A stretch of 53,855 nucleotides of DNA, from positions 1 through 53,855 of the forward strand of contig JAJEIH010000109.1 of assembly GCA_022827685.1 (NCBI GenBank). Reading direction: 5' to 3'. The notes under the pieces are model-generated. The model was not told the origin of the DNA, made no database searches, and saw nothing but the letters and a program-made list of their open reading frames with translations. Position numbers and translations under genes: made by a program. This DNA comes from Alphaproteobacteria bacterium. GTDB taxonomy: Bacteria; Pseudomonadota; Alphaproteobacteria; Bin95. Shown in pieces: positions 1-53,855 of this stretch. How positions within the stretch are numbered: the stretch's first letter is position 1; every line of letters begins with the position of its first letter.

Positions 1-3
1 CGT

Positions 4-246
4 CTCGCGCGCGCAATCAGGCGCGCGAGCCGCGCCGCCGCGATACGCCCGCCCGCCCGCGCACACCCCCGCGCATTACGCGCGAAACAGGGACACCCCG
101 TCCCGCCCCTGGCCTGGAAGGAGGCATGGATGACCGAAACCGACCCCCGACCCCGACTGGCGGCGGCGCTGCTGGAGCGCCTCGCCCCGGCCGCCGAAGC
201 CCTCGCTGCCGCCTGTGCCGGGGACATCGACGCCGGACCGCCGCCG
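4..246 (+). repeat. Terminal repeat module, left copy
   Basis: This stretch recurs at 53453-53692 in the same orientation. Both copies start with a perfect 9-bp inverted repeat (CTCGCGCGC, loop GCAATCAG, GCGCGCGAG; 4-29 here). They share a GC-rich leader ending in ACGCGCGAAACAGGGAC, a purine-rich ribosome-binding region and about 39 codons of the same reading frame, of which roughly three quarters are identical at protein level. Similarity stops at the shared ACCGCCGCCG. The sequence shows a dispersed repeat family. Being at both ends of the window suggests either a multicopy element at which a contig ended or a pair of flanking copies. Confidence 0.85.
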
Positions 247-825
247 GAGGACGACCGCGACCGCGCCGATTACCACCGCGCCGCACGCGCCGGGCTCGCC
301 CATCTGCGCCAGCTCCTCGCCGTGATCGACTGGAGCGCAAGGCACCTGCCCGAACCGGAACCCGAACCCGAACAGGACGAGGTCCATTACCTCGGCGCGG
401 TCTGGACCGGCAGGCAGGACACGCCCGGGTTCTACGCCTGGGTCGAGCAGCAGGACCGCCGCGAAAGGCGCAGGAGGAAGAGGGAAAAGAAGGAAAGGAG
501 GGAGAGGAAGGCCCTGGCCGCACGGGCCGGCGGAGGCGGAGACGGCGGCGGGGAGGAGCAAGGCGCCGCGGCGGGCCTCCATGACGAAACCATGACATAT
601 CATGACATGCCGCGACACTCCGGCAGGGGTCCCGCCCGCCGCTCCGCGCATGCGGACGCGCGCGCGGCCGGGCGCGCATTATGCGCGGGCGAGGCGCGCC
701 CCTCCGGCAACGGGGCCGGGACCGCGGACCGGCAAGGAGGCCGCGACGCCTTGCGAACGACCCTCGGCCCGGCGCAAACGACCGGGGCAGAGACCGGCCC
801 CATGACAAAACATGACACTTCATGA
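130..825 (+). CDS. Unknown repeat-module protein with basic central tract
   Basis: I do not recognise this 231-residue protein. The N-terminal 75 residues are Ala/Arg/Asp-rich and probably helical. They are followed by an acidic EPEPEPEPEQ stretch, a short segment (VHYLGAVWTGRQDTPGFYAW) that looks like the only folded motif, and then a very basic run rich in Arg/Lys/Glu encoded by pure purines. The rest is low-complexity Gly/Ala/Arg. Its last codons overlap the CATGAC boxes at 580-610 and 801-830, so the C-terminal half may be non-coding DNA read through by chance. ATG 130 is favoured because the second copy starts at the equivalent codon, and GGAAGGAGG lies about 5 nt upstream. It could be a phage or mobile-element accessory gene, but nothing proves this. 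Confidence 0.5.
   Translation: MTETDPRPRLAAALLERLAPAAEALAAACAGDIDAGPPPEDDRDRADYHRAARAGLAHLRQLLAVIDWSARHLPEPEPEPEQDEVHYLGAVWTGRQDTPGFYAWVEQQDRRERRRRKREKKERRERKALAARAGGGGDGGGEEQGAAAGLHDETMTYHDMPRHSGRGPARRSAHADARAAGRALCAGEARPSGNGAGTADRQGGRDALRTTLGPAQTTGAETGPMTKHDTS
472..511 (+). other. 40-nt uninterrupted polypurine tract
   Basis: The plus strand contains only A and G from 472 to 511. It encodes the Arg/Lys/Glu run of the repeat-module protein. In a GC-rich genome such a tract is unusual and could adopt triplex DNA or simply reflect a basic peptide. Confidence 0.7.
580..610 (+). repeat. Phased CATGAC boxes, cluster 1 (three copies)
   Basis: Three direct copies of CATGAC begin at 580, 591 and 601, so they are spaced 11 and 10 bp, one helical turn. 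Such phasing is typical of binding sites for a multimeric protein (iteron-like). They lie inside the reading frame of the repeat-module gene. A second cluster with exact 10-bp spacing is at 801-830. Confidence 0.6.
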
Positions 826-830
826 CAATC
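801..830 (+). repeat. Phased CATGAC boxes, cluster 2 (three copies)
   Basis: CATGACAAAA, CATGACACTT and CATGACAATC follow one another with an exact 10-bp period, at the end of the unknown repeat-module gene. All three share CATGACA, and the third runs directly into AGGGGTC. The period and identical orientation suggest a protein-binding array; the binding protein is not known. Confidence 0.65.
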
Positions 831-837
831 AGGGGTC
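822..837 (+). repeat. ATGACAATNAGGGGTC motif, copy 1
   Basis: This 16-bp motif recurs with one mismatch at 10306-10321 in another intergenic region, same strand. Downstream of this copy follow AACTTTGAACGACGATTGACAAA and further TTGACA/CTGACAA words, a pattern reminiscent of the multiple terminal repeats of IS21-type elements. That reading is inference; no transposase is present in the window. Confidence 0.45.
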
Positions 838-919
838 AACTTTGAACGACGATTGACAAACCGGACGAAGCTGACAACCTCCGGCTTGGCGAAATTGGGC
901 TCGGGCAGGAACGAGAATC

Positions 920-946
920 TGTCCAACCCCCTTCGTCGGTTGGACA
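920..946. other. Perfect 9-bp inverted repeat upstream of tRNA-Arg
   Basis: TGTCCAACC, a 9-nt loop and GGTTGGACA form a perfect stem between the repeat-module gene and the tRNA. On the minus strand it lies about 50 nt past the tRNA 3' end, so it could help end that transcript. It has no T-run directly after the stem on either strand, so a classical intrinsic terminator is not supported; it could also be a protein or recombination site. Confidence 0.5.
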
Positions 947-992
947 ATCGACCGACGTAAATTATTGAAAAACTGTAAGAAAATCGACGCGA

Positions 993-1069
993 TGGCGACC
1001 CCGGCAGGACTCGAACCTGCGACCTACGGATTAGGAATCCGTCGCTCTATCCGGCTGAGCTACGGGGCC
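993..1069 (-). tRNA. tRNA-Arg (anticodon CCT)
   Basis: Read on the minus strand, the sequence folds as a complete 77-nt cloverleaf. The acceptor stem is GGCCCCG with CGGGGTC, the D arm is GCTC/GAGC, the anticodon stem is ACGGA/TCCGT around the loop TTCCTAA (anticodon CCT, reads AGG), and the T arm contains GGTTCGAGTCC. The CCA end is genome-encoded at 993-995. tRNA-Arg genes are common integration targets, and the repeat module lies beyond its 3' end. Confidence 0.97.
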
Positions 1070-1220
1070 TGTTCTCCCGCTAGTTAGAAAACGGGCAGGT
1101 TCAGGTCAAGCTGCCGCGACGAGTGAGGGACGTTTGCCGCGCCGGCTGGCAGCGGGGCGGGCCCTGCACTGCGGCAGATGGAAAGCGTCATGACAGTTGG
1201 ATGGCGGGGTGAGTACAAAA

Positions 1221-1234
1221 TTGACTTAGGTCAA
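1221..1234. promoter_or_regulatory. TTGAC-N4-GTCAA palindrome before the LysR gene
   Basis: A perfect inverted repeat (TTGAC, TTAG, GTCAA) sits about 20 bp before the proposed TTG start at 1256. LysR proteins commonly bind dyad sites near their own promoters, so this is a plausible autoregulatory site. Its position also argues against the further-upstream ATG at 1178. Confidence 0.4.
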
Positions 1235-1255
1235 GTCATCTGCCGGGAGTATGTA

Positions 1256-2131
1256 TTGTGGGTGGTCGATATTGACACCAAGCTGTTCCGCTCCTTCCTG
1301 GCGGTTGCGACGGAACGCAGTTTTTCCCTGGGCGCGCGCAGGCTGGGGTTCTCGCAGGCGACGATGTCGCTGCGGATCCGGGGGCTGGAGGAGAAGCTGG
1401 GCGTCCGGCTGCTCGACCGGGATCCGCGCAATGTGCAGCTGACGGCCGCGGGGCGGAGCCTGCTGCCGGAGGTTCGGGCGCTGGTGGGCATGCATGACGA
1501 AATGATGAAGCGCCTGCGGGCCGCTCCGGCTGTCGCCGGGGTCAGGCTCGGCATTGCCGAAGGCCATGTCGCATCGCTGCTGCCCCGCCTCATGAGGGAC
1601 ATGCGGGATGACCGCTTCGGTGTGCAGCTGGAGATTCTGTGCGGAACGAACGGCTGCCTCCAGCACATGGTCGTGTCCCGCAGGCTCGATCTTGCGATCC
1701 TGTCCATGCCGGGGAGTTCCGCTGCCGGACTCGACCTTTGCAGTCTGCAGCTGCATTGGGTGGCATCTCCCGGCTTCGCGCCCGAAGCCGGGGCTCCGTT
1801 GCCGGTTGCCTGGCATGAGGATGCCTGCTTTTTCCGGATGTCGGGAACCGCCGCCTTGAAGAGCGCCGGCGTCGCGTATCGCGAGGTGCTGATCGGCTCC
1901 GACGAACGGATCGTGCAGGCCGCCGTCGAGGCCGGGACCGCCGTTACCGTCATGGCTGAGGGGACCGTCCCTCCGGCGTTGGAGGTCCTTCCCCCGGACC
2001 TCAGGCTTCCCGCGCTGGAAAGGGCCGCTGTCCGGCTGCTGGAAAGTCCGGGTGCACAGTCCGAGGCTGTCCGGGCGGTCAAGCGAAGGATACTGGGCGC
2101 ATATCGGGGAGCCGAAGCCCTGGCTGCCTGA
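1256..2131 (+). CDS. LysR-family transcriptional regulator
   Basis: A DNA-binding regulator with an N-terminal winged helix-turn-helix (about residues 5-65; FLAVATERSFSLGARRLGFS and the wing region ending LLDRDPRNVQLTAAG). A periplasmic-binding-like effector domain follows to the end. At about 291 residues it has normal LysR length. The start is uncertain: TTG 1256 has GGGAG 6 nt upstream and lies just before the HTH, GTG 1262 is also possible, and ATG 1178 would put a palindromic operator inside the gene. The neighbouring reductive-dehalogenase gene is convergent, so it is not an obvious divergent target. The effector is unknown. Confidence 0.85.
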   Translation: MWVVDIDTKLFRSFLAVATERSFSLGARRLGFSQATMSLRIRGLEEKLGVRLLDRDPRNVQLTAAGRSLLPEVRALVGMHDEMMKRLRAAPAVAGVRLGIAEGHVASLLPRLMRDMRDDRFGVQLEILCGTNGCLQHMVVSRRLDLAILSMPGSSAAGLDLCSLQLHWVASPGFAPEAGAPLPVAWHEDACFFRMSGTAALKSAGVAYREVLIGSDERIVQAAVEAGTAVTVMAEGTVPPALEVLPPDLRLPALERAAVRLLESPGAQSEAVRAVKRRILGAYRGAEALAA

Positions 2132-2148
2132 CGGGCGCGTTTCGACGC

Positions 2149-3363
2149 CTATCGGCTGCCGGACCACCAGTCTCTCGGCCTGACCCGCTTCGCCCGGCCG
2201 GAACGGTCGTCGAGCCAGAGCGCCAGCCGGCGCAGCGGTGACAGTGCGAGGCGAAGCCAGAGCCGGTTGGACCGGCGGCGGAAGTCCCGGTTGAAGGGGC
2301 ATACCCTGAGGCAGATCGCGCAGTCGGAAGCCAGCTTCGCCCAGTATCCGAAGCATTTTTCCGCATCCGAGGTCCATTTCACCACGCCCTGGATGGCGGA
2401 CCGGTTCGGCCGATCCGCCTTCGGCGGGCCGTAGGGCAGGGCATTTGCCGGACAGGCATCCGCACAGCGCGTACAGACGGAACAGAACTCTGCGACGCCC
2501 AGCTTGCGCGGGGCGTCATGGGCGAGCGGCAAGTCCGTGAAGATCTTGGAGAAGCGCAGGCGCGGGCCCGTCTCCGGAGTTATGACAAGCTGGTTGCGGG
2601 CATATTCGCCGAGACCGGCCTTGAGCGCATAGGGAATGGCAAGCGCCGTGTCGTTCATCGAGGCGACCGCATTGTAGCCGAGCGCCCTGATATAGGCGGC
2701 GAGCTGCATGACGATCGCCGCCTCGTGGCTGTATTCCCGCCCGGTCGCGGCGCCGGCAAGCGCGGAAGGGTAGGTCGCCACAAGCCCCTCATCCATCTCG
2801 TGGCCGAGCACAACGACATGCTCCAGTCCTTCGGGCAGGCCGACTGGAGCCTCGGTAAAGTCCCTCACATCCACCCGCGACTCATAAGTCCAGCGTTCGT
2901 CGTATTCCGTGATGCCGCAGAGGCTGGCGCCGAAGAACCGGGCGACCTTCTTGATCTCGGCCGCCATGGCCGCCCGGTCTTCGACCTCGATCTTCTCCGT
3001 AACGACAGGCGTGTCGTCGGAGATTGCCGCCTGGAAGCCCTCGCGCCGGCCCTGTTCGAGATGCCGGTTGGTTATCAGGTCGGAGATGAGCCAGGAGGCA
3101 TTGCGAAGCGCGAAATCCCTCTGGTTGAAGCCGTCGCCCCGGCGCGCGGTGAAATCCGCCCGGTAGGAGTGGAAGAAGCCATCGGACTCCTCCGTGCGCA
3201 CCCGCTCGTCCCAGAAGGCGCGGGTGAAGACATCGTTTATCTGCCGGAAGGGCGTGAAGTCCGCCGTCGTCTCAATTCCCGCTGCCGCATCGCTTTCGGC
3301 GTAGCGCCGCCGCCAGCGCGCGCGGCGCTCTTTGAGGCTTTCCTCGTTCCCGGGCCAGCTCAT
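2149..3363 (-). CDS. RdhA-like reductive dehalogenase homologue (no Tat signal)
   Basis: The C-terminal third has two ferredoxin-like cluster motifs: CSVCTRCADACP (Cys 294, 297, 300, 304) and Cys 337 with CAICLRVCPF (Cys 348, 351, 355). Between them is the RdhA-type stretch VKWTSDAEKCFGYW. Known RdhA proteins use cobalamin and two [4Fe-4S] clusters to remove halogens from organic substrates. There is no twin-arginine signal and no membrane anchor, so it should be cytoplasmic, like catabolic RdhA proteins. It also lacks the reductase domains some of those carry at the C-terminus, so electrons must come from a separate protein. QueG is the main alternative, but the second motif spacing and lack of a QueG tail disfavour it. 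It follows an unknown gene by 33 bp, probably as an operon. Confidence 0.75.
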   Translation of the reverse strand: MSWPGNEESLKERRARWRRRYAESDAAAGIETTADFTPFRQINDVFTRAFWDERVRTEESDGFFHSYRADFTARRGDGFNQRDFALRNASWLISDLITNRHLEQGRREGFQAAISDDTPVVTEKIEVEDRAAMAAEIKKVARFFGASLCGITEYDERWTYESRVDVRDFTEAPVGLPEGLEHVVVLGHEMDEGLVATYPSALAGAATGREYSHEAAIVMQLAAYIRALGYNAVASMNDTALAIPYALKAGLGEYARNQLVITPETGPRLRFSKIFTDLPLAHDAPRKLGVAEFCSVCTRCADACPANALPYGPPKADRPNRSAIQGVVKWTSDAEKCFGYWAKLASDCAICLRVCPFNRDFRRRSNRLWLRLALSPLRRLALWLDDRSGRAKRVRPRDWWSGSR

Positions 3364-3396
3364 CGGGACAAGACTACCGCATTTCCTGCCGGGGCT

Positions 3397-4002
3397 TCAG
3401 TGTCCGGACCCGGCGAAGCCCTTGCCCTCCTCGTCGAGCGCTTCCGGCCCGCGGCCAAGCCACCGCGCCGAGACGGCGCGCCAGGTCGCGAGCCGGCTGA
3501 AGTCGGGAGGATCGGCGAGGGTATCGTCGTCATTGAGGAACGGGCTTGGAAAGAAAACGGTGAGGCCGTTCTCGCCCTTCCCGTTCCACATCTCGAAGCC
3601 CCAGGCAAGCGGTTTGGCCTCCCGGTCGAAGCCCCGGAATATCTCCGCCCGGGAAGGCCTGCGATGCGCGCGGAGCGCCGGGCCGGTGGGGTTGGCGGTC
3701 GAACCCCGGTTTTCGCCGATGCACAGGTGGAAATGTCCGCCATTGCCGAACATCACCGTGAGATAGCCATCGAAGAGGCTTATCCGCTTCGGCGCTCCGG
3801 GGCATTTCCATTCATAGGCTGCGCCCTGGATCATCGGTCCGAAGCGGATGCCGGACCAGTGGTTCTCGAACAGGTCGCGGAGGAACGCCTCCAGAAACGC
3901 TTCCTCAAGCGGCAGCGCCCAGGCTTCCCGCGCCAGGGAGCCGTCGTCGCGATAGCCGCCTTCGCTCGGTTCCGGCGGGACCGCCCGGCCTGTGCCGTCC
4001 AT
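3397..4002 (-). CDS. Unknown protein upstream of the RdhA homologue
   Basis: I do not recognise this 201-residue protein. It has no signal peptide or membrane segment. The middle is the most structured-looking part, with a Trp-rich WHSGIRF-like segment (NHWSGIRFGPM), then LTVMFGNGGHFHLCIGENRG with a His-Phe-His pair that could bind a ligand or metal. The C-terminus has WGFEMWNGKGENGLTVFFP. It is transcribed first in a likely two-gene unit with the RdhA-like gene, 33 bp apart, which suggests a shared role. ATG 4002 is the only reasonable start before the divergent transporter gene. Confidence 0.7.
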   Translation of the reverse strand: MDGTGRAVPPEPSEGGYRDDGSLAREAWALPLEEAFLEAFLRDLFENHWSGIRFGPMIQGAAYEWKCPGAPKRISLFDGYLTVMFGNGGHFHLCIGENRGSTANPTGPALRAHRRPSRAEIFRGFDREAKPLAWGFEMWNGKGENGLTVFFPSPFLNDDDTLADPPDFSRLATWRAVSARWLGRGPEALDEEGKGFAGSGH

Positions 4003-4137
4003 ATCGCTCGGCCTCCCGGCGCTTCGCTGCGGGGAGCTCGAACTATAGCACTCCGAGCCCGAGTCACTGCCTCCAGGCGCACGACCTGCGGCAACAGCCC
4101 CGTTCCCTCCGCCGTCATGTCGTGAAAGGGTCGGGCG

Positions 4138-5049
4138 ATGGGTGCGTTTCTCGAAGTGGCGTTGCCGGCGTTCCTGCTGGTCTTTGCCGGGGCGGCGGCG
4201 GCGCGGGCGGGCTGGATCGACGAGGCGGGCGGCAAGGGGCTGAACGGTTTCGTCTATTACCTCGCCATGCCGGCCGCGCTGTTCCGGGCGGCGTCGGAGG
4301 GCGCGCTGCTCCAGGGCTTCGACTGGCGGCTTGTCGCGGCCTATTTCGGGCCGACTCTGGTGCTGCTGGCGGCGGTCGAGGCGTTCGGCCGCCGCGCGCC
4401 GGTCGAAGAACGCGCGCTCACCGGCATGGGAGCCTGTTTCTCGAACAACATCTTTCTCGGCATGCCTGTGATCGTGGCGCATATGGGCGGAGCGGCAGCC
4501 GGCCCGATGACGGCGATCATAGCGCTCACCACGGTCCTGTTCGTCGGCCTGCCCGTGCTGCGGATCGAGACGGCGAGAGGCAGGCGGGGCGCGGCCGCAG
4601 CCGCGCTGGGGCGCGTGGTCGCCAACCCGCTTCTGGTTGCGATTGCGCTCGGCACGCTTTGGGCGCTGCTGCCCTGGCGCCTACCGGGGCCTGCCGCCGT
4701 CGCGATCGACCTGCTGGCGGCGGCCTCTTCGCCGGCGGCGCTTGCCGGCCTAGGCGCGGCGCTCGCGGCCCACCGCATCGCCGGCGACCTTCGCGACAGC
4801 GCGGCATTATGCGGCTTCAAGCTTATCGCGCATCCCGTCATGGTCTGGCTGACGGCGGGCGCGGTTGGGCTCGGCGAGTTCGAGACGGCGGTCGCCGTGC
4901 TGGCTGCGGCGATGCCGGTCGGGGCCAATGTGTTCGTGCTGGCGCAGCACTACGGCATTTACGAGCGCCGCGCCTCCGCGGCGGTTGTGCTTTCAACGCT
5001 TGTTGCCATGCCGCTGTCTGCCCTGTTGATGACCGTCTTCCACCCGTGA
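4138..5049 (+). CDS. AEC-family transporter (auxin efflux carrier type)
   Basis: A 303-residue integral membrane protein with about ten hydrophobic segments in two halves. The N-terminus (ALPAFLLVFAGAAAARAGWI, then LNGFVYYLAMPAALFRA) and the mid-region NNIFLGMPVI are typical of the AEC family, which exports or exchanges small organic acids and auxin-like compounds in bacteria. It is divergent from the RdhA operon, with a 135-bp gap holding both promoters, and convergent with the next gene. The substrate cannot be told from sequence. Confidence 0.88.
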   Translation: MGAFLEVALPAFLLVFAGAAAARAGWIDEAGGKGLNGFVYYLAMPAALFRAASEGALLQGFDWRLVAAYFGPTLVLLAAVEAFGRRAPVEERALTGMGACFSNNIFLGMPVIVAHMGGAAAGPMTAIIALTTVLFVGLPVLRIETARGRRGAAAAALGRVVANPLLVAIALGTLWALLPWRLPGPAAVAIDLLAAASSPAALAGLGAALAAHRIAGDLRDSAALCGFKLIAHPVMVWLTAGAVGLGEFETAVAVLAAAMPVGANVFVLAQHYGIYERRASAAVVLSTLVAMPLSALLMTVFHP

Positions 5050-5056
5050 GCGGCTT

Positions 5057-5425
5057 TCAGCCGGTCCTTTCGAACATGCCGAGCTTGAGGTCGAGGCCGG
5101 CGCCGAGCCAGAGCGCGCGGTCGCGGTGGTCCAGAAGGTCGTCGCCCGCATTGGGGTGGACGAGCACGATGAGCCCGTCCCGCTCCAGGGCGAGCCAGGG
5201 AACGAGGTCCGCGAAGACCTCCGGCTGGAAGGCGATCTGGAAGCTCCACATCGGGTGCGGCCCGACCGGGCGCTCATGGAAGCGCCCGACCGTTACCCTG
5301 TCGCCGAACGCCTCGCCGACCCGCTGCTTCAGGTCCCAGGCGCGCGTCTTGGTCGCCTGATCGAAATAGACATGCGCGTGCCAGCTCTCGATGGCGGCGG
5401 CGCTGTCCGGCGCAATTTCGCTCAT
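5057..5425 (-). CDS. DOPA 4,5-dioxygenase family protein
   Basis: A 122-residue protein with the hallmark N-terminal WHAHVYFDQATK and central PHPMWSFQIAF motifs, and LIVLVHPNAGDDLLDHRD near the end, whose histidines are the expected metal or catalytic residues. Family members include a plant/fungal extradiol enzyme, but many bacterial versions have unknown substrates. Its ATG overlaps the stop of the upstream aldolase gene by 4 nt, so the two are co-translated. Confidence 0.85.
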   Translation of the reverse strand: MSEIAPDSAAAIESWHAHVYFDQATKTRAWDLKQRVGEAFGDRVTVGRFHERPVGPHPMWSFQIAFQPEVFADLVPWLALERDGLIVLVHPNAGDDLLDHRDRALWLGAGLDLKLGMFERTG

Positions 5426-6342
5426 GCCTTGCCCAGATAGATGTCCACGATCCGGCCGAGCAATTCCAGCGCTTCCTCGCGCGGCCGCTGGAAGGCGTTG
5501 CGGCCGACGATGGAGCCGGTGGCGCCGCCATCCCTCAACTGGCGAATTTCGTTCAGCAGGCCTTCCGTGTCCCGGGCCTCGCCGCCGGAGAAAACGACCA
5601 TGCGCCGCCCGTTGAAGCAGGACTGCACGACATGGGCGGTGCGCGCGGCCAGCGTGTCCACCGGGATTTCCCTGTCGCGATAAACCTTCGCGGCAGCATC
5701 CAGCTCCAGCGCCTCCGTCGGCGGCTTCACCTTGATGATGTGGGCGCCCAGCAGGCAGGCCATATGCGCGGCATAGGCGCAGATATCGACCGCCGTTTCG
5801 CCCTCTTTGGAGAGGTCGCCGCCGCGCGGATAGCTCCAGACCACGACCGCAAGCCCCGAGGCCTTGGCCTCCTTCGCCAGATCGCGGATCTCCTCCATCA
5901 TCTCGAACTGGTCGTCGGAGGCCGGATAGATCGTGAAGCCGATGGCCGAGCAGCCGAGCCGGAGCGCGTCGGCGACCGAGGCCGTCACCGCCTGATCCTT
6001 GAGGCGCGAGAGGCTGTTGGCGCTGTTCATCTTCAGGATAGTCGGAATCTGGCCGGCGAAACTGCCGGCGCCCGCTTCGATCATGCCAAGCGGTGCGGCA
6101 TAGGCGGAGAGCCCGGCTTCCAGCGCAAGGTCGAAATGGTAATGCGGGTCGTAGGCAGGCGGATTGGGGGCAAAGCTGCGCGCCGGCCCGTGCTCGAAGC
6201 CCTGGTCCACGGGCAGGATCACCAGCTTGCCGGTGCCGCCGAGCCGGCCCTGCATCAGGATGCGGGCGAGGTTCGCCTTGACGCCGGGATTCTCGCTCTC
6301 ATAGCCGGAGAGGATCGCCCTGACCGTGTCTGTGATGCGCAT
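5422..6342 (-). CDS. fbaB: Class I fructose-bisphosphate aldolase (DhnA/FbaB type)
   Basis: The enzyme cleaves fructose 1,6-bisphosphate by a lysine Schiff base. The start of the barrel (KLVILPVDQGFEHGP), the AHIIKVKPPTE segment containing the likely Schiff-base lysine, and FSGGEARD near the end match DhnA-type aldolases. At 306 residues it has normal length. ATG 6342 (MRITDTVRAIL) fits the family start; a further ATG 30 nt upstream is possible. It overlaps the DOPA-dioxygenase-like gene by 4 nt. Confidence 0.85.
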   Translation of the reverse strand: MRITDTVRAILSGYESENPGVKANLARILMQGRLGGTGKLVILPVDQGFEHGPARSFAPNPPAYDPHYHFDLALEAGLSAYAAPLGMIEAGAGSFAGQIPTILKMNSANSLSRLKDQAVTASVADALRLGCSAIGFTIYPASDDQFEMMEEIRDLAKEAKASGLAVVVWSYPRGGDLSKEGETAVDICAYAAHMACLLGAHIIKVKPPTEALELDAAAKVYRDREIPVDTLAARTAHVVQSCFNGRRMVVFSGGEARDTEGLLNEIRQLRDGGATGSIVGRNAFQRPREEALELLGRIVDIYLGKA

Positions 6343-6402
6343 GAAATCGGCTCCCGGTTCGCTGGCTGGCACGGGTTCGATTACGCCGCCCGACGGGTGA
6401 TT

Positions 6403-7068
6403 TCAAGACCTGTCGGACGGGCGCCGGAACGCCATTTCCTGCTGGGCGAGATCGGTCGTGCTGCCGGTCCAGGCATAGACCAGAAGCGTCGGCTCCAGCG
6501 CGCATGTGGTGATCTTGTGGTCGAATTCCGGCGTGTTCAGGATCATCGAGCCGGGCGTATAGACCGCCACGTCGTTTTGCGACATGGCGCCGGAGATACA
6601 GATATAGCTTTCGGTCACGCCCTGATGCGCATGGCTCGGATAGATCGTGCGCGGCGCGAACAGGACGCAGCCGAGCACCAGGTCGTCCGCCATCACCGGC
6701 CCCATCGGCCCCATGAACTCCGCATAGGCGTATTTCTCGCCGAGCTTTCCCGGCATGACGCGGTAGCCGTATCGCCAGACCAGTTCCGGCGTGACCGTCT
6801 CGACGGAGCGCACCAGAGCACCCGGGCCGAACCGCTTGCCGTTGTCGATTGCGCGCCCGAGATGGGCGCAGACGGGCTTGGTCCTTGGCCGCCGCTCAAG
6901 CACGAAGGGGTTCTGCGCCATCGCCCTGTTGAGCCGCTGGCGCACCAGCCGGTGATGCGAACGGATCGGCCGGCTGCCGCCGGAGGAGCTGTGGCGATAG
7001 ACCCAGTAGATCTCGTTCAGCAGGTAACGCCAGTCGGGGCGGTCGTTGAGCGTGGGTGCAAGCACCAT
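6403..7068 (-). CDS. DddL-like DMSP lyase (cupin)
   Basis: A 221-residue cupin enzyme. The block YAYAEFMGPMGP (about 113-124), then LGCVLFAPRTIYPSHAHQG and TESYICISG, closely resembles DddL, which cleaves dimethylsulfoniopropionate to dimethyl sulfide and acrylate. His146, His148, Glu153 and His184 are the probable metal ligands, with Tyr155 nearby. There is no signal peptide, so it acts in the cytoplasm. A 124-residue unknown gene lies 50 bp upstream on the same strand. No acrylate-handling genes are adjacent. A DddL-like cupin with another substrate is the alternative. Confidence 0.72.
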   Translation of the reverse strand: MVLAPTLNDRPDWRYLLNEIYWVYRHSSSGGSRPIRSHHRLVRQRLNRAMAQNPFVLERRPRTKPVCAHLGRAIDNGKRFGPGALVRSVETVTPELVWRYGYRVMPGKLGEKYAYAEFMGPMGPVMADDLVLGCVLFAPRTIYPSHAHQGVTESYICISGAMSQNDVAVYTPGSMILNTPEFDHKITTCALEPTLLVYAWTGSTTDLAQQEMAFRRPSDRS

Positions 7069-7118
7069 GGCAGTCGCCCCGTTGCATTGCCGGAAAGCCG
7101 TCCGCCCAGAATATACCC

Positions 7119-7493
7119 TTACTCGCCTCCGGTTGCCTGCTTTCTTGTGACCCGTTGCCCGCAGGCGCGGGCGATCTCCTGCAGGCGCCGGAAGCGCTCG
7201 TCGTCGGTGTCGATTGCCGCATCGAGGCCGTGCCGGAATGCGGCGAGCGCAAGGCCCGGCCTGTCGGCGCAATCGAGCCGGCCGCGCAGCGCCTTGTCCG
7301 GAAAGCGGGCGGCTGCGAGATCGACGAGCTTGCGGAAGAAGAGCGGCCCGAGCGTGATTGCGCCGCCGGGCGGGCTCGCCAGCACCACGCGCGCCGCCGG
7401 GCATTCCGCCAGCGCGGCGGTAACGGCGCCGAGCGAGGCTGCGCCCTCGATGACCGCTTCTGCGGCCTTGGTCTTGCGGTCTTCCGGGGCCAT
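7119..7493 (-). CDS. Small unknown protein upstream of the DMSP lyase homologue
   Basis: This 124-residue protein is unrecognised. It is mostly helical with no Cys cluster, signal peptide or membrane segment. The first part (KAAEAVIEGAASLGAVTAAL) and the motif GPLFFRKLVDLAAARFPDKA are its most distinctive stretches, and the C-terminus is basic. It is probably transcribed with the DMSP-lyase-like gene and is divergent from ghrA, whose start lies only 36 bp away, so the two promoters overlap. Opposite strand reading frames across it are less plausible because ghrA homology starts only at 7530. Confidence 0.6.
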   Translation of the reverse strand: MAPEDRKTKAAEAVIEGAASLGAVTAALAECPAARVVLASPPGGAITLGPLFFRKLVDLAAARFPDKALRGRLDCADRPGLALAAFRHGLDAAIDTDDERFRRLQEIARACGQRVTRKQATGGE

Positions 7494-7529
7494 TATGGCC
7501 GCAGAATGGCATGGGGGGCGCTCCAGCGC

Positions 7530-8456
7530 ATGGTCCTGGTCTGCAAAACCGGCGGCGCCGGCGACGACGAGCGGTGGAAGGAGGAGTTGCGCCGGCTCAT
7601 GCCGGACCTCGAAATCCGGGACTGGCCGGATATTGGCGACCCGGCCGAGACCGAGTTCGTGTTGCTTTTCCACAGCGCGCCCGGTCTGTTCGAGGGCATG
7701 ACCGGCCTGCGCGCCGTGCTCTCTGCGGGCGCGGGCGTTGACGGCTTTCTGGGCGACCTGCCGGCGGGCGTGCCGGCCGCACGCCTGGTCGATCCGTGGA
7801 TGCAGACCGCAATGGCGGCCTGGGCCGTTCATGCCGTGCTGCATTTCGCGCGCAACATGCCGGCCTATGCCGCCCAGCAGGCGAGGGGCGTGTGGCGCGA
7901 GCAGTTCGAAGCGTATTTCGAGCCGCGCCGTGTCGGCATTCTCGGCTGCGGCGAGATCGGCCGGCGCACGGGCGGCGCGCTCGCCGATCTCGGTTTCCGC
8001 GTCTCGGGCTGGACACGGACGCCGCGGGACCTGGACGGGCTGGAGAACCTCCACGGCGCGGAAGGTCTTGACGCGATGCTCGCCGGGAGCGAGTTCCTCG
8101 TCTGCCTGCTGCCGCTGACGCCCGGGACGGAAGGCCTGCTGGATGCCCGGCGGCTGGCGCAACTCCCCGAAGGCGCCTTCTTCGTCAATGCGTCGCGGGG
8201 CAGGGTGGTCGTGCAGCGGGATCTGTTGACGGCGCTTGATTCGGGACGGCTCGGCGGTGCCTGGCTGGATGTCGCCGAGCCCGAACCGCTGCCGCCCGGC
8301 GACCCGCTCTGGCGCCATCCCAGAGTCCGGATAACGCCCCATGTCGCGGGCGTCACCAATCCCGTCACCAGCGCGGCGCTGGTCGCGGAGAACATCCGCC
8401 GGGCGCGGGCCGGCGAACCCCTTACCCATCCCGTTGACCGGAACCGAGGATATTGA
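7530..8456 (+). CDS. ghrA: Glyoxylate/hydroxypyruvate reductase A family
   Basis: A 308-residue D-2-hydroxyacid dehydrogenase expected to reduce glyoxylate or hydroxypyruvate with NADPH. The Rossmann motif VGILGCGEIGRR (about 134) is followed by the substrate-binding NASRGRVV region, with catalytic Arg, the Glu in DVAEPEPLP and the His in ITPHVAGVT. Length matches E. coli GhrA. ATG 7530 fits family starts; ATG 7506 would add eight residues. An SDR gene follows almost immediately, suggesting an operon. Confidence 0.85.
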   Translation: MVLVCKTGGAGDDERWKEELRRLMPDLEIRDWPDIGDPAETEFVLLFHSAPGLFEGMTGLRAVLSAGAGVDGFLGDLPAGVPAARLVDPWMQTAMAAWAVHAVLHFARNMPAYAAQQARGVWREQFEAYFEPRRVGILGCGEIGRRTGGALADLGFRVSGWTRTPRDLDGLENLHGAEGLDAMLAGSEFLVCLLPLTPGTEGLLDARRLAQLPEGAFFVNASRGRVVVQRDLLTALDSGRLGGAWLDVAEPEPLPPGDPLWRHPRVRITPHVAGVTNPVTSAALVAENIRRARAGEPLTHPVDRNRGY

Positions 8457-8461
8457 ACCCC

Positions 8462-9214
8462 ATGGCAAGCTTTCAGGGAAAACGCGCGCTGATTACCGGC
8501 GGAGGCAGCGGCATCGGCAGCTGTCTTGCTCTCGATCTCGCGGAGGCCGGCGCGGAGGTGGTCATCTGCGGTCGTCGTCGCGAGCCGCTGGAGGAAACCG
8601 CACGGCGCGCCGGGGGCGGCATCGAGGTGCATACGGCCGACCTCGCGGACCCGGACGAAGCCTTCCGCCTCGCCGAAGCCGTCGGCCCGGTGGATATTCT
8701 GGTCAACAATGCCGGGTTCTCCTCCATTGTGCGCAGCACGCGCTATGTCGGTCCGGAGGAATGGCGCGCGGTCATGGATGTGAACACGCTCGGCCCCGCC
8801 ATGCTGACCCGTGCGCTCCTGCCGCCGATGATCGGGAAGGAGGCGGGCGATGTGGTCACCGTCTCGTCCATGGCCGCGATCTCGCCGAGCATCATGGCCG
8901 GCGCGCCGTACAGCGCGGCCAAGGCGGCGGTCCGCGCGTGGATGGATGTGCTCGCCACCGAGGTGCAGCGCCACGGAATCCGGTGCATCACCGTGTTTCC
9001 CGGAGAGGTCGATACGCCGATCCTCGACAGGCGCGCGCTGCCGCCGGACGCCGCCGCACGCGCCACCATGATGATGCCGGAAGACATTTCGACGGCGATC
9101 GTCATGGCGCTCGCCCTGCCGCGCCGGGCCACGGTCTCCGAGATCGCCATCGTCGCGACCGAGCCCCGCGACCGGACGGAAGACGTCCGCGCCGCCATGG
9201 AGAAGACCGGCTGA
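8462..9214 (+). CDS. Short-chain dehydrogenase/reductase
   Basis: A 250-residue classical SDR. The cofactor motif is TGGGSGIG (about residues 11-18), the NNAG motif follows, and the catalytic Ser-Tyr-Lys is visible as VSSMAA and YSAAKAA. The Arg-rich CGRRR after the second strand suggests NADPH. ATG 8462 is preferred; a TTG at 8453 overlaps the ghrA stop and would add three residues. It is co-transcribed with ghrA. The substrate is unknown. Confidence 0.85.
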   Translation: MASFQGKRALITGGGSGIGSCLALDLAEAGAEVVICGRRREPLEETARRAGGGIEVHTADLADPDEAFRLAEAVGPVDILVNNAGFSSIVRSTRYVGPEEWRAVMDVNTLGPAMLTRALLPPMIGKEAGDVVTVSSMAAISPSIMAGAPYSAAKAAVRAWMDVLATEVQRHGIRCITVFPGEVDTPILDRRALPPDAAARATMMMPEDISTAIVMALALPRRATVSEIAIVATEPRDRTEDVRAAMEKTG

Positions 9215-9244
9215 GCGGCGCCCCGACCCCGACCGGCGTGGCGC

Positions 9245-10186
9245 TCAGCAGTTTTCGCGAATCCAGGAGCCGAGCCATTCGGAGATGCCGGCTGAGTGCC
9301 CGTCCATCATGAACATGTGGGTGGCGCCGGGGAAGCCGACATCGGGTAATTCCACAAGTTCCGCCCGCCCGCCCGCGGCATTCACCCGTTCGCCAAAGGC
9401 GGCGGTTGCCTCCCGCGTGGCGGTCCATCGCGGCGAGAAGTCGATGAAGTCCCCGAGCAGCAGCAGCCACGGCCCGCCGGCGACCGTCGCCGGCGATACC
9501 TGCTCATCCGCGGGCAGGGTCGAGCCCTCGCAGCAGACGACGCCGCGAATGCATTCGGGGTTTTCGATCGCGGCATGGCTGCCGAGATAGCCGCCCTGGC
9601 TGTGGCAGACCAGCACTGACGGGCCGATCCGCCTGAGCACCGCGCCGACGCCTCGGATCTGGGCCTCGGAGGTCGAGGTCCAGCGCGGCACGAACTGGCG
9701 CTGGAAGCTCTCCATCGCATCGAGGGGGAAGCGCTGCCCCTCGAAGGGCTTGCCCGCGGCGAAGTCCTCTGGCCGGCCGAAACGGAACAGGTCCCATGCC
9801 TCGGCAGCGGTCCGCATGACCGGCTCGCCGTCCCACACGCCTTCGAGCGCGCAGAAGCCCGAACGCCCGCGCTCGACATTGTCGATGACATAGACGGCAA
9901 AGCCTTGGCGGAGGAAGTCGTGCAGCCAGCCGGGGCGGCCGTCCGGCGTCGTCTCCCAGCAGGCGCCGGTCAGCCCGCCGCCGTGAAGCAGGACGAGAGG
10001 ATGCGGGAACTTCTGTTCGGCCGGGATGAAATACTGGACATAGACCTGCTCGACGAGGAACTCGCCGTTGGGGTCGTATTCCAGGACCAGGCTCGGCGTA
10101 AACGCGACAGTGCGCTTCTGCCGGCCGGACACGGTCACCATCCGCCCGCCGACATGGAAGCTGCCGAAATCCCTTAGTGCGTACAT
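9245..10186 (-). CDS. Alpha/beta hydrolase (esterase-like)
   Basis: A 313-residue alpha/beta-hydrolase. The oxyanion region LVLLHGGGLTG is followed by the nucleophile elbow CHSQGGYLG and a late GATHMFMMDGH segment with the candidate catalytic His. The insertion between strand six and the cap contains many aromatic residues. No signal peptide is visible. The proposed start is ATG 10186 (MYALRDFG), which fits the domain better than upstream codons. It is convergent with the SDR gene 30 bp away. The substrate is unknown; secreted polyester or tannase-type activity is not supported. Confidence 0.8.
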   Translation of the reverse strand: MYALRDFGSFHVGGRMVTVSGRQKRTVAFTPSLVLEYDPNGEFLVEQVYVQYFIPAEQKFPHPLVLLHGGGLTGACWETTPDGRPGWLHDFLRQGFAVYVIDNVERGRSGFCALEGVWDGEPVMRTAAEAWDLFRFGRPEDFAAGKPFEGQRFPLDAMESFQRQFVPRWTSTSEAQIRGVGAVLRRIGPSVLVCHSQGGYLGSHAAIENPECIRGVVCCEGSTLPADEQVSPATVAGGPWLLLLGDFIDFSPRWTATREATAAFGERVNAAGGRAELVELPDVGFPGATHMFMMDGHSAGISEWLGSWIRENC

Positions 10187-10233
10187 GGCCGGGTCCCCCT
10201 CGATACGGGATTGTGAGTCTCCCGCTCCCGGCG

Positions 10234-10257
10234 CGCAAGCGGGGTTTCCCTCTTGCG
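10234..10257. other. Hairpin in the 5' region of the hydrolase gene
   Basis: CGCAAG and CTTGCG flank an inner GGG/CCC stem with a 4-nt loop, giving a near-perfect 24-nt hairpin about 50 bp upstream of the hydrolase start. There is no T-run, so I do not call it a terminator. It could shape the leader of that mRNA or bind a regulator. Confidence 0.4.
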
Positions 10258-10305
10258 GGCGCAGATCGCCCCGCATTCCGACCCTCTGGCCGTGCTCCGC
10301 AATTT

Positions 10306-10321
10306 ATGACAATTAGGGGTC
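10306..10321 (+). repeat. ATGACAATNAGGGGTC motif, copy 2
   Basis: This intergenic 16-mer matches 822-837 with a single C/T difference and has the same orientation. The surrounding bases (10187-10462) show no other similarity to the left module, so only this short word has been kept or placed here. It may be a remnant of an element end or a binding site. Confidence 0.45.
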
Positions 10322-10462
10322 TCAGGGACGCATTCGGGCGTGTCGAGGCTTGCGCCGGTCTGCGAGTTCGCGGATACCCGCCGCTTTGTTTGGACGGGAC
10401 GGGCGGGAGCGTTGCGAGAACCCCCAACCATGCAAAAATCGACCAGGGCAGGAACGAACGGC

Positions 10463-11068
10463 ATGCGCCTTGCATTGTGCGGGCTTCTGGCCGCAATCTG
10501 CCTCGTATCGGCGCGCCCGGGGGCGGCCGACATGCCGGCGCCCGTCGTGACCTATGGCGACGCCATGCGGTGGTACGGACAGGCGGCCAGGGCCGGAGAC
10601 CCGCAAGCGCAGTTCTATCTTGGCTATATCCACGACCGGGGCCTGCGCGGAGCGAACAGCCTGTCGGAAGCGCTGGGCTGGTACCGCAAGGCCGCGGCGC
10701 AGGGAGAGGTGCGGGCCCAGTTCCGGCTCGGTCTCCTGTTCGATTCCGATCCCCGCCTGCCGCGCGATCCGGACGAGGCGCAAAACTGGTACGAGGCCGC
10801 TGCGGCGCAGGGCCATGCCGAGGCGCATTTCAACCTTGCGCGTTTGGTCGAGGCCGAAGACGCCGCCCGCGCCGCTGACCTCTATACGCTCGCGGCCGAA
10901 GCCGGCATCGGGCAGGCGGCCTTCAATCTGGCGCTGCTCCGCATCAACGGGCCGGAGGAGGTTTACGATCCGGCCGAGGCGTGGCGCTGGACGCTCCGGG
11001 CGCAGGACCTGGGCGCGCCGGGGGCCGGAGAACTGCGGAGCCGGTTGTCGGCCGCCTTTGACGAGTAG
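10463..11068 (+). CDS. Secreted Sel1-repeat (TPR-like) protein
   Basis: A signal peptide (LALCGLLAAICLVSA, cleavage near residue 24) is followed by four to five Sel1-type repeats of about 36 residues, recognisable as AMRWYGQAARAGDPQAQFYL, ALGWYRKAAAQGEVRAQFRL and AQNWYEAAAAQGHAEAHFNL. These form a helical solenoid for protein-protein contact, here probably periplasmic. ATG 10463 is chosen because AGGA lies 9 nt upstream and the signal begins there; ATG 10430 is in frame but has no ribosome-binding site. The partner is unknown. Confidence 0.8.
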   Translation: MRLALCGLLAAICLVSARPGAADMPAPVVTYGDAMRWYGQAARAGDPQAQFYLGYIHDRGLRGANSLSEALGWYRKAAAQGEVRAQFRLGLLFDSDPRLPRDPDEAQNWYEAAAAQGHAEAHFNLARLVEAEDAARAADLYTLAAEAGIGQAAFNLALLRINGPEEVYDPAEAWRWTLRAQDLGAPGAGELRSRLSAAFDE

Positions 11069-11104
11069 ACCGGCAAAGGCGGGCCCGCCGGCGGACCTTG
11101 GGGC

Positions 11105-11299
11105 TCAGGCCGGCGCTGCTGTGCCTCCGGCAAGCCTGCGGGGCAGGTCGGCCATGATGGCGGCGCGCTCCGCCTCCGACATCCGGGCCCAGCCTGCGAT
11201 TTCCTTGAGCCGGCGGCCGCAGCCCTCGCAATGCTGCGTCTCGGGCAAGATGCGGCAGACCCTGACGCAAGGGCTGACGATGGGGCGCGGCGCGGTCAT
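11105..11299 (-). CDS. DUF1289 family small zinc-type protein
   Basis: A 64-residue protein with the family signature SPCVRVCRI, then HCEGCGRRLKEI and the helical WARMSEAERAAIM segment. Its four cysteines suggest a bound metal. DUF1289 proteins are widespread in proteobacteria and of unknown function. ATG 11299 fits the family start. Confidence 0.85.
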   Translation of the reverse strand: MTAPRPIVSPCVRVCRILPETQHCEGCGRRLKEIAGWARMSEAERAAIMADLPRRLAGGTAAPA

Positions 11300-11406
11300 G
11301 GGCCGGGAAGATAGGGTTAGGACACAGTTCACGGCAAGCGTGCTTTGGCTTGGTGCGCGGCATGGGGTAAACCCTGCGGGCGCAGCGGGAGGGGGAGGTG
11401 CGGCTT

Positions 11407-12066
11407 ATGGGACGGACCATCGCGATCATCGGCGGCACGGGCGCGCTCGGCACGGGCTTCGCGCGGCGCTGGGCGGACGCCGGCCACAAGGTCGTGATCG
11501 GATCGCGCACGCAGGAGCGGGCCGATGCCGCCGCGGCGGAGGCGGGCCACGGCGCGGTCGGCCTCATTAACCCGGAAGCGGCTGCCGCCGCCGATATCGT
11601 GGTGCTGACCGTGCCCTACGCCCACCACAAGAGCACGATCGAGAGCATCGCCGACGGTCTCGATGGCAAGATTCTCGTGGATGCGACCGTGCCGCTGATG
11701 CCGCCCAGGGTCGGCACGGTGCAGCTTCCCGATTCGGGGTCGGCGGCGGTTGAGGCGCAGGCATATCTGGGCGAACGCGCCATTGTCGTGTCGGCCTTCC
11801 AGAATGTCGCGGCGGCGCACTTGCAGGCGGTCCACGAGATCGACTGCGACGTGCTGGTGGCGGGCGACAAGCTGGCAGCGCGCGAAACCGTGATCGGTCT
11901 GGCGGAAGACCTCGGCCTGCGCGGCTGGCATGCCGGGCCGCTCGCGAATTCCGCCGCCGCCGAGGCACTGACCTCGGTCATTATCCAGATCAACCGCCGC
12001 TATGGCATAGACGGCGCAGGCCTCAGGATTACCGGGACGCCGGCGGCGGAGCAGGGCGGCGCGTGA
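11407..12066 (+). CDS. npdG: NADPH-dependent F420 reductase
   Basis: Transfers hydride between NADPH and coenzyme F420. The Rossmann motif IAIIGGTGALGTGFA is at the N-terminus, GSRTQERA gives NADP preference, and VLTVPYAHH and the SAFQNVAAAHL segment match F420:NADP oxidoreductases. At 219 residues its length is normal. ATG 11407 follows a strong GGGGGAGG site; a GTG nine bases upstream is possible. It heads an operon with cofE and cofD, with a 4-nt overlap, so recycling and synthesis of F420 are coupled. Confidence 0.85.
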   Translation: MGRTIAIIGGTGALGTGFARRWADAGHKVVIGSRTQERADAAAAEAGHGAVGLINPEAAAAADIVVLTVPYAHHKSTIESIADGLDGKILVDATVPLMPPRVGTVQLPDSGSAAVEAQAYLGERAIVVSAFQNVAAAHLQAVHEIDCDVLVAGDKLAARETVIGLAEDLGLRGWHAGPLANSAAAEALTSVIIQINRRYGIDGAGLRITGTPAAEQGGA

Positions 12067-12818
12067 CCCGGCGGCTGGAACTGGTTGCGCTGCCCGGCCT
12101 GCCGATGGTCGAGCCGGGGGACGATCTCGCCGCGCTGATCTCGGAGGGACTCGAACGGGCCGGAACCGGGCTCGAGGCCGGCGACATCCTCGTGGTTGCG
12201 CAGAAGATCGTTTCCAAGGCCGAGGGGCGCTACGCCTTTCCGGCGGAGACGGCGCCGTCGCCGGCGGCGAAGCGGCTGGCAGCGCTGACCCGCAAGGACC
12301 CTGCGCATGTCGAAATCCTGCTCGGGGAAACGGCGGAGATCGTGCGCCACCGGCCGGGCGTGGTGGTCGTCGAGCACAGGCACGGCCATGTGATGGCAAA
12401 TGCAGGCATTGACCACTCCAACATCGAGGCCGGACGCCTGTTGTTGCTGCCGCAAGACCCCGACGCTTCCGCAAGGGCGCTCAGGGCCGCGCTGGCCGAG
12501 CGTTGGGGCGCGGCGCCCGGCGTCATCGTGTCCGACAGCTTCGGCCGGGCCTGGCGGGTCGGCACCTGCGGCGTCGCCATCGGTGTCGCCGGCCTGCCCG
12601 CAATCGACGACCGCCGCGGCGAACCGGACCTGTTCGGACAACCGCTGGAAGTCACCATCGTCGGCCAGGCGGACGAGATCGCGGCCGCCGCCTCGATCCT
12701 CCAGGGACAGGCCGACGAAGCGACGCCGGTCGTGCTCGTTCGCGGACTCGACCTGCCGGACGACGATAGCGGCGTCGGCCCCCTGCTGCGCGACCGGGCC
12801 ACGGACCTGTTCCGGTGA
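12063..12818 (+). CDS. cofE: Coenzyme F420-0:L-glutamate ligase
   Basis: Adds glutamates to F420-0 using GTP. The protein has the family start LELVALPGLPMVEPGDDLA, the HGHVMANAGIDHSNIE motif and VSDSFGRAWRVGTCG. At 251 residues it is the single-domain archaeal-type CofE, without the nitroreductase-like C-terminal domain of actinobacterial FbiB. The GTG start overlaps the npdG stop (GTGA) and the stop overlaps cofD. Confidence 0.92.
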   Translation: MTRRLELVALPGLPMVEPGDDLAALISEGLERAGTGLEAGDILVVAQKIVSKAEGRYAFPAETAPSPAAKRLAALTRKDPAHVEILLGETAEIVRHRPGVVVVEHRHGHVMANAGIDHSNIEAGRLLLLPQDPDASARALRAALAERWGAAPGVIVSDSFGRAWRVGTCGVAIGVAGLPAIDDRRGEPDLFGQPLEVTIVGQADEIAAAASILQGQADEATPVVLVRGLDLPDDDSGVGPLLRDRATDLFR

Positions 12819-13717
12819 AGGTCGCGGCGCTCTCCGGCGGCGTCGGCGGCGCGAAACTGGCGGAGGGATTGGCGCGCGCCGGCGCGGACCTCACGGTGAT
12901 CGCCAATACCGGCGACGATTTCGAGCATCTCGGCCTTTCGGTCTCGCCGGATATCGACTCGCTGGTCTATGCGCTGGCGGGCCTTGCCGACCGGGAACGC
13001 GGCTGGGGCCGCGCGAATGAAAGCTGGTCCTTCATGGGAGCGCTTGACGCGCTCGGCGGCGAAACCTGGTTCAATCTGGGCGACCTCGACCTGGCGATGC
13101 ATGTGCTCCGCAGCGAGCGCCTCGCGGACGGAGAGCCGCTGTCGGCCGTTACAGCCGGCTTTCTCGACCGGCTCGGCGTGTCGGCGCGCGTGATTCCGGC
13201 GACCGACCAGCGGTTGCGGACCCTCGTCGAGACCGAATCGGGGCGGCTCGCCTTCCAGCATTACTTCGTGCGCGAGCGCACCGCCCCGCGCGTCGCCGGC
13301 TTCACCTTCGAGGGCGCCGAAACCGCCCAGCCCGCGCCCGGCGCTCTGGAAGCCCTGCGGGAGGCAGACCGCATCGTCATCTGCCCGTCCAACCCATATA
13401 TCAGCATCGACCCGATCCTCGCCGTTTCCGGCTACCGGGACGCGGTGCGCAGCGCCGTCTGCGTTTCGCCCATCGTCGGGGGCAAGGCCGTGAAGGGGCC
13501 GGCGGCGAAGATGATGGCGGAACTCGGGCTGGAACCTTCCTCGCTCGCCGTCGCCCGGCACTATCGGGAGCTCATCGGAACGCTGGTCATCGACGAGGCG
13601 GACGCGCATGAGGCGCCGGCGATAGAGGCCGAAGGCGTGCGTGCTGTCGTCGCGCCCACATTGATGGCCGGGCCGGAGGACGCCGAACGCCTCGCCCGCA
13701 TTGTGATGGGGATCTGA
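12815..13717 (+). CDS. cofD: 2-phospho-L-lactate (or PEP) transferase CofD
   Basis: Joins the activated phospholactate or phosphoenolpyruvate donor to the deazaflavin FO to make F420-0. The N-terminal SGGVGGAKLAEGL and the following IANTGDDFEHLGL are diagnostic, and CPSNPYISIDPIL and VSPIVGGKAVKGPA are also conserved. At 300 residues it is full length. It begins at GTG 12815 inside the cofE stop. The activating enzyme CofC and the FO synthase are not in this window and must lie elsewhere. Confidence 0.93.
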   Translation: MKVAALSGGVGGAKLAEGLARAGADLTVIANTGDDFEHLGLSVSPDIDSLVYALAGLADRERGWGRANESWSFMGALDALGGETWFNLGDLDLAMHVLRSERLADGEPLSAVTAGFLDRLGVSARVIPATDQRLRTLVETESGRLAFQHYFVRERTAPRVAGFTFEGAETAQPAPGALEALREADRIVICPSNPYISIDPILAVSGYRDAVRSAVCVSPIVGGKAVKGPAAKMMAELGLEPSSLAVARHYRELIGTLVIDEADAHEAPAIEAEGVRAVVAPTLMAGPEDAERLARIVMGI

Positions 13718-13718
13718 G

Positions 13719-14333
13719 ATGCCCGACCCGCTCGGCGATTTCTCCTTCACCTGGCCGCTCTATGCGGCGTTCCTAGCGGCCTACCTGCTGGGCAGCATTC
13801 CCTTCGGCGTGCTTCTGACCCGCCTGGCCGGGGCAGGTGACCTCAGGCAGGTGGGCTCCGGCAATATCGGCGCAACCAATGTGCTGCGGACCGGGCGCAA
13901 GGGGCTGGCGGCGCTGACTTTGCTGCTCGACGCCGGCAAGGGCGCAGCTGCGGTGGCGGTGGCGGACCACTGGTTCGGCCCGAGCATGGCGGTGTTCGCG
14001 GCGCTCGGCGTAGTCGCCGGCCATATCGCGCCGGTCTGGCTGCGCTTTCGGGGCGGCAGGGGTGTGGCGACCGCCTTCGGCGTGCTGTTCGTCTTCGCAT
14101 GGCCGGTTGGAATTGCAGCGGCGGCCGTGTGGCTCGGAACGGCTGCGCTCTTCCGCTATTCGTCGCTGGCCGCAATCCTCGCCATCGGCTCCTCGCCGGC
14201 CTGGGCCTGGGCGCTTGTCGGGGTGGCCGAAGCGGAGGTGACCGGCCTGATTGCGATAGCGGTGATCGCCCGCCATGCGGCCAATATCCGCCGGCTGCTG
14301 AAAGGCGAGGAAAGCCGGATCCGGCTGCGATGA
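13719..14333 (+). CDS. plsY: Acyl-phosphate:glycerol-3-phosphate acyltransferase
   Basis: An inner-membrane enzyme that makes lysophosphatidate from acyl-phosphate. This 204-residue protein has about five membrane helices and the three conserved motifs GSIPFGVLLTR, VGSGNIGATNVLR and HIAPVWLRFRGGRGVAT. It begins one base after the cofD stop and overlaps dprA by 4 nt (ATGA). Confidence 0.95.
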   Translation: MPDPLGDFSFTWPLYAAFLAAYLLGSIPFGVLLTRLAGAGDLRQVGSGNIGATNVLRTGRKGLAALTLLLDAGKGAAAVAVADHWFGPSMAVFAALGVVAGHIAPVWLRFRGGRGVATAFGVLFVFAWPVGIAAAAVWLGTAALFRYSSLAAILAIGSSPAWAWALVGVAEAEVTGLIAIAVIARHAANIRRLLKGEESRIRLR

Positions 14334-15415
14334 CCGCGAAGTTGCGCCTTGCGCGGACGCCCGGCATCGGGCCGATCCGCTACTTCGAACTCGTCGAGCG
14401 GCTGGGCTCGGCGGAGGCGGCGCTGGAGGCGCTGCCGGGATTCGGCTTCCGGCCGCCGCCCGCACGGGAAGCGGAGGAGGAGCGCGAGGCGCTGGCCCGT
14501 CTCGGCGCAAGGCCGGTCTGGTTCGGCGACGACGACTATCCGCTTTCGCTCTCGCGCATCGCCGACCCGCCGCCCTTCCTTGCGGCGCTGGGCGACCTTT
14601 CGCTGGCTATGACGCCGGTCGTCGCGATGGTGGGCGCGCGCAATGCGTCCGCGGCCGGCCAGCGGATTGCGGAGCGGCTGGCGCGGGCGCTCGGCGAAGC
14701 CGGCTTCACCGTCGTCTCGGGGCTTGCGCGCGGCATCGATGCGGCCGCGCACAGGGGTGCGCTCGCCAGCGGCACCATCGCCGTGCTGGCCGGCGGCATC
14801 GACCGGCCCTACCCGCCGCAGAACCGCGCCCTGTTCGACGCCATCGCCGCCGACGGCCTGGCGCTCGCCGAAAACCCGCCGGGCTTCCAGGCGCGGGCGC
14901 AGGACTTTCCCCGCCGCAACCGTATCGTCGCGGGGCTGGCGGCGGGCGTGGTCGTGGTCGAGGCGGCGGCCCGGTCGGGCTCGCTGATTACCGCGCGGCT
15001 CGCCGCCGAAGAAGGCCGGCAGGTGTTCGCTGTGCCGGGCTCGCCGCTCGACCCGCGCAATGCCGGCTGCCACGAGCTGATCCGCAATGGCGCCACCCTC
15101 GTCACCACCGCCGACGACATTGCCGAAGCGCTCGCCGACAGCATCGCGCCACCCGCACAGCCGCGCCCGGCAACCAGGCGGTCAGGCCGCGCCATATCGC
15201 CGCCTCCGGACCCTGCTCCGCCCTCCGACGCCAGCGGGCTCGGAACGGAAAGCAGTCTGCTCTCCGCACTGGGCCCCGTTCCGGTCACGGTTGACGAACT
15301 CGCCCGCCGGTGCCACTTGTCGAGCGCAGCCGTGGCCGCCATGTTGCTCGACCTTGAGCTGGCGGGCCGTGTCGAACGGCATCCTGGACAACGGGTTTCG
15401 TTGATATCGAGATGA
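14330..15415 (+). CDS. dprA: DNA-processing protein DprA
   Basis: Loads RecA on incoming single-stranded DNA during transformation. The Rossmann-like domain includes MVGARNASAAGQRIA, SGLARGIDAAAHRGAL, NRIVAGLAAGVVVVEA and the SGSLITARLA segment. After a Pro-rich linker (about 280-310), a C-terminal winged helix (LLSALGPVPVTVDELARRC) is present. At 361 residues it has usual alphaproteobacterial length. It overlaps both plsY and topA by 4 nt. Confidence 0.93.
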   Translation: MTAKLRLARTPGIGPIRYFELVERLGSAEAALEALPGFGFRPPPAREAEEEREALARLGARPVWFGDDDYPLSLSRIADPPPFLAALGDLSLAMTPVVAMVGARNASAAGQRIAERLARALGEAGFTVVSGLARGIDAAAHRGALASGTIAVLAGGIDRPYPPQNRALFDAIAADGLALAENPPGFQARAQDFPRRNRIVAGLAAGVVVVEAAARSGSLITARLAAEEGRQVFAVPGSPLDPRNAGCHELIRNGATLVTTADDIAEALADSIAPPAQPRPATRRSGRAISPPPDPAPPSDASGLGTESSLLSALGPVPVTVDELARRCHLSSAAVAAMLLDLELAGRVERHPGQRVSLISR

Positions 15416-18030
15416 GCGCCGAGAATATCGTCGTTGTAGAATCGCCGGCAAAGGCAAAGACGATCAACAAATACTTGGGACGGGACTTCCGGGTATTGGC
15501 CAGCTTCGGCCATGTTCGCGATCTGCCGCCCAAGGACGGCTCCGTGCTGCCCGATAGGGATTTCGCCATGTCGTGGCAGATGGACGAGCGCGGCAGGAAG
15601 CATGTCGGCGAGATCGCCAAGGCGGTGAAGGGCGCATCCCGGCTCTATCTCGCTACCGACCCGGACCGCGAGGGCGAGGCGATCTCTTGGCATGTCCGCG
15701 AGGCGCTCGCGAGCCGCAAGGCGCTGAACGGGGTCGAGGTCAGCCGCGTCGTCTTCCACGAAGTCACCAGGAACGCGGTGCTGGACGCGGTCGCCAATCC
15801 GCGAGCCATCAACCAGGAGCTGGTGGACGCCTATCTCGCGCGCCGCGCGCTCGATTATCTGGTCGGATTCACCCTCTCGCCGGTGCTCTGGCGCAAGCTG
15901 CCGGGCGCGCGTTCGGCGGGACGGGTGCAATCGGTGGCGCTCCGCCTGGTCTGCGACCGGGAGGCGGAGATCGAGGCGTTCCGGGCGCGTGAATACTGGA
16001 CCGTCGATGCCGATTTCGAGACAGCCGCCGGGGCGGCGTTCCGCGCCCGGCTCACGCATCTCGACGGCAAGAAGCTCGGGACCCACGCGATTGCGGACGA
16101 GGCCGCAGCACTTGCGATCAAGGCGCGGCTGGAGGAGGCCGCATATCGGATCGCCGCCGTGGAGAAGAGGCAGGCGCGCCGCAACCCGGCACCGCCCTTC
16201 ACCACTTCGACGCTTCAGCAGGAGGCCTCGCGACGGCTCGGCTTCGGGGCCGCGCGCACCATGCGCATCGCCCAGCAGCTTTACGAGGGCGTCGATCTCG
16301 GCGGCGAAAGCGTGGGCCTCATCACCTATATGCGCACCGACAGCGTCGCGATGAGCGGGGAGGCACTGGCCGGTGCGCGCCGGCTGATCGAACGCGACTT
16401 CGGCGAGGCCTATCTGCCGCCGAAACCGAGGCGCTACCGGTCTTCGGCGCGCAATGCCCAGGAGGCGCATGAGGCGGTCCGGCCGACCGATATGGGGCGC
16501 CGGCCGCAGGATGTCCGGGACCGGCTCGCCCCGGACCTGTTCAGGCTCTACGAGCTGGTCTGGCGGCGCGCCGTCGCAAGCCAGATGGCCGCTGCCGTGT
16601 TCGACCGCGCCGCCGTCGATGTGGCGGCGACAGACGGGCGGGCGGTATTGCGCGCAACCGGCTCGGTCATCCGCTTCGACGGCTACCTGAAGCTCTACCG
16701 TGAAGGCCGGGACGACGCGCCCGACGGCAAGGCGAACGGCGTGGAAGAGGGCCAGGCCCTGCCGCCCGTGGCCGAAGGCGAACCGGCGGAGCGCAAGGCG
16801 GTCGAGGCCGAGCAGCATTTCACCCAGCCGCCGCCGCGCTACACCGAAGCGAGTCTGGTCAAGCGGCTGGAGGAGCTCGGCATCGGACGTCCTTCCACCT
16901 ATGCCTCGATCATCCAGGTGCTGCAGGACCGCGACTATGTCCGGCTGGAGAGCAAGCGCTTCCTGCCGGAGGACCGCGGGCGCATCGTCACGGCGTTCCT
17001 CCAGAACTTCTTCGAACGCTATGTGGAATACGAGTTCACCGCCGACCTGGAGGAGAAGCTCGACGCGGTCTCGAACGGACGCATCAACTGGCGCGCGCTG
17101 CTGCAGGAGTTCTGGGACGGGTTTCAGGCCAAGGTCGAGGAAACGCAGGGGCTGCGCATATCCAATGTCATCGACGCCCTCGACAAGGAACTCGACGCAC
17201 ATTTCTTCCCGCCGACCGAGGACGGACAGGACCCGCGCCTCTGCCCGGCTTGCGGCGAGGGACGGCTCGGCCTGCGGCTCGGCCGCCACGGCGCCTTCTT
17301 CGGCTGCTCGCGCTATCCGGACTGCCGCCATGTCCGGCCGCTGACGGCCCCGGAGGCCAGGGACGAGAACGGGCCGCGTATCGTCGGCGATGACCCGGAG
17401 AGCGGGCTCGAGGTGTCCGTGCGCAAGGGGCCTTACGGCTTCTATGTCCAGCTTGCCGGAGAGGACGGGAACAAGCCGAAGCGTGTCTCCACGCCGCGGG
17501 GCATGGATCCGGCGGCCGTCACGCTGCAGCAGGCGCTTGGCCTGCTCTCCCTGCCGCGCGAGGTGGGGCGGCATCCGGAAACCGGCAAGCCGATCTCGGC
17601 CGGCCTCGGCCGCTACGGCCCCTATCTCCGCCATGACGGCGCCTATGTCTCGATCCCGCGCGGCGACGATGTGCTGGAGATCGGCCTGAACCGGGCCGTG
17701 GTGCTGATTGCGGGCAAAACGGGCGGGCGCGCCGCCGGGCCGCTGAAGGAGCTTGGCGCGCATCCCGCCGACGGCGAGCCCGTCACTGTCCACAAGGGCC
17801 GCTACGGGCCCTATGTGAAGCATGGCCGCATCATGGCTTCGCTGCCAAAGGGCCAGGCGCCCGAGGAGGCGACGCTCGAAGCCGCCCTGCCCCTGCTGGA
17901 GCAGAAGAAGGCTGCCGGCGGCAAGACGGGCGCTCGCAAGGCCGCCGCGAAGCCGAAGGCCGCTCCCGCAAAAGGCCGTTCCCGCAAGAGCGCCGCCGCC
18001 AAAAAGCCAAAACCGCGTGGCGCTGCCTGA
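15412..18030 (+). CDS. topA: DNA topoisomerase I
   Basis: Relaxes negative supercoils. The 872-residue protein starts with the Toprim motif VVESPAKAKTINKYLG and DPDREGEAISWH. The catalytic tyrosine is in GLITYMRTDSV (about residue 306), and GIGRPSTYASII follows. One intact C4 zinc finger (CPACGEG and CSRYPDC) lies near residues 605-640, then several degenerate C-terminal repeats and a Lys/Ala-rich tail, the usual alphaproteobacterial form. It overlaps dprA by 4 nt and rnr by 14 nt. Confidence 0.97.
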   Translation: MSAENIVVVESPAKAKTINKYLGRDFRVLASFGHVRDLPPKDGSVLPDRDFAMSWQMDERGRKHVGEIAKAVKGASRLYLATDPDREGEAISWHVREALASRKALNGVEVSRVVFHEVTRNAVLDAVANPRAINQELVDAYLARRALDYLVGFTLSPVLWRKLPGARSAGRVQSVALRLVCDREAEIEAFRAREYWTVDADFETAAGAAFRARLTHLDGKKLGTHAIADEAAALAIKARLEEAAYRIAAVEKRQARRNPAPPFTTSTLQQEASRRLGFGAARTMRIAQQLYEGVDLGGESVGLITYMRTDSVAMSGEALAGARRLIERDFGEAYLPPKPRRYRSSARNAQEAHEAVRPTDMGRRPQDVRDRLAPDLFRLYELVWRRAVASQMAAAVFDRAAVDVAATDGRAVLRATGSVIRFDGYLKLYREGRDDAPDGKANGVEEGQALPPVAEGEPAERKAVEAEQHFTQPPPRYTEASLVKRLEELGIGRPSTYASIIQVLQDRDYVRLESKRFLPEDRGRIVTAFLQNFFERYVEYEFTADLEEKLDAVSNGRINWRALLQEFWDGFQAKVEETQGLRISNVIDALDKELDAHFFPPTEDGQDPRLCPACGEGRLGLRLGRHGAFFGCSRYPDCRHVRPLTAPEARDENGPRIVGDDPESGLEVSVRKGPYGFYVQLAGEDGNKPKRVSTPRGMDPAAVTLQQALGLLSLPREVGRHPETGKPISAGLGRYGPYLRHDGAYVSIPRGDDVLEIGLNRAVVLIAGKTGGRAAGPLKELGAHPADGEPVTVHKGRYGPYVKHGRIMASLPKGQAPEEATLEAALPLLEQKKAAGGKTGARKAAAKPKAAPAKGRSRKSAAAKKPKPRGAA

Positions 18031-20092
18031 CCGCGACAGCCTGCTCGCCTTCGTCGCGGAACGCGGCGGGCCGGTGGACCGCAAGGAGATCGCCCGCGCC
18101 TTCCGCCTCAAGGGCGCCGAGCGCGCGGCATTGCGGGACCTGTTGCGGGACCTGGAGGCCGAGGGCGCGATAGACCGCCGCCGGGGCCGGCGGTTCGCGA
18201 CCGGCCTGCCGGAAGTGACCGTGGTGCAGGTGACGGGGCGCACGGAAGACGGCGACCTGCTTGCCTGCCTGGCGGGAAGGAAGGGCGTGCCCGCGCCGGA
18301 CATCGTCGTCGATGAGCCGGGTCCGGGCCCGCTTCCCGCCACGGGCGCGAAGCTGCTGGTGCGCCTCAGGCCGACAGGCGAAGGCGGCTATCTGGCCCGC
18401 GTCATGCGCCGGCTGACCGCTCCTCCCGCCGACATGCTGGGCGTGGTGGCGGAGGAAGGCGGCGAGCTGGTGTTTCGTTCCGCTGACCGCGGGCGTAACC
18501 GGGAGTTCACCCTCAGGGAAGCGGGCGGAGCGGAGCCGGGAGACATTGTCCACGCCTCGGTTCTGCCGGGCGAGCGGGGACAGCGCCGCGCCGTCCGGGT
18601 GATCGAGCGCATCGGCCGCCATGACGGGCCGGGCGCGCTCTCGACGCTGACTCTGCTGGAGCACGGCATCGAGGAGCCGTTCCCGGCCGATGCGCTGGCC
18701 GAAGCGGAGGCCGCGCGGCTGCCCGACCCCGCCGGGCGCGCTGACCTTACCGACATGGCGCTCGTAACCGTGGACGACGACGACGCCCGCGACTTCGACG
18801 ATGCGGTGTTCGCGGAGCCCGACGGCGAGGAGGGCTGGCGCGTAACGGTCGCCATCGCCGACATCGCTTCCCTTGTGCCGCCCGGAAGCGCGCTCGACCG
18901 CGAGGCGGCGCGGCGCGGCAACTCGGTCTATCTGCCCGACCGCGCCGTGCCGATGCTGCCGGAGCGCCTGTCCGTCGGGCTCGGCAGCCTCCTGCCCGGC
19001 GAGGAGCGGCCCTGCCTTGCCGTGGAACTGCGGATCGGCCCGGCAGGCGCTCTGCGCGGCCACCGCTTCCAGCGCGGATGGATGCGCTCTTCGGCCCGGC
19101 TCACCTACCGCGCCCTTCAGGATGCGCTGGACGGGCCGGACACGCCCCCGCCTCTCGCCCATCTGGAAGGGGCGTTCCGCGCACTCGAGCGCGCGCGGAA
19201 GCGGCGGGGCGCGCTGGAACTCGACCTGCCGGAGCGCCGCGTGGTCTTCGATGCCGGCGGAAACCCCGTTGCGGTGGACGCGCGCGACAGGCTGACGACC
19301 CACCGGATCGTCGAGGAGTTCATGATCGCGGCGAATGTTGCTGCGGCGGAGGTGCTGGAGGCGAAGGGCCAGATCTGCATGCGGCGCGTCCACGACCGGC
19401 CGGACCCGGCGGCGGTCGAAGCGATGCGGAGCCTGCTGCGCGACCTGGACTACCCCGTCTCCTTCGGCGAGTTGCAGCGCCCGAAACAGTTCAACGCGCT
19501 GCTCGCCCGGCTTGCGGACAAGCCCTTTGCGGCGCTTGCGCACGAGCTGGTGCTGCGTGCCCAGTCCCAGGCGGTCTACACGCCGGAGCTGCGCGGCCAT
19601 TTCGGCCTCGGGCTCGCGCGCTATGCGCATTTCACCTCGCCGATCCGGCGCTATGCCGACCTGCTGGTGCATCGCGCGCTGATCGCTGCGCTCGGCCTCG
19701 GCGCGGGCGGACTCGAGGACGAATCGGGCTTCCACGACATCGCCGCGCATATCTCGACGACGGAGCGGCGCGCCGCGGCGGCGGAGAGGCGGGCGCTCGA
19801 CCGCTATGCCGCCGCCCTGCTGGAAGGCCGGACGGGGGAAGCCTTCGAGGCGCGCATCGTCGGGGTGCAGCGCTTCGGCCTCTTCCTGCGCCTGGCCGGG
19901 GAGGGCGCGGACGGCATCCTGCCTATCGCCGCGCTCGGCGGCGAGTATTTCCGCCATGACGGGCGCCGCCATGCCCTCATCGGCAGCGCAACCGGCCGGA
20001 CCTTCCGGCTGGGCGACACCCTCTCCGTCCGGCTATCGTCTGCCGACCCGGTCAGCGGCGGCGTTGTGCTGGCCTTGGGAGAGGGCGGATAA
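18017..20092 (+). CDS. rnr: Ribonuclease R
   Basis: A processive 3'-to-5' exoribonuclease. An N-terminal winged helix (SLLAFVAERGGPVDRKEIAR) and cold-shock domains precede the catalytic RNB domain, with the metal-binding acidic motif DDDDARDFDDAVFA, and the FTSPIRRYADLLVH segment. The C-terminal S1 domain reads GEAFEARIVGVQRFGLFL. At 691 residues it is a little shorter than the E. coli enzyme. GTG 18017 is chosen because homology starts with the winged helix; it overlaps topA. Confidence 0.93.
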   Translation: MALPDRDSLLAFVAERGGPVDRKEIARAFRLKGAERAALRDLLRDLEAEGAIDRRRGRRFATGLPEVTVVQVTGRTEDGDLLACLAGRKGVPAPDIVVDEPGPGPLPATGAKLLVRLRPTGEGGYLARVMRRLTAPPADMLGVVAEEGGELVFRSADRGRNREFTLREAGGAEPGDIVHASVLPGERGQRRAVRVIERIGRHDGPGALSTLTLLEHGIEEPFPADALAEAEAARLPDPAGRADLTDMALVTVDDDDARDFDDAVFAEPDGEEGWRVTVAIADIASLVPPGSALDREAARRGNSVYLPDRAVPMLPERLSVGLGSLLPGEERPCLAVELRIGPAGALRGHRFQRGWMRSSARLTYRALQDALDGPDTPPPLAHLEGAFRALERARKRRGALELDLPERRVVFDAGGNPVAVDARDRLTTHRIVEEFMIAANVAAAEVLEAKGQICMRRVHDRPDPAAVEAMRSLLRDLDYPVSFGELQRPKQFNALLARLADKPFAALAHELVLRAQSQAVYTPELRGHFGLGLARYAHFTSPIRRYADLLVHRALIAALGLGAGGLEDESGFHDIAAHISTTERRAAAAERRALDRYAAALLEGRTGEAFEARIVGVQRFGLFLRLAGEGADGILPIAALGGEYFRHDGRRHALIGSATGRTFRLGDTLSVRLSSADPVSGGVVLALGEGG

Positions 20093-20140
20093 CGGCATTA
20101 TGCTGCCGGGCGACGGGCGGCAGCGAACAAGGGGACCGGT

Positions 20141-21136
20141 ATGCGAAGCAAGTTTATTTCAGTCGTGGCGATGCTCGGGGCCCTTGCGGCCGGAACGGCG
20201 TTCGCCGGGGAGTTCAAGCCTGCGGTCGTCTATGACGTCGGCAGCAAGTTCGACAAGAGCTTCAACGAGGGCGTCTGGAACGGCGTCCAGAAGTTCTCGG
20301 CGGAAACCGGCGTCAAGGTCGCCGAGTTCCAGATCACCAACGAGACCCAGCGCGAGCAGGCGATGCGCCGCCTCGTCGAGCGGGGCGCCACGATGGTTAT
20401 CGCGGTCGGGTTTTCCCAGGCGGACGCCCTCGATGCGGTCGCGGCGGACTATCCCGACCGCCAGTTCGCGATCATCGACGTCTCGTGGCTCGACCGGCCC
20501 AATCTGCGCCAGTATGTCTTCAAGGAGCATGAGGGGAGCTACCTGGTCGGCATCGCCGCGGCGCTGGCCAGCAAGACCGGCAAGGTGGGTTTCGTCGGCG
20601 GCATGGATATTCCCCTTATCCGCAAATTCCATTGCGGCTACCTGCAGGGCGCGAAGGCCGCGAATGCCGATATCGAGGTGTTCCAGGCGATGACCGGGAC
20701 GACGCCCGCGGCCTGGAACGACCCGACCAGGGCGTCCGAGCTTGCCAAGGGCCAGATGGACCGGGGCGCGGACGTCGTCTATCACGCCGCCGGCAGGAGC
20801 GGCATCGGCGTGATCCAGGCGGCGGCCGACGCCGGCAAGCTCGCCATCGGCGTCGATTCGAACCAGAACGGGCTGGCGCCCGGTTCCGTGCTGACCTCGA
20901 TGCTGAAGCGCGTCGATGTCGCAACCTACCAGACGCTGAAGGACGGTCTGGCCGGCACGTTCTCCGCCGGCATACTGAGCCTCGGCCTCGCCGAGGGTGG
21001 CGTGGACTGGGCGCAGGACGAGCACAATGCCGGCCTGCTGACGGACGTGCTGAAGGCCGCCGTCGAGAAGGCCAAGGCCGACATCATCGCGGGCAGCATC
21101 GCCGTTCACGACTATATGAGCGATTCGAACTGCTAG
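20141..21136 (+). CDS. BMP-family (nucleoside-type) ABC substrate-binding protein
   Basis: A periplasmic binding protein with a signal peptide (VAMLGALAAGTAFA, cleavage before GEF) and no lipobox Cys, so it is soluble. The mature part begins PAVVYDVGSKFDKSFNEGVW, typical of the BMP/PnrA family that binds nucleosides and related purines. A conserved HEGSYLVGIAA segment and GVDSNQNGLAPG are present. At 331 residues it is full length. It is the first gene of a four-gene importer operon; the exact ligand cannot be told. Confidence 0.9.
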   Translation: MRSKFISVVAMLGALAAGTAFAGEFKPAVVYDVGSKFDKSFNEGVWNGVQKFSAETGVKVAEFQITNETQREQAMRRLVERGATMVIAVGFSQADALDAVAADYPDRQFAIIDVSWLDRPNLRQYVFKEHEGSYLVGIAAALASKTGKVGFVGGMDIPLIRKFHCGYLQGAKAANADIEVFQAMTGTTPAAWNDPTRASELAKGQMDRGADVVYHAAGRSGIGVIQAAADAGKLAIGVDSNQNGLAPGSVLTSMLKRVDVATYQTLKDGLAGTFSAGILSLGLAEGGVDWAQDEHNAGLLTDVLKAAVEKAKADIIAGSIAVHDYMSDSNC

Positions 21137-21151
21137 GGCTGAGGCCGTTCC

Positions 21152-22705
21152 TTGTCCGGCGGCAACGGCTCCGGAGAGGCCCGCCGCGCCGCGGTCCGGT
21201 TGCGCGGCGTCACCAAGCGGTTCGGCGCCGTCCTTGCGAATGACGATGTGGACCTGGACATACCGGCCGGCACGGTCCACGGCATCATCGGCGAGAACGG
21301 GGCGGGCAAGTCCACGCTCGCCTCGATCATCTACGGGCTCTATGCGGCCGACCGGGGCAGCATGGAGATCGACGGCCGGCCGGCGTCACTCCGCAGCCCG
21401 GCGGACGCGATTCGCCTTGGCGTCGGCATGGTCCACCAGCACTTCATGCTGGTGCCGACCTTCACCGTGCTGGAAAACGTCATGCTCGGCATGGAGGGCG
21501 GTTTCCGGCTCCGGGGCGGCGAGGCCGATATCCGCGCGAGGCTGGAGGACCTGAGCCGGACGCACGGGCTCGAGGTCGATCCGGACGCCCTCATAGACGA
21601 CCTGCCGGTCGGCTTGCGCCAGCGGGTCGAAATCCTGAAGGCGCTTTTCCGCGGCGCCCGCATCCTGATCCTCGACGAGCCGACCGGCGTGCTGACTCCG
21701 GACGAGACCGACCGGCTGTTCGTCGTCCTGCGCGCGATCCGCGATGCCGGCGGCACGGCGGTGCTGATTACTCACAAGCTGCGCGAGGTGATGGCCGTCT
21801 GCGACACGGTCTCGGTCATGCGCCACGGCCGCCTGGCCGGCCACCGCAACACGGACGAAACGACGACGGGCGAGCTCGCCGAGCTCATGGTCGGGCGGAA
21901 GGTCGGCCAGACGGTGCGCCCGCCGGAGAGCGGAGCCCGGACGCCGGTTCTGCGGGCGGCGGGCCTCACCTGGAGGCAGGCCGGCAGCGCACCCCGCCTT
22001 CAGGATGTCTCGCTGGAATTGCGGGCGGGCGAAATCCTCGCCGTGGCGGGCGTGTCCGGAAACGGCCAGTCGGAACTGCTCGATCTCCTCTCCGGTCTCG
22101 CGGACGTGCAGGAGGGCTATGTCGAATTCGCCGGGCGGCGCATCGACGCGGCCCATCCGGCGACGCCGGCTGAGCTGCGCGCGCTCGGCCTCGCCCATGT
22201 GCCGGAGGACCGCCAGCGCCGGGGGCTGGTGCTGCCGTTCGAAGCCCGGGAGAACGCCGTGCTGGGCCGCCCGGAGCGCGCGGGGCCTGGCCCCTGGACG
22301 AGCGGGGCGGCGATGCAGGCGCATGCCGAACCCTTGATCGAGCGCTTCGACATCCGCCCGCCGGAGCCGAGACGGCCCGCGGCCGGGTTTTCCGGCGGCA
22401 ACCAGCAGAAGATCGTGCTGGCGCGCGAGTTCGAGTCCGTGCCCGCCGTGCTGTTGCTCGGCCAGCCGACGCGGGGCGTCGATATCGGCACCATCGAGAC
22501 CATTCATGCCGAGGTCATGGCGCTGAAGGAGCGGGGCTCGGCCATCCTGCTGGTCTCGACGGAGCTCGACGAAATCCTGGCGCTTGCGGACCGGATCATG
22601 GTGTTGAATGCCGGTCGGGTGGCCGGCACGGTTCCGGCGGAAGGCGCCACGGCACGCCGGCTCGGCCTGATGATGACCGGCGCTTCCGAGGGAATGGGCG
22701 CGTGA
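21152..22705 (+). CDS. ABC importer ATPase with two nucleotide-binding domains
   Basis: A 517-residue fused ATPase of the sugar/nucleoside-import type. The first domain has Walker A GENGAGKSTLASI, Q-loop VHQHFM, signature DLPVGLRQRVEIL and Walker B ILILDEPTGVL. The second is degenerate at Walker A (GVSGNGQSELLDLL), with signature GFSGGNQQKIVL. Start TTG 21152 is inferred from spacing to the BMP gene and homology. It overlaps the first permease by 4 nt. Confidence 0.92.
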   Translation: MSGGNGSGEARRAAVRLRGVTKRFGAVLANDDVDLDIPAGTVHGIIGENGAGKSTLASIIYGLYAADRGSMEIDGRPASLRSPADAIRLGVGMVHQHFMLVPTFTVLENVMLGMEGGFRLRGGEADIRARLEDLSRTHGLEVDPDALIDDLPVGLRQRVEILKALFRGARILILDEPTGVLTPDETDRLFVVLRAIRDAGGTAVLITHKLREVMAVCDTVSVMRHGRLAGHRNTDETTTGELAELMVGRKVGQTVRPPESGARTPVLRAAGLTWRQAGSAPRLQDVSLELRAGEILAVAGVSGNGQSELLDLLSGLADVQEGYVEFAGRRIDAAHPATPAELRALGLAHVPEDRQRRGLVLPFEARENAVLGRPERAGPGPWTSGAAMQAHAEPLIERFDIRPPEPRRPAAGFSGGNQQKIVLAREFESVPAVLLLGQPTRGVDIGTIETIHAEVMALKERGSAILLVSTELDEILALADRIMVLNAGRVAGTVPAEGATARRLGLMMTGASEGMGA

Positions 22706-23796
22706 CCGGCCTGCCGCGCTGGCTCGACATCGGCGTCCTCCCGCTCGTCAATCTGGCGCTTGCGCTGCTGGCGGCGGCGGTTGTCGTCGCGCTGGTCGGC
22801 GAGGACCCGCTGGAAGTCTTCGCAGTGCTCCTGCAGGGGGCGTTCGGGCCGGGCGCGCTCGGCTACACGCTCTACTACGCGACCAATTTCGTCTTCACCG
22901 GACTTGCCGCCGCGCTCGCCTTCCAGGCGCGGCTGTTCAATATCGGGGCGGAGGGCCAGGCGACGCTGGGCGGCCTCGGCATAGCGCTTGCCTGCCTCTC
23001 GCTCGAAACCGTGCTGCCGGGCTGGCTTGTCGCGCTCGTGGCGATTGCCGGCGCGGCGCTGTTCGGCGCGGCATGGGCAGTGGTGCCGGGCTGGCTGCAG
23101 GCCTATCGCGGCAGTCATATCGTCATCACCACCATCATGTTCAACTTCCTCGCCTCCGGGCTGATGGTCTGGCTGCTTTCCGGACCGATGATGCGTCCGG
23201 GCCAGGGCTCGCCGCAAACGCGGCTGTTCGACGAGGCCGTGCGCCTGCCGGCGGTCCACGACATCGTCCGGGCCCTCGGCTTCGAGGCCGCCCGCTCGCC
23301 GCTCAACCTCTCCTTCCTGTTCGCGCTGATTGCCTGCGTGGCGGTCTGGGTGCTGGTCTGGCGCACCAAGTTCGGCTATGCGCTCCGCGCCATCGGCCAC
23401 AGCGAGGAGGCGGCGCGCTATGCCGGCATTCCCGTCCGCCGGGCGGTGGTGGCCGCCATGGCGCTCTCCGGCGCGCTCGCGGGCTGCATGGCGCTCAACG
23501 AGGTGCTGGGCGTCCAGCACAAGCTGGTGCTCAACTTCTCCGCCGGCTACGGCTTCACCGGCATTGCGGTGGCGCTCATGGGCCGCAACCATCCCCTCGG
23601 CATCCTCGCGGCCGGCCTCCTCTTCGGCGCGCTCTTCCAGGGCGGGGCGGAGCTCAATTTCGAGTTCGAGACCATCACCCACGAGCTTGCCCTGGTGATC
23701 CAGGGGCTGGTGATCCTCTTCTCCGGCGCGCTTGCCTACATGTTCACGCCCTGGCTGGCGCGCCTTCTGCTCGCGCGGAACGCCGCCCATGCCTGA
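22702..23796 (+). CDS. ABC importer permease (BMP/nucleoside type), subunit 1
   Basis: A 364-residue membrane protein with about eight to ten helices. The motifs FNIGAEGQATLGG and LRAIGHSEEAARYAGI are diagnostic of the branched-chain/sugar-type inner-membrane permease family paired with BMP-binding proteins. It overlaps the ATPase by 4 nt and the second permease by 8 nt. Confidence 0.9.
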   Translation: MTGLPRWLDIGVLPLVNLALALLAAAVVVALVGEDPLEVFAVLLQGAFGPGALGYTLYYATNFVFTGLAAALAFQARLFNIGAEGQATLGGLGIALACLSLETVLPGWLVALVAIAGAALFGAAWAVVPGWLQAYRGSHIVITTIMFNFLASGLMVWLLSGPMMRPGQGSPQTRLFDEAVRLPAVHDIVRALGFEAARSPLNLSFLFALIACVAVWVLVWRTKFGYALRAIGHSEEAARYAGIPVRRAVVAAMALSGALAGCMALNEVLGVQHKLVLNFSAGYGFTGIAVALMGRNHPLGILAAGLLFGALFQGGAELNFEFETITHELALVIQGLVILFSGALAYMFTPWLARLLLARNAAHA

Positions 23797-24763
23797 GCTC
23801 TGGATCGACGTGTTGACGGTCCTGGACGGGACCGCCCGGCTCGCCGCGCCGCTCATCTTCTGCGCCATGGCGGGGCTCGTCTCCGAGCGCTCCGGCATCG
23901 TCGATATCGGCCTTGAGGGCAAGCTGCTGGCCGGCGCCTTCGCCGCTGCTGCGGTCGCCACACTGACCGGCTCGCCCTGGGCGGGACTTGCCGCCGCGCT
24001 CGCCGCCTCCGTCATGCTGGCGCTCGTCCACGGCTTTGCCTGCATCACCCATCGCGGCGAGCAGATCGTCTCCGGCGTCGCGGTGAATATCCTTGCGCTT
24101 GGCATGACCGTGGTGGTGGCGAATGCGCTCTTCCGCCATGGCGGCCACACGCCCGCTCTCGGCGCGGGCGAGCGCTTTTCGCCCATCGCCCTGCCGTTTG
24201 CCGAAAGCCTCAGAGAGGTTCCGCTTCTGGGGCCCCTTTATGCCGAGCTGGTATCCGGCCACAACCTGCTGGTCTATGCGGCCTTCCTGTCCGTGCTGCT
24301 GGTCTGGTGGCTGGGCTGGCGCACGCGCTTCGGGCTCAGGCTCCGCGCCGCGGGGGAGCTGCCGGAGGCGGTGGACAGCGCCGGCGTTTCGGTGTCGGCG
24401 CTCCGCTATCGCGGCATCCTGATAGCGGGTCTGCTCTGCGGGCTGGCCGGTGCCTATCTCTCGATAGCCCACGGCGCGGGCTTCGTGCGCGAGATGAGCG
24501 CGGGCAAGGGCTTCCTCGCGCTCGCCGCGCTGATCTTCGGGCGCTGGAGGCCGCTGCCGGTCCTCTTCGCCTGTCTCCTGTTCGGCCTGCTGGACACGGT
24601 GGCGCCGAGGCTCCAGGGCATGGAGTTGCCGCTGATCGGCCCGGCGCCGGTGGCGCTCGTCTCGGTGCTGCCCTATGCGATGACGGTCGTGTTGCTGGCC
24701 GGCTTCTTCGGCCGCGCCGTCCCGCCCGGCGCTCTCGGCCGCCCCTTCGTCAAGGAGCATTGA
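23789..24763 (+). CDS. ABC importer permease (BMP/nucleoside type), subunit 2
   Basis: A 324-residue membrane protein, the second permease of the importer. [20 protein letters not shown] near the N-terminus and [17 protein letters not shown] in the middle are the expected family motifs. The start ATG 23789 lies inside the previous gene. It pairs with the upstream permease to form the channel; leuB follows after 68 bp. Confidence 0.9.
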
Positions 24764-24831
24764 GGCCCGGGCGCTTCCGGGTCGGCAACGCGGGCGCTAT
24801 GTTCTGCGGATCAGAGGAAGAGGGGCCGGAC

Positions 24832-25947
24832 ATGCCCGCCAACAAGAAGCTGCTCATTCTCGCCGGCGACGGCATCGGTCCCGAGGTCGTGGATCAGGTC
24901 CGCCGCGTGGTGGACTGGATGGACCGGCGCCGCCATGTCTCCTTCGACATTTCCGAGGGGCTGGTGGGCGGCTCCGCCATCGACGCGCACGGCCTGCCGC
25001 TGACCGACGAGACCCTGGCCGACGCGGTCGCCTCCGACGCCGTGCTGTTCGGCTCGGTCGGCGGGCCGAAATGGGAGACGCTGCCCTTCGAGGTCCAGCC
25101 CGAGCGCGGCCTGCTCCGCCTGCGCAAGGAGATGGACCTGTTCGCCAATCTCCGCCCGGCTATCGTGTTCGATGCGCTCGCCGACGCCTCCTCGCTCAAG
25201 CGAGAGGTCGTCTCCGGCCTCGACATCATGATCCTGCGGGAGCTGACGGGCGGCATCTATTTCGGCGAGCCGCGCGGCATCGAGGACCTGGGCAACGGCG
25301 TCCGGCGCGGCATCAACACGCAGGTCTATACGACGCCGGAAGTCGAGCGCGTGGCCCGGGTCGGCTTCGAACTCGCCCGCAAGCGCTCCAACCGCGTCAT
25401 GTCGGTTGAAAAGGCCAATGTCATGGAGAGCGGCAAGATGTGGCGCGAGGACGTCCAGCGCATCCATGACGACGAGTTCCCCGATGTGGAGCTTTCGCAC
25501 ATGTATGCCGACAATTGCGCCATGCAGCTCGTGCGCAACCCGAAGCAGTTCGACGTGATCGTCACCGACAATCTGTTCGGCGACCTGCTGTCGGACTGCG
25601 CGGCGATGCTGACCGGCTCGCTCGGCATGCTGCCCTCGGCCTCGCTTGGCGCTGATGACCCGACGACGGGCCGGCGGCTCTCGCTCTACGAGCCGGTGCA
25701 TGGCAGCGCGCCCGATATCGCCGGCGAAGACCGTGCCAATCCGCTCGCGGAACTGCTATCATTCTCGATGATGCTGCGTTACAGCTTCGACATGGGCGAG
25801 GATGCGGACCTCGTGGACGGCGCGGTCGAGAACGTGCTGGCCGCAGGCGTGCGCACAGCCGACATCGCGGGGCCCGGCCAGCGGCCCGTCTCCTGCTCCG
25901 CCATGGGCGACGCCGTGCTGGCGGAACTCGACAGGCTGGCGGCGTGA
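24832..25947 (+). CDS. leuB: 3-isopropylmalate dehydrogenase
   Basis: Oxidises and decarboxylates 3-isopropylmalate in leucine synthesis. The 371-residue protein has [44 protein letters not shown], the metal-binding [10 protein letters not shown] and [13 protein letters not shown], all expected. No leuCD or other leucine genes are adjacent. The GTG start of the next gene overlaps its stop. Tartrate dehydrogenase homologues are a weaker alternative. Confidence 0.93.
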
Positions 25948-26522
25948 AGGGCGGCAGGCTTGAATGGGGCGAAGGCCCGGCGCGCGGTTGGCAGCCGGTG
26001 CCGCGGCCGGTGGTGCGTCCGGTTCGGCCGAAACGCCTGCCGGTCTGGTGGCCCCGGGCGAAGGCATTGCTGGAACAGGGCCAGTCCCTGAAGTCGGTCG
26101 GCGAGACGGTGGGCGTCACCTCCCAGAGAGTTCAACAGGTAGCCCGCAAGGCCGAGGGCCAGGGGGAGGTCTTCGAGCGGCGGCGGCAGAATCCTCCCGC
26201 GCCGCGGCCCTGCGCCCAGTGCGGGACCGTGTTCCGGCCTCACAGCGAAAAGTCCGCCTACTGCTCCAGGCAATGCGCTGGTCGGGCCCGGAGCGAAAAG
26301 GCCTTGTCCGACGAAACGGTCCGGCGCGCCTTCGAATTGCGCGCCGCCGGAAAGTCCTACAGGGAAATCGCAGACATCATGCGCATCTCGCCGGATCGGT
26401 CATGGCCTCTTCGCCAGAGACGGGCGCGGCACTTCATTTATGTGTGGGCCCGGCGGGCCGGCGTCGATCCGCCCGGCCCGGCGCCCAAGCCCCGCCCGCG
26501 CCGCCGCCGGGCCGAAAATTAG
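25944..26522 (+). CDS. Two-HTH, zinc-finger-like DNA-binding protein
   Basis: A 192-residue protein that I cannot name. A first helix-turn-helix (about 40-70; [20 protein letters not shown]) is followed by a CX2C-X13-CX3C motif (CAQCG and YCSRQC, about 91-112), which resembles a zinc ribbon, and a second HTH ([20 protein letters not shown], about 135-158). The ends are Arg/Pro-rich. Such a chain suggests a DNA-binding regulator or resolvase-like adaptor. GTG 25944 overlaps the leuB stop. The stop overlaps the convergent PIN toxin gene by 4 nt. Confidence 0.65.
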
Positions 26523-26911
26523 AGAAGTTCGATTTCCGCGCCGTGGCCGGCGGCGCCGGCGAGCCGCCGGTCGCGCGTGACCAGCGGCGCGTCCAGCACT
26601 TCGGCAAGCGCGACATAGACTGCGTCATACGCCGTAAGGTTGTGGCGCAAATCCCACACCCGAGGCAACAGCATGTCGTGCGGATACCGCCGGATGGGCA
26701 TGTCGGCGAGGTCAGCCATGGCCTCGCGACCATGCTGGCTGTCAATCTCTCCCGCCCGGGCGTAACGGCGCAGAACCTGGGCGGTCTCGACATCGATGAG
26801 ATATGGCGCGGCGAGGGAGTCGCCCGAATCGAAAAGCCGGGCCGCAACGGTTCCCGCGGCGTCCGAGGGTAGAAGCAGGTCGACGACGGCGGAGGCGTCG
26901 ACGACGATCAC
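26519..26911 (-). CDS. vapC: PIN-domain toxin (VapC family)
   Basis: A 130-residue PIN-domain ribonuclease. The acidic residues are visible in MIVVDASAVVDLLL (first Asp), ETAQVLRRY (Glu), LTAYDAVYVALAE (Asp) and LVTRDRRLA (Asp). Toxins of this type cut RNA and are held in check by the product of the gene just upstream, with which it overlaps by 4 nt. Its targets are unknown. Confidence 0.88.
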   Translation of the reverse strand: MIVVDASAVVDLLLPSDAAGTVAARLFDSGDSLAAPYLIDVETAQVLRRYARAGEIDSQHGREAMADLADMPIRRYPHDMLLPRVWDLRHNLTAYDAVYVALAEVLDAPLVTRDRRLAGAAGHGAEIELL

Positions 26912-27129
26912 CGGTTGTCGCGTTCCTGGCGGACCGCCTCGGCGGGCGGAACAGAGGGCGACACGCTCGCGCGGCCCGCAATGCGTCTGCGCAGCTCATC
27001 CACGGTCGGCCGCGCCGCAACCTCGCGAATCTCGGCGAGCAGGAAGTCGGAGAGCGACATGCCGGCCAGCGCGGCCCGCGCCTTGAGCGTGCGATGCAGT
27101 GTTTCGGGGACGTTGCGGATCTGGATCAT
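26908..27129 (-). CDS. Ribbon-helix-helix antitoxin (FitA-like)
   Basis: A small antitoxin of 73 residues. The N-terminal IQIRNVPETLHRTLKARAAL is an Arc/FitA-type ribbon-helix-helix, followed by a C-terminal acidic/basic toxin-binding tail. ATG 27129 is preferred over ATG 27138 because the palindrome 27136-27150 covers the latter. It is probably autoregulated through that palindrome and forms a complex with the PIN toxin. Confidence 0.85.
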   Translation of the reverse strand: MIQIRNVPETLHRTLKARAALAGMSLSDFLLAEIREVAARPTVDELRRRIAGRASVSPSVPPAEAVRQERDNR

Positions 27130-27135
27130 GGTGGA

Positions 27136-27150
27136 CATGCGTAAAGCATG
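27136..27150. promoter_or_regulatory. CATGC-N5-GCATG operator before the toxin-antitoxin pair
   Basis: This perfect 5-bp inverted repeat lies just upstream of the antitoxin, and a further GCATG half-site lies at about 27165. On the minus strand a consensus TTGACA (27168-27173) precedes it, so the palindrome overlaps the expected -10 region. This is the classic layout for repression by the antitoxin-toxin complex. Confidence 0.5.
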
Positions 27151-27332
27151 TTTTCATCCTTTTTGCATGTCAAGAGGCTGGGAGCCCCGCTTCCGACAGG
27201 CCACTTGGGACGTGGGCCCGGTATGCGGAATCGTCCGGCCCGGTCCATCCATTGGCAAGATGGCTCTGCGAGGCTATTGACCTGACAGTTGCCGCTCGCG
27301 GCAGGGAGTAACCGCGACAGCCGGGTTCCCGG

Positions 27333-28631
27333 ATGACCGAGTCGGAGACGCCAGACCCCAGAGGGAAGCGGCGACTGCTTGCCGTTGCGGTGCTCGCTGT
27401 CTCCATCTATCTGGTGCTGGCCGCCAGCGGCGCGATGTTCCTGCTGGTGGTGAGCCTCAAGCAGATCGCGGGCGACTTCGGCTGGCCGCGCGCCGTGCCG
27501 TCTTTCGCCTATTTGCTCTTCTTCGCCGGCACCGGGATCGGCGGCATCGCTATGGGATACTGGTTCGACCGCGCTGGAGCGGGGCCGGTCAGCCTGCTCG
27601 GCATGACCATGCTGGGCGCCGGCGCAGCGCTCGCCGGGTCCATCGACTCGGAGTGGCAGCTCTACCTCGTCTATGGCGCGATGATGGGGCTGCTCGGCTA
27701 CGCGACCGTTTACGGGCCCCTGTCCATCAACGCGATGCGCTGGTTCGAGAACCGGCGCGGTCTCGCGGTCGGCCTGGTCACGGCCGGGGAGAGCATCGGC
27801 GGCACCGTCTGGCCGCCTGTGTTCCGGTATTTCAACGAGACTGTTGGCTGGCGAGACACCTTCCTGGGGTTCGGCGTCTTCGTCCTGGTCACGGCGCTGC
27901 CGCTCAGCCTCGTGCTGTGGCGCCGGATGCCGGCGCGGGACGCATCGGCCCCGGACGGTGGAGGCCGCGGTGCCGGATCCCGTTCCGGGGCGCCGGCGGT
28001 CCGCCAGCGGACAATCGCCCTCTCGACATTCGCGACCCAGACTGCGTTCTGCCTCGCCATCGTCGGATGCTGCGTTTCCATGGCGATGCCGGTCGCGCAT
28101 CTGGTCGCACATGCGAGCGATCTCGGCCATGCCACGGCGCGGGCGGCGGAGATGCTCGCAACCGCATTGCTGGCGGCCACCGTCGTCCGGTTCGTTGGCG
28201 GCGCGCTGCTGGTGGACCGCGTTGGCGGCCTCATTTCGCTGCTGGCGTTCTCCGGCCTGCAGACGGCGGCGCTGCTGTTCTACGCGGCAGTGGGCGGCAT
28301 GCTCGCGCTCTACGCCGTCTCGGCCCTGTTCGGGATCGGATACGGGGGCATCAGCATCTGCTATCCGGTGATTGTCCGCGAGCATCTGCCGCCGGCCGAG
28401 GCCGGACGGCGGCTGGGCGTGGTCCTGCTGTTCGGCACCCTCGCCATGGGATTCGGCGGGTGGATGGCCGGTTACATCTTCGACTGGACAGGCAGCTACA
28501 CGCCCGCATTCCTGGTCGGGGCGGCATTCAACGCCGCCAACCTGGTCGTCGTCCTCGTCCTCATATCCCGCATGCAGACCGGCGGCGGCGCGCCGATGCG
28601 GCTTCTCCGGCAACCTTCAGGGTCCCGATAA
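27333..28631 (+). CDS. Major facilitator superfamily transporter
   Basis: A 432-residue transporter with twelve hydrophobic segments and a polar loop around residues 205-225. The MGYWFDRAGAGPVSLLG loop between helices 2 and 3 is the MFS signature, and RRGLAVGLVTAGESIGGTVWPP resembles oxalate:formate or monocarboxylate-type members. The substrate is unknown. Its end overlaps the convergent PLP-enzyme gene by 15 bp. Confidence 0.85.
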   Translation: MTESETPDPRGKRRLLAVAVLAVSIYLVLAASGAMFLLVVSLKQIAGDFGWPRAVPSFAYLLFFAGTGIGGIAMGYWFDRAGAGPVSLLGMTMLGAGAALAGSIDSEWQLYLVYGAMMGLLGYATVYGPLSINAMRWFENRRGLAVGLVTAGESIGGTVWPPVFRYFNETVGWRDTFLGFGVFVLVTALPLSLVLWRRMPARDASAPDGGGRGAGSRSGAPAVRQRTIALSTFATQTAFCLAIVGCCVSMAMPVAHLVAHASDLGHATARAAEMLATALLAATVVRFVGGALLVDRVGGLISLLAFSGLQTAALLFYAAVGGMLALYAVSALFGIGYGGISICYPVIVREHLPPAEAGRRLGVVLLFGTLAMGFGGWMAGYIFDWTGSYTPAFLVGAAFNAANLVVVLVLISRMQTGGGAPMRLLRQPSGSR

Positions 28632-29720
28632 TCCCGCAAGGCCGGCGTGGACGTCGAGGGTTTTCAGGCCGGAGCCCGTCAGCACGAGCACCAGGTCGTC
28701 CTCCGGGATCTGCGGCAGGGCTGCTGCGGCGGCCGCGGAGGTCGGCTCCAGGAACCAGCCGGACCGGGCAAGCCGCTCCAGGACGCCGAGGATCGCCTCC
28801 TCGCTGACGACGGGAACCGAGCCGCCCGTGGCCCGGACGGCGTCCGCCACCATCCGGCCCCTGATCGGCTGCGCCGTCGCGATGCCGTCTGCGACGGTCG
28901 GCCCCCGCGGCAGGGCCCGGCCGTCGAACAGGGCGCGGATGGGGGCGCTGTTCGCCGCCTGCACCGCATGAAGGCGGGGCAGCGCCTCGATTTCTCCCGC
29001 CTCCTGCAACTCCCGGAAGCCGAGATGGAGGCCGAGTATGTTGGCGCCGTTGCCGCAGGGCGCGACCACGGCCGCCGGCGCGCGGAAGCCCAGCTGCTCC
29101 CATAGCTCGAAGGCGAGCGTCTTCGTGCCTTCGAGGAAGAAGGGCTGGCGGTTATGGCTCGCGTAAAAGAGTTCCTCCGCAGCCGCGAGCGCCGCCCGCT
29201 CCACGGCGTCGCGGTCTCCGGCCACTTCCTGCAATTCGGCTCCGGCGGCGGCGATCTGGACCCGCTTCGCCGCCGGTGCGCTCTCCGGCACCATGATGCG
29301 CGCCCGGATGCCCGCAGCGGCGGCGTAGGCGGCGATGGACGCGCCGGCATTGCCAGAACTGTCTTCCAGCAGCGCCTCCACGCCCGCCTGCTTCAGATGC
29401 GACATCATGATGGCCGTGCCGCGGTCCTTGAAGGAGCCGGTGGGCATCAGGTGTTCGCATTTGAAGAGGAGCCGGCGGCCGTCCCAGTCCGTCTCGACCA
29501 GCGGGGTAAAGCCCTCGCCTAGGCTCACCCGGCCCCCGTCTTCCACGCGGATGGCGGCGCGGTAGCGCCAGAGCGACGGCTCGGACCGCTCGATCTCGTC
29601 CCGCGCGAGGCCTTGTCCCGGCGTCAGGCCCAGCAGGCCGCCATCGTCCGGCGCGCGCCAGAATGCCCGGTCCGCAGGCCAGCTCGCGCCCGTTCGCGGA
29701 TTGATGTAGGAAGCGCGCAC
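28617..29720 (-). CDS. Threonine-synthase-like PLP enzyme
   Basis: A 367-residue fold-type II pyridoxal-phosphate enzyme. The PLP lysine is in PTGSFKDRG, the substrate loop is EDSSGNAGASIAAY, the phosphate loop is PCGNGANI and TGSGLKTLD closes the site. It resembles threonine synthase (L-threonine from O-phosphohomoserine); related dehydratases are an alternative. GTG 29720 is the start. The start region is the left half of a diverged duplication whose other copy lies before typA. Confidence 0.75.
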   Translation of the reverse strand: MRASYINPRTGASWPADRAFWRAPDDGGLLGLTPGQGLARDEIERSEPSLWRYRAAIRVEDGGRVSLGEGFTPLVETDWDGRRLLFKCEHLMPTGSFKDRGTAIMMSHLKQAGVEALLEDSSGNAGASIAAYAAAAGIRARIMVPESAPAAKRVQIAAAGAELQEVAGDRDAVERAALAAAEELFYASHNRQPFFLEGTKTLAFELWEQLGFRAPAAVVAPCGNGANILGLHLGFRELQEAGEIEALPRLHAVQAANSAPIRALFDGRALPRGPTVADGIATAQPIRGRMVADAVRATGGSVPVVSEEAILGVLERLARSGWFLEPTSAAAAAALPQIPEDDLVLVLTGSGLKTLDVHAGLAGLSGP

Positions 29721-29818
29721 CGCCGAACCTTCCCGTCCGTTTGCCGTCCCTTACCGCGCGTCGGCGCGGCGGAATACCGGCCATCATGGCGGATTTGACC
29801 AATATCGCCATTGCGGCC
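29695..29818. repeat. Diverged junction repeat, left copy
   Basis: This 124-bp stretch matches 32144-32270 over its full length, beginning with 25 of 26 identical bases around CGGATTGATGTAG and ending with AATATCGCCAT. It contains the intact start of the PLP-enzyme gene and a decayed copy of the start of typA. The right copy has the reverse state. The repeats flank the NCS2 permease and YciI genes. Confidence 0.75.
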
Positions 29819-29821
29819 TAA
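29774..29821 (+). pseudogene. Decayed typA 5' fragment
   Basis: Sixteen codons align in frame and without gaps with the start of typA (32226). The start is ATA instead of ATG, the frame reads IPAIMADLTNIAIAA versus the intact [15 protein letters not shown], eight of fifteen are identical, and a stop follows at 29819. It is a duplication remnant. Confidence 0.65.
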
Positions 29822-29830
29822 TACACACCG

Positions 29831-29892
29831 CTGCAAATCCGATCCGATGGAAGCGAAGAAGCTGCAAATCCAACTCGGTGGAAGCGAAGACG
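29831..29892 (+). repeat. 31-bp tandem repeat, two copies
   Basis: Two adjacent 31-bp units (29831-29861 and 29862-29892) begin CTGCAAATCC and end TGGAAGCGAAG plus three bases, with five differences. They lie in the leader of the permease gene, just after the decayed typA fragment. No function is evident. The rest of the 29721-30005 gap shows nothing else I can name. Confidence 0.7.
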
Positions 29893-30005
29893 ATGTACGC
29901 GGCGGAATCGCCGGCGAGGCGGGCAGGAGTTGCCGGAGGACGGCAATGATCGGCGGTTCTCAACCGGAATTCGCTTCGGTCTTGCCGCGGAGCGGCGAAT
30001 AGGCC

Positions 30006-31772
30006 GTGGCAGAGCGAACGACCGACGGGGCCGCCGCAGACCGCCGCGAACCCGGCACGAAGGTCCCGCTCCCGCTTACGACGGGGCTGGGTCTTCAGAT
30101 CATGGTGCTCGCGCTCCCCGGCTCGGTACTGATGCCGACCGTCGTGTTCCAGTCCGCGGGCCAGCCCGACGACGTGCTGGTCTGGGCCGTGTTCGCCTCC
30201 GTAGCTGCCTGCGGCGTGACGACGATGCTTCAGGCCCTGCGCGTCGGCCGGTTCGGCGCCGGCTACATCGTCGTTGCCGGAACCACCGGAGTTGCGATCG
30301 CCACAAGCGTTTCCGCCCTGGCTGCGGGCGGCCCGGCCTTGCTTGGCGCCCTTGTGATCGCCCTGGCGCTTTTCCAGTTCGCGTTCTCGACCCGGCTGTC
30401 GCTGTTCCGCCGCGTCCTGACGCCGACGGTCACCGGTACGGTCATGATGCTGACGCCGGTGACTGTCATGCCGATAATCTTCCAGCAGTTGCAGAATGTG
30501 CCCGCCGGAACGCCGCATGCTGCTGCCATTCTCAGCGCGCTGACAACCTTGCTCGTTACCGCCGGCATTGTGCTGAAGGCAGGGCCGAGCCCGCGTCTGT
30601 GGGCGCCGATCGTCGGAATCGTCGCCGGCTCGGCCGTTGGGGCAGTTTTCGGCCTCTACGACTTTGCGCTTATCGCCCAGGCTTCGTGGCTCGGCGTTCC
30701 GGCAGGCCAGTGGCGGGCCCCGGACCTCGACTTCGGCCCCGCTTTCTGGACGCTTCTCCCGGCTTTCCTGTTCATCGCCCTGGTCTGCACGATCCAGACG
30801 ATAAGCGGCGCCGTCGGGATCCAGCGCGTCTCGCGGGCCGGGCCCAGGGCAGTGGATTTCCGGCCCGTTCAGGGAGCGGTGGCGGCGGACGGCGTCGGTA
30901 ATCTGCTCTCCGGACTGGCGGGCACCATGCCGCTCGGCTTCCGCCCGACCGGCGCGTCGATGGTGGAGCTGTCCGGAATCGGTTCCCGACGGGTCGGGGT
31001 CGCGGTCGGCGCAGCGCTGCTCGCCGTGGCTTTTTTGCCGAAGGCGTTGGCCGTAGTCCAGGCTATTCCCGGACCGGTCACGGCCGCCTTCCTCACCGTA
31101 ATAATGGCGACGATTTTCGTCGTCGGCATGAAGATGATCGTCCAGGACGGCGCCGACTACCGGAAGGGCCTGGTCGCCGGGGTCGGCTTCTGGATCGGCG
31201 CGGGTTTCCAGAGCGGCGCCGTCTTTCCGGCGCAGGTCTCGGAATTCGCCGGCGGCTTCCTCAAGAACGGAATGATTGCCGGCGGCCTCGCAGCCATTGT
31301 CATGACCCTTTTCGTCGAGTTGGCAAGGCCGCGTCTCCGCCGGATCGAACTGCCGTTCGATGCCGCGGCCCTGCAGGAGGTCCAGGCGTTCGTTCGCGCC
31401 TTTGCGGCGCGCAACGGCTGGAGCGCAGGCATGGCGGACCGTCTCGACGCAGCGAGCGAGGAGACCATGCTGACCCTGCTGGACCAGGACGAAGCCGCCG
31501 GCGAGGCCGGGCAGCGGCGGCTGTTTCTGGTTGCGCGGCGGGAAGACAGCGCTGCGGTCCTCGAGTTCGTCGCCGCCGAAAGCAAGGAGAACCTTGAGGA
31601 CCGGATCGCCCTGCTCGGCGAGGCGGGCGCCTCCGATTCGCTCGAACGGGAAGTGTCGCTCCGCCTGCTGCGCCACCTTGCATCCTCGGTCCATCATCAG
31701 CAGTATCACGACATCGACATCGTGACGGTGCGTGTCGATCCGCCGCGAATGGACCGCAGCGGACGATCGTGA
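30006..31772 (+). CDS. NCS2-type nucleobase permease fused to RsbW-like domain
   Basis: Residues 1-440 form an NCS2/SLC23 (uracil-xanthine permease-like) transporter with about twelve to fourteen membrane helices, starting at LTTGLGLQIMVLALPGSVLM and including GTTGVAIATS and RPTGASMVELSGIGSRRVGV. Residues about 447-580 are a soluble domain like the RsbW/SpoIIAB anti-sigma kinases: helix FVRAFAARNG, then DRLDAASEETM and a final LRLLRHLASSVHHQQYHDID. The ATP motifs are degraded: the expected Asn is Thr and no DxGxG is seen. The GTG start is inferred. Substrate is probably a nucleobase; the fused domain suggests cytoplasmic regulation. Confidence 0.8.
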   Translation: MAERTTDGAAADRREPGTKVPLPLTTGLGLQIMVLALPGSVLMPTVVFQSAGQPDDVLVWAVFASVAACGVTTMLQALRVGRFGAGYIVVAGTTGVAIATSVSALAAGGPALLGALVIALALFQFAFSTRLSLFRRVLTPTVTGTVMMLTPVTVMPIIFQQLQNVPAGTPHAAAILSALTTLLVTAGIVLKAGPSPRLWAPIVGIVAGSAVGAVFGLYDFALIAQASWLGVPAGQWRAPDLDFGPAFWTLLPAFLFIALVCTIQTISGAVGIQRVSRAGPRAVDFRPVQGAVAADGVGNLLSGLAGTMPLGFRPTGASMVELSGIGSRRVGVAVGAALLAVAFLPKALAVVQAIPGPVTAAFLTVIMATIFVVGMKMIVQDGADYRKGLVAGVGFWIGAGFQSGAVFPAQVSEFAGGFLKNGMIAGGLAAIVMTLFVELARPRLRRIELPFDAAALQEVQAFVRAFAARNGWSAGMADRLDAASEETMLTLLDQDEAAGEAGQRRLFLVARREDSAAVLEFVAAESKENLEDRIALLGEAGASDSLEREVSLRLLRHLASSVHHQQYHDIDIVTVRVDPPRMDRSGRS

Positions 31773-31815
31773 GAAGGTTGCCGCGGCGGGGCAGGCCCAT
31801 TCAGGGAGAACAGCC

Positions 31816-32115
31816 ATGTATTTCGCGATTTATGCTACTGACGGGCCGGGCGCCAGCCAGACGCGAAGCGATCTCTTCGAGGATTTTCGCAGCTATCTGC
31901 ATGACCATCCGGACCATCCCGATATCGTTCTGCATCACGCAGGCCAGACGCTTGCCGACGAGGACGAAACGATCGTCGGATCGCTTCTGGTGGTTGAAGC
32001 GTCTTCGCTCGAGGCGGCGCAGGCTTTCTTGGCCGACAGCCCTTACGGTAAAGCCGGTGTTTTCGGCGACGTGCAGGTAAGACGGTGGAACTGGATAACC
32101 GGGCGCCCCGGATAA
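31816..32115 (+). CDS. YciI-like (YCII-related) protein
   Basis: A 99-residue small alpha-beta protein with the family features [13 protein letters not shown], a central HHAGQTLAD and the C-terminal [20 protein letters not shown] segment. The function of YciI proteins is unknown; they form dimeric ferredoxin-like folds, often with a catalytic-looking His-Asp. A GGGAGAA ribosome site precedes ATG 31816. It follows the permease by 43 bp. Confidence 0.85.
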
Positions 32116-32143
32116 CCGCTGCCGGCTGCGCGCCGGCCCGCAG

Positions 32144-32270
32144 CACGGATTGATGTAGAAAGCGCGCACCGTCCAGGCTTTCCGGTCGGTATCCCGATGC
32201 CGACTGCCGCCTGCGGCGCGCCGGAATGTCCGTCATCGTGAACGATCTGCGCAATATCGCCATCATCGCC
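32144..32270. repeat. Diverged junction repeat, right copy
   Basis: Partner of 29695-29818. It contains the intact typA start. On the minus strand it holds a copy of the PLP-enzyme start, MRAFYINP instead of MRASYINP, which then runs into unrelated sequence. This is the mirror image of the left copy. Confidence 0.75.
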
Positions 32271-34064
32271 CATGTGGACCACGGCAAGACCACGCTGGTG
32301 GACGGCCTGCTGCGCCAGAGCGGGGCCTTCCGCAGCAACCAGCGGGTCGCCGAGCGCGCGCTCGATTCCAACGCTCTGGAGCGCGAGCGCGGCATCACCA
32401 TTCTCGCGAAATGCACCTCGGTCGTGTGGAGCGGCGAGCGCATCAACATCGTGGACACGCCGGGCCATGCCGATTTCGGCGGCGAGGTGGAGCGCGTGCT
32501 CGGCATGGTGGACGGCTGCCTGCTGCTGGTCGATGCCTCCGAGGGGCCGATGCCGCAGACCAAGTTCGTGCTGGCCAAGGCGCTGGCGGCCGGGCTTGCG
32601 CCGATCGTCGTGGTCAACAAGGTGGACAAGCCGGACGCGCGGCCCTTCGAGGTCCAGGACGAGACCTTCGACCTGTTCGCCGCCCTCGACGCCAACGAAC
32701 GCCAGCTCGACTTTCCCACCCTGTTCGCATCCGCCAAGGAGGGATGGGCGGCGGCCGCGCCCGAGGGGCCGCGCAGCGGGCTCGGCCCTCTGTTCGACAC
32801 TATACTGGAACAGGCCCCGCCGCCCCGCGCCGCTCCTGACGGCCCGTTTGCGATGGCGGCGGCCATCCTGGAGTCGGACCCGTTTCTCGGCCGGGTCCTC
32901 ACGGGCCGGATAGAGAGCGGCGAGATCGGCGCCAACCGGGCGGTCCATGCGCTCCGGCCCGGCGAAGGCGTGGTGGAACGCGCCCGGACGACCCGCCTGC
33001 TGGCCTTCCGGGGCCTCAGCCGCGTGCCGGTCGAGCGCGCGGTTGCGGGCGACATCGTTGCAGTCGCCGGTCTCCAGACGGCGACGGTCGCCGACACGCT
33101 GGCGGCGCCGGAAGTCCTGCGGCCGCTGCCCGCGCGGCCCATCGACCCGCCGACCCTGGCGCTCACCCTTTCCGTGAACGACTCCCCGCTGGCCGGGCAG
33201 GACGGCGACAAGCTGACCTCGCGCGAAATCCGCGCCCGGCTCATGCGCAAGGCGGAAGGCAATGTCGCGATCCGGGTGACGGAGAGCGCGGAGAAGGACG
33301 CCTGCGAGGTGGCCGGGCGGGGCGAGCTGCAGATGGCGGTGCTGATCGAGACCATGCGCCGCGAGGGCTTCGAGCTCTCGGTCTCGCGCCCGCGCGTCCT
33401 GTTCGGGGCCGATCCGGAGACCGGCGCGCGCCTGGAGCCCGTCGAGGAAGTGACGGTGGATGTGGACGCTGACCATGCCGGCGCGGTGGTCGAGAAGATG
33501 GGCGTGCGCAAGGCGGAGCTGATCGACATGCGCCCGACCGGCGCCGGGCGCCAGCGCCTGGTGTTCCATGCGCCCTCACGCGGGCTCATCGGCTATCACG
33601 GCGAGTTCCTGGCGGACACGCGCGGCACCGGCGTGCTGCACCGCCTGTTCCACGGCTACGCGCCTTACAAGGGCCGGATGGCGGGCCGGCGGCGCGGCGT
33701 CATGGTCTCGCTGGAGCGGGGCAGGGCGGCGGCCTACGCGCTCTGGAACCTGGAGGAGCGCGGCCGCCTCTTCATCGCGCCGGGCGAGCCCGTCTATGGC
33801 GGCATGGTGATCGGCGAATGCGCGCGCGGGCAGGACATCGAGGTCAATCCGCTGAAATCAAAGCAGCTGACCAATTTCCGCGCCGCCGGCAAGGACGACG
33901 CCATATTGCTCTCGCCCCCGCAGGACATGGCGCTTGAGCGCGCCATCGCCTGGATCGCCGACGACGAGCTCGTGGAGGTGACGCCGAACGCCGTGCGCCT
34001 GCGCAAGCGTTACCTCGACATGCACGAACGCAGGCGGCAAGCTAAACGCATGGCGGCGGAATAG
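32226..34064 (+). CDS. typA: Translational GTPase TypA/BipA
   Basis: A ribosome-binding GTPase of 612 residues that helps translation and assembly under stress. G1 is [16 protein letters not shown]2 is ERGITI, G3 is [15 protein letters not shown], and G4 is [10 protein letters not shown]. The C-terminal [20 protein letters not shown] and [16 protein letters not shown] are BipA-specific. ATG 32226 starts inside the diverged junction repeat. A VOC gene follows 14 bp after the stop. Confidence 0.96.
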
Positions 34065-34078
34065 CGGGAGTAGAGGCG

Positions 34079-34576
34079 ATGGCGCTCGCATGGTCCCATA
34101 TGGTGCTTTATGTCGAGGACGTGGAGCGGATGCTCGCGTTCTACACCGGCGTGCTGGGTTTCGAGGTGACCGACCGCGGGCCGCTCGGCAGGGACGACAG
34201 GGAGATCGTCTTCCTCAGCCAGGACCCGGAGGAACACCACCAGGTCGCCTTCATCGACGGCAGGAAAGACGCCGGCCCCTCCAACAGCGTCAACCACGCG
34301 GCATTCCGCACCGACGACCTCTCGGCGCTGCGGAAAATGTCGGCGGCGCTGGATGCCGAAGGGGTCTCCTACAACCCCCGCAGCCACGGCAACACCTGGT
34401 CGATCTATTTCGAGGACCCGGAGCGGAACGGCATCGAGATCTTCTGCGGCACGCCCTGGAAGGTGGCCCAGCCGCAGGCCGTCGCCTGGGACCCGGCGCT
34501 CAGCGACGACGACCTCGCCCGCTGGACCGAGGAGCGCTTCCGCGACCAGCCGGGCTTCGCGCCCGCCGACGCCTGA
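34079..34576 (+). CDS. VOC-superfamily (glyoxalase/extradiol-dioxygenase-like) protein
   Basis: A 165-residue protein with one vicinal-oxygen-chelate unit pair. The likely metal ligands are His7 (SHMVLYV), His in EEHHQVAF and Glu in RNGIEIFCG, and the central NSVNHAAFRTDD is typical of extradiol dioxygenases and glyoxalases. It lies between typA and a TPP enzyme gene, with which it probably forms an operon. The substrate is unknown. Confidence 0.85.
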   Translation: MALAWSHMVLYVEDVERMLAFYTGVLGFEVTDRGPLGRDDREIVFLSQDPEEHHQVAFIDGRKDAGPSNSVNHAAFRTDDLSALRKMSAALDAEGVSYNPRSHGNTWSIYFEDPERNGIEIFCGTPWKVAQPQAVAWDPALSDDDLARWTEERFRDQPGFAPADA

Positions 34577-34592
34577 GCGGGGCGGCGCGCCC

Positions 34593-36260
34593 GTGACCGA
34601 GATCACCGTCGCCGAGGCGTATCTGGCGCTGCTCAAGGCGCGCGGGGTCGATGTGCTGTTCGCCAATCCGGGCACCGACTTCGCGCCCATCGTCGAGGCC
34701 TATGCGCGGGCCGGGGAGACGGGGTTGGACTTCCCGACGCCGCACACCATCGTGCATGAGACCGTGGCGGTCGGCATGGCGGACGGCTACTGGCAGGCGT
34801 CGGGAAGGATGGCCGCCGTCATGGCGCATGTGAATGTCGGCACCGCCAATGCGCTGATGGGCCTCATCAACGCCCGGCGCGACAATGTGCCGATCTTCAT
34901 GGCCGCCGGGCGCACGCCCGTCACCGAGAAGGGCCGCAAGGGCGCGCGCGACCGCGGCATCCACTGGGGCCAGGACATGTACGACCAGGCCGGGATGCTG
35001 CGCGAGGCGGTGAAGTGGGACTACGAGCTGCGCCTCGCCGACCAGCTCGAGGCGGTGGTGGAGCGCGCGCTCGCCGTCGCCGCCACGCCGCCCATGGGGC
35101 CGGTCTATTTCACCATGCCGCGCGAGATCATGGCGGAGCCGCTGCCGGGCTTCCGCCTCTCGCCGGAGCCGCGCCAGAAGCCGGTGCCTCCGGGCCTGCC
35201 GGACCCGGCCGCCATCGTCGAAGGAGCCGCTGCGCTGTCGGCGGCGGAACGGCCGCTGATCGTCGCAAACCGGGGCGCGGGCTGGCATGTGCTGGCGGAT
35301 TTCGCCGAACGGTTCGCGATGCCGGTGGTGGAATTCTGGGCGAGCCGCGCCTCGCTGCCGGGCGACCACCCGATGCATGGCGGCTTCGACCCCGGACCCT
35401 GGCTTGAGCACGCCGACGCCGTGCTGGTGCTTGACGCCATGGTGCCCTGGATGCCGGCGGAGCAGGACATTCCGCCCGGCTGCAAGGTGGTTCAGGCGGG
35501 CGCAGACCCGCTGTTCTCCGATGTGCCGATGCGCGGGTTTCCCGCCGACGTCGCCATTGCCGGGGACCCGGCGGCCGTGCTGGAAGCGCTGGCGGCCGAA
35601 ATGGCGCTGCCGCCAAAGGGCCGGGGGAAAGAAGTCGCCCGCCGCTGCCGCGAGGGGAGGGAGGCTCGTATCGCCGCGGCGGAAGCCGGCAACGGCACGC
35701 CGATGTCGCCGGGCTGGGTCGGGCGCTGCCTCGACCGGGCGCTGCCGGACGACGCCATGATCTTCAACGAGCTGGGCGTGCCGCTCCCGGCGCTCACCGT
35801 GCGCGATCCGCTCGGCTATTTTGGCGGCTCGCTGGCGGGCGGCCTCGGCTGGGGGCTGCCGGCGGCGATGGGCGCGAAGCTGGCCCGGCCGGAGCGCATG
35901 GCGGTCGCCTGCGTCGGCGACGGCTCCTACATGTTCGCCAATCCCGTCGCCTGCCACCAGGCTGGCGCCTCGCTCGGCCTGCCGGTGCTGACGCTCGTGT
36001 TCAACAACGGCATCTACAACGCCGTTCGGCGGGCTGCGCTCTCGGTCTATCCCGACGGCCATGCGAGCCGCGCCAACACCATGCCGCTGACCTCGCTGGA
36101 GCCCGCGCCGCGCTACGACCTTGTCATGCAGGCGAGCGGTGGGCACGGCGAGCGCGTGGAGGACCCGGAGGCCCTGCCGGACGCGCTTGCCCGCGCCATC
36201 GACGCGGTGGCCGGGGAGGGCCGCCAGGCGCTGCTGGATATTTCCGTCGGCGTGCCCTGA
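34593..36260 (+). CDS. Thiamine-diphosphate enzyme (acetolactate synthase-like)
   Basis: A 555-residue TPP enzyme. The catalytic-type Glu is in IVHETVAVGMADGYW (about residue 56), and the TPP-binding motif is GDGSYMFANPVACHQ through NNGIYN. The overall form resembles benzoylformate decarboxylase and acetolactate-synthase-like proteins of unassigned substrate. GTG 34593 starts 16 bp after the VOC stop. It is convergent with the LLM gene. A role in 2-oxoacid metabolism is inferred. Confidence 0.85.
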   Translation: MTEITVAEAYLALLKARGVDVLFANPGTDFAPIVEAYARAGETGLDFPTPHTIVHETVAVGMADGYWQASGRMAAVMAHVNVGTANALMGLINARRDNVPIFMAAGRTPVTEKGRKGARDRGIHWGQDMYDQAGMLREAVKWDYELRLADQLEAVVERALAVAATPPMGPVYFTMPREIMAEPLPGFRLSPEPRQKPVPPGLPDPAAIVEGAAALSAAERPLIVANRGAGWHVLADFAERFAMPVVEFWASRASLPGDHPMHGGFDPGPWLEHADAVLVLDAMVPWMPAEQDIPPGCKVVQAGADPLFSDVPMRGFPADVAIAGDPAAVLEALAAEMALPPKGRGKEVARRCREGREARIAAAEAGNGTPMSPGWVGRCLDRALPDDAMIFNELGVPLPALTVRDPLGYFGGSLAGGLGWGLPAAMGAKLARPERMAVACVGDGSYMFANPVACHQAGASLGLPVLTLVFNNGIYNAVRRAALSVYPDGHASRANTMPLTSLEPAPRYDLVMQASGGHGERVEDPEALPDALARAIDAVAGEGRQALLDISVGVP

Positions 36261-36264
36261 CGGG

Positions 36265-37104
36265 TCAGGACGCGGCCAGCGGCGCGTAGTCGTCCAGCAG
36301 CCTGAGCGCCTCGTCGCGGCTCATGTCCGGTATCTCGAACAGCGCCCGGTCCATGCCGGCCTCGCGGCAGGCGGCGAGCTTCCCCTTGTCCGGCGGGGCG
36401 CGGAAGAGCGTGACCTGCAGGCTGGACATGTCCCGCCCGGCGGCGTCGGCATGGGCGCGCAGGCGGTCCATCTCGACCCGGGGGTCGAAGCCCGGCCGCG
36501 GCCGCGGCAGCCAGCCGTCGCAATAATCCACCACGCGGCGCAGCGTGTAGTCGGTCTCCCCGCCCATCAGCAGCGGCGGGTTCGGCGTCTGGACGGGCTT
36601 CGGCCAGGACCAGCAGGGCTCGAAGGACACATGCTCGCCGGAGAAGGACGCCTCGTCCTCCGTCCAGAGCTTCTTCATCGCCAGCACGCGCTCGCGCACG
36701 ATCGCGAAGCGGGTGCGGTAGGTCGCGCCGTGGTCTTCCATCTCCTCGACATTCCAGCCGCCGCCGAGGCCGAAGATGAAGCGCCCGCCGGACAGCCGGT
36801 CGAGGCTGGCCACGACCTTGGCGGTCACGATCGGGTCGCGCTGGGCCAGAAGGCAGATGCCCGTCCCGATGGTCAGCTTCTCCGTCGCCGCCGCCGCGAA
36901 GGACAGCGCGATGAAGGGGTCGTGGGTGTGCGCATAGCGCTTCTGCAGCGGCCCGCCGGCCGGGAAGGGAGAGCGCCGACTTGTGGGGATATGGGTGTGC
37001 TCGGGCACGAAGAGCGCCTCGAAGCCCCTCTCTTCCAGCGCGACGGCAAGTTCGGTGATGTCGATGGAATAGTCCGTCGGAAAGATGAAGACGCCGGTTT
37101 TCAT
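36265..37104 (-). CDS. LLM-class oxidoreductase (F420-type)
   Basis: A 279-residue luciferase-like monooxygenase fold. The N-terminal KTGVFIFPTDYSI, then FVPEHTHIP, FIFGLGGGWNVEEM and MGGETDYTLRRV are typical of the F420-dependent subgroup rather than the FMN one. The window also carries F420 synthesis and reduction genes, which supports an F420 cofactor. It overlaps the upstream ubiG fusion by 4 nt. The substrate is unknown. Confidence 0.8.
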   Translation of the reverse strand: MKTGVFIFPTDYSIDITELAVALEERGFEALFVPEHTHIPTSRRSPFPAGGPLQKRYAHTHDPFIALSFAAAATEKLTIGTGICLLAQRDPIVTAKVVASLDRLSGGRFIFGLGGGWNVEEMEDHGATYRTRFAIVRERVLAMKKLWTEDEASFSGEHVSFEPCWSWPKPVQTPNPPLLMGGETDYTLRRVVDYCDGWLPRPRPGFDPRVEMDRLRAHADAAGRDMSSLQVTLFRAPPDKGKLAACREAGMDRALFEIPDMSRDEALRLLDDYAPLAAS

Positions 37105-38150
37105 GTGTCGGGAGAGTCCTTTTCTCGATATCGGGCAAGGCGCTCGGCGATCTCCTCCTCCCGGAGGATGCCGAGCTCGACGATGTTGGCCTTGAGGGCC
37201 AGCAGCCAGCGCTGATAGTAGCCGAGGCCGTCATAGAGCGGCCCGGGCAGGTCCTCCTGCGCGCGCCGGCTGCTGTCGCTGGTCAGGCGCGGATCGTAGT
37301 CCTGGAGCAGGACCTTCATCGCATCGACGCGCTTGCCGAACCCGTCGGGCGGCGTCTCGTCGCGTTCGACCGGGCCGGCGTCGCGGCCGCCATAGTCGCT
37401 GACAAGGCCGGAGGCGTCGGAAGAGGTTGCAGCCATCAGGTAATTCACCGAGAGGTCGCGGGTGAGGGTCCAGGCGCCGGAGAGCGGCGCATAGCTCATG
37501 CCCGAAACCGCCGCCGGACGCAAACCCGCGCCTCGGACTGCGCGGGCCAGCTCCGAAGGCTTCACGAAACGCGAGAAGTCATGCGTGCCCGGCGGCAGCC
37601 AGCGCAGCAGGTATTCCGCGCCGATCTTCGCCTTGAGCAGGCTCTCCGCCGTGCGGTTGAGCGTCGAGAACAGCATGAGCCCGCCGGGCTTGAGCAGGCC
37701 TGCCGCCGCGCGCACGAACGCGCCGAGGTCCGGGACATGCTCCACGAGTTCCAGTGCGAGGACGGCGTCGAAGCGTTCGCCGGCCAGCGATTCGACTGCG
37801 GCGCAGCGATAGTCGATGTCGAGGCCGGCCGCCGCCGCATGGGCGCGCGCGATCTCCACCGTCTCCGGCTCCGCGTCGATGGCGGTGACGGCGGCGCCCA
37901 GCCGCGCCATCGGCTCGGTCACGAGCCCGCCGCCGCATCCGGCGTCCAGCAGGCTGAGGCCCGCCAGCGGGCGCGGCGCCAGCGGGTCGCGGCCGAAGCG
38001 GTCGGCGATCCGGTCCCGCACCCAGCCGATCCTGACCGGGTTCATGGCGTGAAGCGGCCTGAATTTGCCCTCGGGGTCCCACCACTCATCGGCGATGGCG
38101 GCGAAACGCCGGGTCTCCTCCGCATCCACGGTTGCGCCGGGCTCTGTCAT
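37101..38150 (-). CDS. ubiG: UbiG methyltransferase fused to nitrile-hydratase-beta-like domain
   Basis: Residues 1-241 are a complete UbiG, the O-methyltransferase that acts twice in ubiquinone synthesis: LLDAGCGGGLVTEPMA is the SAM motif (about 68), LELVEHVPDLG and PPGTHDFSRFVKP follow, and the domain ends at DLSVNYLMA. Residues 242-349 resemble the N-terminal helical region of nitrile hydratase beta or its accessory proteins: AGPVERDETPPDGF, LYDGLGYYQRWLLAL and ELGILREEEIAERL. The Met at 239 is in frame, so a separate protein could also be made from it. ATG 38150 is the start; it is divergent from lysC. Confidence 0.82.
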   Translation of the reverse strand: MTEPGATVDAEETRRFAAIADEWWDPEGKFRPLHAMNPVRIGWVRDRIADRFGRDPLAPRPLAGLSLLDAGCGGGLVTEPMARLGAAVTAIDAEPETVEIARAHAAAAGLDIDYRCAAVESLAGERFDAVLALELVEHVPDLGAFVRAAAGLLKPGGLMLFSTLNRTAESLLKAKIGAEYLLRWLPPGTHDFSRFVKPSELARAVRGAGLRPAAVSGMSYAPLSGAWTLTRDLSVNYLMAATSSDASGLVSDYGGRDAGPVERDETPPDGFGKRVDAMKVLLQDYDPRLTSDSSRRAQEDLPGPLYDGLGYYQRWLLALKANIVELGILREEEIAERLARYREKDSPDT

Positions 38151-38234
38151 CGCAACTTGTTCCAACCGGGAGGCCGGAATATGTTGCGCCCGCCCGCCGG
38201 CGGCAAGCCGTTGCAGGCGGTCGAAGGGTGTTTC

Positions 38235-39452
38235 ATGGCACGTCTCGTCCTGAAATTCGGCGGCACCTCCGTCGCTGACCGGGAGCATATCCGCAATGCG
38301 GCCGCACGCGTGGCGCGCGAGGCGGCGGCCGGGCATGAGGTGGCCGTTGTGGTGTCCGCGATGTCCGGCGTCACCAACGACCTCGTCGGGCAGGTCGCTG
38401 CCGTCGCGCCGGTCCATGATACGGCGGAATACGACGCCGTGGTCGCCACCGGCGAGCAGATCACAAGCGGGCTGATGGCGCTAACCCTGCAGGAAATGGG
38501 CGTTCCGGCGCGGTCCTTCCAGGGCTGGCAATTGCCGATACGGACCGACGGCATGCACGGCCGGGCGCGCATCCGCCATGTGGAAGGCGAAACGCTGCGC
38601 TCGGCGGCGGCAGCCGGGCAGGTCGCCGTGGTGGCGGGCTTCCAGGGGCTTTCGCCGGATGGACGGGTTACCACGCTCGGCCGCGGCGGCTCGGACACGA
38701 CGGCGGTTGCGCTGGCCGCGGCGCTGGAGGCGGACCGTTGCGATATCTACACCGATGTGGACGGCGTCTATACCTGCGACCCGAGAGTGGTCCCGAGAGC
38801 GCGGAAGATCGAGCGGATCGCATTCGAGGAAATGCTGGAAATGGCGAGCCAGGGCGCCAGGGTCCTGCAGACGCGCTCGGTTGCCATGGCGATGCGGCGC
38901 GGCGTACGACTCCAGGTGCTCTCCAGCTTCGAGGAGACGCCGGGAACCCTGATCGTCGGCGAGGATGAGATAGTGGAAGAACAGGTTGTTACCGGGGTGG
39001 CGGTCTCGCGGGAGGATGCGAAGGTGACGCTGACGGGCGTCGAGGACCGCCCGGGCGTCGCCGCGGCGATTTTCGGCCCGCTTGCCGATGCCGAGATCAA
39101 TGTCGATATGATCGTCCAGAACGTCGCCGACGGAGGCCGGCATACGGACATTACCTTCACGGTGCCGAAGACCGACCTTGAGCGCGCCACCGCCTTGCTG
39201 AGGGAAGCCTCCCTTGCCTTCGAAACGCTGGCGCCGGACCCGAATGTCGCCAAGGTGTCGGTCGTCGGCATCGGGATGCGCAGCCATGCCGGCGTCGCCC
39301 AGAGGATGTTCGCGACCCTCGCGGCGCGCGGCATCAATATCGAGGTGATCTCGACCTCCGAGATCAAGATCAGCGTTCTGATCGAGGAGGAATATGCGGA
39401 ACTGGCGGCAAGGGCGCTGCATACGGCCTATGGACTCGACCGCGACGATTGA
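38235..39452 (+). CDS. lysC: Aspartate kinase
   Basis: Phosphorylates aspartate, the first step to lysine, threonine and methionine. The 405-residue protein has LVLKFGGTSVADREHIRNAA, VATGEQITSG, LGRGGSDTTAVALAA and DVDGVYTCDPR. Two C-terminal ACT domains (about 265-400; VTLTGVEDRPGVAA and VVGIGMRSHAGVA) bind the amino acid inhibitor. It is divergent from ubiG and the first gene of a unit with the next two. Confidence 0.96.
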   Translation: MARLVLKFGGTSVADREHIRNAAARVAREAAAGHEVAVVVSAMSGVTNDLVGQVAAVAPVHDTAEYDAVVATGEQITSGLMALTLQEMGVPARSFQGWQLPIRTDGMHGRARIRHVEGETLRSAAAAGQVAVVAGFQGLSPDGRVTTLGRGGSDTTAVALAAALEADRCDIYTDVDGVYTCDPRVVPRARKIERIAFEEMLEMASQGARVLQTRSVAMAMRRGVRLQVLSSFEETPGTLIVGEDEIVEEQVVTGVAVSREDAKVTLTGVEDRPGVAAAIFGPLADAEINVDMIVQNVADGGRHTDITFTVPKTDLERATALLREASLAFETLAPDPNVAKVSVVGIGMRSHAGVAQRMFATLAARGINIEVISTSEIKISVLIEEEYAELAARALHTAYGLDRDD

Positions 39453-39453
39453 G

Positions 39454-40470
39454 ATGAATGCGAGGGCGCAGCTCGACCGGCTCTGGGCGCGGGGCCGGGA
39501 ATTCCTCGGTTGCGAGGCCGCCATCATGGGCGGCGCGATGACATGGGTTTCGGAACGGAACCTGGTTGCCGCGATATCGGAGGCGGGGGCGTTCGGCGTC
39601 ATCGCCTGCGGCGCGATGGAGCCCGACCGGCTGGCGCTGGAGATCGCCGGCACGCGGGCGCTCACGGACAAGCCCTTCGGCGTCAACCTCATCACCATGC
39701 ATCCGGAGCTCGATGCGCTGATCGATGTCTGCGGGGAGATGGGCGTCAGTCACATCGTGCTGGCGGGAGGGCTGCCCCGCCGCGCCGCCATGCGCCGGGT
39801 GAAGGAGTGGGGCGCCAGGCTTGTCTGCTTCGCCCCGGCGCTTCCGCTCGCCCGCAAGCTGCTGCGGGACGGCGCCGATGCGCTGGTCGTCGAAGGCGCC
39901 GAGGCGGGCGGTCATACCGGGCCGGTCGCCACCGCGGTGCTCGCGCAGGAGATCCTGCCCGAGATCCGCGATGTCCCGGTTTTCGTGGCCGGCGGCATCG
40001 GGCGGGGCGAGGCGGTGCTCGCCTTTCTGGAGATGGGCGCGTCTGGCTGCCAGATCGGCACGCGGTTCGCGGCGGCGGAGGAATCCATCGCTCATCCGCG
40101 CTTCAAGCAGGCATTCCTGCGCGGCGAGGCGCGGGATGCGGTGCTCTCGCAGCAGGTGGACCCGCGCTTCCCGGTGGTTCCTGTGCGCGCGCTCGCCAAC
40201 GATGCGTCCCGCCGGTTCGCCGCGTTCCAGCATGAGGTGATCGCCCGCCACCGGACCGGCGAACTCGGCCTCAAGGAAGCCCAGCTGGAAATCGAGCATT
40301 TCTGGGCGGGCGCATTGCGGCGTGCCGTCATCGAGGGGGATGTCGAGAACGGCTCGATCATGGCGGGCCAGAGCGTCGGGATGGTGAAGCGGATTGAGCC
40401 GGTGTCGGGCATCCTCGACGAGTTGTGCGGGCAGGCGCTTTCCATGCTGACGGAACGGGGGCGCCTGTGA
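39454..40470 (+). CDS. Nitronate monooxygenase (2-nitropropane dioxygenase-like)
   Basis: An FMN-binding TIM-barrel enzyme of 338 residues that oxidises nitronates. GGAMTWVSERNLVAA, LVVEGAEAGGHTGPVA with the catalytic-type His, VPVFVAGGIGRGEAV and GASGCQIGTRF match the family. ATG 39454 lies two bases after the lysC stop; ATG 39430 inside lysC is a weaker option. The stop overlaps ptsP by 4 nt. Confidence 0.88.
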   Translation: MNARAQLDRLWARGREFLGCEAAIMGGAMTWVSERNLVAAISEAGAFGVIACGAMEPDRLALEIAGTRALTDKPFGVNLITMHPELDALIDVCGEMGVSHIVLAGGLPRRAAMRRVKEWGARLVCFAPALPLARKLLRDGADALVVEGAEAGGHTGPVATAVLAQEILPEIRDVPVFVAGGIGRGEAVLAFLEMGASGCQIGTRFAAAEESIAHPRFKQAFLRGEARDAVLSQQVDPRFPVVPVRALANDASRRFAAFQHEVIARHRTGELGLKEAQLEIEHFWAGALRRAVIEGDVENGSIMAGQSVGMVKRIEPVSGILDELCGQALSMLTERGRL

Positions 40471-42725
40471 CGCGGGCTGCCCGCCCGGATGCCTCGCGCC
40501 TGCTGCTGCAGCGCGTTCGCGAGGTGGCGGCGACTGTTGTGGACAAGCAGGACCGCCTCGACGGGATAACTGCGGAAATTGCCGATGTGATGGCCGCGGA
40601 AGTCTGCTCCATCTATGTCCGGCACAGCGACAACCGCCTGTGGCTGACGGCGACCAGGGGCCTGAATCCGGAGGCGGTCCACACGACGACGCTCGCGGTC
40701 GGCGAGGGCCTGGTCGGCCTTGTCGCGGAGAGCGCCCGGCCGGTGAACCTGTCCGAGGCGACCGCGCACGAGAACTTCGCCTACCGGCCCGAAACCGGCG
40801 AGGAGGCGTTCCACTCCTTTGTCGGCGTGCCGCTGCTGCGCGGCGGCCTGGTCGTCGGCGTGCTGACCGTGCAGAACGTCCGCCCGCGGCTCTACGCCAC
40901 GGACGAGGTCGATGCCCTGCAGACCGTGGCCATGCTGGTCGCGGAGGTTGCGGCTGCGCACGAACCTCCGGGCGAGGATATCGGCGAGGACCTGCGGCCC
41001 GTGCGCCTGGAGGGCAGGGTGCTGAACGCCGGGGTCGCGCTCGGCACGGCCTATATGCACGAGGCCCGGCTGCCGGTGCAGAGCATGGTGTCGGGCGCCG
41101 ACGCCGCCGTGGAGATCGCGCGGGTGGACCAGGCTCTGGATGAAATGCACCGGGCGCTGGACGACCGCTTCCACGCGGCCGACCTTGCCGGGGAAGGCGA
41201 GCATCGGGAGGTGTTGCAGGCATACCGGATGTTCGCCGAAGACCGGGGCTGGCTCTCGCGGATCCGGGAAGCCGTGAGCAGCGGGCTGAGCGCCGAAGGC
41301 GCCGTCGTGCGAATCCAGGAGCAGATGCGGGCCCGCATGCGGCAGATGCGCGACCCGTTCTTCCGCGAGCGCCTGCATGACCTCGACGATCTCAGCCACC
41401 GGCTGCTCGAGCATCTGGCCGGCGAGGCGGGCAGGATGCAGAAGGACGAGCTTCCCGGCGATGCGGTTCTGGTGGCCCGGAACATGGGGCCGGCCGAGCT
41501 GCTCGACTATCCGCGCGAAAGGCTGCGCGCCCTGTTGCTGGAGGAGGGGTCGCACACAGCGCATGTCGTCATCGTGGCGCGCGCGCTCGACATTCCGGTC
41601 CTGGGCGACCTCAAGGACATCTCCGCCATAGCGGAGAGCGGCGACCGCGTCGCCGTGGACGGCGAGAACGGGCAGGTCTTCATTCGGCCGGGCGCGCAGG
41701 TCGAGCAGAATTTTCTCCACGCCATGCAGATGCGGGAGGAGCGCCGGGCGCAGTTCGCCGTGCTGCGGGACAAGGCGGCGCGTTCGATCGACGGCGTGGA
41801 GGTGTCGCTCAACATCAATGCCGGCCTGCTGATCGACATTCAGCAGGTCGCCGCTGTCGGTGCGGACGGCGTCGGCCTCTACCGGACGGAGATTCCCTTC
41901 ATGGTCCGGTCGCGCTTCCCTGATGTGGAGGACCAGCAACGCCTTTACAGCCGGGCGCTGGACCTGTCCGAAGGGAGGCCGCTGGTGTTCCGCACGCTCG
42001 ATATCGGCGGCGACAAGGTGTTGCCCTACTGGCGGCAGGCGGAGGAGGAGAACCCGGCGATGGGCTGGCGGGCGCTGCGGCTGACGCTCGACCGGCCGCA
42101 AATGCTCCGCCAGCAGCTTCGGGCCATGGTGCGCGCGGCTGCGGGCCGCGACCTGCATGTGATGTTTCCGATGGTGGCCGAAGTCTCCGAGTTCGAGCGC
42201 GCAAGGGCGGCTCTGGACGCAGAGATCGACCGGGAGCGAAGGCAGGGCCGGGACGCTCCGGCGTCGGTGTTCGCAGGCGCCATGCTCGAGGTGCCGGCGC
42301 TGGTCTGGCAATTGCCGTCGCTGTTGCGGTTGACGGACTTCATTTCGGTCGGAAGCAACGACCTGTTGCAGTTCTTTTTCGCAGCCGACCGGGCAAATCC
42401 GAGGGTTTCGGCGCGCTACGATCTGCTTTCGCCGGCGGTGCTGGCGTTCTTCGCCCATATCGTGGACAGCGCCAGGGGCGCCAACCGGCCGATCGCATTT
42501 TGCGGCGAGATGGCCGGAGGCGTGCTGGAGGCGATGACGTTGATCGGCCTCGGTTTCCGGACGCTGTCGGTGGCGCCGGCTTCAGTGGGCCCGGTAAAGG
42601 CGATGCTGCGTGCGACAGAGGTTGCGCCGCTTGCCGACTATGTCCGGTCCCTTGCGGGCCTTCCGGACCGCACTGTGCGCGATAAATTGCGCGCCTATGC
42701 GCTCGATCATGACATTCCGTTGTAG
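40467..42725 (+). CDS. ptsP: Phosphoenolpyruvate-protein phosphotransferase PtsP (nitrogen PTS)
   Basis: First enzyme of the nitrogen-related PTS; it takes phosphate from PEP. A GAF domain covers about residues 15-160. The N-terminal PTS domain includes ALGTAYMHEAR, the phosphorylated His is in EEGSHTAHVVIVARALDIPV, and the PEP-binding domain shows LYRTEIPFMVRS, RTLDIGGDKVLPYW and SVGSNDLLQFFFA. At 752 residues it is like E. coli PtsP. It starts at GTG 40467. In many alphaproteobacteria it follows lysC. Confidence 0.95.
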   Translation: MTRAARPDASRLLLQRVREVAATVVDKQDRLDGITAEIADVMAAEVCSIYVRHSDNRLWLTATRGLNPEAVHTTTLAVGEGLVGLVAESARPVNLSEATAHENFAYRPETGEEAFHSFVGVPLLRGGLVVGVLTVQNVRPRLYATDEVDALQTVAMLVAEVAAAHEPPGEDIGEDLRPVRLEGRVLNAGVALGTAYMHEARLPVQSMVSGADAAVEIARVDQALDEMHRALDDRFHAADLAGEGEHREVLQAYRMFAEDRGWLSRIREAVSSGLSAEGAVVRIQEQMRARMRQMRDPFFRERLHDLDDLSHRLLEHLAGEAGRMQKDELPGDAVLVARNMGPAELLDYPRERLRALLLEEGSHTAHVVIVARALDIPVLGDLKDISAIAESGDRVAVDGENGQVFIRPGAQVEQNFLHAMQMREERRAQFAVLRDKAARSIDGVEVSLNINAGLLIDIQQVAAVGADGVGLYRTEIPFMVRSRFPDVEDQQRLYSRALDLSEGRPLVFRTLDIGGDKVLPYWRQAEEENPAMGWRALRLTLDRPQMLRQQLRAMVRAAAGRDLHVMFPMVAEVSEFERARAALDAEIDRERRQGRDAPASVFAGAMLEVPALVWQLPSLLRLTDFISVGSNDLLQFFFAADRANPRVSARYDLLSPAVLAFFAHIVDSARGANRPIAFCGEMAGGVLEAMTLIGLGFRTLSVAPASVGPVKAMLRATEVAPLADYVRSLAGLPDRTVRDKLRAYALDHDIPL

Positions 42726-42740
42726 GGGTGGATTTCGCGC

Positions 42741-42770
42741 TTGATTTGCGGCGACTCTCTCTGACATTAT
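42741..42770 (+). promoter_or_regulatory. Putative sigma70-type promoter for rodZ
   Basis: TTGATT and CATTAT are separated by 18 bp in the 75-bp gap before the RodZ-like gene, followed by GGATAAGGAGAG as ribosome site. The gap is AT-richer than its surroundings. It is a reasonable but unproved promoter. Confidence 0.4.
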
Positions 42771-42800
42771 TCCGGATAAGGAGAGAAAGTTCGCGCGCCG

Positions 42801-43805
42801 ATGCAAATTTCAGGTGGATGGCATGCGCGTTTGCGCGCAATTCGCATCCGGGCGAGAGGACGGCGTAATGCGTCGTCGGAAACATATGAGTTTCGTAGCG
42901 AGGAAACCGTAGGCGCCTTTTTGCGGCGCTGCCGGGAGATGCGGCACGAAACGCTGAATCATGTTTCCCAGGCATTGCGGATACGAATGCCTTACCTTAA
43001 AGCCATTGAAGAAGACGATTGGCGGGCACTCCCGAATTCGGTTTATGCGCGCGCTTTTCTTCGCAGCTACGCCATCCATGTCGAGGCGGACCCCGAGCAG
43101 GTGTTGATCCGCGCGGAAGCGAGCCTCGATTCGAGACCCGGGCCGGATACGCCGCTGCCGCCGCTGCCTGTGCGCGACCGGTCCCTGCCCGGCGGCGCGC
43201 TGATAGGGGCCTCGGTGCTGCTGGCGATCGCGGTTTATGCCGGCTGGTACTATTTCAGCGTCGAACAGTTGCGCGACCAGCGGGTGGTGGCCGCCATGCC
43301 GGAGCGGCTGGTGATGGAGCTTGCGCCGTCCGAGCGCGTACTGGACGTGCCTGCCGCCGTGCCGCCTGCAGCTGACGATGCAGCAGGGCTGCCGGAACGG
43401 CCGGCGGCGCCCGACCCGGTCGAAGCCGACGACGAAGTCGCGCAAGAGGTAAGCCCGGGCCTGCCGGCTGTCGCCGCGACGAGGCCGGAAGAACCCTCCG
43501 TTCGGGCGCGGGCGGACAATGGCGCATCCGCTGCCGAGGGGATCGTGTTCCATGCCGTCGAGCCCGCCTATATCGAGGTTCGCTCCGTCGAGACGAACGA
43601 AGTGCTGGTGGAACGGCTTCTGAGCGCAGGCGAACGGTATCGGGCGCCGGAAGGCCGCGGGCTGGTGCTGAGCGTCGGCAATGCCGGAGGACTGGAAATT
43701 ACGGTGGACGGCATCCAGATTCCAAAGCTCGGCGAGTCGGGCGCCGTGGTGCGCCAGGTCCCGATCGACGCCGAACTGCTGCTGCGAGGCCGGACCGGAG
43801 GCTGA
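42801..43805 (+). CDS. RodZ-like helix-turn-helix membrane protein
   Basis: A 334-residue single-pass membrane protein. The N-terminal HTH domain (about 32-95; VGAFLRRCREMRHETLNHVS and PYLKAIEEDDWRALPNSVY) contacts MreB in known RodZ. One membrane helix (about 132-152; LIGASVLLAIAVYAGWYYF) follows, then a Pro/Ala linker and a C-terminal beta domain (about 243-325; IEVRSVETNEVLVERLLSAG). It anchors the actin-like cytoskeleton. ispG follows after 58 bp, an arrangement known in many proteobacteria. Confidence 0.85.
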   Translation: MQISGGWHARLRAIRIRARGRRNASSETYEFRSEETVGAFLRRCREMRHETLNHVSQALRIRMPYLKAIEEDDWRALPNSVYARAFLRSYAIHVEADPEQVLIRAEASLDSRPGPDTPLPPLPVRDRSLPGGALIGASVLLAIAVYAGWYYFSVEQLRDQRVVAAMPERLVMELAPSERVLDVPAAVPPAADDAAGLPERPAAPDPVEADDEVAQEVSPGLPAVAATRPEEPSVRARADNGASAAEGIVFHAVEPAYIEVRSVETNEVLVERLLSAGERYRAPEGRGLVLSVGNAGGLEITVDGIQIPKLGESGAVVRQVPIDAELLLRGRTGG

Positions 43806-43863
43806 CGGGTCCGTTCCGGTGCCGGAAGCAGCCCGGTGGAAACAAGCGTCCCGAAGGTGCTGA

Positions 43864-44979
43864 ATGAGCGTTCGTCCCTATCGTGACATCTATCGCCGGA
43901 CCTCCCGGAAAATCCGGGTCGGACCGGTCGAGGTCGGCGGCGACGCCCCGATCAGCGTCCAGACCATGACCAACACGCTGACCGGCGATGTCGCCGCGAC
44001 GATCGCGCAGGTGCGCAGGGCCGCGCTGGCGGGCGCGGACATCGTCCGGGTGTCCTGCCCCGACGAGGAGAGCACCGCGGCGCTCGCGGAGATCGTGCCG
44101 GAAGCCGGCGTTCCCATCGTCGCGGACATCCATTTCCACTACCGCCGGGCCATCGAGGCGGCGAAGGCGGGAGCGGCCTGCCTGCGTATCAATCCCGGCA
44201 ATATCGGCTCGGCCGCGCGCGTGCGCGAGGTGGTGCAGGCGGCGAAGGACCACGGATGCTCCATGCGCATCGGCGTGAATGCCGGCAGCCTTGAGCGCCA
44301 CCTGCTGGAGAAATACGGGGAGCCCTGCCCGGAGGCGCTGGTCGAGAGCGCGCTCGAACATGCCCGCATTCTCGAAGACAACGACTTCTTCGAGTTCAAG
44401 ATCAGCGTGAAGGCCTCCGACATCTTCTTGGCTACGGCCGCCTATCACGGGCTTGCGGAAGCCTGCGACTATCCCCTGCATATCGGGATTACAGAGGCGG
44501 GCGGCCTGCGCACCGGCACCGTCAAGTCGGCCATCGGCCTGGGTTCCCTGCTCTGGGCGGGAATCGGCGACACCGTGCGCGTCTCGCTGTCGGCGGACCC
44601 GGACGAGGAGGTCCGCGCCGGCTTCGAAATCCTCAAGGCGCTCGGCCTGCGCCACCGCGGCGTCAACATCGTGTCCTGCCCGTCCTGCGCCCGGCAGCAA
44701 TTCGAGGTCATCGAGACGGTGTCCGTGCTGGAGCAGCGGCTCGCCCATATCACGACGCCGATGACGGTTTCGGTGATCGGCTGCGTCGTCAACGGCCCGG
44801 GCGAGGCGCGCGAAACCGATATCGGTATCACCGGCGGCGGCAAGGGCACGCACATGGTCTATGTGGCCGGCCTGCCGCATCACCGCATTCAGAACACCGA
44901 TGTCGTGGACCATCTCGTCGGGCTCATCGAGGAAAAGGCCCGGGAAATCGAAGCCGAGCGGGCGCAAGAGGCGGCCTGA
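43864..44979 (+). CDS. ispG: 4-hydroxy-3-methylbut-2-enyl diphosphate synthase
   Basis: Reductive iron-sulfur enzyme of the MEP pathway for isoprenoids. The 371-residue protein has [12 protein letters not shown], the [10 protein letters not shown] barrel segment, [15 protein letters not shown] with two of the cluster cysteines, and [19 protein letters not shown] with the third and the catalytic Glu. The last base of its stop is the first base of the hisS ATG. Ubiquinone side chains depend on this pathway. Confidence 0.97.
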
Positions 44980-46217
44980 TGGCGAAGCTTCGTGCCGTTC
45001 GCGGCACCCAGGACCTGCTGCCGGATGCGTGGGCGCGCCACCGCCATGTCGAGGAGACGGCGCGGCGCGTGACGGCCCTTTACAACTATCGCAGCGTGGC
45101 GACGCCGGTCTTCGAGTTCACGGAGGTTTTCGCGCGCACGCTCGGCGAGACGTCGGATGTCGTCACCAAGGAGATGTACACCTTCGCCGACAAGGGCGGC
45201 GACAGCCTGACGCTTCGCCCGGAGAACACGGCAGGCGTGGCGCGGGCGTTCATCTCCGGCAATCTCCAGCAGCAGCTGCCGCTCAAATATTTCTACAGCG
45301 GGCCGATGTTCCGCCATGAGCGCCCGCAGAAGGGGCGGCTGCGCCAGTTCCACCAGATCGGCATCGAAGTGCTGGGAGTCGCGGGGCCGGCGGCGGACAT
45401 CGAGGTCATTCAGGCGGGGGCGCATGTGCTCGATGCGCTCGGGGTCCGGGGCGCGACCCGCCTGGAGTTGAACACGCTCGGCGACCCCGACAGCCGGACG
45501 GCGTATCGCGAGGCGCTGGTCGCGTATTTCTCCCGCCGCGAAAAGGAGCTTTCGGAGGAGGGGCGGAGCCGCCTGCAGCGCAATCCGCTGCGCCTGCTCG
45601 ACTCGAAACACGAACGCGACAGGGCCGTTTCCGCGGATGCGCCCCGTTTCGAGGACTATCTGAACGGGCTGTCCGCGGATTTCTTCGCCGGGGTTTGCGA
45701 AGGGCTGGATGCGCTCGGGATTTCCTACGTGCGCAATCCGCGCCTCGTGCGGGGGCTCGACTATTACGGGCACACGGCCTTCGAGTTCACCACCGACGCG
45801 CTGGGCGCCCAGGGCGCGGTCATCGCGGGCGGGCGGTATGATGGCCTGGTCGCGACGATGGGCGGGCCGCCGACGCCGGGCATCGGCTGGGCGGGCGGCA
45901 TCGAGCGCCTCGCAATGCTGACGACCGACTATCCCGACCCGTCCCCGGTCGTTTCGCTCGTGCCGGTCGGCCCGGCGGCCGAGAAGCGCGCCCTGCCGCT
46001 CGCCGACGCGCTGCGGCGGGCGGGTATCGCCGTCGATCTCGGCATGTCGGGAAATCTCAAGCGCCGCATGCAGCAGGCGAACCGCGCCGGCGCCCGGGTG
46101 GCGGTGCTGCTGGGCGACGACGAAATCGCCAGAAGCGTTGCCACCGTTCGCGACATGGAGAGCGGAGAGCAGCGCGAAGTCCCGATAGACCGGCTGGCGG
46201 CTGCGCTGGCTCCATGA
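44979..46217 (+). CDS. hisS: Histidyl-tRNA synthetase
   Basis: Charges tRNA-His. The 412-residue class II synthetase has motif 1 region [18 protein letters not shown], motif 2 [20 protein letters not shown], the histidine-specific [13 protein letters not shown] and motif 3 [16 protein letters not shown]-terminal anticodon-binding domain follows. It overlaps prfA by 4 nt. Confidence 0.97.
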
Positions 46218-47272
46218 GCCTCGACGACAAGCTCGACGCCATCCTCGCCCGCCATGCGGAGGTCGGCGCGCGCCTCTCGACGGGCGAGGTGCCGTCGGGC
46301 GAACTCGCGGCCCTGTCGAAGGAATATTCCGACCTCTCGACCGTCGCGGCCGCCATCGGGGAGCGCCGGGAGCTGGAGCGCGAGGCGGCCGACCTCGAGG
46401 CTATGCTGGAAGACGACGAACTCGGCGAGCTGGCGGCTTCGGAACTGCCGGAGCTGCGCGACCGCCTGGCGGAGGCCGAACGCGCGCTGCAGGTGCTGCT
46501 GCTGCCCCGCGACGAGGCCGATGCGCGCAGCGCCATCGTCGAGGTGCGCGCCGGCACGGGCGGCGACGAGGCGGCGCTCTTCGCCGGCGACCTGCTGGCG
46601 ATGTACCGCCGCTATGCGGAGATGCGGCGCTGGAAGGTGGAGATGCTCTCGCACTCGCAGACGCCGCTCGGCGGCTGCAAGGAGGCGGTAATGTCGGTCG
46701 CCGGCAAGGACGTGTTTGCGCGGCTGAAATACGAGTCCGGCACGCACCGCGTCCAGCGCGTGCCCGAGACCGAGAGCCAGGGCCGCATCCACACCTCGGC
46801 CGCCACGGTGGCGGTGCTGCCCGAGGCCGAGGAGGTCGATGTGCAGATCGACGAGAAGGACCTGAAGGTCGATACCTACCGCGCGCAGGGCGCCGGCGGG
46901 CAGCATGTCAACACCACCGACTCGGCCGTGCGGATCACCCACCTGCCGACCGGCATCGTCGTGCAGCAGCAGGACGAGAAGTCCCAGCACAAGAACCGCG
47001 CGCGGGCGATGAAGGTGCTGCGCGCCCGCCTCTACGAGCATGAGCGCGCCCAGGCCGAGGCCGAGCGCGCGGCGGAGCGGCGCAGCCAGGTCGGCACGGG
47101 TGACCGCTCGCAGCGCATCCGCACCTACAACTTCCCCCAGGGGCGCGTGACCGACCACCGCATCAACCTCACCCTCTACAAGCTCGACCGGGTCATCCAG
47201 GGCGAACTGGACGAGCTGATAGAAGCGCTTGCGGCCGAGGACGAGGCGGCCCGCATCGCGCAATTGTCGTGA
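46214..47272 (+). CDS. prfA: Peptide chain release factor 1
   Basis: Recognises UAA/UAG stops and releases the protein. At 352 residues it shows the domain 2-3 [14 protein letters not shown], the catalytic [15 protein letters not shown] loop (about residue 228) and [17 protein letters not shown]. The stop-codon recognition region has [15 protein letters not shown]. It overlaps prmC, whose enzyme methylates the Gln of this GGQ. Confidence 0.97.
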
Positions 47273-48090
47273 GCGCTGCGCCCGCGGAAGGCCGGGCCCG
47301 GCTGGCGGCGCTGGCGGACCGGCTGGCGGCGGCCGGCATCGACGAGCCCCGGCGCGAGTTGCGGCTGCTCCAGATCGAGGCCGGCGGCGCTGCCTCGCTC
47401 GCCGGCTGGCCGGACAGCCCGCATCCCTGCCTGGAGGCCCTGACGGCCCGCCGTGCGGCCCGCGAGCCCCTCTCCCGCATCGTTGGCCGGCGGGAGTTCT
47501 GGAGCCGGGACTTCCTGTTGACGCCGGAGGTCTTCGACCCCCGCCCGGACAGCGAGACGGTGGTCGAGGCGGCGCTTGCGGCCATGCCGTCCTTTCGCAC
47601 CGTGCTGGACCTCGGCACCGGCAGCGGCTGCCTGCTGGCGGCGCTGCTGGCCGAGCGGCCGGAGGCGCGGGGGCTCGGCATCGACCGTTCGCGGGGCGCC
47701 TGCCGGGCGGCGCGGCGGAACCTGGCGGGCCTGCCGGCCATTGTCGCGGCGGGAGACTGGGCGCGCGCGGTCGGGGGCCGGTTCGACCTCGTGGTCTCGA
47801 ACCCGCCCTATATCCCGGGCGCGGAAATCGCCGCACTCATGCCGGAGGTGCGGGACCACGACCCCCGGCTCGCGCTGGACGGCGGTGCGGACGGCCTCGA
47901 CGCCTACCGCGCCATTCTGGCGGACCTTCCGCGCCTGCTGTCTCCCGCCGGGGCTGCGGTGCTGGAGCTGGGTTTCGGGCAGGCGGACGCCGTTGCCGCG
48001 CTTGCCGCAGCGCAGGGGTTCCGGGTGCGGGACATCCGCCCTGACCTTGGCGGGATTCCCCGTGCCATGGTCCTTGGATCGCGGCTATGA
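47269..48090 (+). CDS. prmC: Release factor glutamine methyltransferase
   Basis: Methylates the GGQ glutamine of RF1 and RF2. The 273-residue protein has the SAM motif [18 protein letters not shown] and the substrate NPPY motif in [16 protein letters not shown]. The N-terminal helical domain precedes it. It starts at GTG 47269 overlapping prfA, and is the last gene of the housekeeping unit. Confidence 0.95.
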
Positions 48091-48100
48091 TCGGCTGACC

Positions 48101-49240
48101 ATGGATTTTGCGCTTTCCGAAGACCAGCAGGCATTTCAGGACGCCGCCCGCCGCTTCGCGGAGGATGTGTTCGCGCCCAATGCCGCGCGCTGGGATGCGG
48201 AGTGCATTTTCCCCAAGGACGAGTTGCGCGAGGCGGCCGCGCTCGGCTTCGGCGGCCTCTATGTGCGCGAGGATGTCGGCGGCTCCGGCCTCGCGCGCAC
48301 GGACGCCGCCGTGGTGTTCGAGGAGCTCGCGGCCGGTTGCACCTCCACCGCGGCCTATATCTCGATCCACAACATGGCTGCCTGGATGATCGACCGCTTC
48401 GGGCACGACGCGCTGCGCGAACGCCTGCTGCCGGACCTCTGCTCCATGCGGAAGCTGGCGAGCTATGCCTTGACCGAGCCCGGGGCCGGGTCGGACGCGG
48501 CGGCGCTCGCCACCCGCGCGGAGCGCGACGGCGACGACTATGTCCTGAACGGCTCCAAGGCCTTCATCTCCGGGGCATCCGAGACCGATGTCATCGTCTG
48601 CATGGTGCGCACGGGCGGCGAGGGGCCGAACGGCATCACCTGCCTCGCCGTCGAGGCGGATTCGCCGGGCCTTTCCTACGGCGCGCAGGAAAAGAAGCTC
48701 GGCTGGAACTCGCAGCCGACGGCCATGGTGCTGTTCGACGACTGCCGGGTGCCCGTCGCGAACCGGGTCGGCGGGGAAGGAGACGGCTTCCGCATCGCCA
48801 TGGCGGGGCTCGACGGCGGCCGGATCAACATCGCCGCCTGCTCGATAGGCGCGGCGCGGGCCTCGATGGAGGCGGCGGCCGGCCATATGGGGCAGCGCAA
48901 GGCCTTCGGGCGCCCGCTCGCCGATTTCCAGGCCTTGCAGTTCAGGCTGGCGGACATGGCGACCGATCTCGATGCGGCGCGCCTGATGACCTGGCGGGCG
49001 GCGGCGGCGCTCGATGCCGGAGACCCGGACGCCACCCGCTATTGCGCCATGGCGAAGCGGTTCGCGACAGACGCCGGCTTCGAGATCTGCAATGCCGCGC
49101 TGCAGCTCCACGGCGGCTACGGCTACCTGAAGGACTATCCCCTGGAGCGTTTCCTGCGCGACACGCGGGTCCACCAGATCCTGGAAGGCACCAACGAGAT
49201 CATGCGCCTGATTATCGCACGCAAGCTGCTGGAGCGATGA
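48101..49240 (+). CDS. Acyl-CoA dehydrogenase (isobutyryl-CoA type)
   Basis: FAD enzyme of 379 residues that begins [20 protein letters not shown]. It has the ACAD signatures [19 protein letters not shown] and [19 protein letters not shown], then a catalytic-type Glu region at [10 protein letters not shown]. The context, with 3-hydroxyisobutyryl-CoA hydrolase and 3-hydroxyisobutyrate dehydrogenase directly after, points to isobutyryl-CoA oxidation to methacrylyl-CoA in valine breakdown. It overlaps the next gene by 4 nt. Confidence 0.9.
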
Positions 49241-50328
49241 AAGACGACATATTGTTCGACCGCACGGGCGGTCTCGGCGTCGTCCTGCTGAACCGCCCGA
49301 AGGCGCTGAATGCGCTCACCCTGGAAATGGTGGACGCCCTCGACCGGCAATTGCTGGCCTGGGCGGAGGACGCCGCCGTCCGCGCCGTGGTCGCGGAAGG
49401 GGCGGGCGAGCGCGCCTTTGCCGCCGGCGGTGACATCCAGAGGCTCTGCGAAGCGGGCCGGGCAGGCGATCCCTATACCAGCACGTTCTTCTGGGACGAG
49501 TACATCCTGGACTGGCGGGTCTTCCACTATCCCAAGCCCTATGTCGCGCTGATCGACGGCATCGTGATGGGCGGCGGCGTCGGCGTTTCGGTGCTCGGCT
49601 CCCACCGCGTGGCGACCGAACGCACCGTGTTCGCCATGCCGGAAACCGGCATCGGCTTCTTTCCCGATGTCGGCGCGACCTGGTTCCTGCCCCGGCTGCC
49701 GGGCCGGCTCGGGCTCTATCTCGCGCTTACGGGCGCCCGCCTCGGCGGGGCGGACAGCTACTATGCCGGCATCGCGACCCATTACGTGCCGAGCGCGCGG
49801 CTGGAAGAGTTGAAGGTTGCGCTGGCCGCCGCTCCGCTCGACGGGGAGGATATCGAGGTCAACCACGCCGAGGTGAGCGCGGTGCTGGACCGCTTCTCCG
49901 AGAACCCCGGCCCGCCCCCGGTCGCGCAGATGCGCGCTGCGATGGAGCGCTGCTTTGCGAAGCCGTCGGTGGAGGCTGTGCTGGAGGCGCTGGAAGGCGA
50001 GGGCGGCGAATGGGCCGCGAAGACCAGCAAGGCCATGCTGGCCAAGGCGCCGACCTCGCTCAAGGTGGCGTTCGAGCAATACCGGCGCGGCGCCGGGCTC
50101 GACTTCGACGCGGCGCTTGCGCTGGAATACCGCATGTCGCAGGCGTTCATGCGGGGCCACGATTTCTTCGAGGGCGTCCGCGCGCTCATCCTGGACAAGG
50201 ACAACCGCCCGGCCTGGCGCCCGGCGGCGCTTTCCGGGGTGACGGCGGAGGCAGTGGCAGGCTATTTCTCCCCGGCGGACGAGGAACTGGCATTCGACAA
50301 TCCCGTCCGCCGCTTCCCCCGGGCATGA
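49237..50328 (+). CDS. 3-hydroxyisobutyryl-CoA hydrolase (crotonase family)
   Basis: Releases 3-hydroxyisobutyrate from its CoA ester in valine degradation. The 363-residue crotonase-fold protein has [33 protein letters not shown] and [17 protein letters not shown]-type motif (here [20 protein letters not shown]), which separates HIBCH from simple enoyl-CoA hydratases. The longer C-terminal half, including [12 protein letters not shown] and [13 protein letters not shown], is also HIBCH-like. Confidence 0.93.
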
Positions 50329-50340
50329 GGAGCTGACGGA

Positions 50341-51225
50341 ATGGCGCAGATCGCATTTATCGGGGTCGGCAATATGGGCGGCCCCATGGCCCGAAACCTG
50401 ATGACGGCCCAGCATGCCGTAACCGCCTGGGACCCGGTGGAGGCGGCGCTGGCGGACATCGTGGATGCCGGCGCCTCCCGGGCGGCTTCGGCGGCAGCGG
50501 CCGTCGATGGCGCGGACGCGGTCGTCACCATGGTTCCGGCGGGCCCGGAGGTGCGCGATGTCTATCTGGGCGCCGGCGGAGTCCTGGACGCGGTGACGCC
50601 CGGCACCTTGCTCATCGACTGCTCGACCATCGATGTCGCCACCGCCCGCGACGTTGCGGAGGAAGCGGCGGCGCGGGGCCTCGAAATGGTCGATGCGCCA
50701 GTCTCCGGCGGCACCGGCGGGGCCGTTGCGGGCACGCTCACCTTCATGGTCGGCGGGCCGGATGCGGCCTTCGGGAAGGCCCGCCCGATCCTGGAGCATA
50801 TGGGCGCGCGGATCGTGCATTGCGGCCCGGCCGGCAACGGCCAGGCGGCGAAGGTCTGCAACAACATGATGCTGGCGATCAGCATGCTGGGCGTCTGCGA
50901 GGGCTTCACGCTCGCCGACAATCTGGGCCTCGACCGCCAGACGCTCTTCGACGTGGTCGCCAATTCCTCCGGCCAGAGCTGGGCGGTGACAAGCTACTGC
51001 CCGGTTCCGGGCCCGGTGCCGGCCTCGCCCGCCAATAACGGCTTCCGGCCGGGGTTCACCGCCGACATGATGGTCAAGGACCTCAGGCTCGCCAGGGACG
51101 CCGCCATGAAGAGCGGCACCGGCACGCCGATGGGCGCGCTGGCCGAGGCGCTGATGGCGCTCCATGTGGCCGGGGGCAACGGTCCGCGCGATTTCTCCTC
51201 GATCATCGAGATGGTTCGCCGCTGA
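50341..51225 (+). CDS. mmsB: 3-hydroxyisobutyrate dehydrogenase
   Basis: NAD-dependent oxidation of 3-hydroxyisobutyrate to methylmalonate semialdehyde. The 294-residue beta-hydroxyacid dehydrogenase has the cofactor motif IAFIGVGNMGGPMARNL, the substrate motif DAPVSGGTGGAVAGTL and the catalytic Lys in GNGQAAKVCNNM. It starts 12 bp after the hydrolase stop. The enoyl-CoA hydratase and methylmalonate-semialdehyde dehydrogenase that would complete the pathway are not in this window. Confidence 0.94.
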   Translation: MAQIAFIGVGNMGGPMARNLMTAQHAVTAWDPVEAALADIVDAGASRAASAAAAVDGADAVVTMVPAGPEVRDVYLGAGGVLDAVTPGTLLIDCSTIDVATARDVAEEAAARGLEMVDAPVSGGTGGAVAGTLTFMVGGPDAAFGKARPILEHMGARIVHCGPAGNGQAAKVCNNMMLAISMLGVCEGFTLADNLGLDRQTLFDVVANSSGQSWAVTSYCPVPGPVPASPANNGFRPGFTADMMVKDLRLARDAAMKSGTGTPMGALAEALMALHVAGGNGPRDFSSIIEMVRR

Positions 51226-51298
51226 CCGGCGGCGCCGCGCGGGGTGGCCCGCTTGATCCGCCACAGCCCGGACAGTAAAGGGCGAGGGCGAAAGGATA

Positions 51299-52060
51299 AT
51301 GTCCCCCATGACTTTTGACGGGTCGGCGGAACGGACGGTGCTCGTCACCGGTGGCAGCCGGGGTATCGGCGCGGCAATCGCCCAGCGGCTTGCGTGCGAC
51401 GGCTGGTCGGTCGCGCTGAACTATGCTGCCAGCGCGGCCGCAGCCGATGCGGTTGCCGACCGTATCCGGGAAGCCGGAGGCAGGGTTCGTACGATCCGGG
51501 CCGATGTTTCCGACGCGGCGGATGTGCGCGGCCTGTTCGCGGAGATCGACAGGGAAATGCCGCGCCTGGAAGGGCTGGTGAACAATGCCGGTATCGCCTC
51601 GCCGCTCGGCAACTTCACCGATATCGACGACGCGGCGATGGTGCGTGTCGTGTCGATCAATGTTACGGGCGCCATGCTGGTCGCGCGCGAGGCGGCCCGG
51701 CGGATGATGCGCTCGCGCGGCGGGGCGGGCGGCATCATCGTAAATCTGGGCTCGCCGGCCTTCCGGCTTGGCAATCCCGGCGAACTCGTCGCTTACGCCA
51801 CAACCAAGGGCGCGGTTGCCTCGCTGACCATCGGACTCGCGCGCGAGCTCGGGGCGGAAGGCGTCCGGGTGAACACGCTGGCGCCGGGCCTCATTCCGAC
51901 CGACATGGCCGAGGGACGCGATATCGGGAAGCTGCTGGCGGGGGTGCCGATGGGACGGCTCGGCACCGTCGAGGAAGTGGCCGAAGCGGCGTCGTGGCTG
52001 ATGTCGGAGAAGGCCGGCTATGTGAGCGGCACGACGCTCGACGTAACGGGCGGCAGATAA
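51299..52060 (+). CDS. SDR-family oxidoreductase (FabG-like)
   Basis: A 253-residue short-chain dehydrogenase with TGGSRGIGAAIAQRL, the LVNNAGIASPLGN motif, and a catalytic Ser-Tyr-Lys (VNLGSPAF and YATTKGAVA). ATG 51299 is used; ATG 51308 is equally near a ribosome site. The 73-bp gap after mmsB holds a weak TTGATC/TAAAGG pair. An amidinotransferase gene follows by 24 bp, so the two probably work on the same compound, which is unknown. Confidence 0.85.
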   Translation: MSPMTFDGSAERTVLVTGGSRGIGAAIAQRLACDGWSVALNYAASAAAADAVADRIREAGGRVRTIRADVSDAADVRGLFAEIDREMPRLEGLVNNAGIASPLGNFTDIDDAAMVRVVSINVTGAMLVAREAARRMMRSRGGAGGIIVNLGSPAFRLGNPGELVAYATTKGAVASLTIGLARELGAEGVRVNTLAPGLIPTDMAEGRDIGKLLAGVPMGRLGTVEEVAEAASWLMSEKAGYVSGTTLDVTGGR

Positions 52061-52083
52061 CCGCCGCCGGAAGGGGAAAGACG

Positions 52084-53190
52084 GTGAAGACGGTCGTCAA
52101 CAGCTGGAACGAGTGGGACCCGCTGCGCCACATCATCGTCGGGCGGGCGGACGGTTGCTGCATTCCGCCGCCGGAGCCCGCCAGCGATCCGAAAATTCCG
52201 CTGGACAGCGACATGCGCGGCGTTCACGGGCCCCGCTCGCAGGAGACCGTGGACCGCGCCAACGAGCAGCTGGACGCCTTCGCCGCCATGCTGGAGAAGC
52301 GCGGCGTCCGGGTGGACCGCCCGGACCCGATAGACTTCAACCGGGCCATTGCGACCCCGGACTGGAGCCACGGCTCGATGTTCGGCTGTCAGCCGCCGCG
52401 CGACGTGCTGCTGACGGTCGGCTCCGAGATGCTCGAAGCGACCATGTCCTACCGCTCGCGCTGGTTCGAATATCTCTGCTACCGCCCGCTGCTGAGGCGC
52501 TTCTGGGACGAAGACCCGAACATGCGCCATGAAGCGGCGCCGAAGCCGCGCCTCACGGACGCCTCCTACAAGCCCGACTACCTCTCCGACGACATCACCA
52601 TCGAGGAGCGCCTGGAGATGGTGGCGGCGAAGGACTTCGTCACCACCGAGGCGGAGCCGCTGTTCGACGCGGCCGACGTGCTGCGTTTTGGGCGCGACCT
52701 CTTCGTCCAGCACGGCTTCACCACGAACCTCACCGGCATCGAGTGGCTGCGCCGGCATTTCCCGGACCACCGCGTCCATGCTCTCAACTTTCCGGGCGAC
52801 CCCTATCCGATCCACATCGACGCGAGCTTCACGCCGCTCCGGCCGGGGCTCGTGCTCAACAATCCCGAGCGCCGCCTGCCGGACGAGCAGCGCGAGGTCT
52901 TCAACCGCAATGGCTGGGAGATCGTGGATGCGGCTCGCCCGGCGCATAACAGCCCGCCGCCGCTCTGCTATTCGAGCGTGTGGCTGTCGATGAACGTGCT
53001 GGTGCTGGACCCGAAGACGGTCTGCGTGGAGGCGAGCGAGGTCCACCAGATGGACCAGATCGACAGGCTGGGCATGGAGGTGGTCCCGGTTCCCTTCCGC
53101 GACGCCTACGCCTTCGGCGGCGGCCTTCACTGCGCGACGGCGGATGTGCGCCGCGAGGGCAATTGCGAGGACTATTTCCCGGCAGGCTGA
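52084..53190 (+). CDS. Amidinotransferase (glycine amidinotransferase-like)
   Basis: Transfers an amidino group, usually from arginine, through a Cys intermediate. The 368-residue protein starts VVNSWNEWDPLRHIIVG. The catalytic set is visible: Asp in EPLFDAADVLRFG, His in YPIHIDASFTPL and Cys in GGGLHCATADVRREG near the C-terminus. GTG 52084 follows a GGGGAAAG site. It resembles GATM/StrB1-type enzymes; the acceptor (glycine, a sugar amine or other) is unknown. Confidence 0.9.
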   Translation: MKTVVNSWNEWDPLRHIIVGRADGCCIPPPEPASDPKIPLDSDMRGVHGPRSQETVDRANEQLDAFAAMLEKRGVRVDRPDPIDFNRAIATPDWSHGSMFGCQPPRDVLLTVGSEMLEATMSYRSRWFEYLCYRPLLRRFWDEDPNMRHEAAPKPRLTDASYKPDYLSDDITIEERLEMVAAKDFVTTEAEPLFDAADVLRFGRDLFVQHGFTTNLTGIEWLRRHFPDHRVHALNFPGDPYPIHIDASFTPLRPGLVLNNPERRLPDEQREVFNRNGWEIVDAARPAHNSPPPLCYSSVWLSMNVLVLDPKTVCVEASEVHQMDQIDRLGMEVVPVPFRDAYAFGGGLHCATADVRREGNCEDYFPAG

Positions 53191-53575
53191 CCGCCGCATC
53201 CGCGCCTAGGGACCCGTGCCGGCGAATTTGCGCCGGGATACACCTGCGTCTTTCTCTTCCAGTTTCGCGAAGTCCGAAAAAAATCTGGTAAAATTGCTTT
53301 TTGTTCGTGATTTGGGCTTGACATCTGGCGGAGTGTGTTATGATGGTCCCCAGGGAAGCGGCATCCGGAGCCGCGTCCCGGGCGTTGCGCGGCCGGGCGG
53401 CGCCGCTTTCTGAAAACCCGTGAGAAGCCGACGGGAGGGGTGCGCCCTCTGCCTCGCGCGCGCAATCAGGCGCGCGAGCCGCGCCGCCGCGATACGCGCG
53501 CCGGGGCGCGCACAGGCGCCCGCGCAGGATACGCGCGAAACAGGGACCCGCTCCCCGTCGGCAGAAGGAGAGACG
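53191..53575 (+). other. Long leader/intergenic region before the right repeat module
   Basis: This stretch of 385 bp has no gene. It begins with an AT-rich segment (about 53260-53340) that is out of character for the window and holds a promoter-like pair, and then changes to a GC-rich leader with the repeat-module palindrome at 53453-53478. The leader is about 230 nt from the proposed promoter to the start codon. Confidence 0.6.
53318..53344 (+). promoter_or_regulatory. Consensus-like sigma70 promoter before the right repeat module
   Basis: A perfect TTGACA (53318-53323) and TATGAT (53339-53344) are 15 bp apart, a slightly short spacer. They lie in the AT-rich part of the gap and point toward the repeat-module gene. 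The left copy's upstream DNA is outside the window, so conservation cannot be checked. Confidence 0.5.
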
Positions 53576-53692
53576 ATGACCGCAACCGACCCCCGCCCGG
53601 AACTGGCCGCGATGCTGGCCGAAAGGCTCGCCCCGGCCGCAGAGGCCCTTGCCGGCGCCTATGCGGAGGACATCAGCGCCGCACCGCCGCCG
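53453..53692 (+). repeat. Terminal repeat module, right copy
   Basis: Counterpart of 4-246. The palindrome CTCGCGCGC/GCGCGCGAG is at 53453-53478, and the ACGCGCGAAACAGGGAC leader and the start of the unknown gene follow. Similarity ends at ACCGCCGCCG (53692). Confidence 0.85.
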
Positions 53693-53855
53693 CCGTTCTT
53701 CTCCCCTCCCGCTCGGCGGGCTACCGTATGCACACATCTCGCCTTCGCCCTGTTTTGGGGGTTGAGGGTTTGCGCTTTTTGGGCGGTTCTGATTCGTTTG
53801 TTTGAGGGGGTTCGAGCCTTGGCAAGAGGGGTTGAGGGATGGTGGGTGGCGTGGC
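53576..53855 (+). CDS. Partial, chimeric repeat-module gene running off the window
   Basis: The first 39 codons match the repeat-module protein, with about 77% identity (30 of 39). After that the frame stays open but reads a hydrophobic, Trp/Leu-rich stretch (FALFWGLRVCAFWAVL) that has no counterpart in the left copy, and it has no stop before the window end. It may be a truncated copy whose end is read through unrelated DNA rather than a real fusion. GCAGAAGGAGAG precedes the ATG. Confidence 0.4.
   Translation, partial: MTATDPRPELAAMLAERLAPAAEALAGAYAEDISAAPPPPFFSPPARRATVCTHLAFALFWGLRVCAFWAVLIRLFEGVRALARGVEGWWVAW
53693..53855. other. Abrupt junction with unrelated G/T-rich DNA
   Basis: From 53693 the sequence switches from the repeat module to a G/T-rich segment with TTTTGGGGGTTGAGGGTTTG and similar words, unlike the rest of the window. 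This could be the end of another repeat or an inserted element, or an assembly join. Nothing in it is recognisable as a gene. Confidence 0.5.

Follow-up and report, generated by a model that had tools for sequence, protein, structure and literature searches.

The window, a stretch of 53,855 nucleotides from an alphaproteobacterial contig, encodes an NCS2 permease whose C-terminal tail has the fold of the anti-sigma kinases RsbW and SpoIIAB. This tail is a conserved pseudo-ATPase rather than a decaying domain, since its ATP motifs have been lost while its sequence remains under purifying selection. In some relatives the gene for such a permease shares an operon with a complete partner switch, which suggests that in these the switch controls the transporter directly. 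We have found no description of an NCS2 permease with an RsbW-like domain in the open-licence papers searched.

The gene is an open frame of 588 codons with a GTG start, and the assignment of its product to the NCS2/NAT permeases rests on both a Pfam profile match (PF00860, 2e-27, residues 28-400) and the UraA fold. The AlphaFold2 model of the full-length protein (pLDDT 79, pTM 0.74) superimposes on UapA (5i6c) with a Z score of 42.2, at 2.6 Å over 420 residues, and on SLC26Dg, which shares the transporter fold, with a Z score of 31.9. The window protein thus has the 14-helix UraA fold and the PF00860 match of permeases of the UapA, UraA and PbuX/XanQ type, but differs from them in its additional C-terminal RsbW-like domain and in the replacement of the purine-binding residues. 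A paralogue on another contig (C46) of the same genome is 56% identical over its full length, its own tail included. The coordinates of the features discussed here are collected in Table 1.

Table 1. Features of the permease-yciI region, in positions of the window
Feature	Position	Strand	Basis or remark
Left copy of imperfect direct repeat	29697..29811	.	True start of divergent PLP-enzyme gene and relic of typA start
NCS2 permease with RsbW-like tail, whole gene	30006..31772	+	Open frame; paralogue of same architecture; full-length model, pLDDT 79
Permease core, residues 1-443, UraA fold	30006..31334	+	PF00860, 2e-27; Z 42.2 to UapA 5i6c
TM8 site IQTISG, residues 263-268	30792..30809	+	Q264 and G268 replace UapA E356 and D360, respectively
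TM10 site PLGFRPTG, residues 309-316	30930..30953	+	R313, T315 and G316 replace UapA F406, Q408 and N409, respectively
Tail, residues 444-588, RsbW/SpoIIAB-fold pseudo-ATPase domain	31335..31769	+	Model, fold searches, hhalign, dN/dS
Degenerate N-box EETMLT, residues 485-490	31458..31475	+	Both Glu retained; Asn replaced by T490
Place of DxGxG box, residues 519-533, LEFVAAESKENLEDR	31560..31604	+	Motif missing
Place of GxG box and last strands, residues 551-568, SLRLLRHLASSVHHQQYH	31656..31709	+	GxG missing; HQQY near-invariant in family
YciI-like protein, 99 aa, conserved neighbour in the clade	31816..32115	+	PF03795, 4e-14
Right copy of imperfect direct repeat	32146..32263	.	Relic of PLP-enzyme start and true typA start

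The tail comprises about 140-145 residues C-terminal of the last membrane helix. It goes undetected when the full-length window protein and its paralogue are searched with Pfam and NCBIfam, a phmmer search of PDB sequences with the tail gave no useful match, and the HATPase_c_2 profile matches the isolated window tail weakly and below its cut-off (E 0.2), albeit collinearly (7-121 against 2-114 of 127). An AlphaFold2 model built from an alignment of 80 relatives (pLDDT 76.5, pTM 0.75, with low confidence in the lid region) has the element order strand-helix-helix-strand-strand-(helix)-helix-strand-strand, and the first 19 Foldseek matches to it are all RsbW, SpoIIAB or UsfX (best E 2.6e-6). 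VIA-align superimposes Bacillus subtilis RsbW (6m37_C) on the model with a Z score of 15.3 and an rmsd of 2.1 Å over 113 residues, while the ATPase domains of histidine kinases reach at most 7.5, far under the value for RsbW. Profile comparison by hhalign of 86 tails with 11 intact RsbW proteins gives a probability of 97.6% (E 4e-12), and the same comparison with STAS as a control only 0.3%; this value and the structural match to RsbW exclude a STAS domain. A profile of 14 tails recovers free-standing intact RsbW-like proteins (L123, E 2e-5; L124, E 4e-4), both of which were reached only by profiles built from relatives, and in one relative (L183) a single protein scores above the curated Pfam thresholds of Xan_ur_permease and of HATPase_c_2, in the second case with 27.6 bits against a cut-off of 27.4. 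The original prediction had placed an RsbW-like ATPase fold at about residues 447-580 and was to be given up if the fold of the tail proved to lie outside the GHKL family; structure prediction and comparison with RsbW and SpoIIAB put the tail within that family by fold, in agreement with the hhalign comparison, and the predicted fold is borne out.

With the RsbW/SpoIIAB/UsfX anti-sigma kinases (HATPase_c_2, GHKL) the tail shares the fold, the order of its elements, the N-box glutamates and the collinear profile match, but it differs from them in having no ATP-binding motifs, in being fused to a permease and in showing no sign of sigma-factor binding. The two N-box glutamates (E485 and E486 in the window) are present as EE in 84 of 86 group-1 tails and as DE in the other two, and the position of the N-box Asn is occupied by Thr (78), Phe (4), Tyr (2), Ile (1) or Ala (1), and never by Asn. 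At the expected places neither DxG nor GxG occurs in any of the 86, so that the ATP-Mg motifs of RsbW and SpoIIAB kinases (N-box Asn, DxGxG and GxG) are lacking throughout; the exchange of the metal-binding Asn for Thr and the loss of the DxGxG box, both proposed originally for the window protein, hold. Nevertheless the tail evolves under constraint: in 13 pairs its dN/dS lies between 0.08 and 0.49, with a median near 0.14, and that of the core between 0.09 and 0.27. Nineteen tail columns are invariant among 80 sequences, HQQY and N-x-x-D are strictly conserved, and the near-invariant residues E485, E486, N529, D532, H564, Q565 and Q566 lie, by alignment, around the former ATP site. Judged by its sequence, the tail resembles one half of the RsbW-RsbV pair and is not an RsbW kinase, an identity that the motif tests contradict.

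Tail-bearing permeases are widespread. The survey of NCS2 proteins proposed with the original prediction found the tail 20 times among 95 genomes of relatives, 10 of which carry it, nearly all of these matches lying in frames of at least 580 residues and one in a fragment at a contig edge, and a degenerate pattern search of genome_contigs yielded 390 confirmed stretches. The best 80 of these 390, which form our sequence set from that source, come according to their record titles from Pseudomonadota, Nitrospirota, Nitrospinota, Acidobacteriota, Binatota, Gemmatimonadota and others. Many of the group-1 carriers among these best 80 (L023-L102) are metagenome-assembled genomes (MAGs) from several phyla whose names resemble those of sponge metagenome series; the prefixes RHO, COS, IRC, APA, SB06, CO36 and p16x we take to be such series. 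The jk18x series is documented to consist of MAGs from Ircinia sponges (PMC9531527). We regard the over-representation of sponge-derived MAGs among the carriers as probable. A survey with the core alone across 142 genomes of the class showed a clean break, in that each of the eight cores with at least 47% identity bears the tail.

A second group of NCS2 proteins (group 2; L187-L193, L231-L241) has cores of 26-30% identity and a C-terminal domain of its own. Twenty group-2 tails match RsbW by hhalign with a probability of 95.3% (E 2e-8); compared directly with the sponge-type tails, the first seven gave no significant match and the 20 gave 78%. The hallmarks of group 2 are replacement of the TM8 Glu by Arg, Asn, Asp or another residue and the tail motif WGARRD. 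A search of 299 genomes from the phylum found members in two, which belong to the same class, so that the group is rare outside that class.

RsbW, STAS and SpoIIE phosphatase profiles, run over the flanking DNA, showed that in two independent lineages the permease gene is the last of an operon that also encodes a SpoIIE phosphatase, an intact RsbW kinase and a STAS protein. In one (L183, genome G351) a single strand carries, in order, genes for a Peripla_BP_6 protein, a TorS-like sensor-HAMP-SpoIIE-HATPase_c_2 protein, a STAS protein and the tail-bearing permease; in the other (L188, genome G105, group 2) a binding protein, a hybrid sensor, a REC-SpoIIE protein, an intact RsbW and a STAS protein precede the permease, and the STAS and permease ORFs overlap. 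A lone STAS gene lies 25 bp from, and divergent to, a permease gene in a further group-2 locus (L240, genome G181). Genes for intact RsbW, STAS and REC-SpoIIE proteins lie just past the permease gene in four Nitrospira loci, and receiver and REC-SpoIIE genes are found within about 3 kb of it in the Nitrospinota loci and in the untyped L070 and L098, with an intact RsbW in all loci of this type except L065 and L047. The partner-switching set is partly present in the L049-type, L067-type and L240 loci. The recurrent neighbours include YciI, RsbW, REC-SpoIIE and binding proteins, and among the others are out-of-frame ORFs.

A rough binomial estimate puts the chance of three or more lineages having STAS as an immediate neighbour at 3e-4 to 3e-3, taking nine STAS genes per 4000 genes and 30-60 lineages, the number of lineages being a matter of judgement. 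At most loci, those of the window gene and its paralogue included, no partner-switching gene lies within about 9 kb, the profile scan of the flanks finding no RsbW, STAS or SpoIIE gene beside either of these two, and wider sampling of the families to which genomes G351 and G105 belong gave no further copies of their operons. Among the proteins encoded by the genome from which the window derives are four that are RsbW-like and intact and several of the STAS type, all of which could act in trans; narrow profiles found no matching STAS or SpoIIE gene within 10 kb of its RsbW loci.

The permease core of the window belongs to a clade of 31 of the 92 full-length proteins (SH-aLRT 100) in which the substrate site has been remodelled. 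In UapA, xanthine is contacted by E356, Q408 and F406, and no other residue can take the place of E356 or N409 (PMC4837479, PMC3405029); in our alignment all of these, together with D360, are exchanged in the window protein (Table 1), which has T315-G316-A317-S318 in place of the NAT motif [Q/E]-N-x-G and Q264 in place of the TM8 Glu. Sequences like CTIQT[IV]SG in TM8 and PLGFRPTG in TM10 characterize the clade, with the exception of L091/L013, which retains the TM8 Glu, while most other group-1 members have GAIET[VIY]GD and PNTTYSTS at these places. The Q-N-x-G motif has been abandoned by all tail-bearing NCS2 proteins examined and is retained by the tail-less NCS2 proteins of the class. In seven further group-1 members (L049, L058, L063, L099, L060, L097 and L016) the TM8 Glu is likewise gone, but through different changes (DTMQTIS, RTMSS) and with a PNTTYS-like TM10 retained, and at one locus (L044:2633-6173) two overlapping tandem genes encode tail-bearing permeases of different clades, of which a single one has the rebuilt site.

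Because the residues of the UapA purine site are replaced in the clade, nucleobase uptake, which the original prediction had taken for granted, is doubtful for the window protein and not to be presumed. The substrate may be an anion, as is hinted at, though not shown, by the Arg in the pocket together with the loss of both acidic residues. In the group-2 locus L240 (7807-13384) a beta-carbonic anhydrase gene (PF00484, 2e-43) lies between two genes for tail-bearing permeases, from the first of which the STAS gene diverges, an arrangement that hints at bicarbonate or another anion as substrate.

The gene that follows the permease encodes a YciI-like protein with a full-length match to PF03795 (53.2 bits, positions 1-95 of 95). 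The proposed link between the two genes holds within the clade, where a YciI gene is near 23 of 27 loci, against none of 48 other group-1 loci, although a Fisher value for this contrast is not a probability, as the loci are related. The pair is flanked by direct-repeat blocks that are 76-85% identical, each of which holds the 5' ends of both the PLP-enzyme gene and typA, one of each being broken. In five genomes of the same genus (G001, G002, G003, G005 and G006) the site is empty and the PLP-enzyme gene directly adjoins typA, and in two others (G004 and G007) it is filled as in the window. Given these repeats and the empty and filled sites, the permease and yciI genes behave as one unit inserted beside typA. 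Elsewhere in the window are a gene for a PIN-domain (VapC-like) protein at 26519-26911 on the reverse strand (PF01850, 4e-10) and, some 5 kb upstream of the permease gene, one for a BPD_transp_2 ABC permease at 23732-24763 on the forward strand (PF02653, 3e-34).

In a normal partner switch the STAS protein, when dephosphorylated, associates with RsbW until this kinase phosphorylates and releases it. With a dead RsbW on a permease, and STAS, phosphatase and kinase genes in the same operon, the simplest reading is that the tail docks a STAS protein and that transport is an output of partner switching, and we put its chances close to even. An elevator-type (UraA-fold) permease would then be governed through a C-terminal RsbW-family domain that presumably can no longer bind ATP or phosphorylate and that would serve as a non-catalytic dock for the dephosphorylated STAS protein. 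The phosphorylation state of the STAS protein, governed by an intact RsbW kinase and a phosphatase of the SpoIIE type, would be relayed to the permease, making transport, in place of a sigma factor, the output of the switch. In the clade of the window the site has been rebuilt (TM8 Glu to Gln, TM10 Phe to Arg), probably for a non-purine, possibly anionic, substrate, which the neighbouring YciI-like enzyme may process. The fuller proposal, that the dead tail reads STAS phosphorylation and gates transport, mirroring the STAS tail of SLC26, and that one branch is a non-purine (perhaps anion) carrier or receptor associated with YciI that has passed, in part at least as a cassette, between symbionts belonging to several phyla, is offered tentatively, with rather more reserve than conviction.

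The traffic could also run the other way, with substrate occupancy altering the hold of the tail on STAS and the permease acting as an input to a sigma factor or another output of a true RsbW. The linkage to switch genes is equally compatible with this, and a receptor that only binds would be in keeping with the disappearance, in the clade of the window, of residues on which purine transport depends (PMC3405029); however, the operons already have their input, a membrane sensor together with a periplasmic binding protein, the permease comes last in them, and the site is remodelled in one clade only while the tail is common to all, so that we consider such a role unlikely. The pseudokinase-like sensor suggested originally stands as regards the dead RsbW-fold tail, while as regards sensing the operons of relatives fit a STAS-regulated transporter at least as well. 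It is also rather unlikely that the tail has no partner and only stabilizes or dimerizes the permease, in the way that RsbW dimerizes. UapA does function as a dimer (PMC4837479), the STAS domain of a bacterial SLC26 protein is reported to be necessary for stability and function (PMC8256260), and most loci have no partner-switching neighbours, but operons with intact SpoIIE, RsbW and STAS genes and the strict conservation of HQQY and N-x-x-D would then be left unexplained.

Some of the conserved residues invite another explanation, as the seven near-invariant ones surround the former ATP site, and the old nucleotide pocket might bind a different small molecule that controls transport allosterically; the lid region of the model is of low confidence, and we think a metabolite sensor of this kind improbable. 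Persisting kinase or ATPase activity of the tail is scarcely credible, for although the overall fold is that of RsbW, the absence of the N-box Asn, DxG and GxG from all 86 group-1 tails contradicts it.

For the preferred reading, in which a STAS protein docks on the tail, the closest parallel is provided by the SLC26/SulP anion transporters, in which the same transporter fold is joined to a cytoplasmic domain of a kind used in partner switching. The window protein is not itself a member of that family, its tail being RsbW-like and a C-terminal STAS domain being absent; SLC26 proteins carry the STAS (antagonist) half of the switch, whereas the tail-bearing NCS2 proteins carry a dead RsbW (kinase) half. 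MlaB, a STAS protein on the MlaFEDB ABC transporter (PMC7367683), and partner switches with outputs other than sigma factors offer a further likeness in that a STAS protein regulates a non-sigma target, although MlaB binds an ABC ATPase and the permeases described here have an RsbW-like domain. We have not found a transporter of the UraA-type fold described as the output of a partner switch in the open-licence papers searched.

In summary, the tail-bearing NCS2 proteins, which are probably misannotated as xanthine/uracil permeases, would constitute a sister family of transporters, bearing the other half of the switch and in some lineages encoded in operons with an intact phosphatase, kinase and STAS protein, and would lend themselves to two-protein binding and uptake assays. 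If the proposal is true, transport joins the known outputs of partner switching.

Follow-up and report, generated by a model that had tools for sequence, protein, structure and literature searches.

A UbiG methyltransferase fused in frame to a nitrile hydratase beta N-terminal-like domain in one genus of uncultured Alphaproteobacteria

Passages of a review describe how two conserved arginines of the nitrile hydratase (NHase) beta subunit pair with oxidised cysteines of the alpha subunit and drive subunit swapping, and report that betaArg56 variants are inactive (PMC7193024). The described proteins closest to the domain studied here are the beta subunit of thiocyanate hydrolase (2dd4 chain B) and the beta-N protein of split-beta NHases, which it resembles in a full-length profile comparison and in its helical fold, and with which it shares an N-terminal arm and an active-site arginine; unlike them, it is fused to the ubiquinone-synthesis O-methyltransferase UbiG instead of being encoded with alpha and beta-C. 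The NHase activators, or self-subunit-swapping chaperones (P14K, TIGR03889), in the sections of PMC3511329 that describe them, are likewise weakly NHase-beta-like and small, as is the standalone form of our domain, but the latter keeps the N-terminal arm, which the accessory protein of the same genome lacks. Man-made fusions, among the constructs described in part of PMC4709657, also join an activator or a beta piece covalently to another protein, but they link NHase subunits and activator to one another, whereas our domain is joined to a methyltransferase unrelated to NHase. This partner matches the UbiG family (TIGR01983) over the full profile, has its conserved motifs intact, and lies next to an aspartokinase gene, as do the ubiG genes of sister genera; in the unfused UbiG proteins whose ends were read, the chain stops shortly after the NY motif, and the ~100 extra C-terminal residues of the fusion are absent. 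A literature search returned no report of this domain architecture, nor any paper with both 'nitrile hydratase' and 'ubiG': the architecture is a new one, made of known parts.

The window, i.e., the whole stretch of 53,855 nucleotides that was analysed, carries on its minus strand an open reading frame of 349 codons plus stop (37101-38150; 349 aa), which we confirm to be a genuine fusion of a complete UbiG followed in frame by an NHase beta N-terminal-like domain. A first-pass annotation made from the sequence had proposed both parts, and both hold. Residues 1-238 (37437-38150, minus strand) form the UbiG domain: TIGR01983 matches residues 12-238 over its whole length (model positions 1-228 of 228; 262 bits, cut-off 103), the domain shares 47-55% identity with the unfused UbiG found in six genomes of the sister genera, and most of this part is modelled with high confidence in the full-length structure prediction. 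Residues 239-250 (37401-37436, minus strand) form the junction, made of the end of UbiG's last strand and a short variable linker, and include Met239 (codon at 37434-37436, minus strand). Residues 251-349 (37104-37400, minus strand) form the tail, assigned by PF21006 (NHase_beta_N) and by profile comparison; PF21006 matches residues 251-344 with 35.9 bits in the whole protein (cut-off 21.5, E 8.9e-9) and the tail alone with 39.6 bits, which is well beyond chance.

On the plus strand, the divergent neighbour at 38235-39452, which we take from its sequence to be an aspartokinase gene, has orthologues beside the unfused ubiG, and likewise divergent from it, in 6/6 genomes of two sister genera, and marks the ancestral ubiG slot. 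Since this is the only ubiG found in the window genome (the next match has an E of 2.2e-5), we infer that the UbiG part performs its normal role. Behind the fusion lies the gene of an LLM-class F420-dependent oxidoreductase of the TIGR03619 family (36265-37104, minus strand; 257 bits), which is 89-94% identical and adjacent to the fusion in all six other fusion genomes searched, and whose orthologue in the sister genera is located elsewhere than ubiG. The stop of the fusion and the start of the LLM gene share four nucleotides (ATGA, 37101-37104, minus strand), an overlap noticed at first pass and kept in the window and in the seven other copies (8/8); it would allow the LLM gene to be translated in coupling with the fusion, which is less than the coupling of all three functions proposed at first pass. 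The LLM class is greatly expanded in these organisms, with 53 matches in the window genome (E <= 1e-3) and 23-79 in relatives.

The fusion is real and, within these uncultured Alphaproteobacteria, fixed in a single genus. Seven other contigs with the full or nearly full-length fusion (86-91% identity) came out of a scan of the GTDB representative genomes, all other matches kept being to the UbiG part only (at most 56% identity). In a search of the eight whole genomes available for the genus, seven had the tail; six of the seven contigs apparently belong to the same genomes as G001-G006, having the same sequences, and the two counts are not additive. In the eighth genome (G007), the best ubiG match has an E of only 5.9e-7, and the ubiG locus would lie beyond the end of a contig, because the aspartokinase match starts at base 1 of that contig. 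Mean dN/dS (NG86, averaged over the pairs of the eight copies, i.e., the window and the seven others) is 0.147 for UbiG residues 1-238, 0.190 for the tail and 0.286 for junction residues 239-252 (27 of 28 pairs usable); the tail is under purifying selection. The sole length change of the junction among the eight copies is an in-frame deletion of three nucleotides, i.e., one codon, in L015.

What the tail resembles can be refined beyond the NHase-beta likeness proposed at first. A profile built from the tails and their standalone homologues (hereafter orphans) has as its best match the thiocyanate hydrolase beta subunit 2dd4_B, over its full length (E 2.8e-8), with NHase beta chains next; the tail is an NHase beta-N-like domain whose nearest solved relative is the thiocyanate hydrolase beta subunit. 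In the profile output, residue 295 of the fusion (codon at 37266-37268, minus strand) aligns with betaArg56 of the Rhodococcus beta chain 1ahj_B, and its equivalent is invariant in 12/12 tails and orphans, which also retain the D.GG..AG N-terminal arm. There is no beta C-terminal domain in the tail, and hence no second arginine: against the full NHase beta model (TIGR03888) it scores 32.6 bits, far below the cut-off of 152.2, over positions 8-99 of 226. The tail is also far below the cut-off of the accessory-protein model TIGR03889, scoring 14.4 bits against 46, and four orphans score 13.3-14.0 or give no match. Modelled alone, the tail is helical (mean pLDDT 73.5), whereas within the model of the full-length fusion its pLDDT is under 50 and unreliable. 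The 14 best Foldseek rows for the tail model are all thiocyanate hydrolases or NHases, though none of them reaches E <= 0.001, and the highest VIA Z, 7.4, could by itself reflect a common helical arrangement; because these structural matches are weak, the identity of the tail rests on the sequence profile.

The sister genera show where the tail may have come from. Each of their six genomes has a homologue of the tail as a standalone gene (99-129 aa, 45-49% identity), which is on another contig than ubiG in five genomes and ~13 kb from it in G013. The first pass had suggested looking in relatives for a separate ubiG with a small gene downstream: both genes are indeed separate, but the small one lies elsewhere, not directly downstream. 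No NHase alpha or beta-C was found within these standalone-gene loci; judged by eye from their translations, the neighbours there presumably include a TerC-like membrane protein, CoA transferases and an amidase. A tree of 53 domains unites seven tails with seven standalone proteins (six of this family and one of G107) at a support of 99/94, and places them beside the operonic split beta-N copies of the family; the alignment has few columns and some long branches, so that the deeper forks are unsure. This tree took seven of the eight tails, without repeated loci and without the operonic and classic copies of the window genome itself, and the alignment used for searches (A1) held six of the eight tails, L011 and L013 being dropped as near-copies. 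The standalone proteins of sister genus g2 begin with MPRLPSDYGG or similar, where the fused tail reads ..GLVSDYGG; the tail has lost its old start, and UbiG has kept its own end. These comparisons give good support to an evolutionary account in which ubiG gained, by fusion, an orphan paralogue of NHase beta-N. They show that 1) a beta-N paralogue of the split-beta, thiocyanate-hydrolase-like NHases is a standalone gene in the sister genera; 2) in the fusion genus this paralogue, without its own start, continues the reading frame of ubiG and is followed by the LLM gene; and 3) ubiG has not moved from its position next to the aspartokinase gene.

The absence of an NHase alpha near the fusion, remarked upon at first pass, is correct for its contig (C111), which has no alpha, and no NHase gene lies close to the fusion. 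Elsewhere, however, the genome does encode alpha, with two genes (contigs C89 and C69) and a further fragment (C87). Actually, NHase alpha is present in all 14 genomes of the family. One NHase operon of the window genome is classic, with an accessory gene on C69 that matches TIGR03889 above cut-off (70.5 bits); in the second, of the split type, beta-N and beta-C are encoded separately. The operonic split beta-N lacks the D.GG..AG arm in 10/10 family genomes examined, and in G107 (11/11), whereas in the same alignment the arm is present in 5/5 split beta-N of other families, these being five operonic proteins from outside the family among those fetched (standalone genes of other origins in other families were fetched and only scanned). 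In genus g2 the active-site arginine of the operonic copies is also replaced (4/4); in the fusion genus these copies still carry it. The arm-less operonic proteins (C89:3838-4140, i.e., L090, and the relatives L113-L116, L229 and L248-L250) may be accessory-like by now; against TIGR03889, the ten operonic proteins compared are all below 46, the best having 23.0 bits. The tails and orphans keep both the arm and the arginine, and the comparison suggests that the displaced beta-N copy kept the structural role. Against this, the operonic copies of the fusion genus have not lost the arginine, and in our searches the split-type operon was not seen in G003, G005, G009 and G012, which bear the fusion or an orphan (the two main alpha loci of G009 were opened, the others being match listings), and a dedicated role in split NHases would therefore not be general.

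We lean, with little more than even confidence, to a reading in which the UbiG of the fusion works normally and the tail can still dock an NHase-type alpha subunit while tethered to UbiG. The tail would be a folded helical domain which engages alpha through its N-terminal arm and Arg295, and, once docked, would serve either as a beta-N subunit or in assembly, in the manner of the self-subunit-swapping chaperones; this docking is inferred from the residues retained. A less probable reading, which nevertheless deserves serious consideration, is that the tail has left NHase work and now serves UbiG, e.g., by mediating dimerisation or providing a scaffold within the ubiquinone-synthesis complex. 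The fixed fusion to the only UbiG found, the purifying selection, the lack of an NHase gene close by, and the persistence of the fusion where no split NHase was found would all be expected if this were so, but the residues that were retained, arm and Arg295, are those of NHase beta and are common to orphans unlinked to ubiG. Further down in probability, and doubtful to us, is a stronger version of the tethered docking: that beta-N was duplicated, the operonic copy decayed and the displaced copy became the working beta-N, here as the tail of UbiG, so that the NHase assembles with UbiG attached. If true, the nitrile hydratase and ubiquinone-synthesis pathways would be physically linked.

Two further possibilities are improbable. 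One is that the tail is a tolerated passenger, joined through the loss of a stop and with no function of its own. The restriction of the fusion to a single genus and the variability of the linker would fit, but the low dN/dS of the tail, near that of UbiG (0.19 against 0.15), disfavours it, as do 27 columns that are invariant across fused and standalone copies. The other, which is about as improbable, is that the gene yields two products, the full fusion and a separate tail started at Met239, near the standalone form. This internal start had been proposed at first pass, and the methionine is indeed present in 8/8 copies, with GGTGA eight nucleotides upstream in seven of them. Yet Met239 sits inside UbiG's last beta-strand (residues 236-243 in the model), the standalone proteins of g2 start about seven residues closer to the domain, and the GGTGA, broken in L015, is explained by the conserved SVN codons which dictate it. 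A methionine occurs at the equivalent position in 3 of the 75 unfused UbiG proteins read (79 loci given). Internal initiation is thus unlikely. Finally, an assembly or frameshift artefact joining two genes, which the fragmentation of the window's assembly (167 contigs) might evoke and which the first pass had named as a risk at the junction, is rejected, because the same fusion recurs in the seven contigs of relatives with only an in-frame change.

Beyond the genus, a search with A1 in 385 genomes of the class gave a match in 89, and in a 398-genome sample of the phylum eight had one with E <= 1e-15, all of the same class; the sequence in front of the domain was inspected at the fetched loci only. 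The best match outside the family, in a 385-aa frame of G107, was considered as a fusion and rejected: the domain follows a Met, the preceding frame is not UbiG-like by eye, and we read the domain as standalone. NHase alpha is found in 89/89 of the positive class genomes, a co-occurrence that tells little of the orphans because most A1 matches are ordinary operonic beta-N. In G038 and G169 (L106/L202 and L205), a beta-N-like domain lies a few bases from an NHase alpha match or overlaps it in coordinates.

The fusion joins a core enzyme of respiratory-quinone synthesis to part of a metalloenzyme that acts on nitriles, and one family with standalone, fused and reduced operonic forms offers a natural test of the origin by duplication of beta-N pieces and NHase chaperones. 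One fusion-bearing symbiont bin (L012, MPNF01000133.1) comes from the sponge Aplysina aerophoba, as stated in part of PMC5649159. PMC3766881 describes a defence chemistry of Aplysina that involves a nitrile and an unassigned nitrile hydratase activity, and, for Aplysina cavernicola, an activity whose peptides were without homology to known NHases. The family-wide NHase genes may bear on this activity. A contig labelled as from a Chloroflexi bin (L016, VXPS01000099.1) carries the same alphaproteobacterial fusion with 89% identity and is probably mis-binned.
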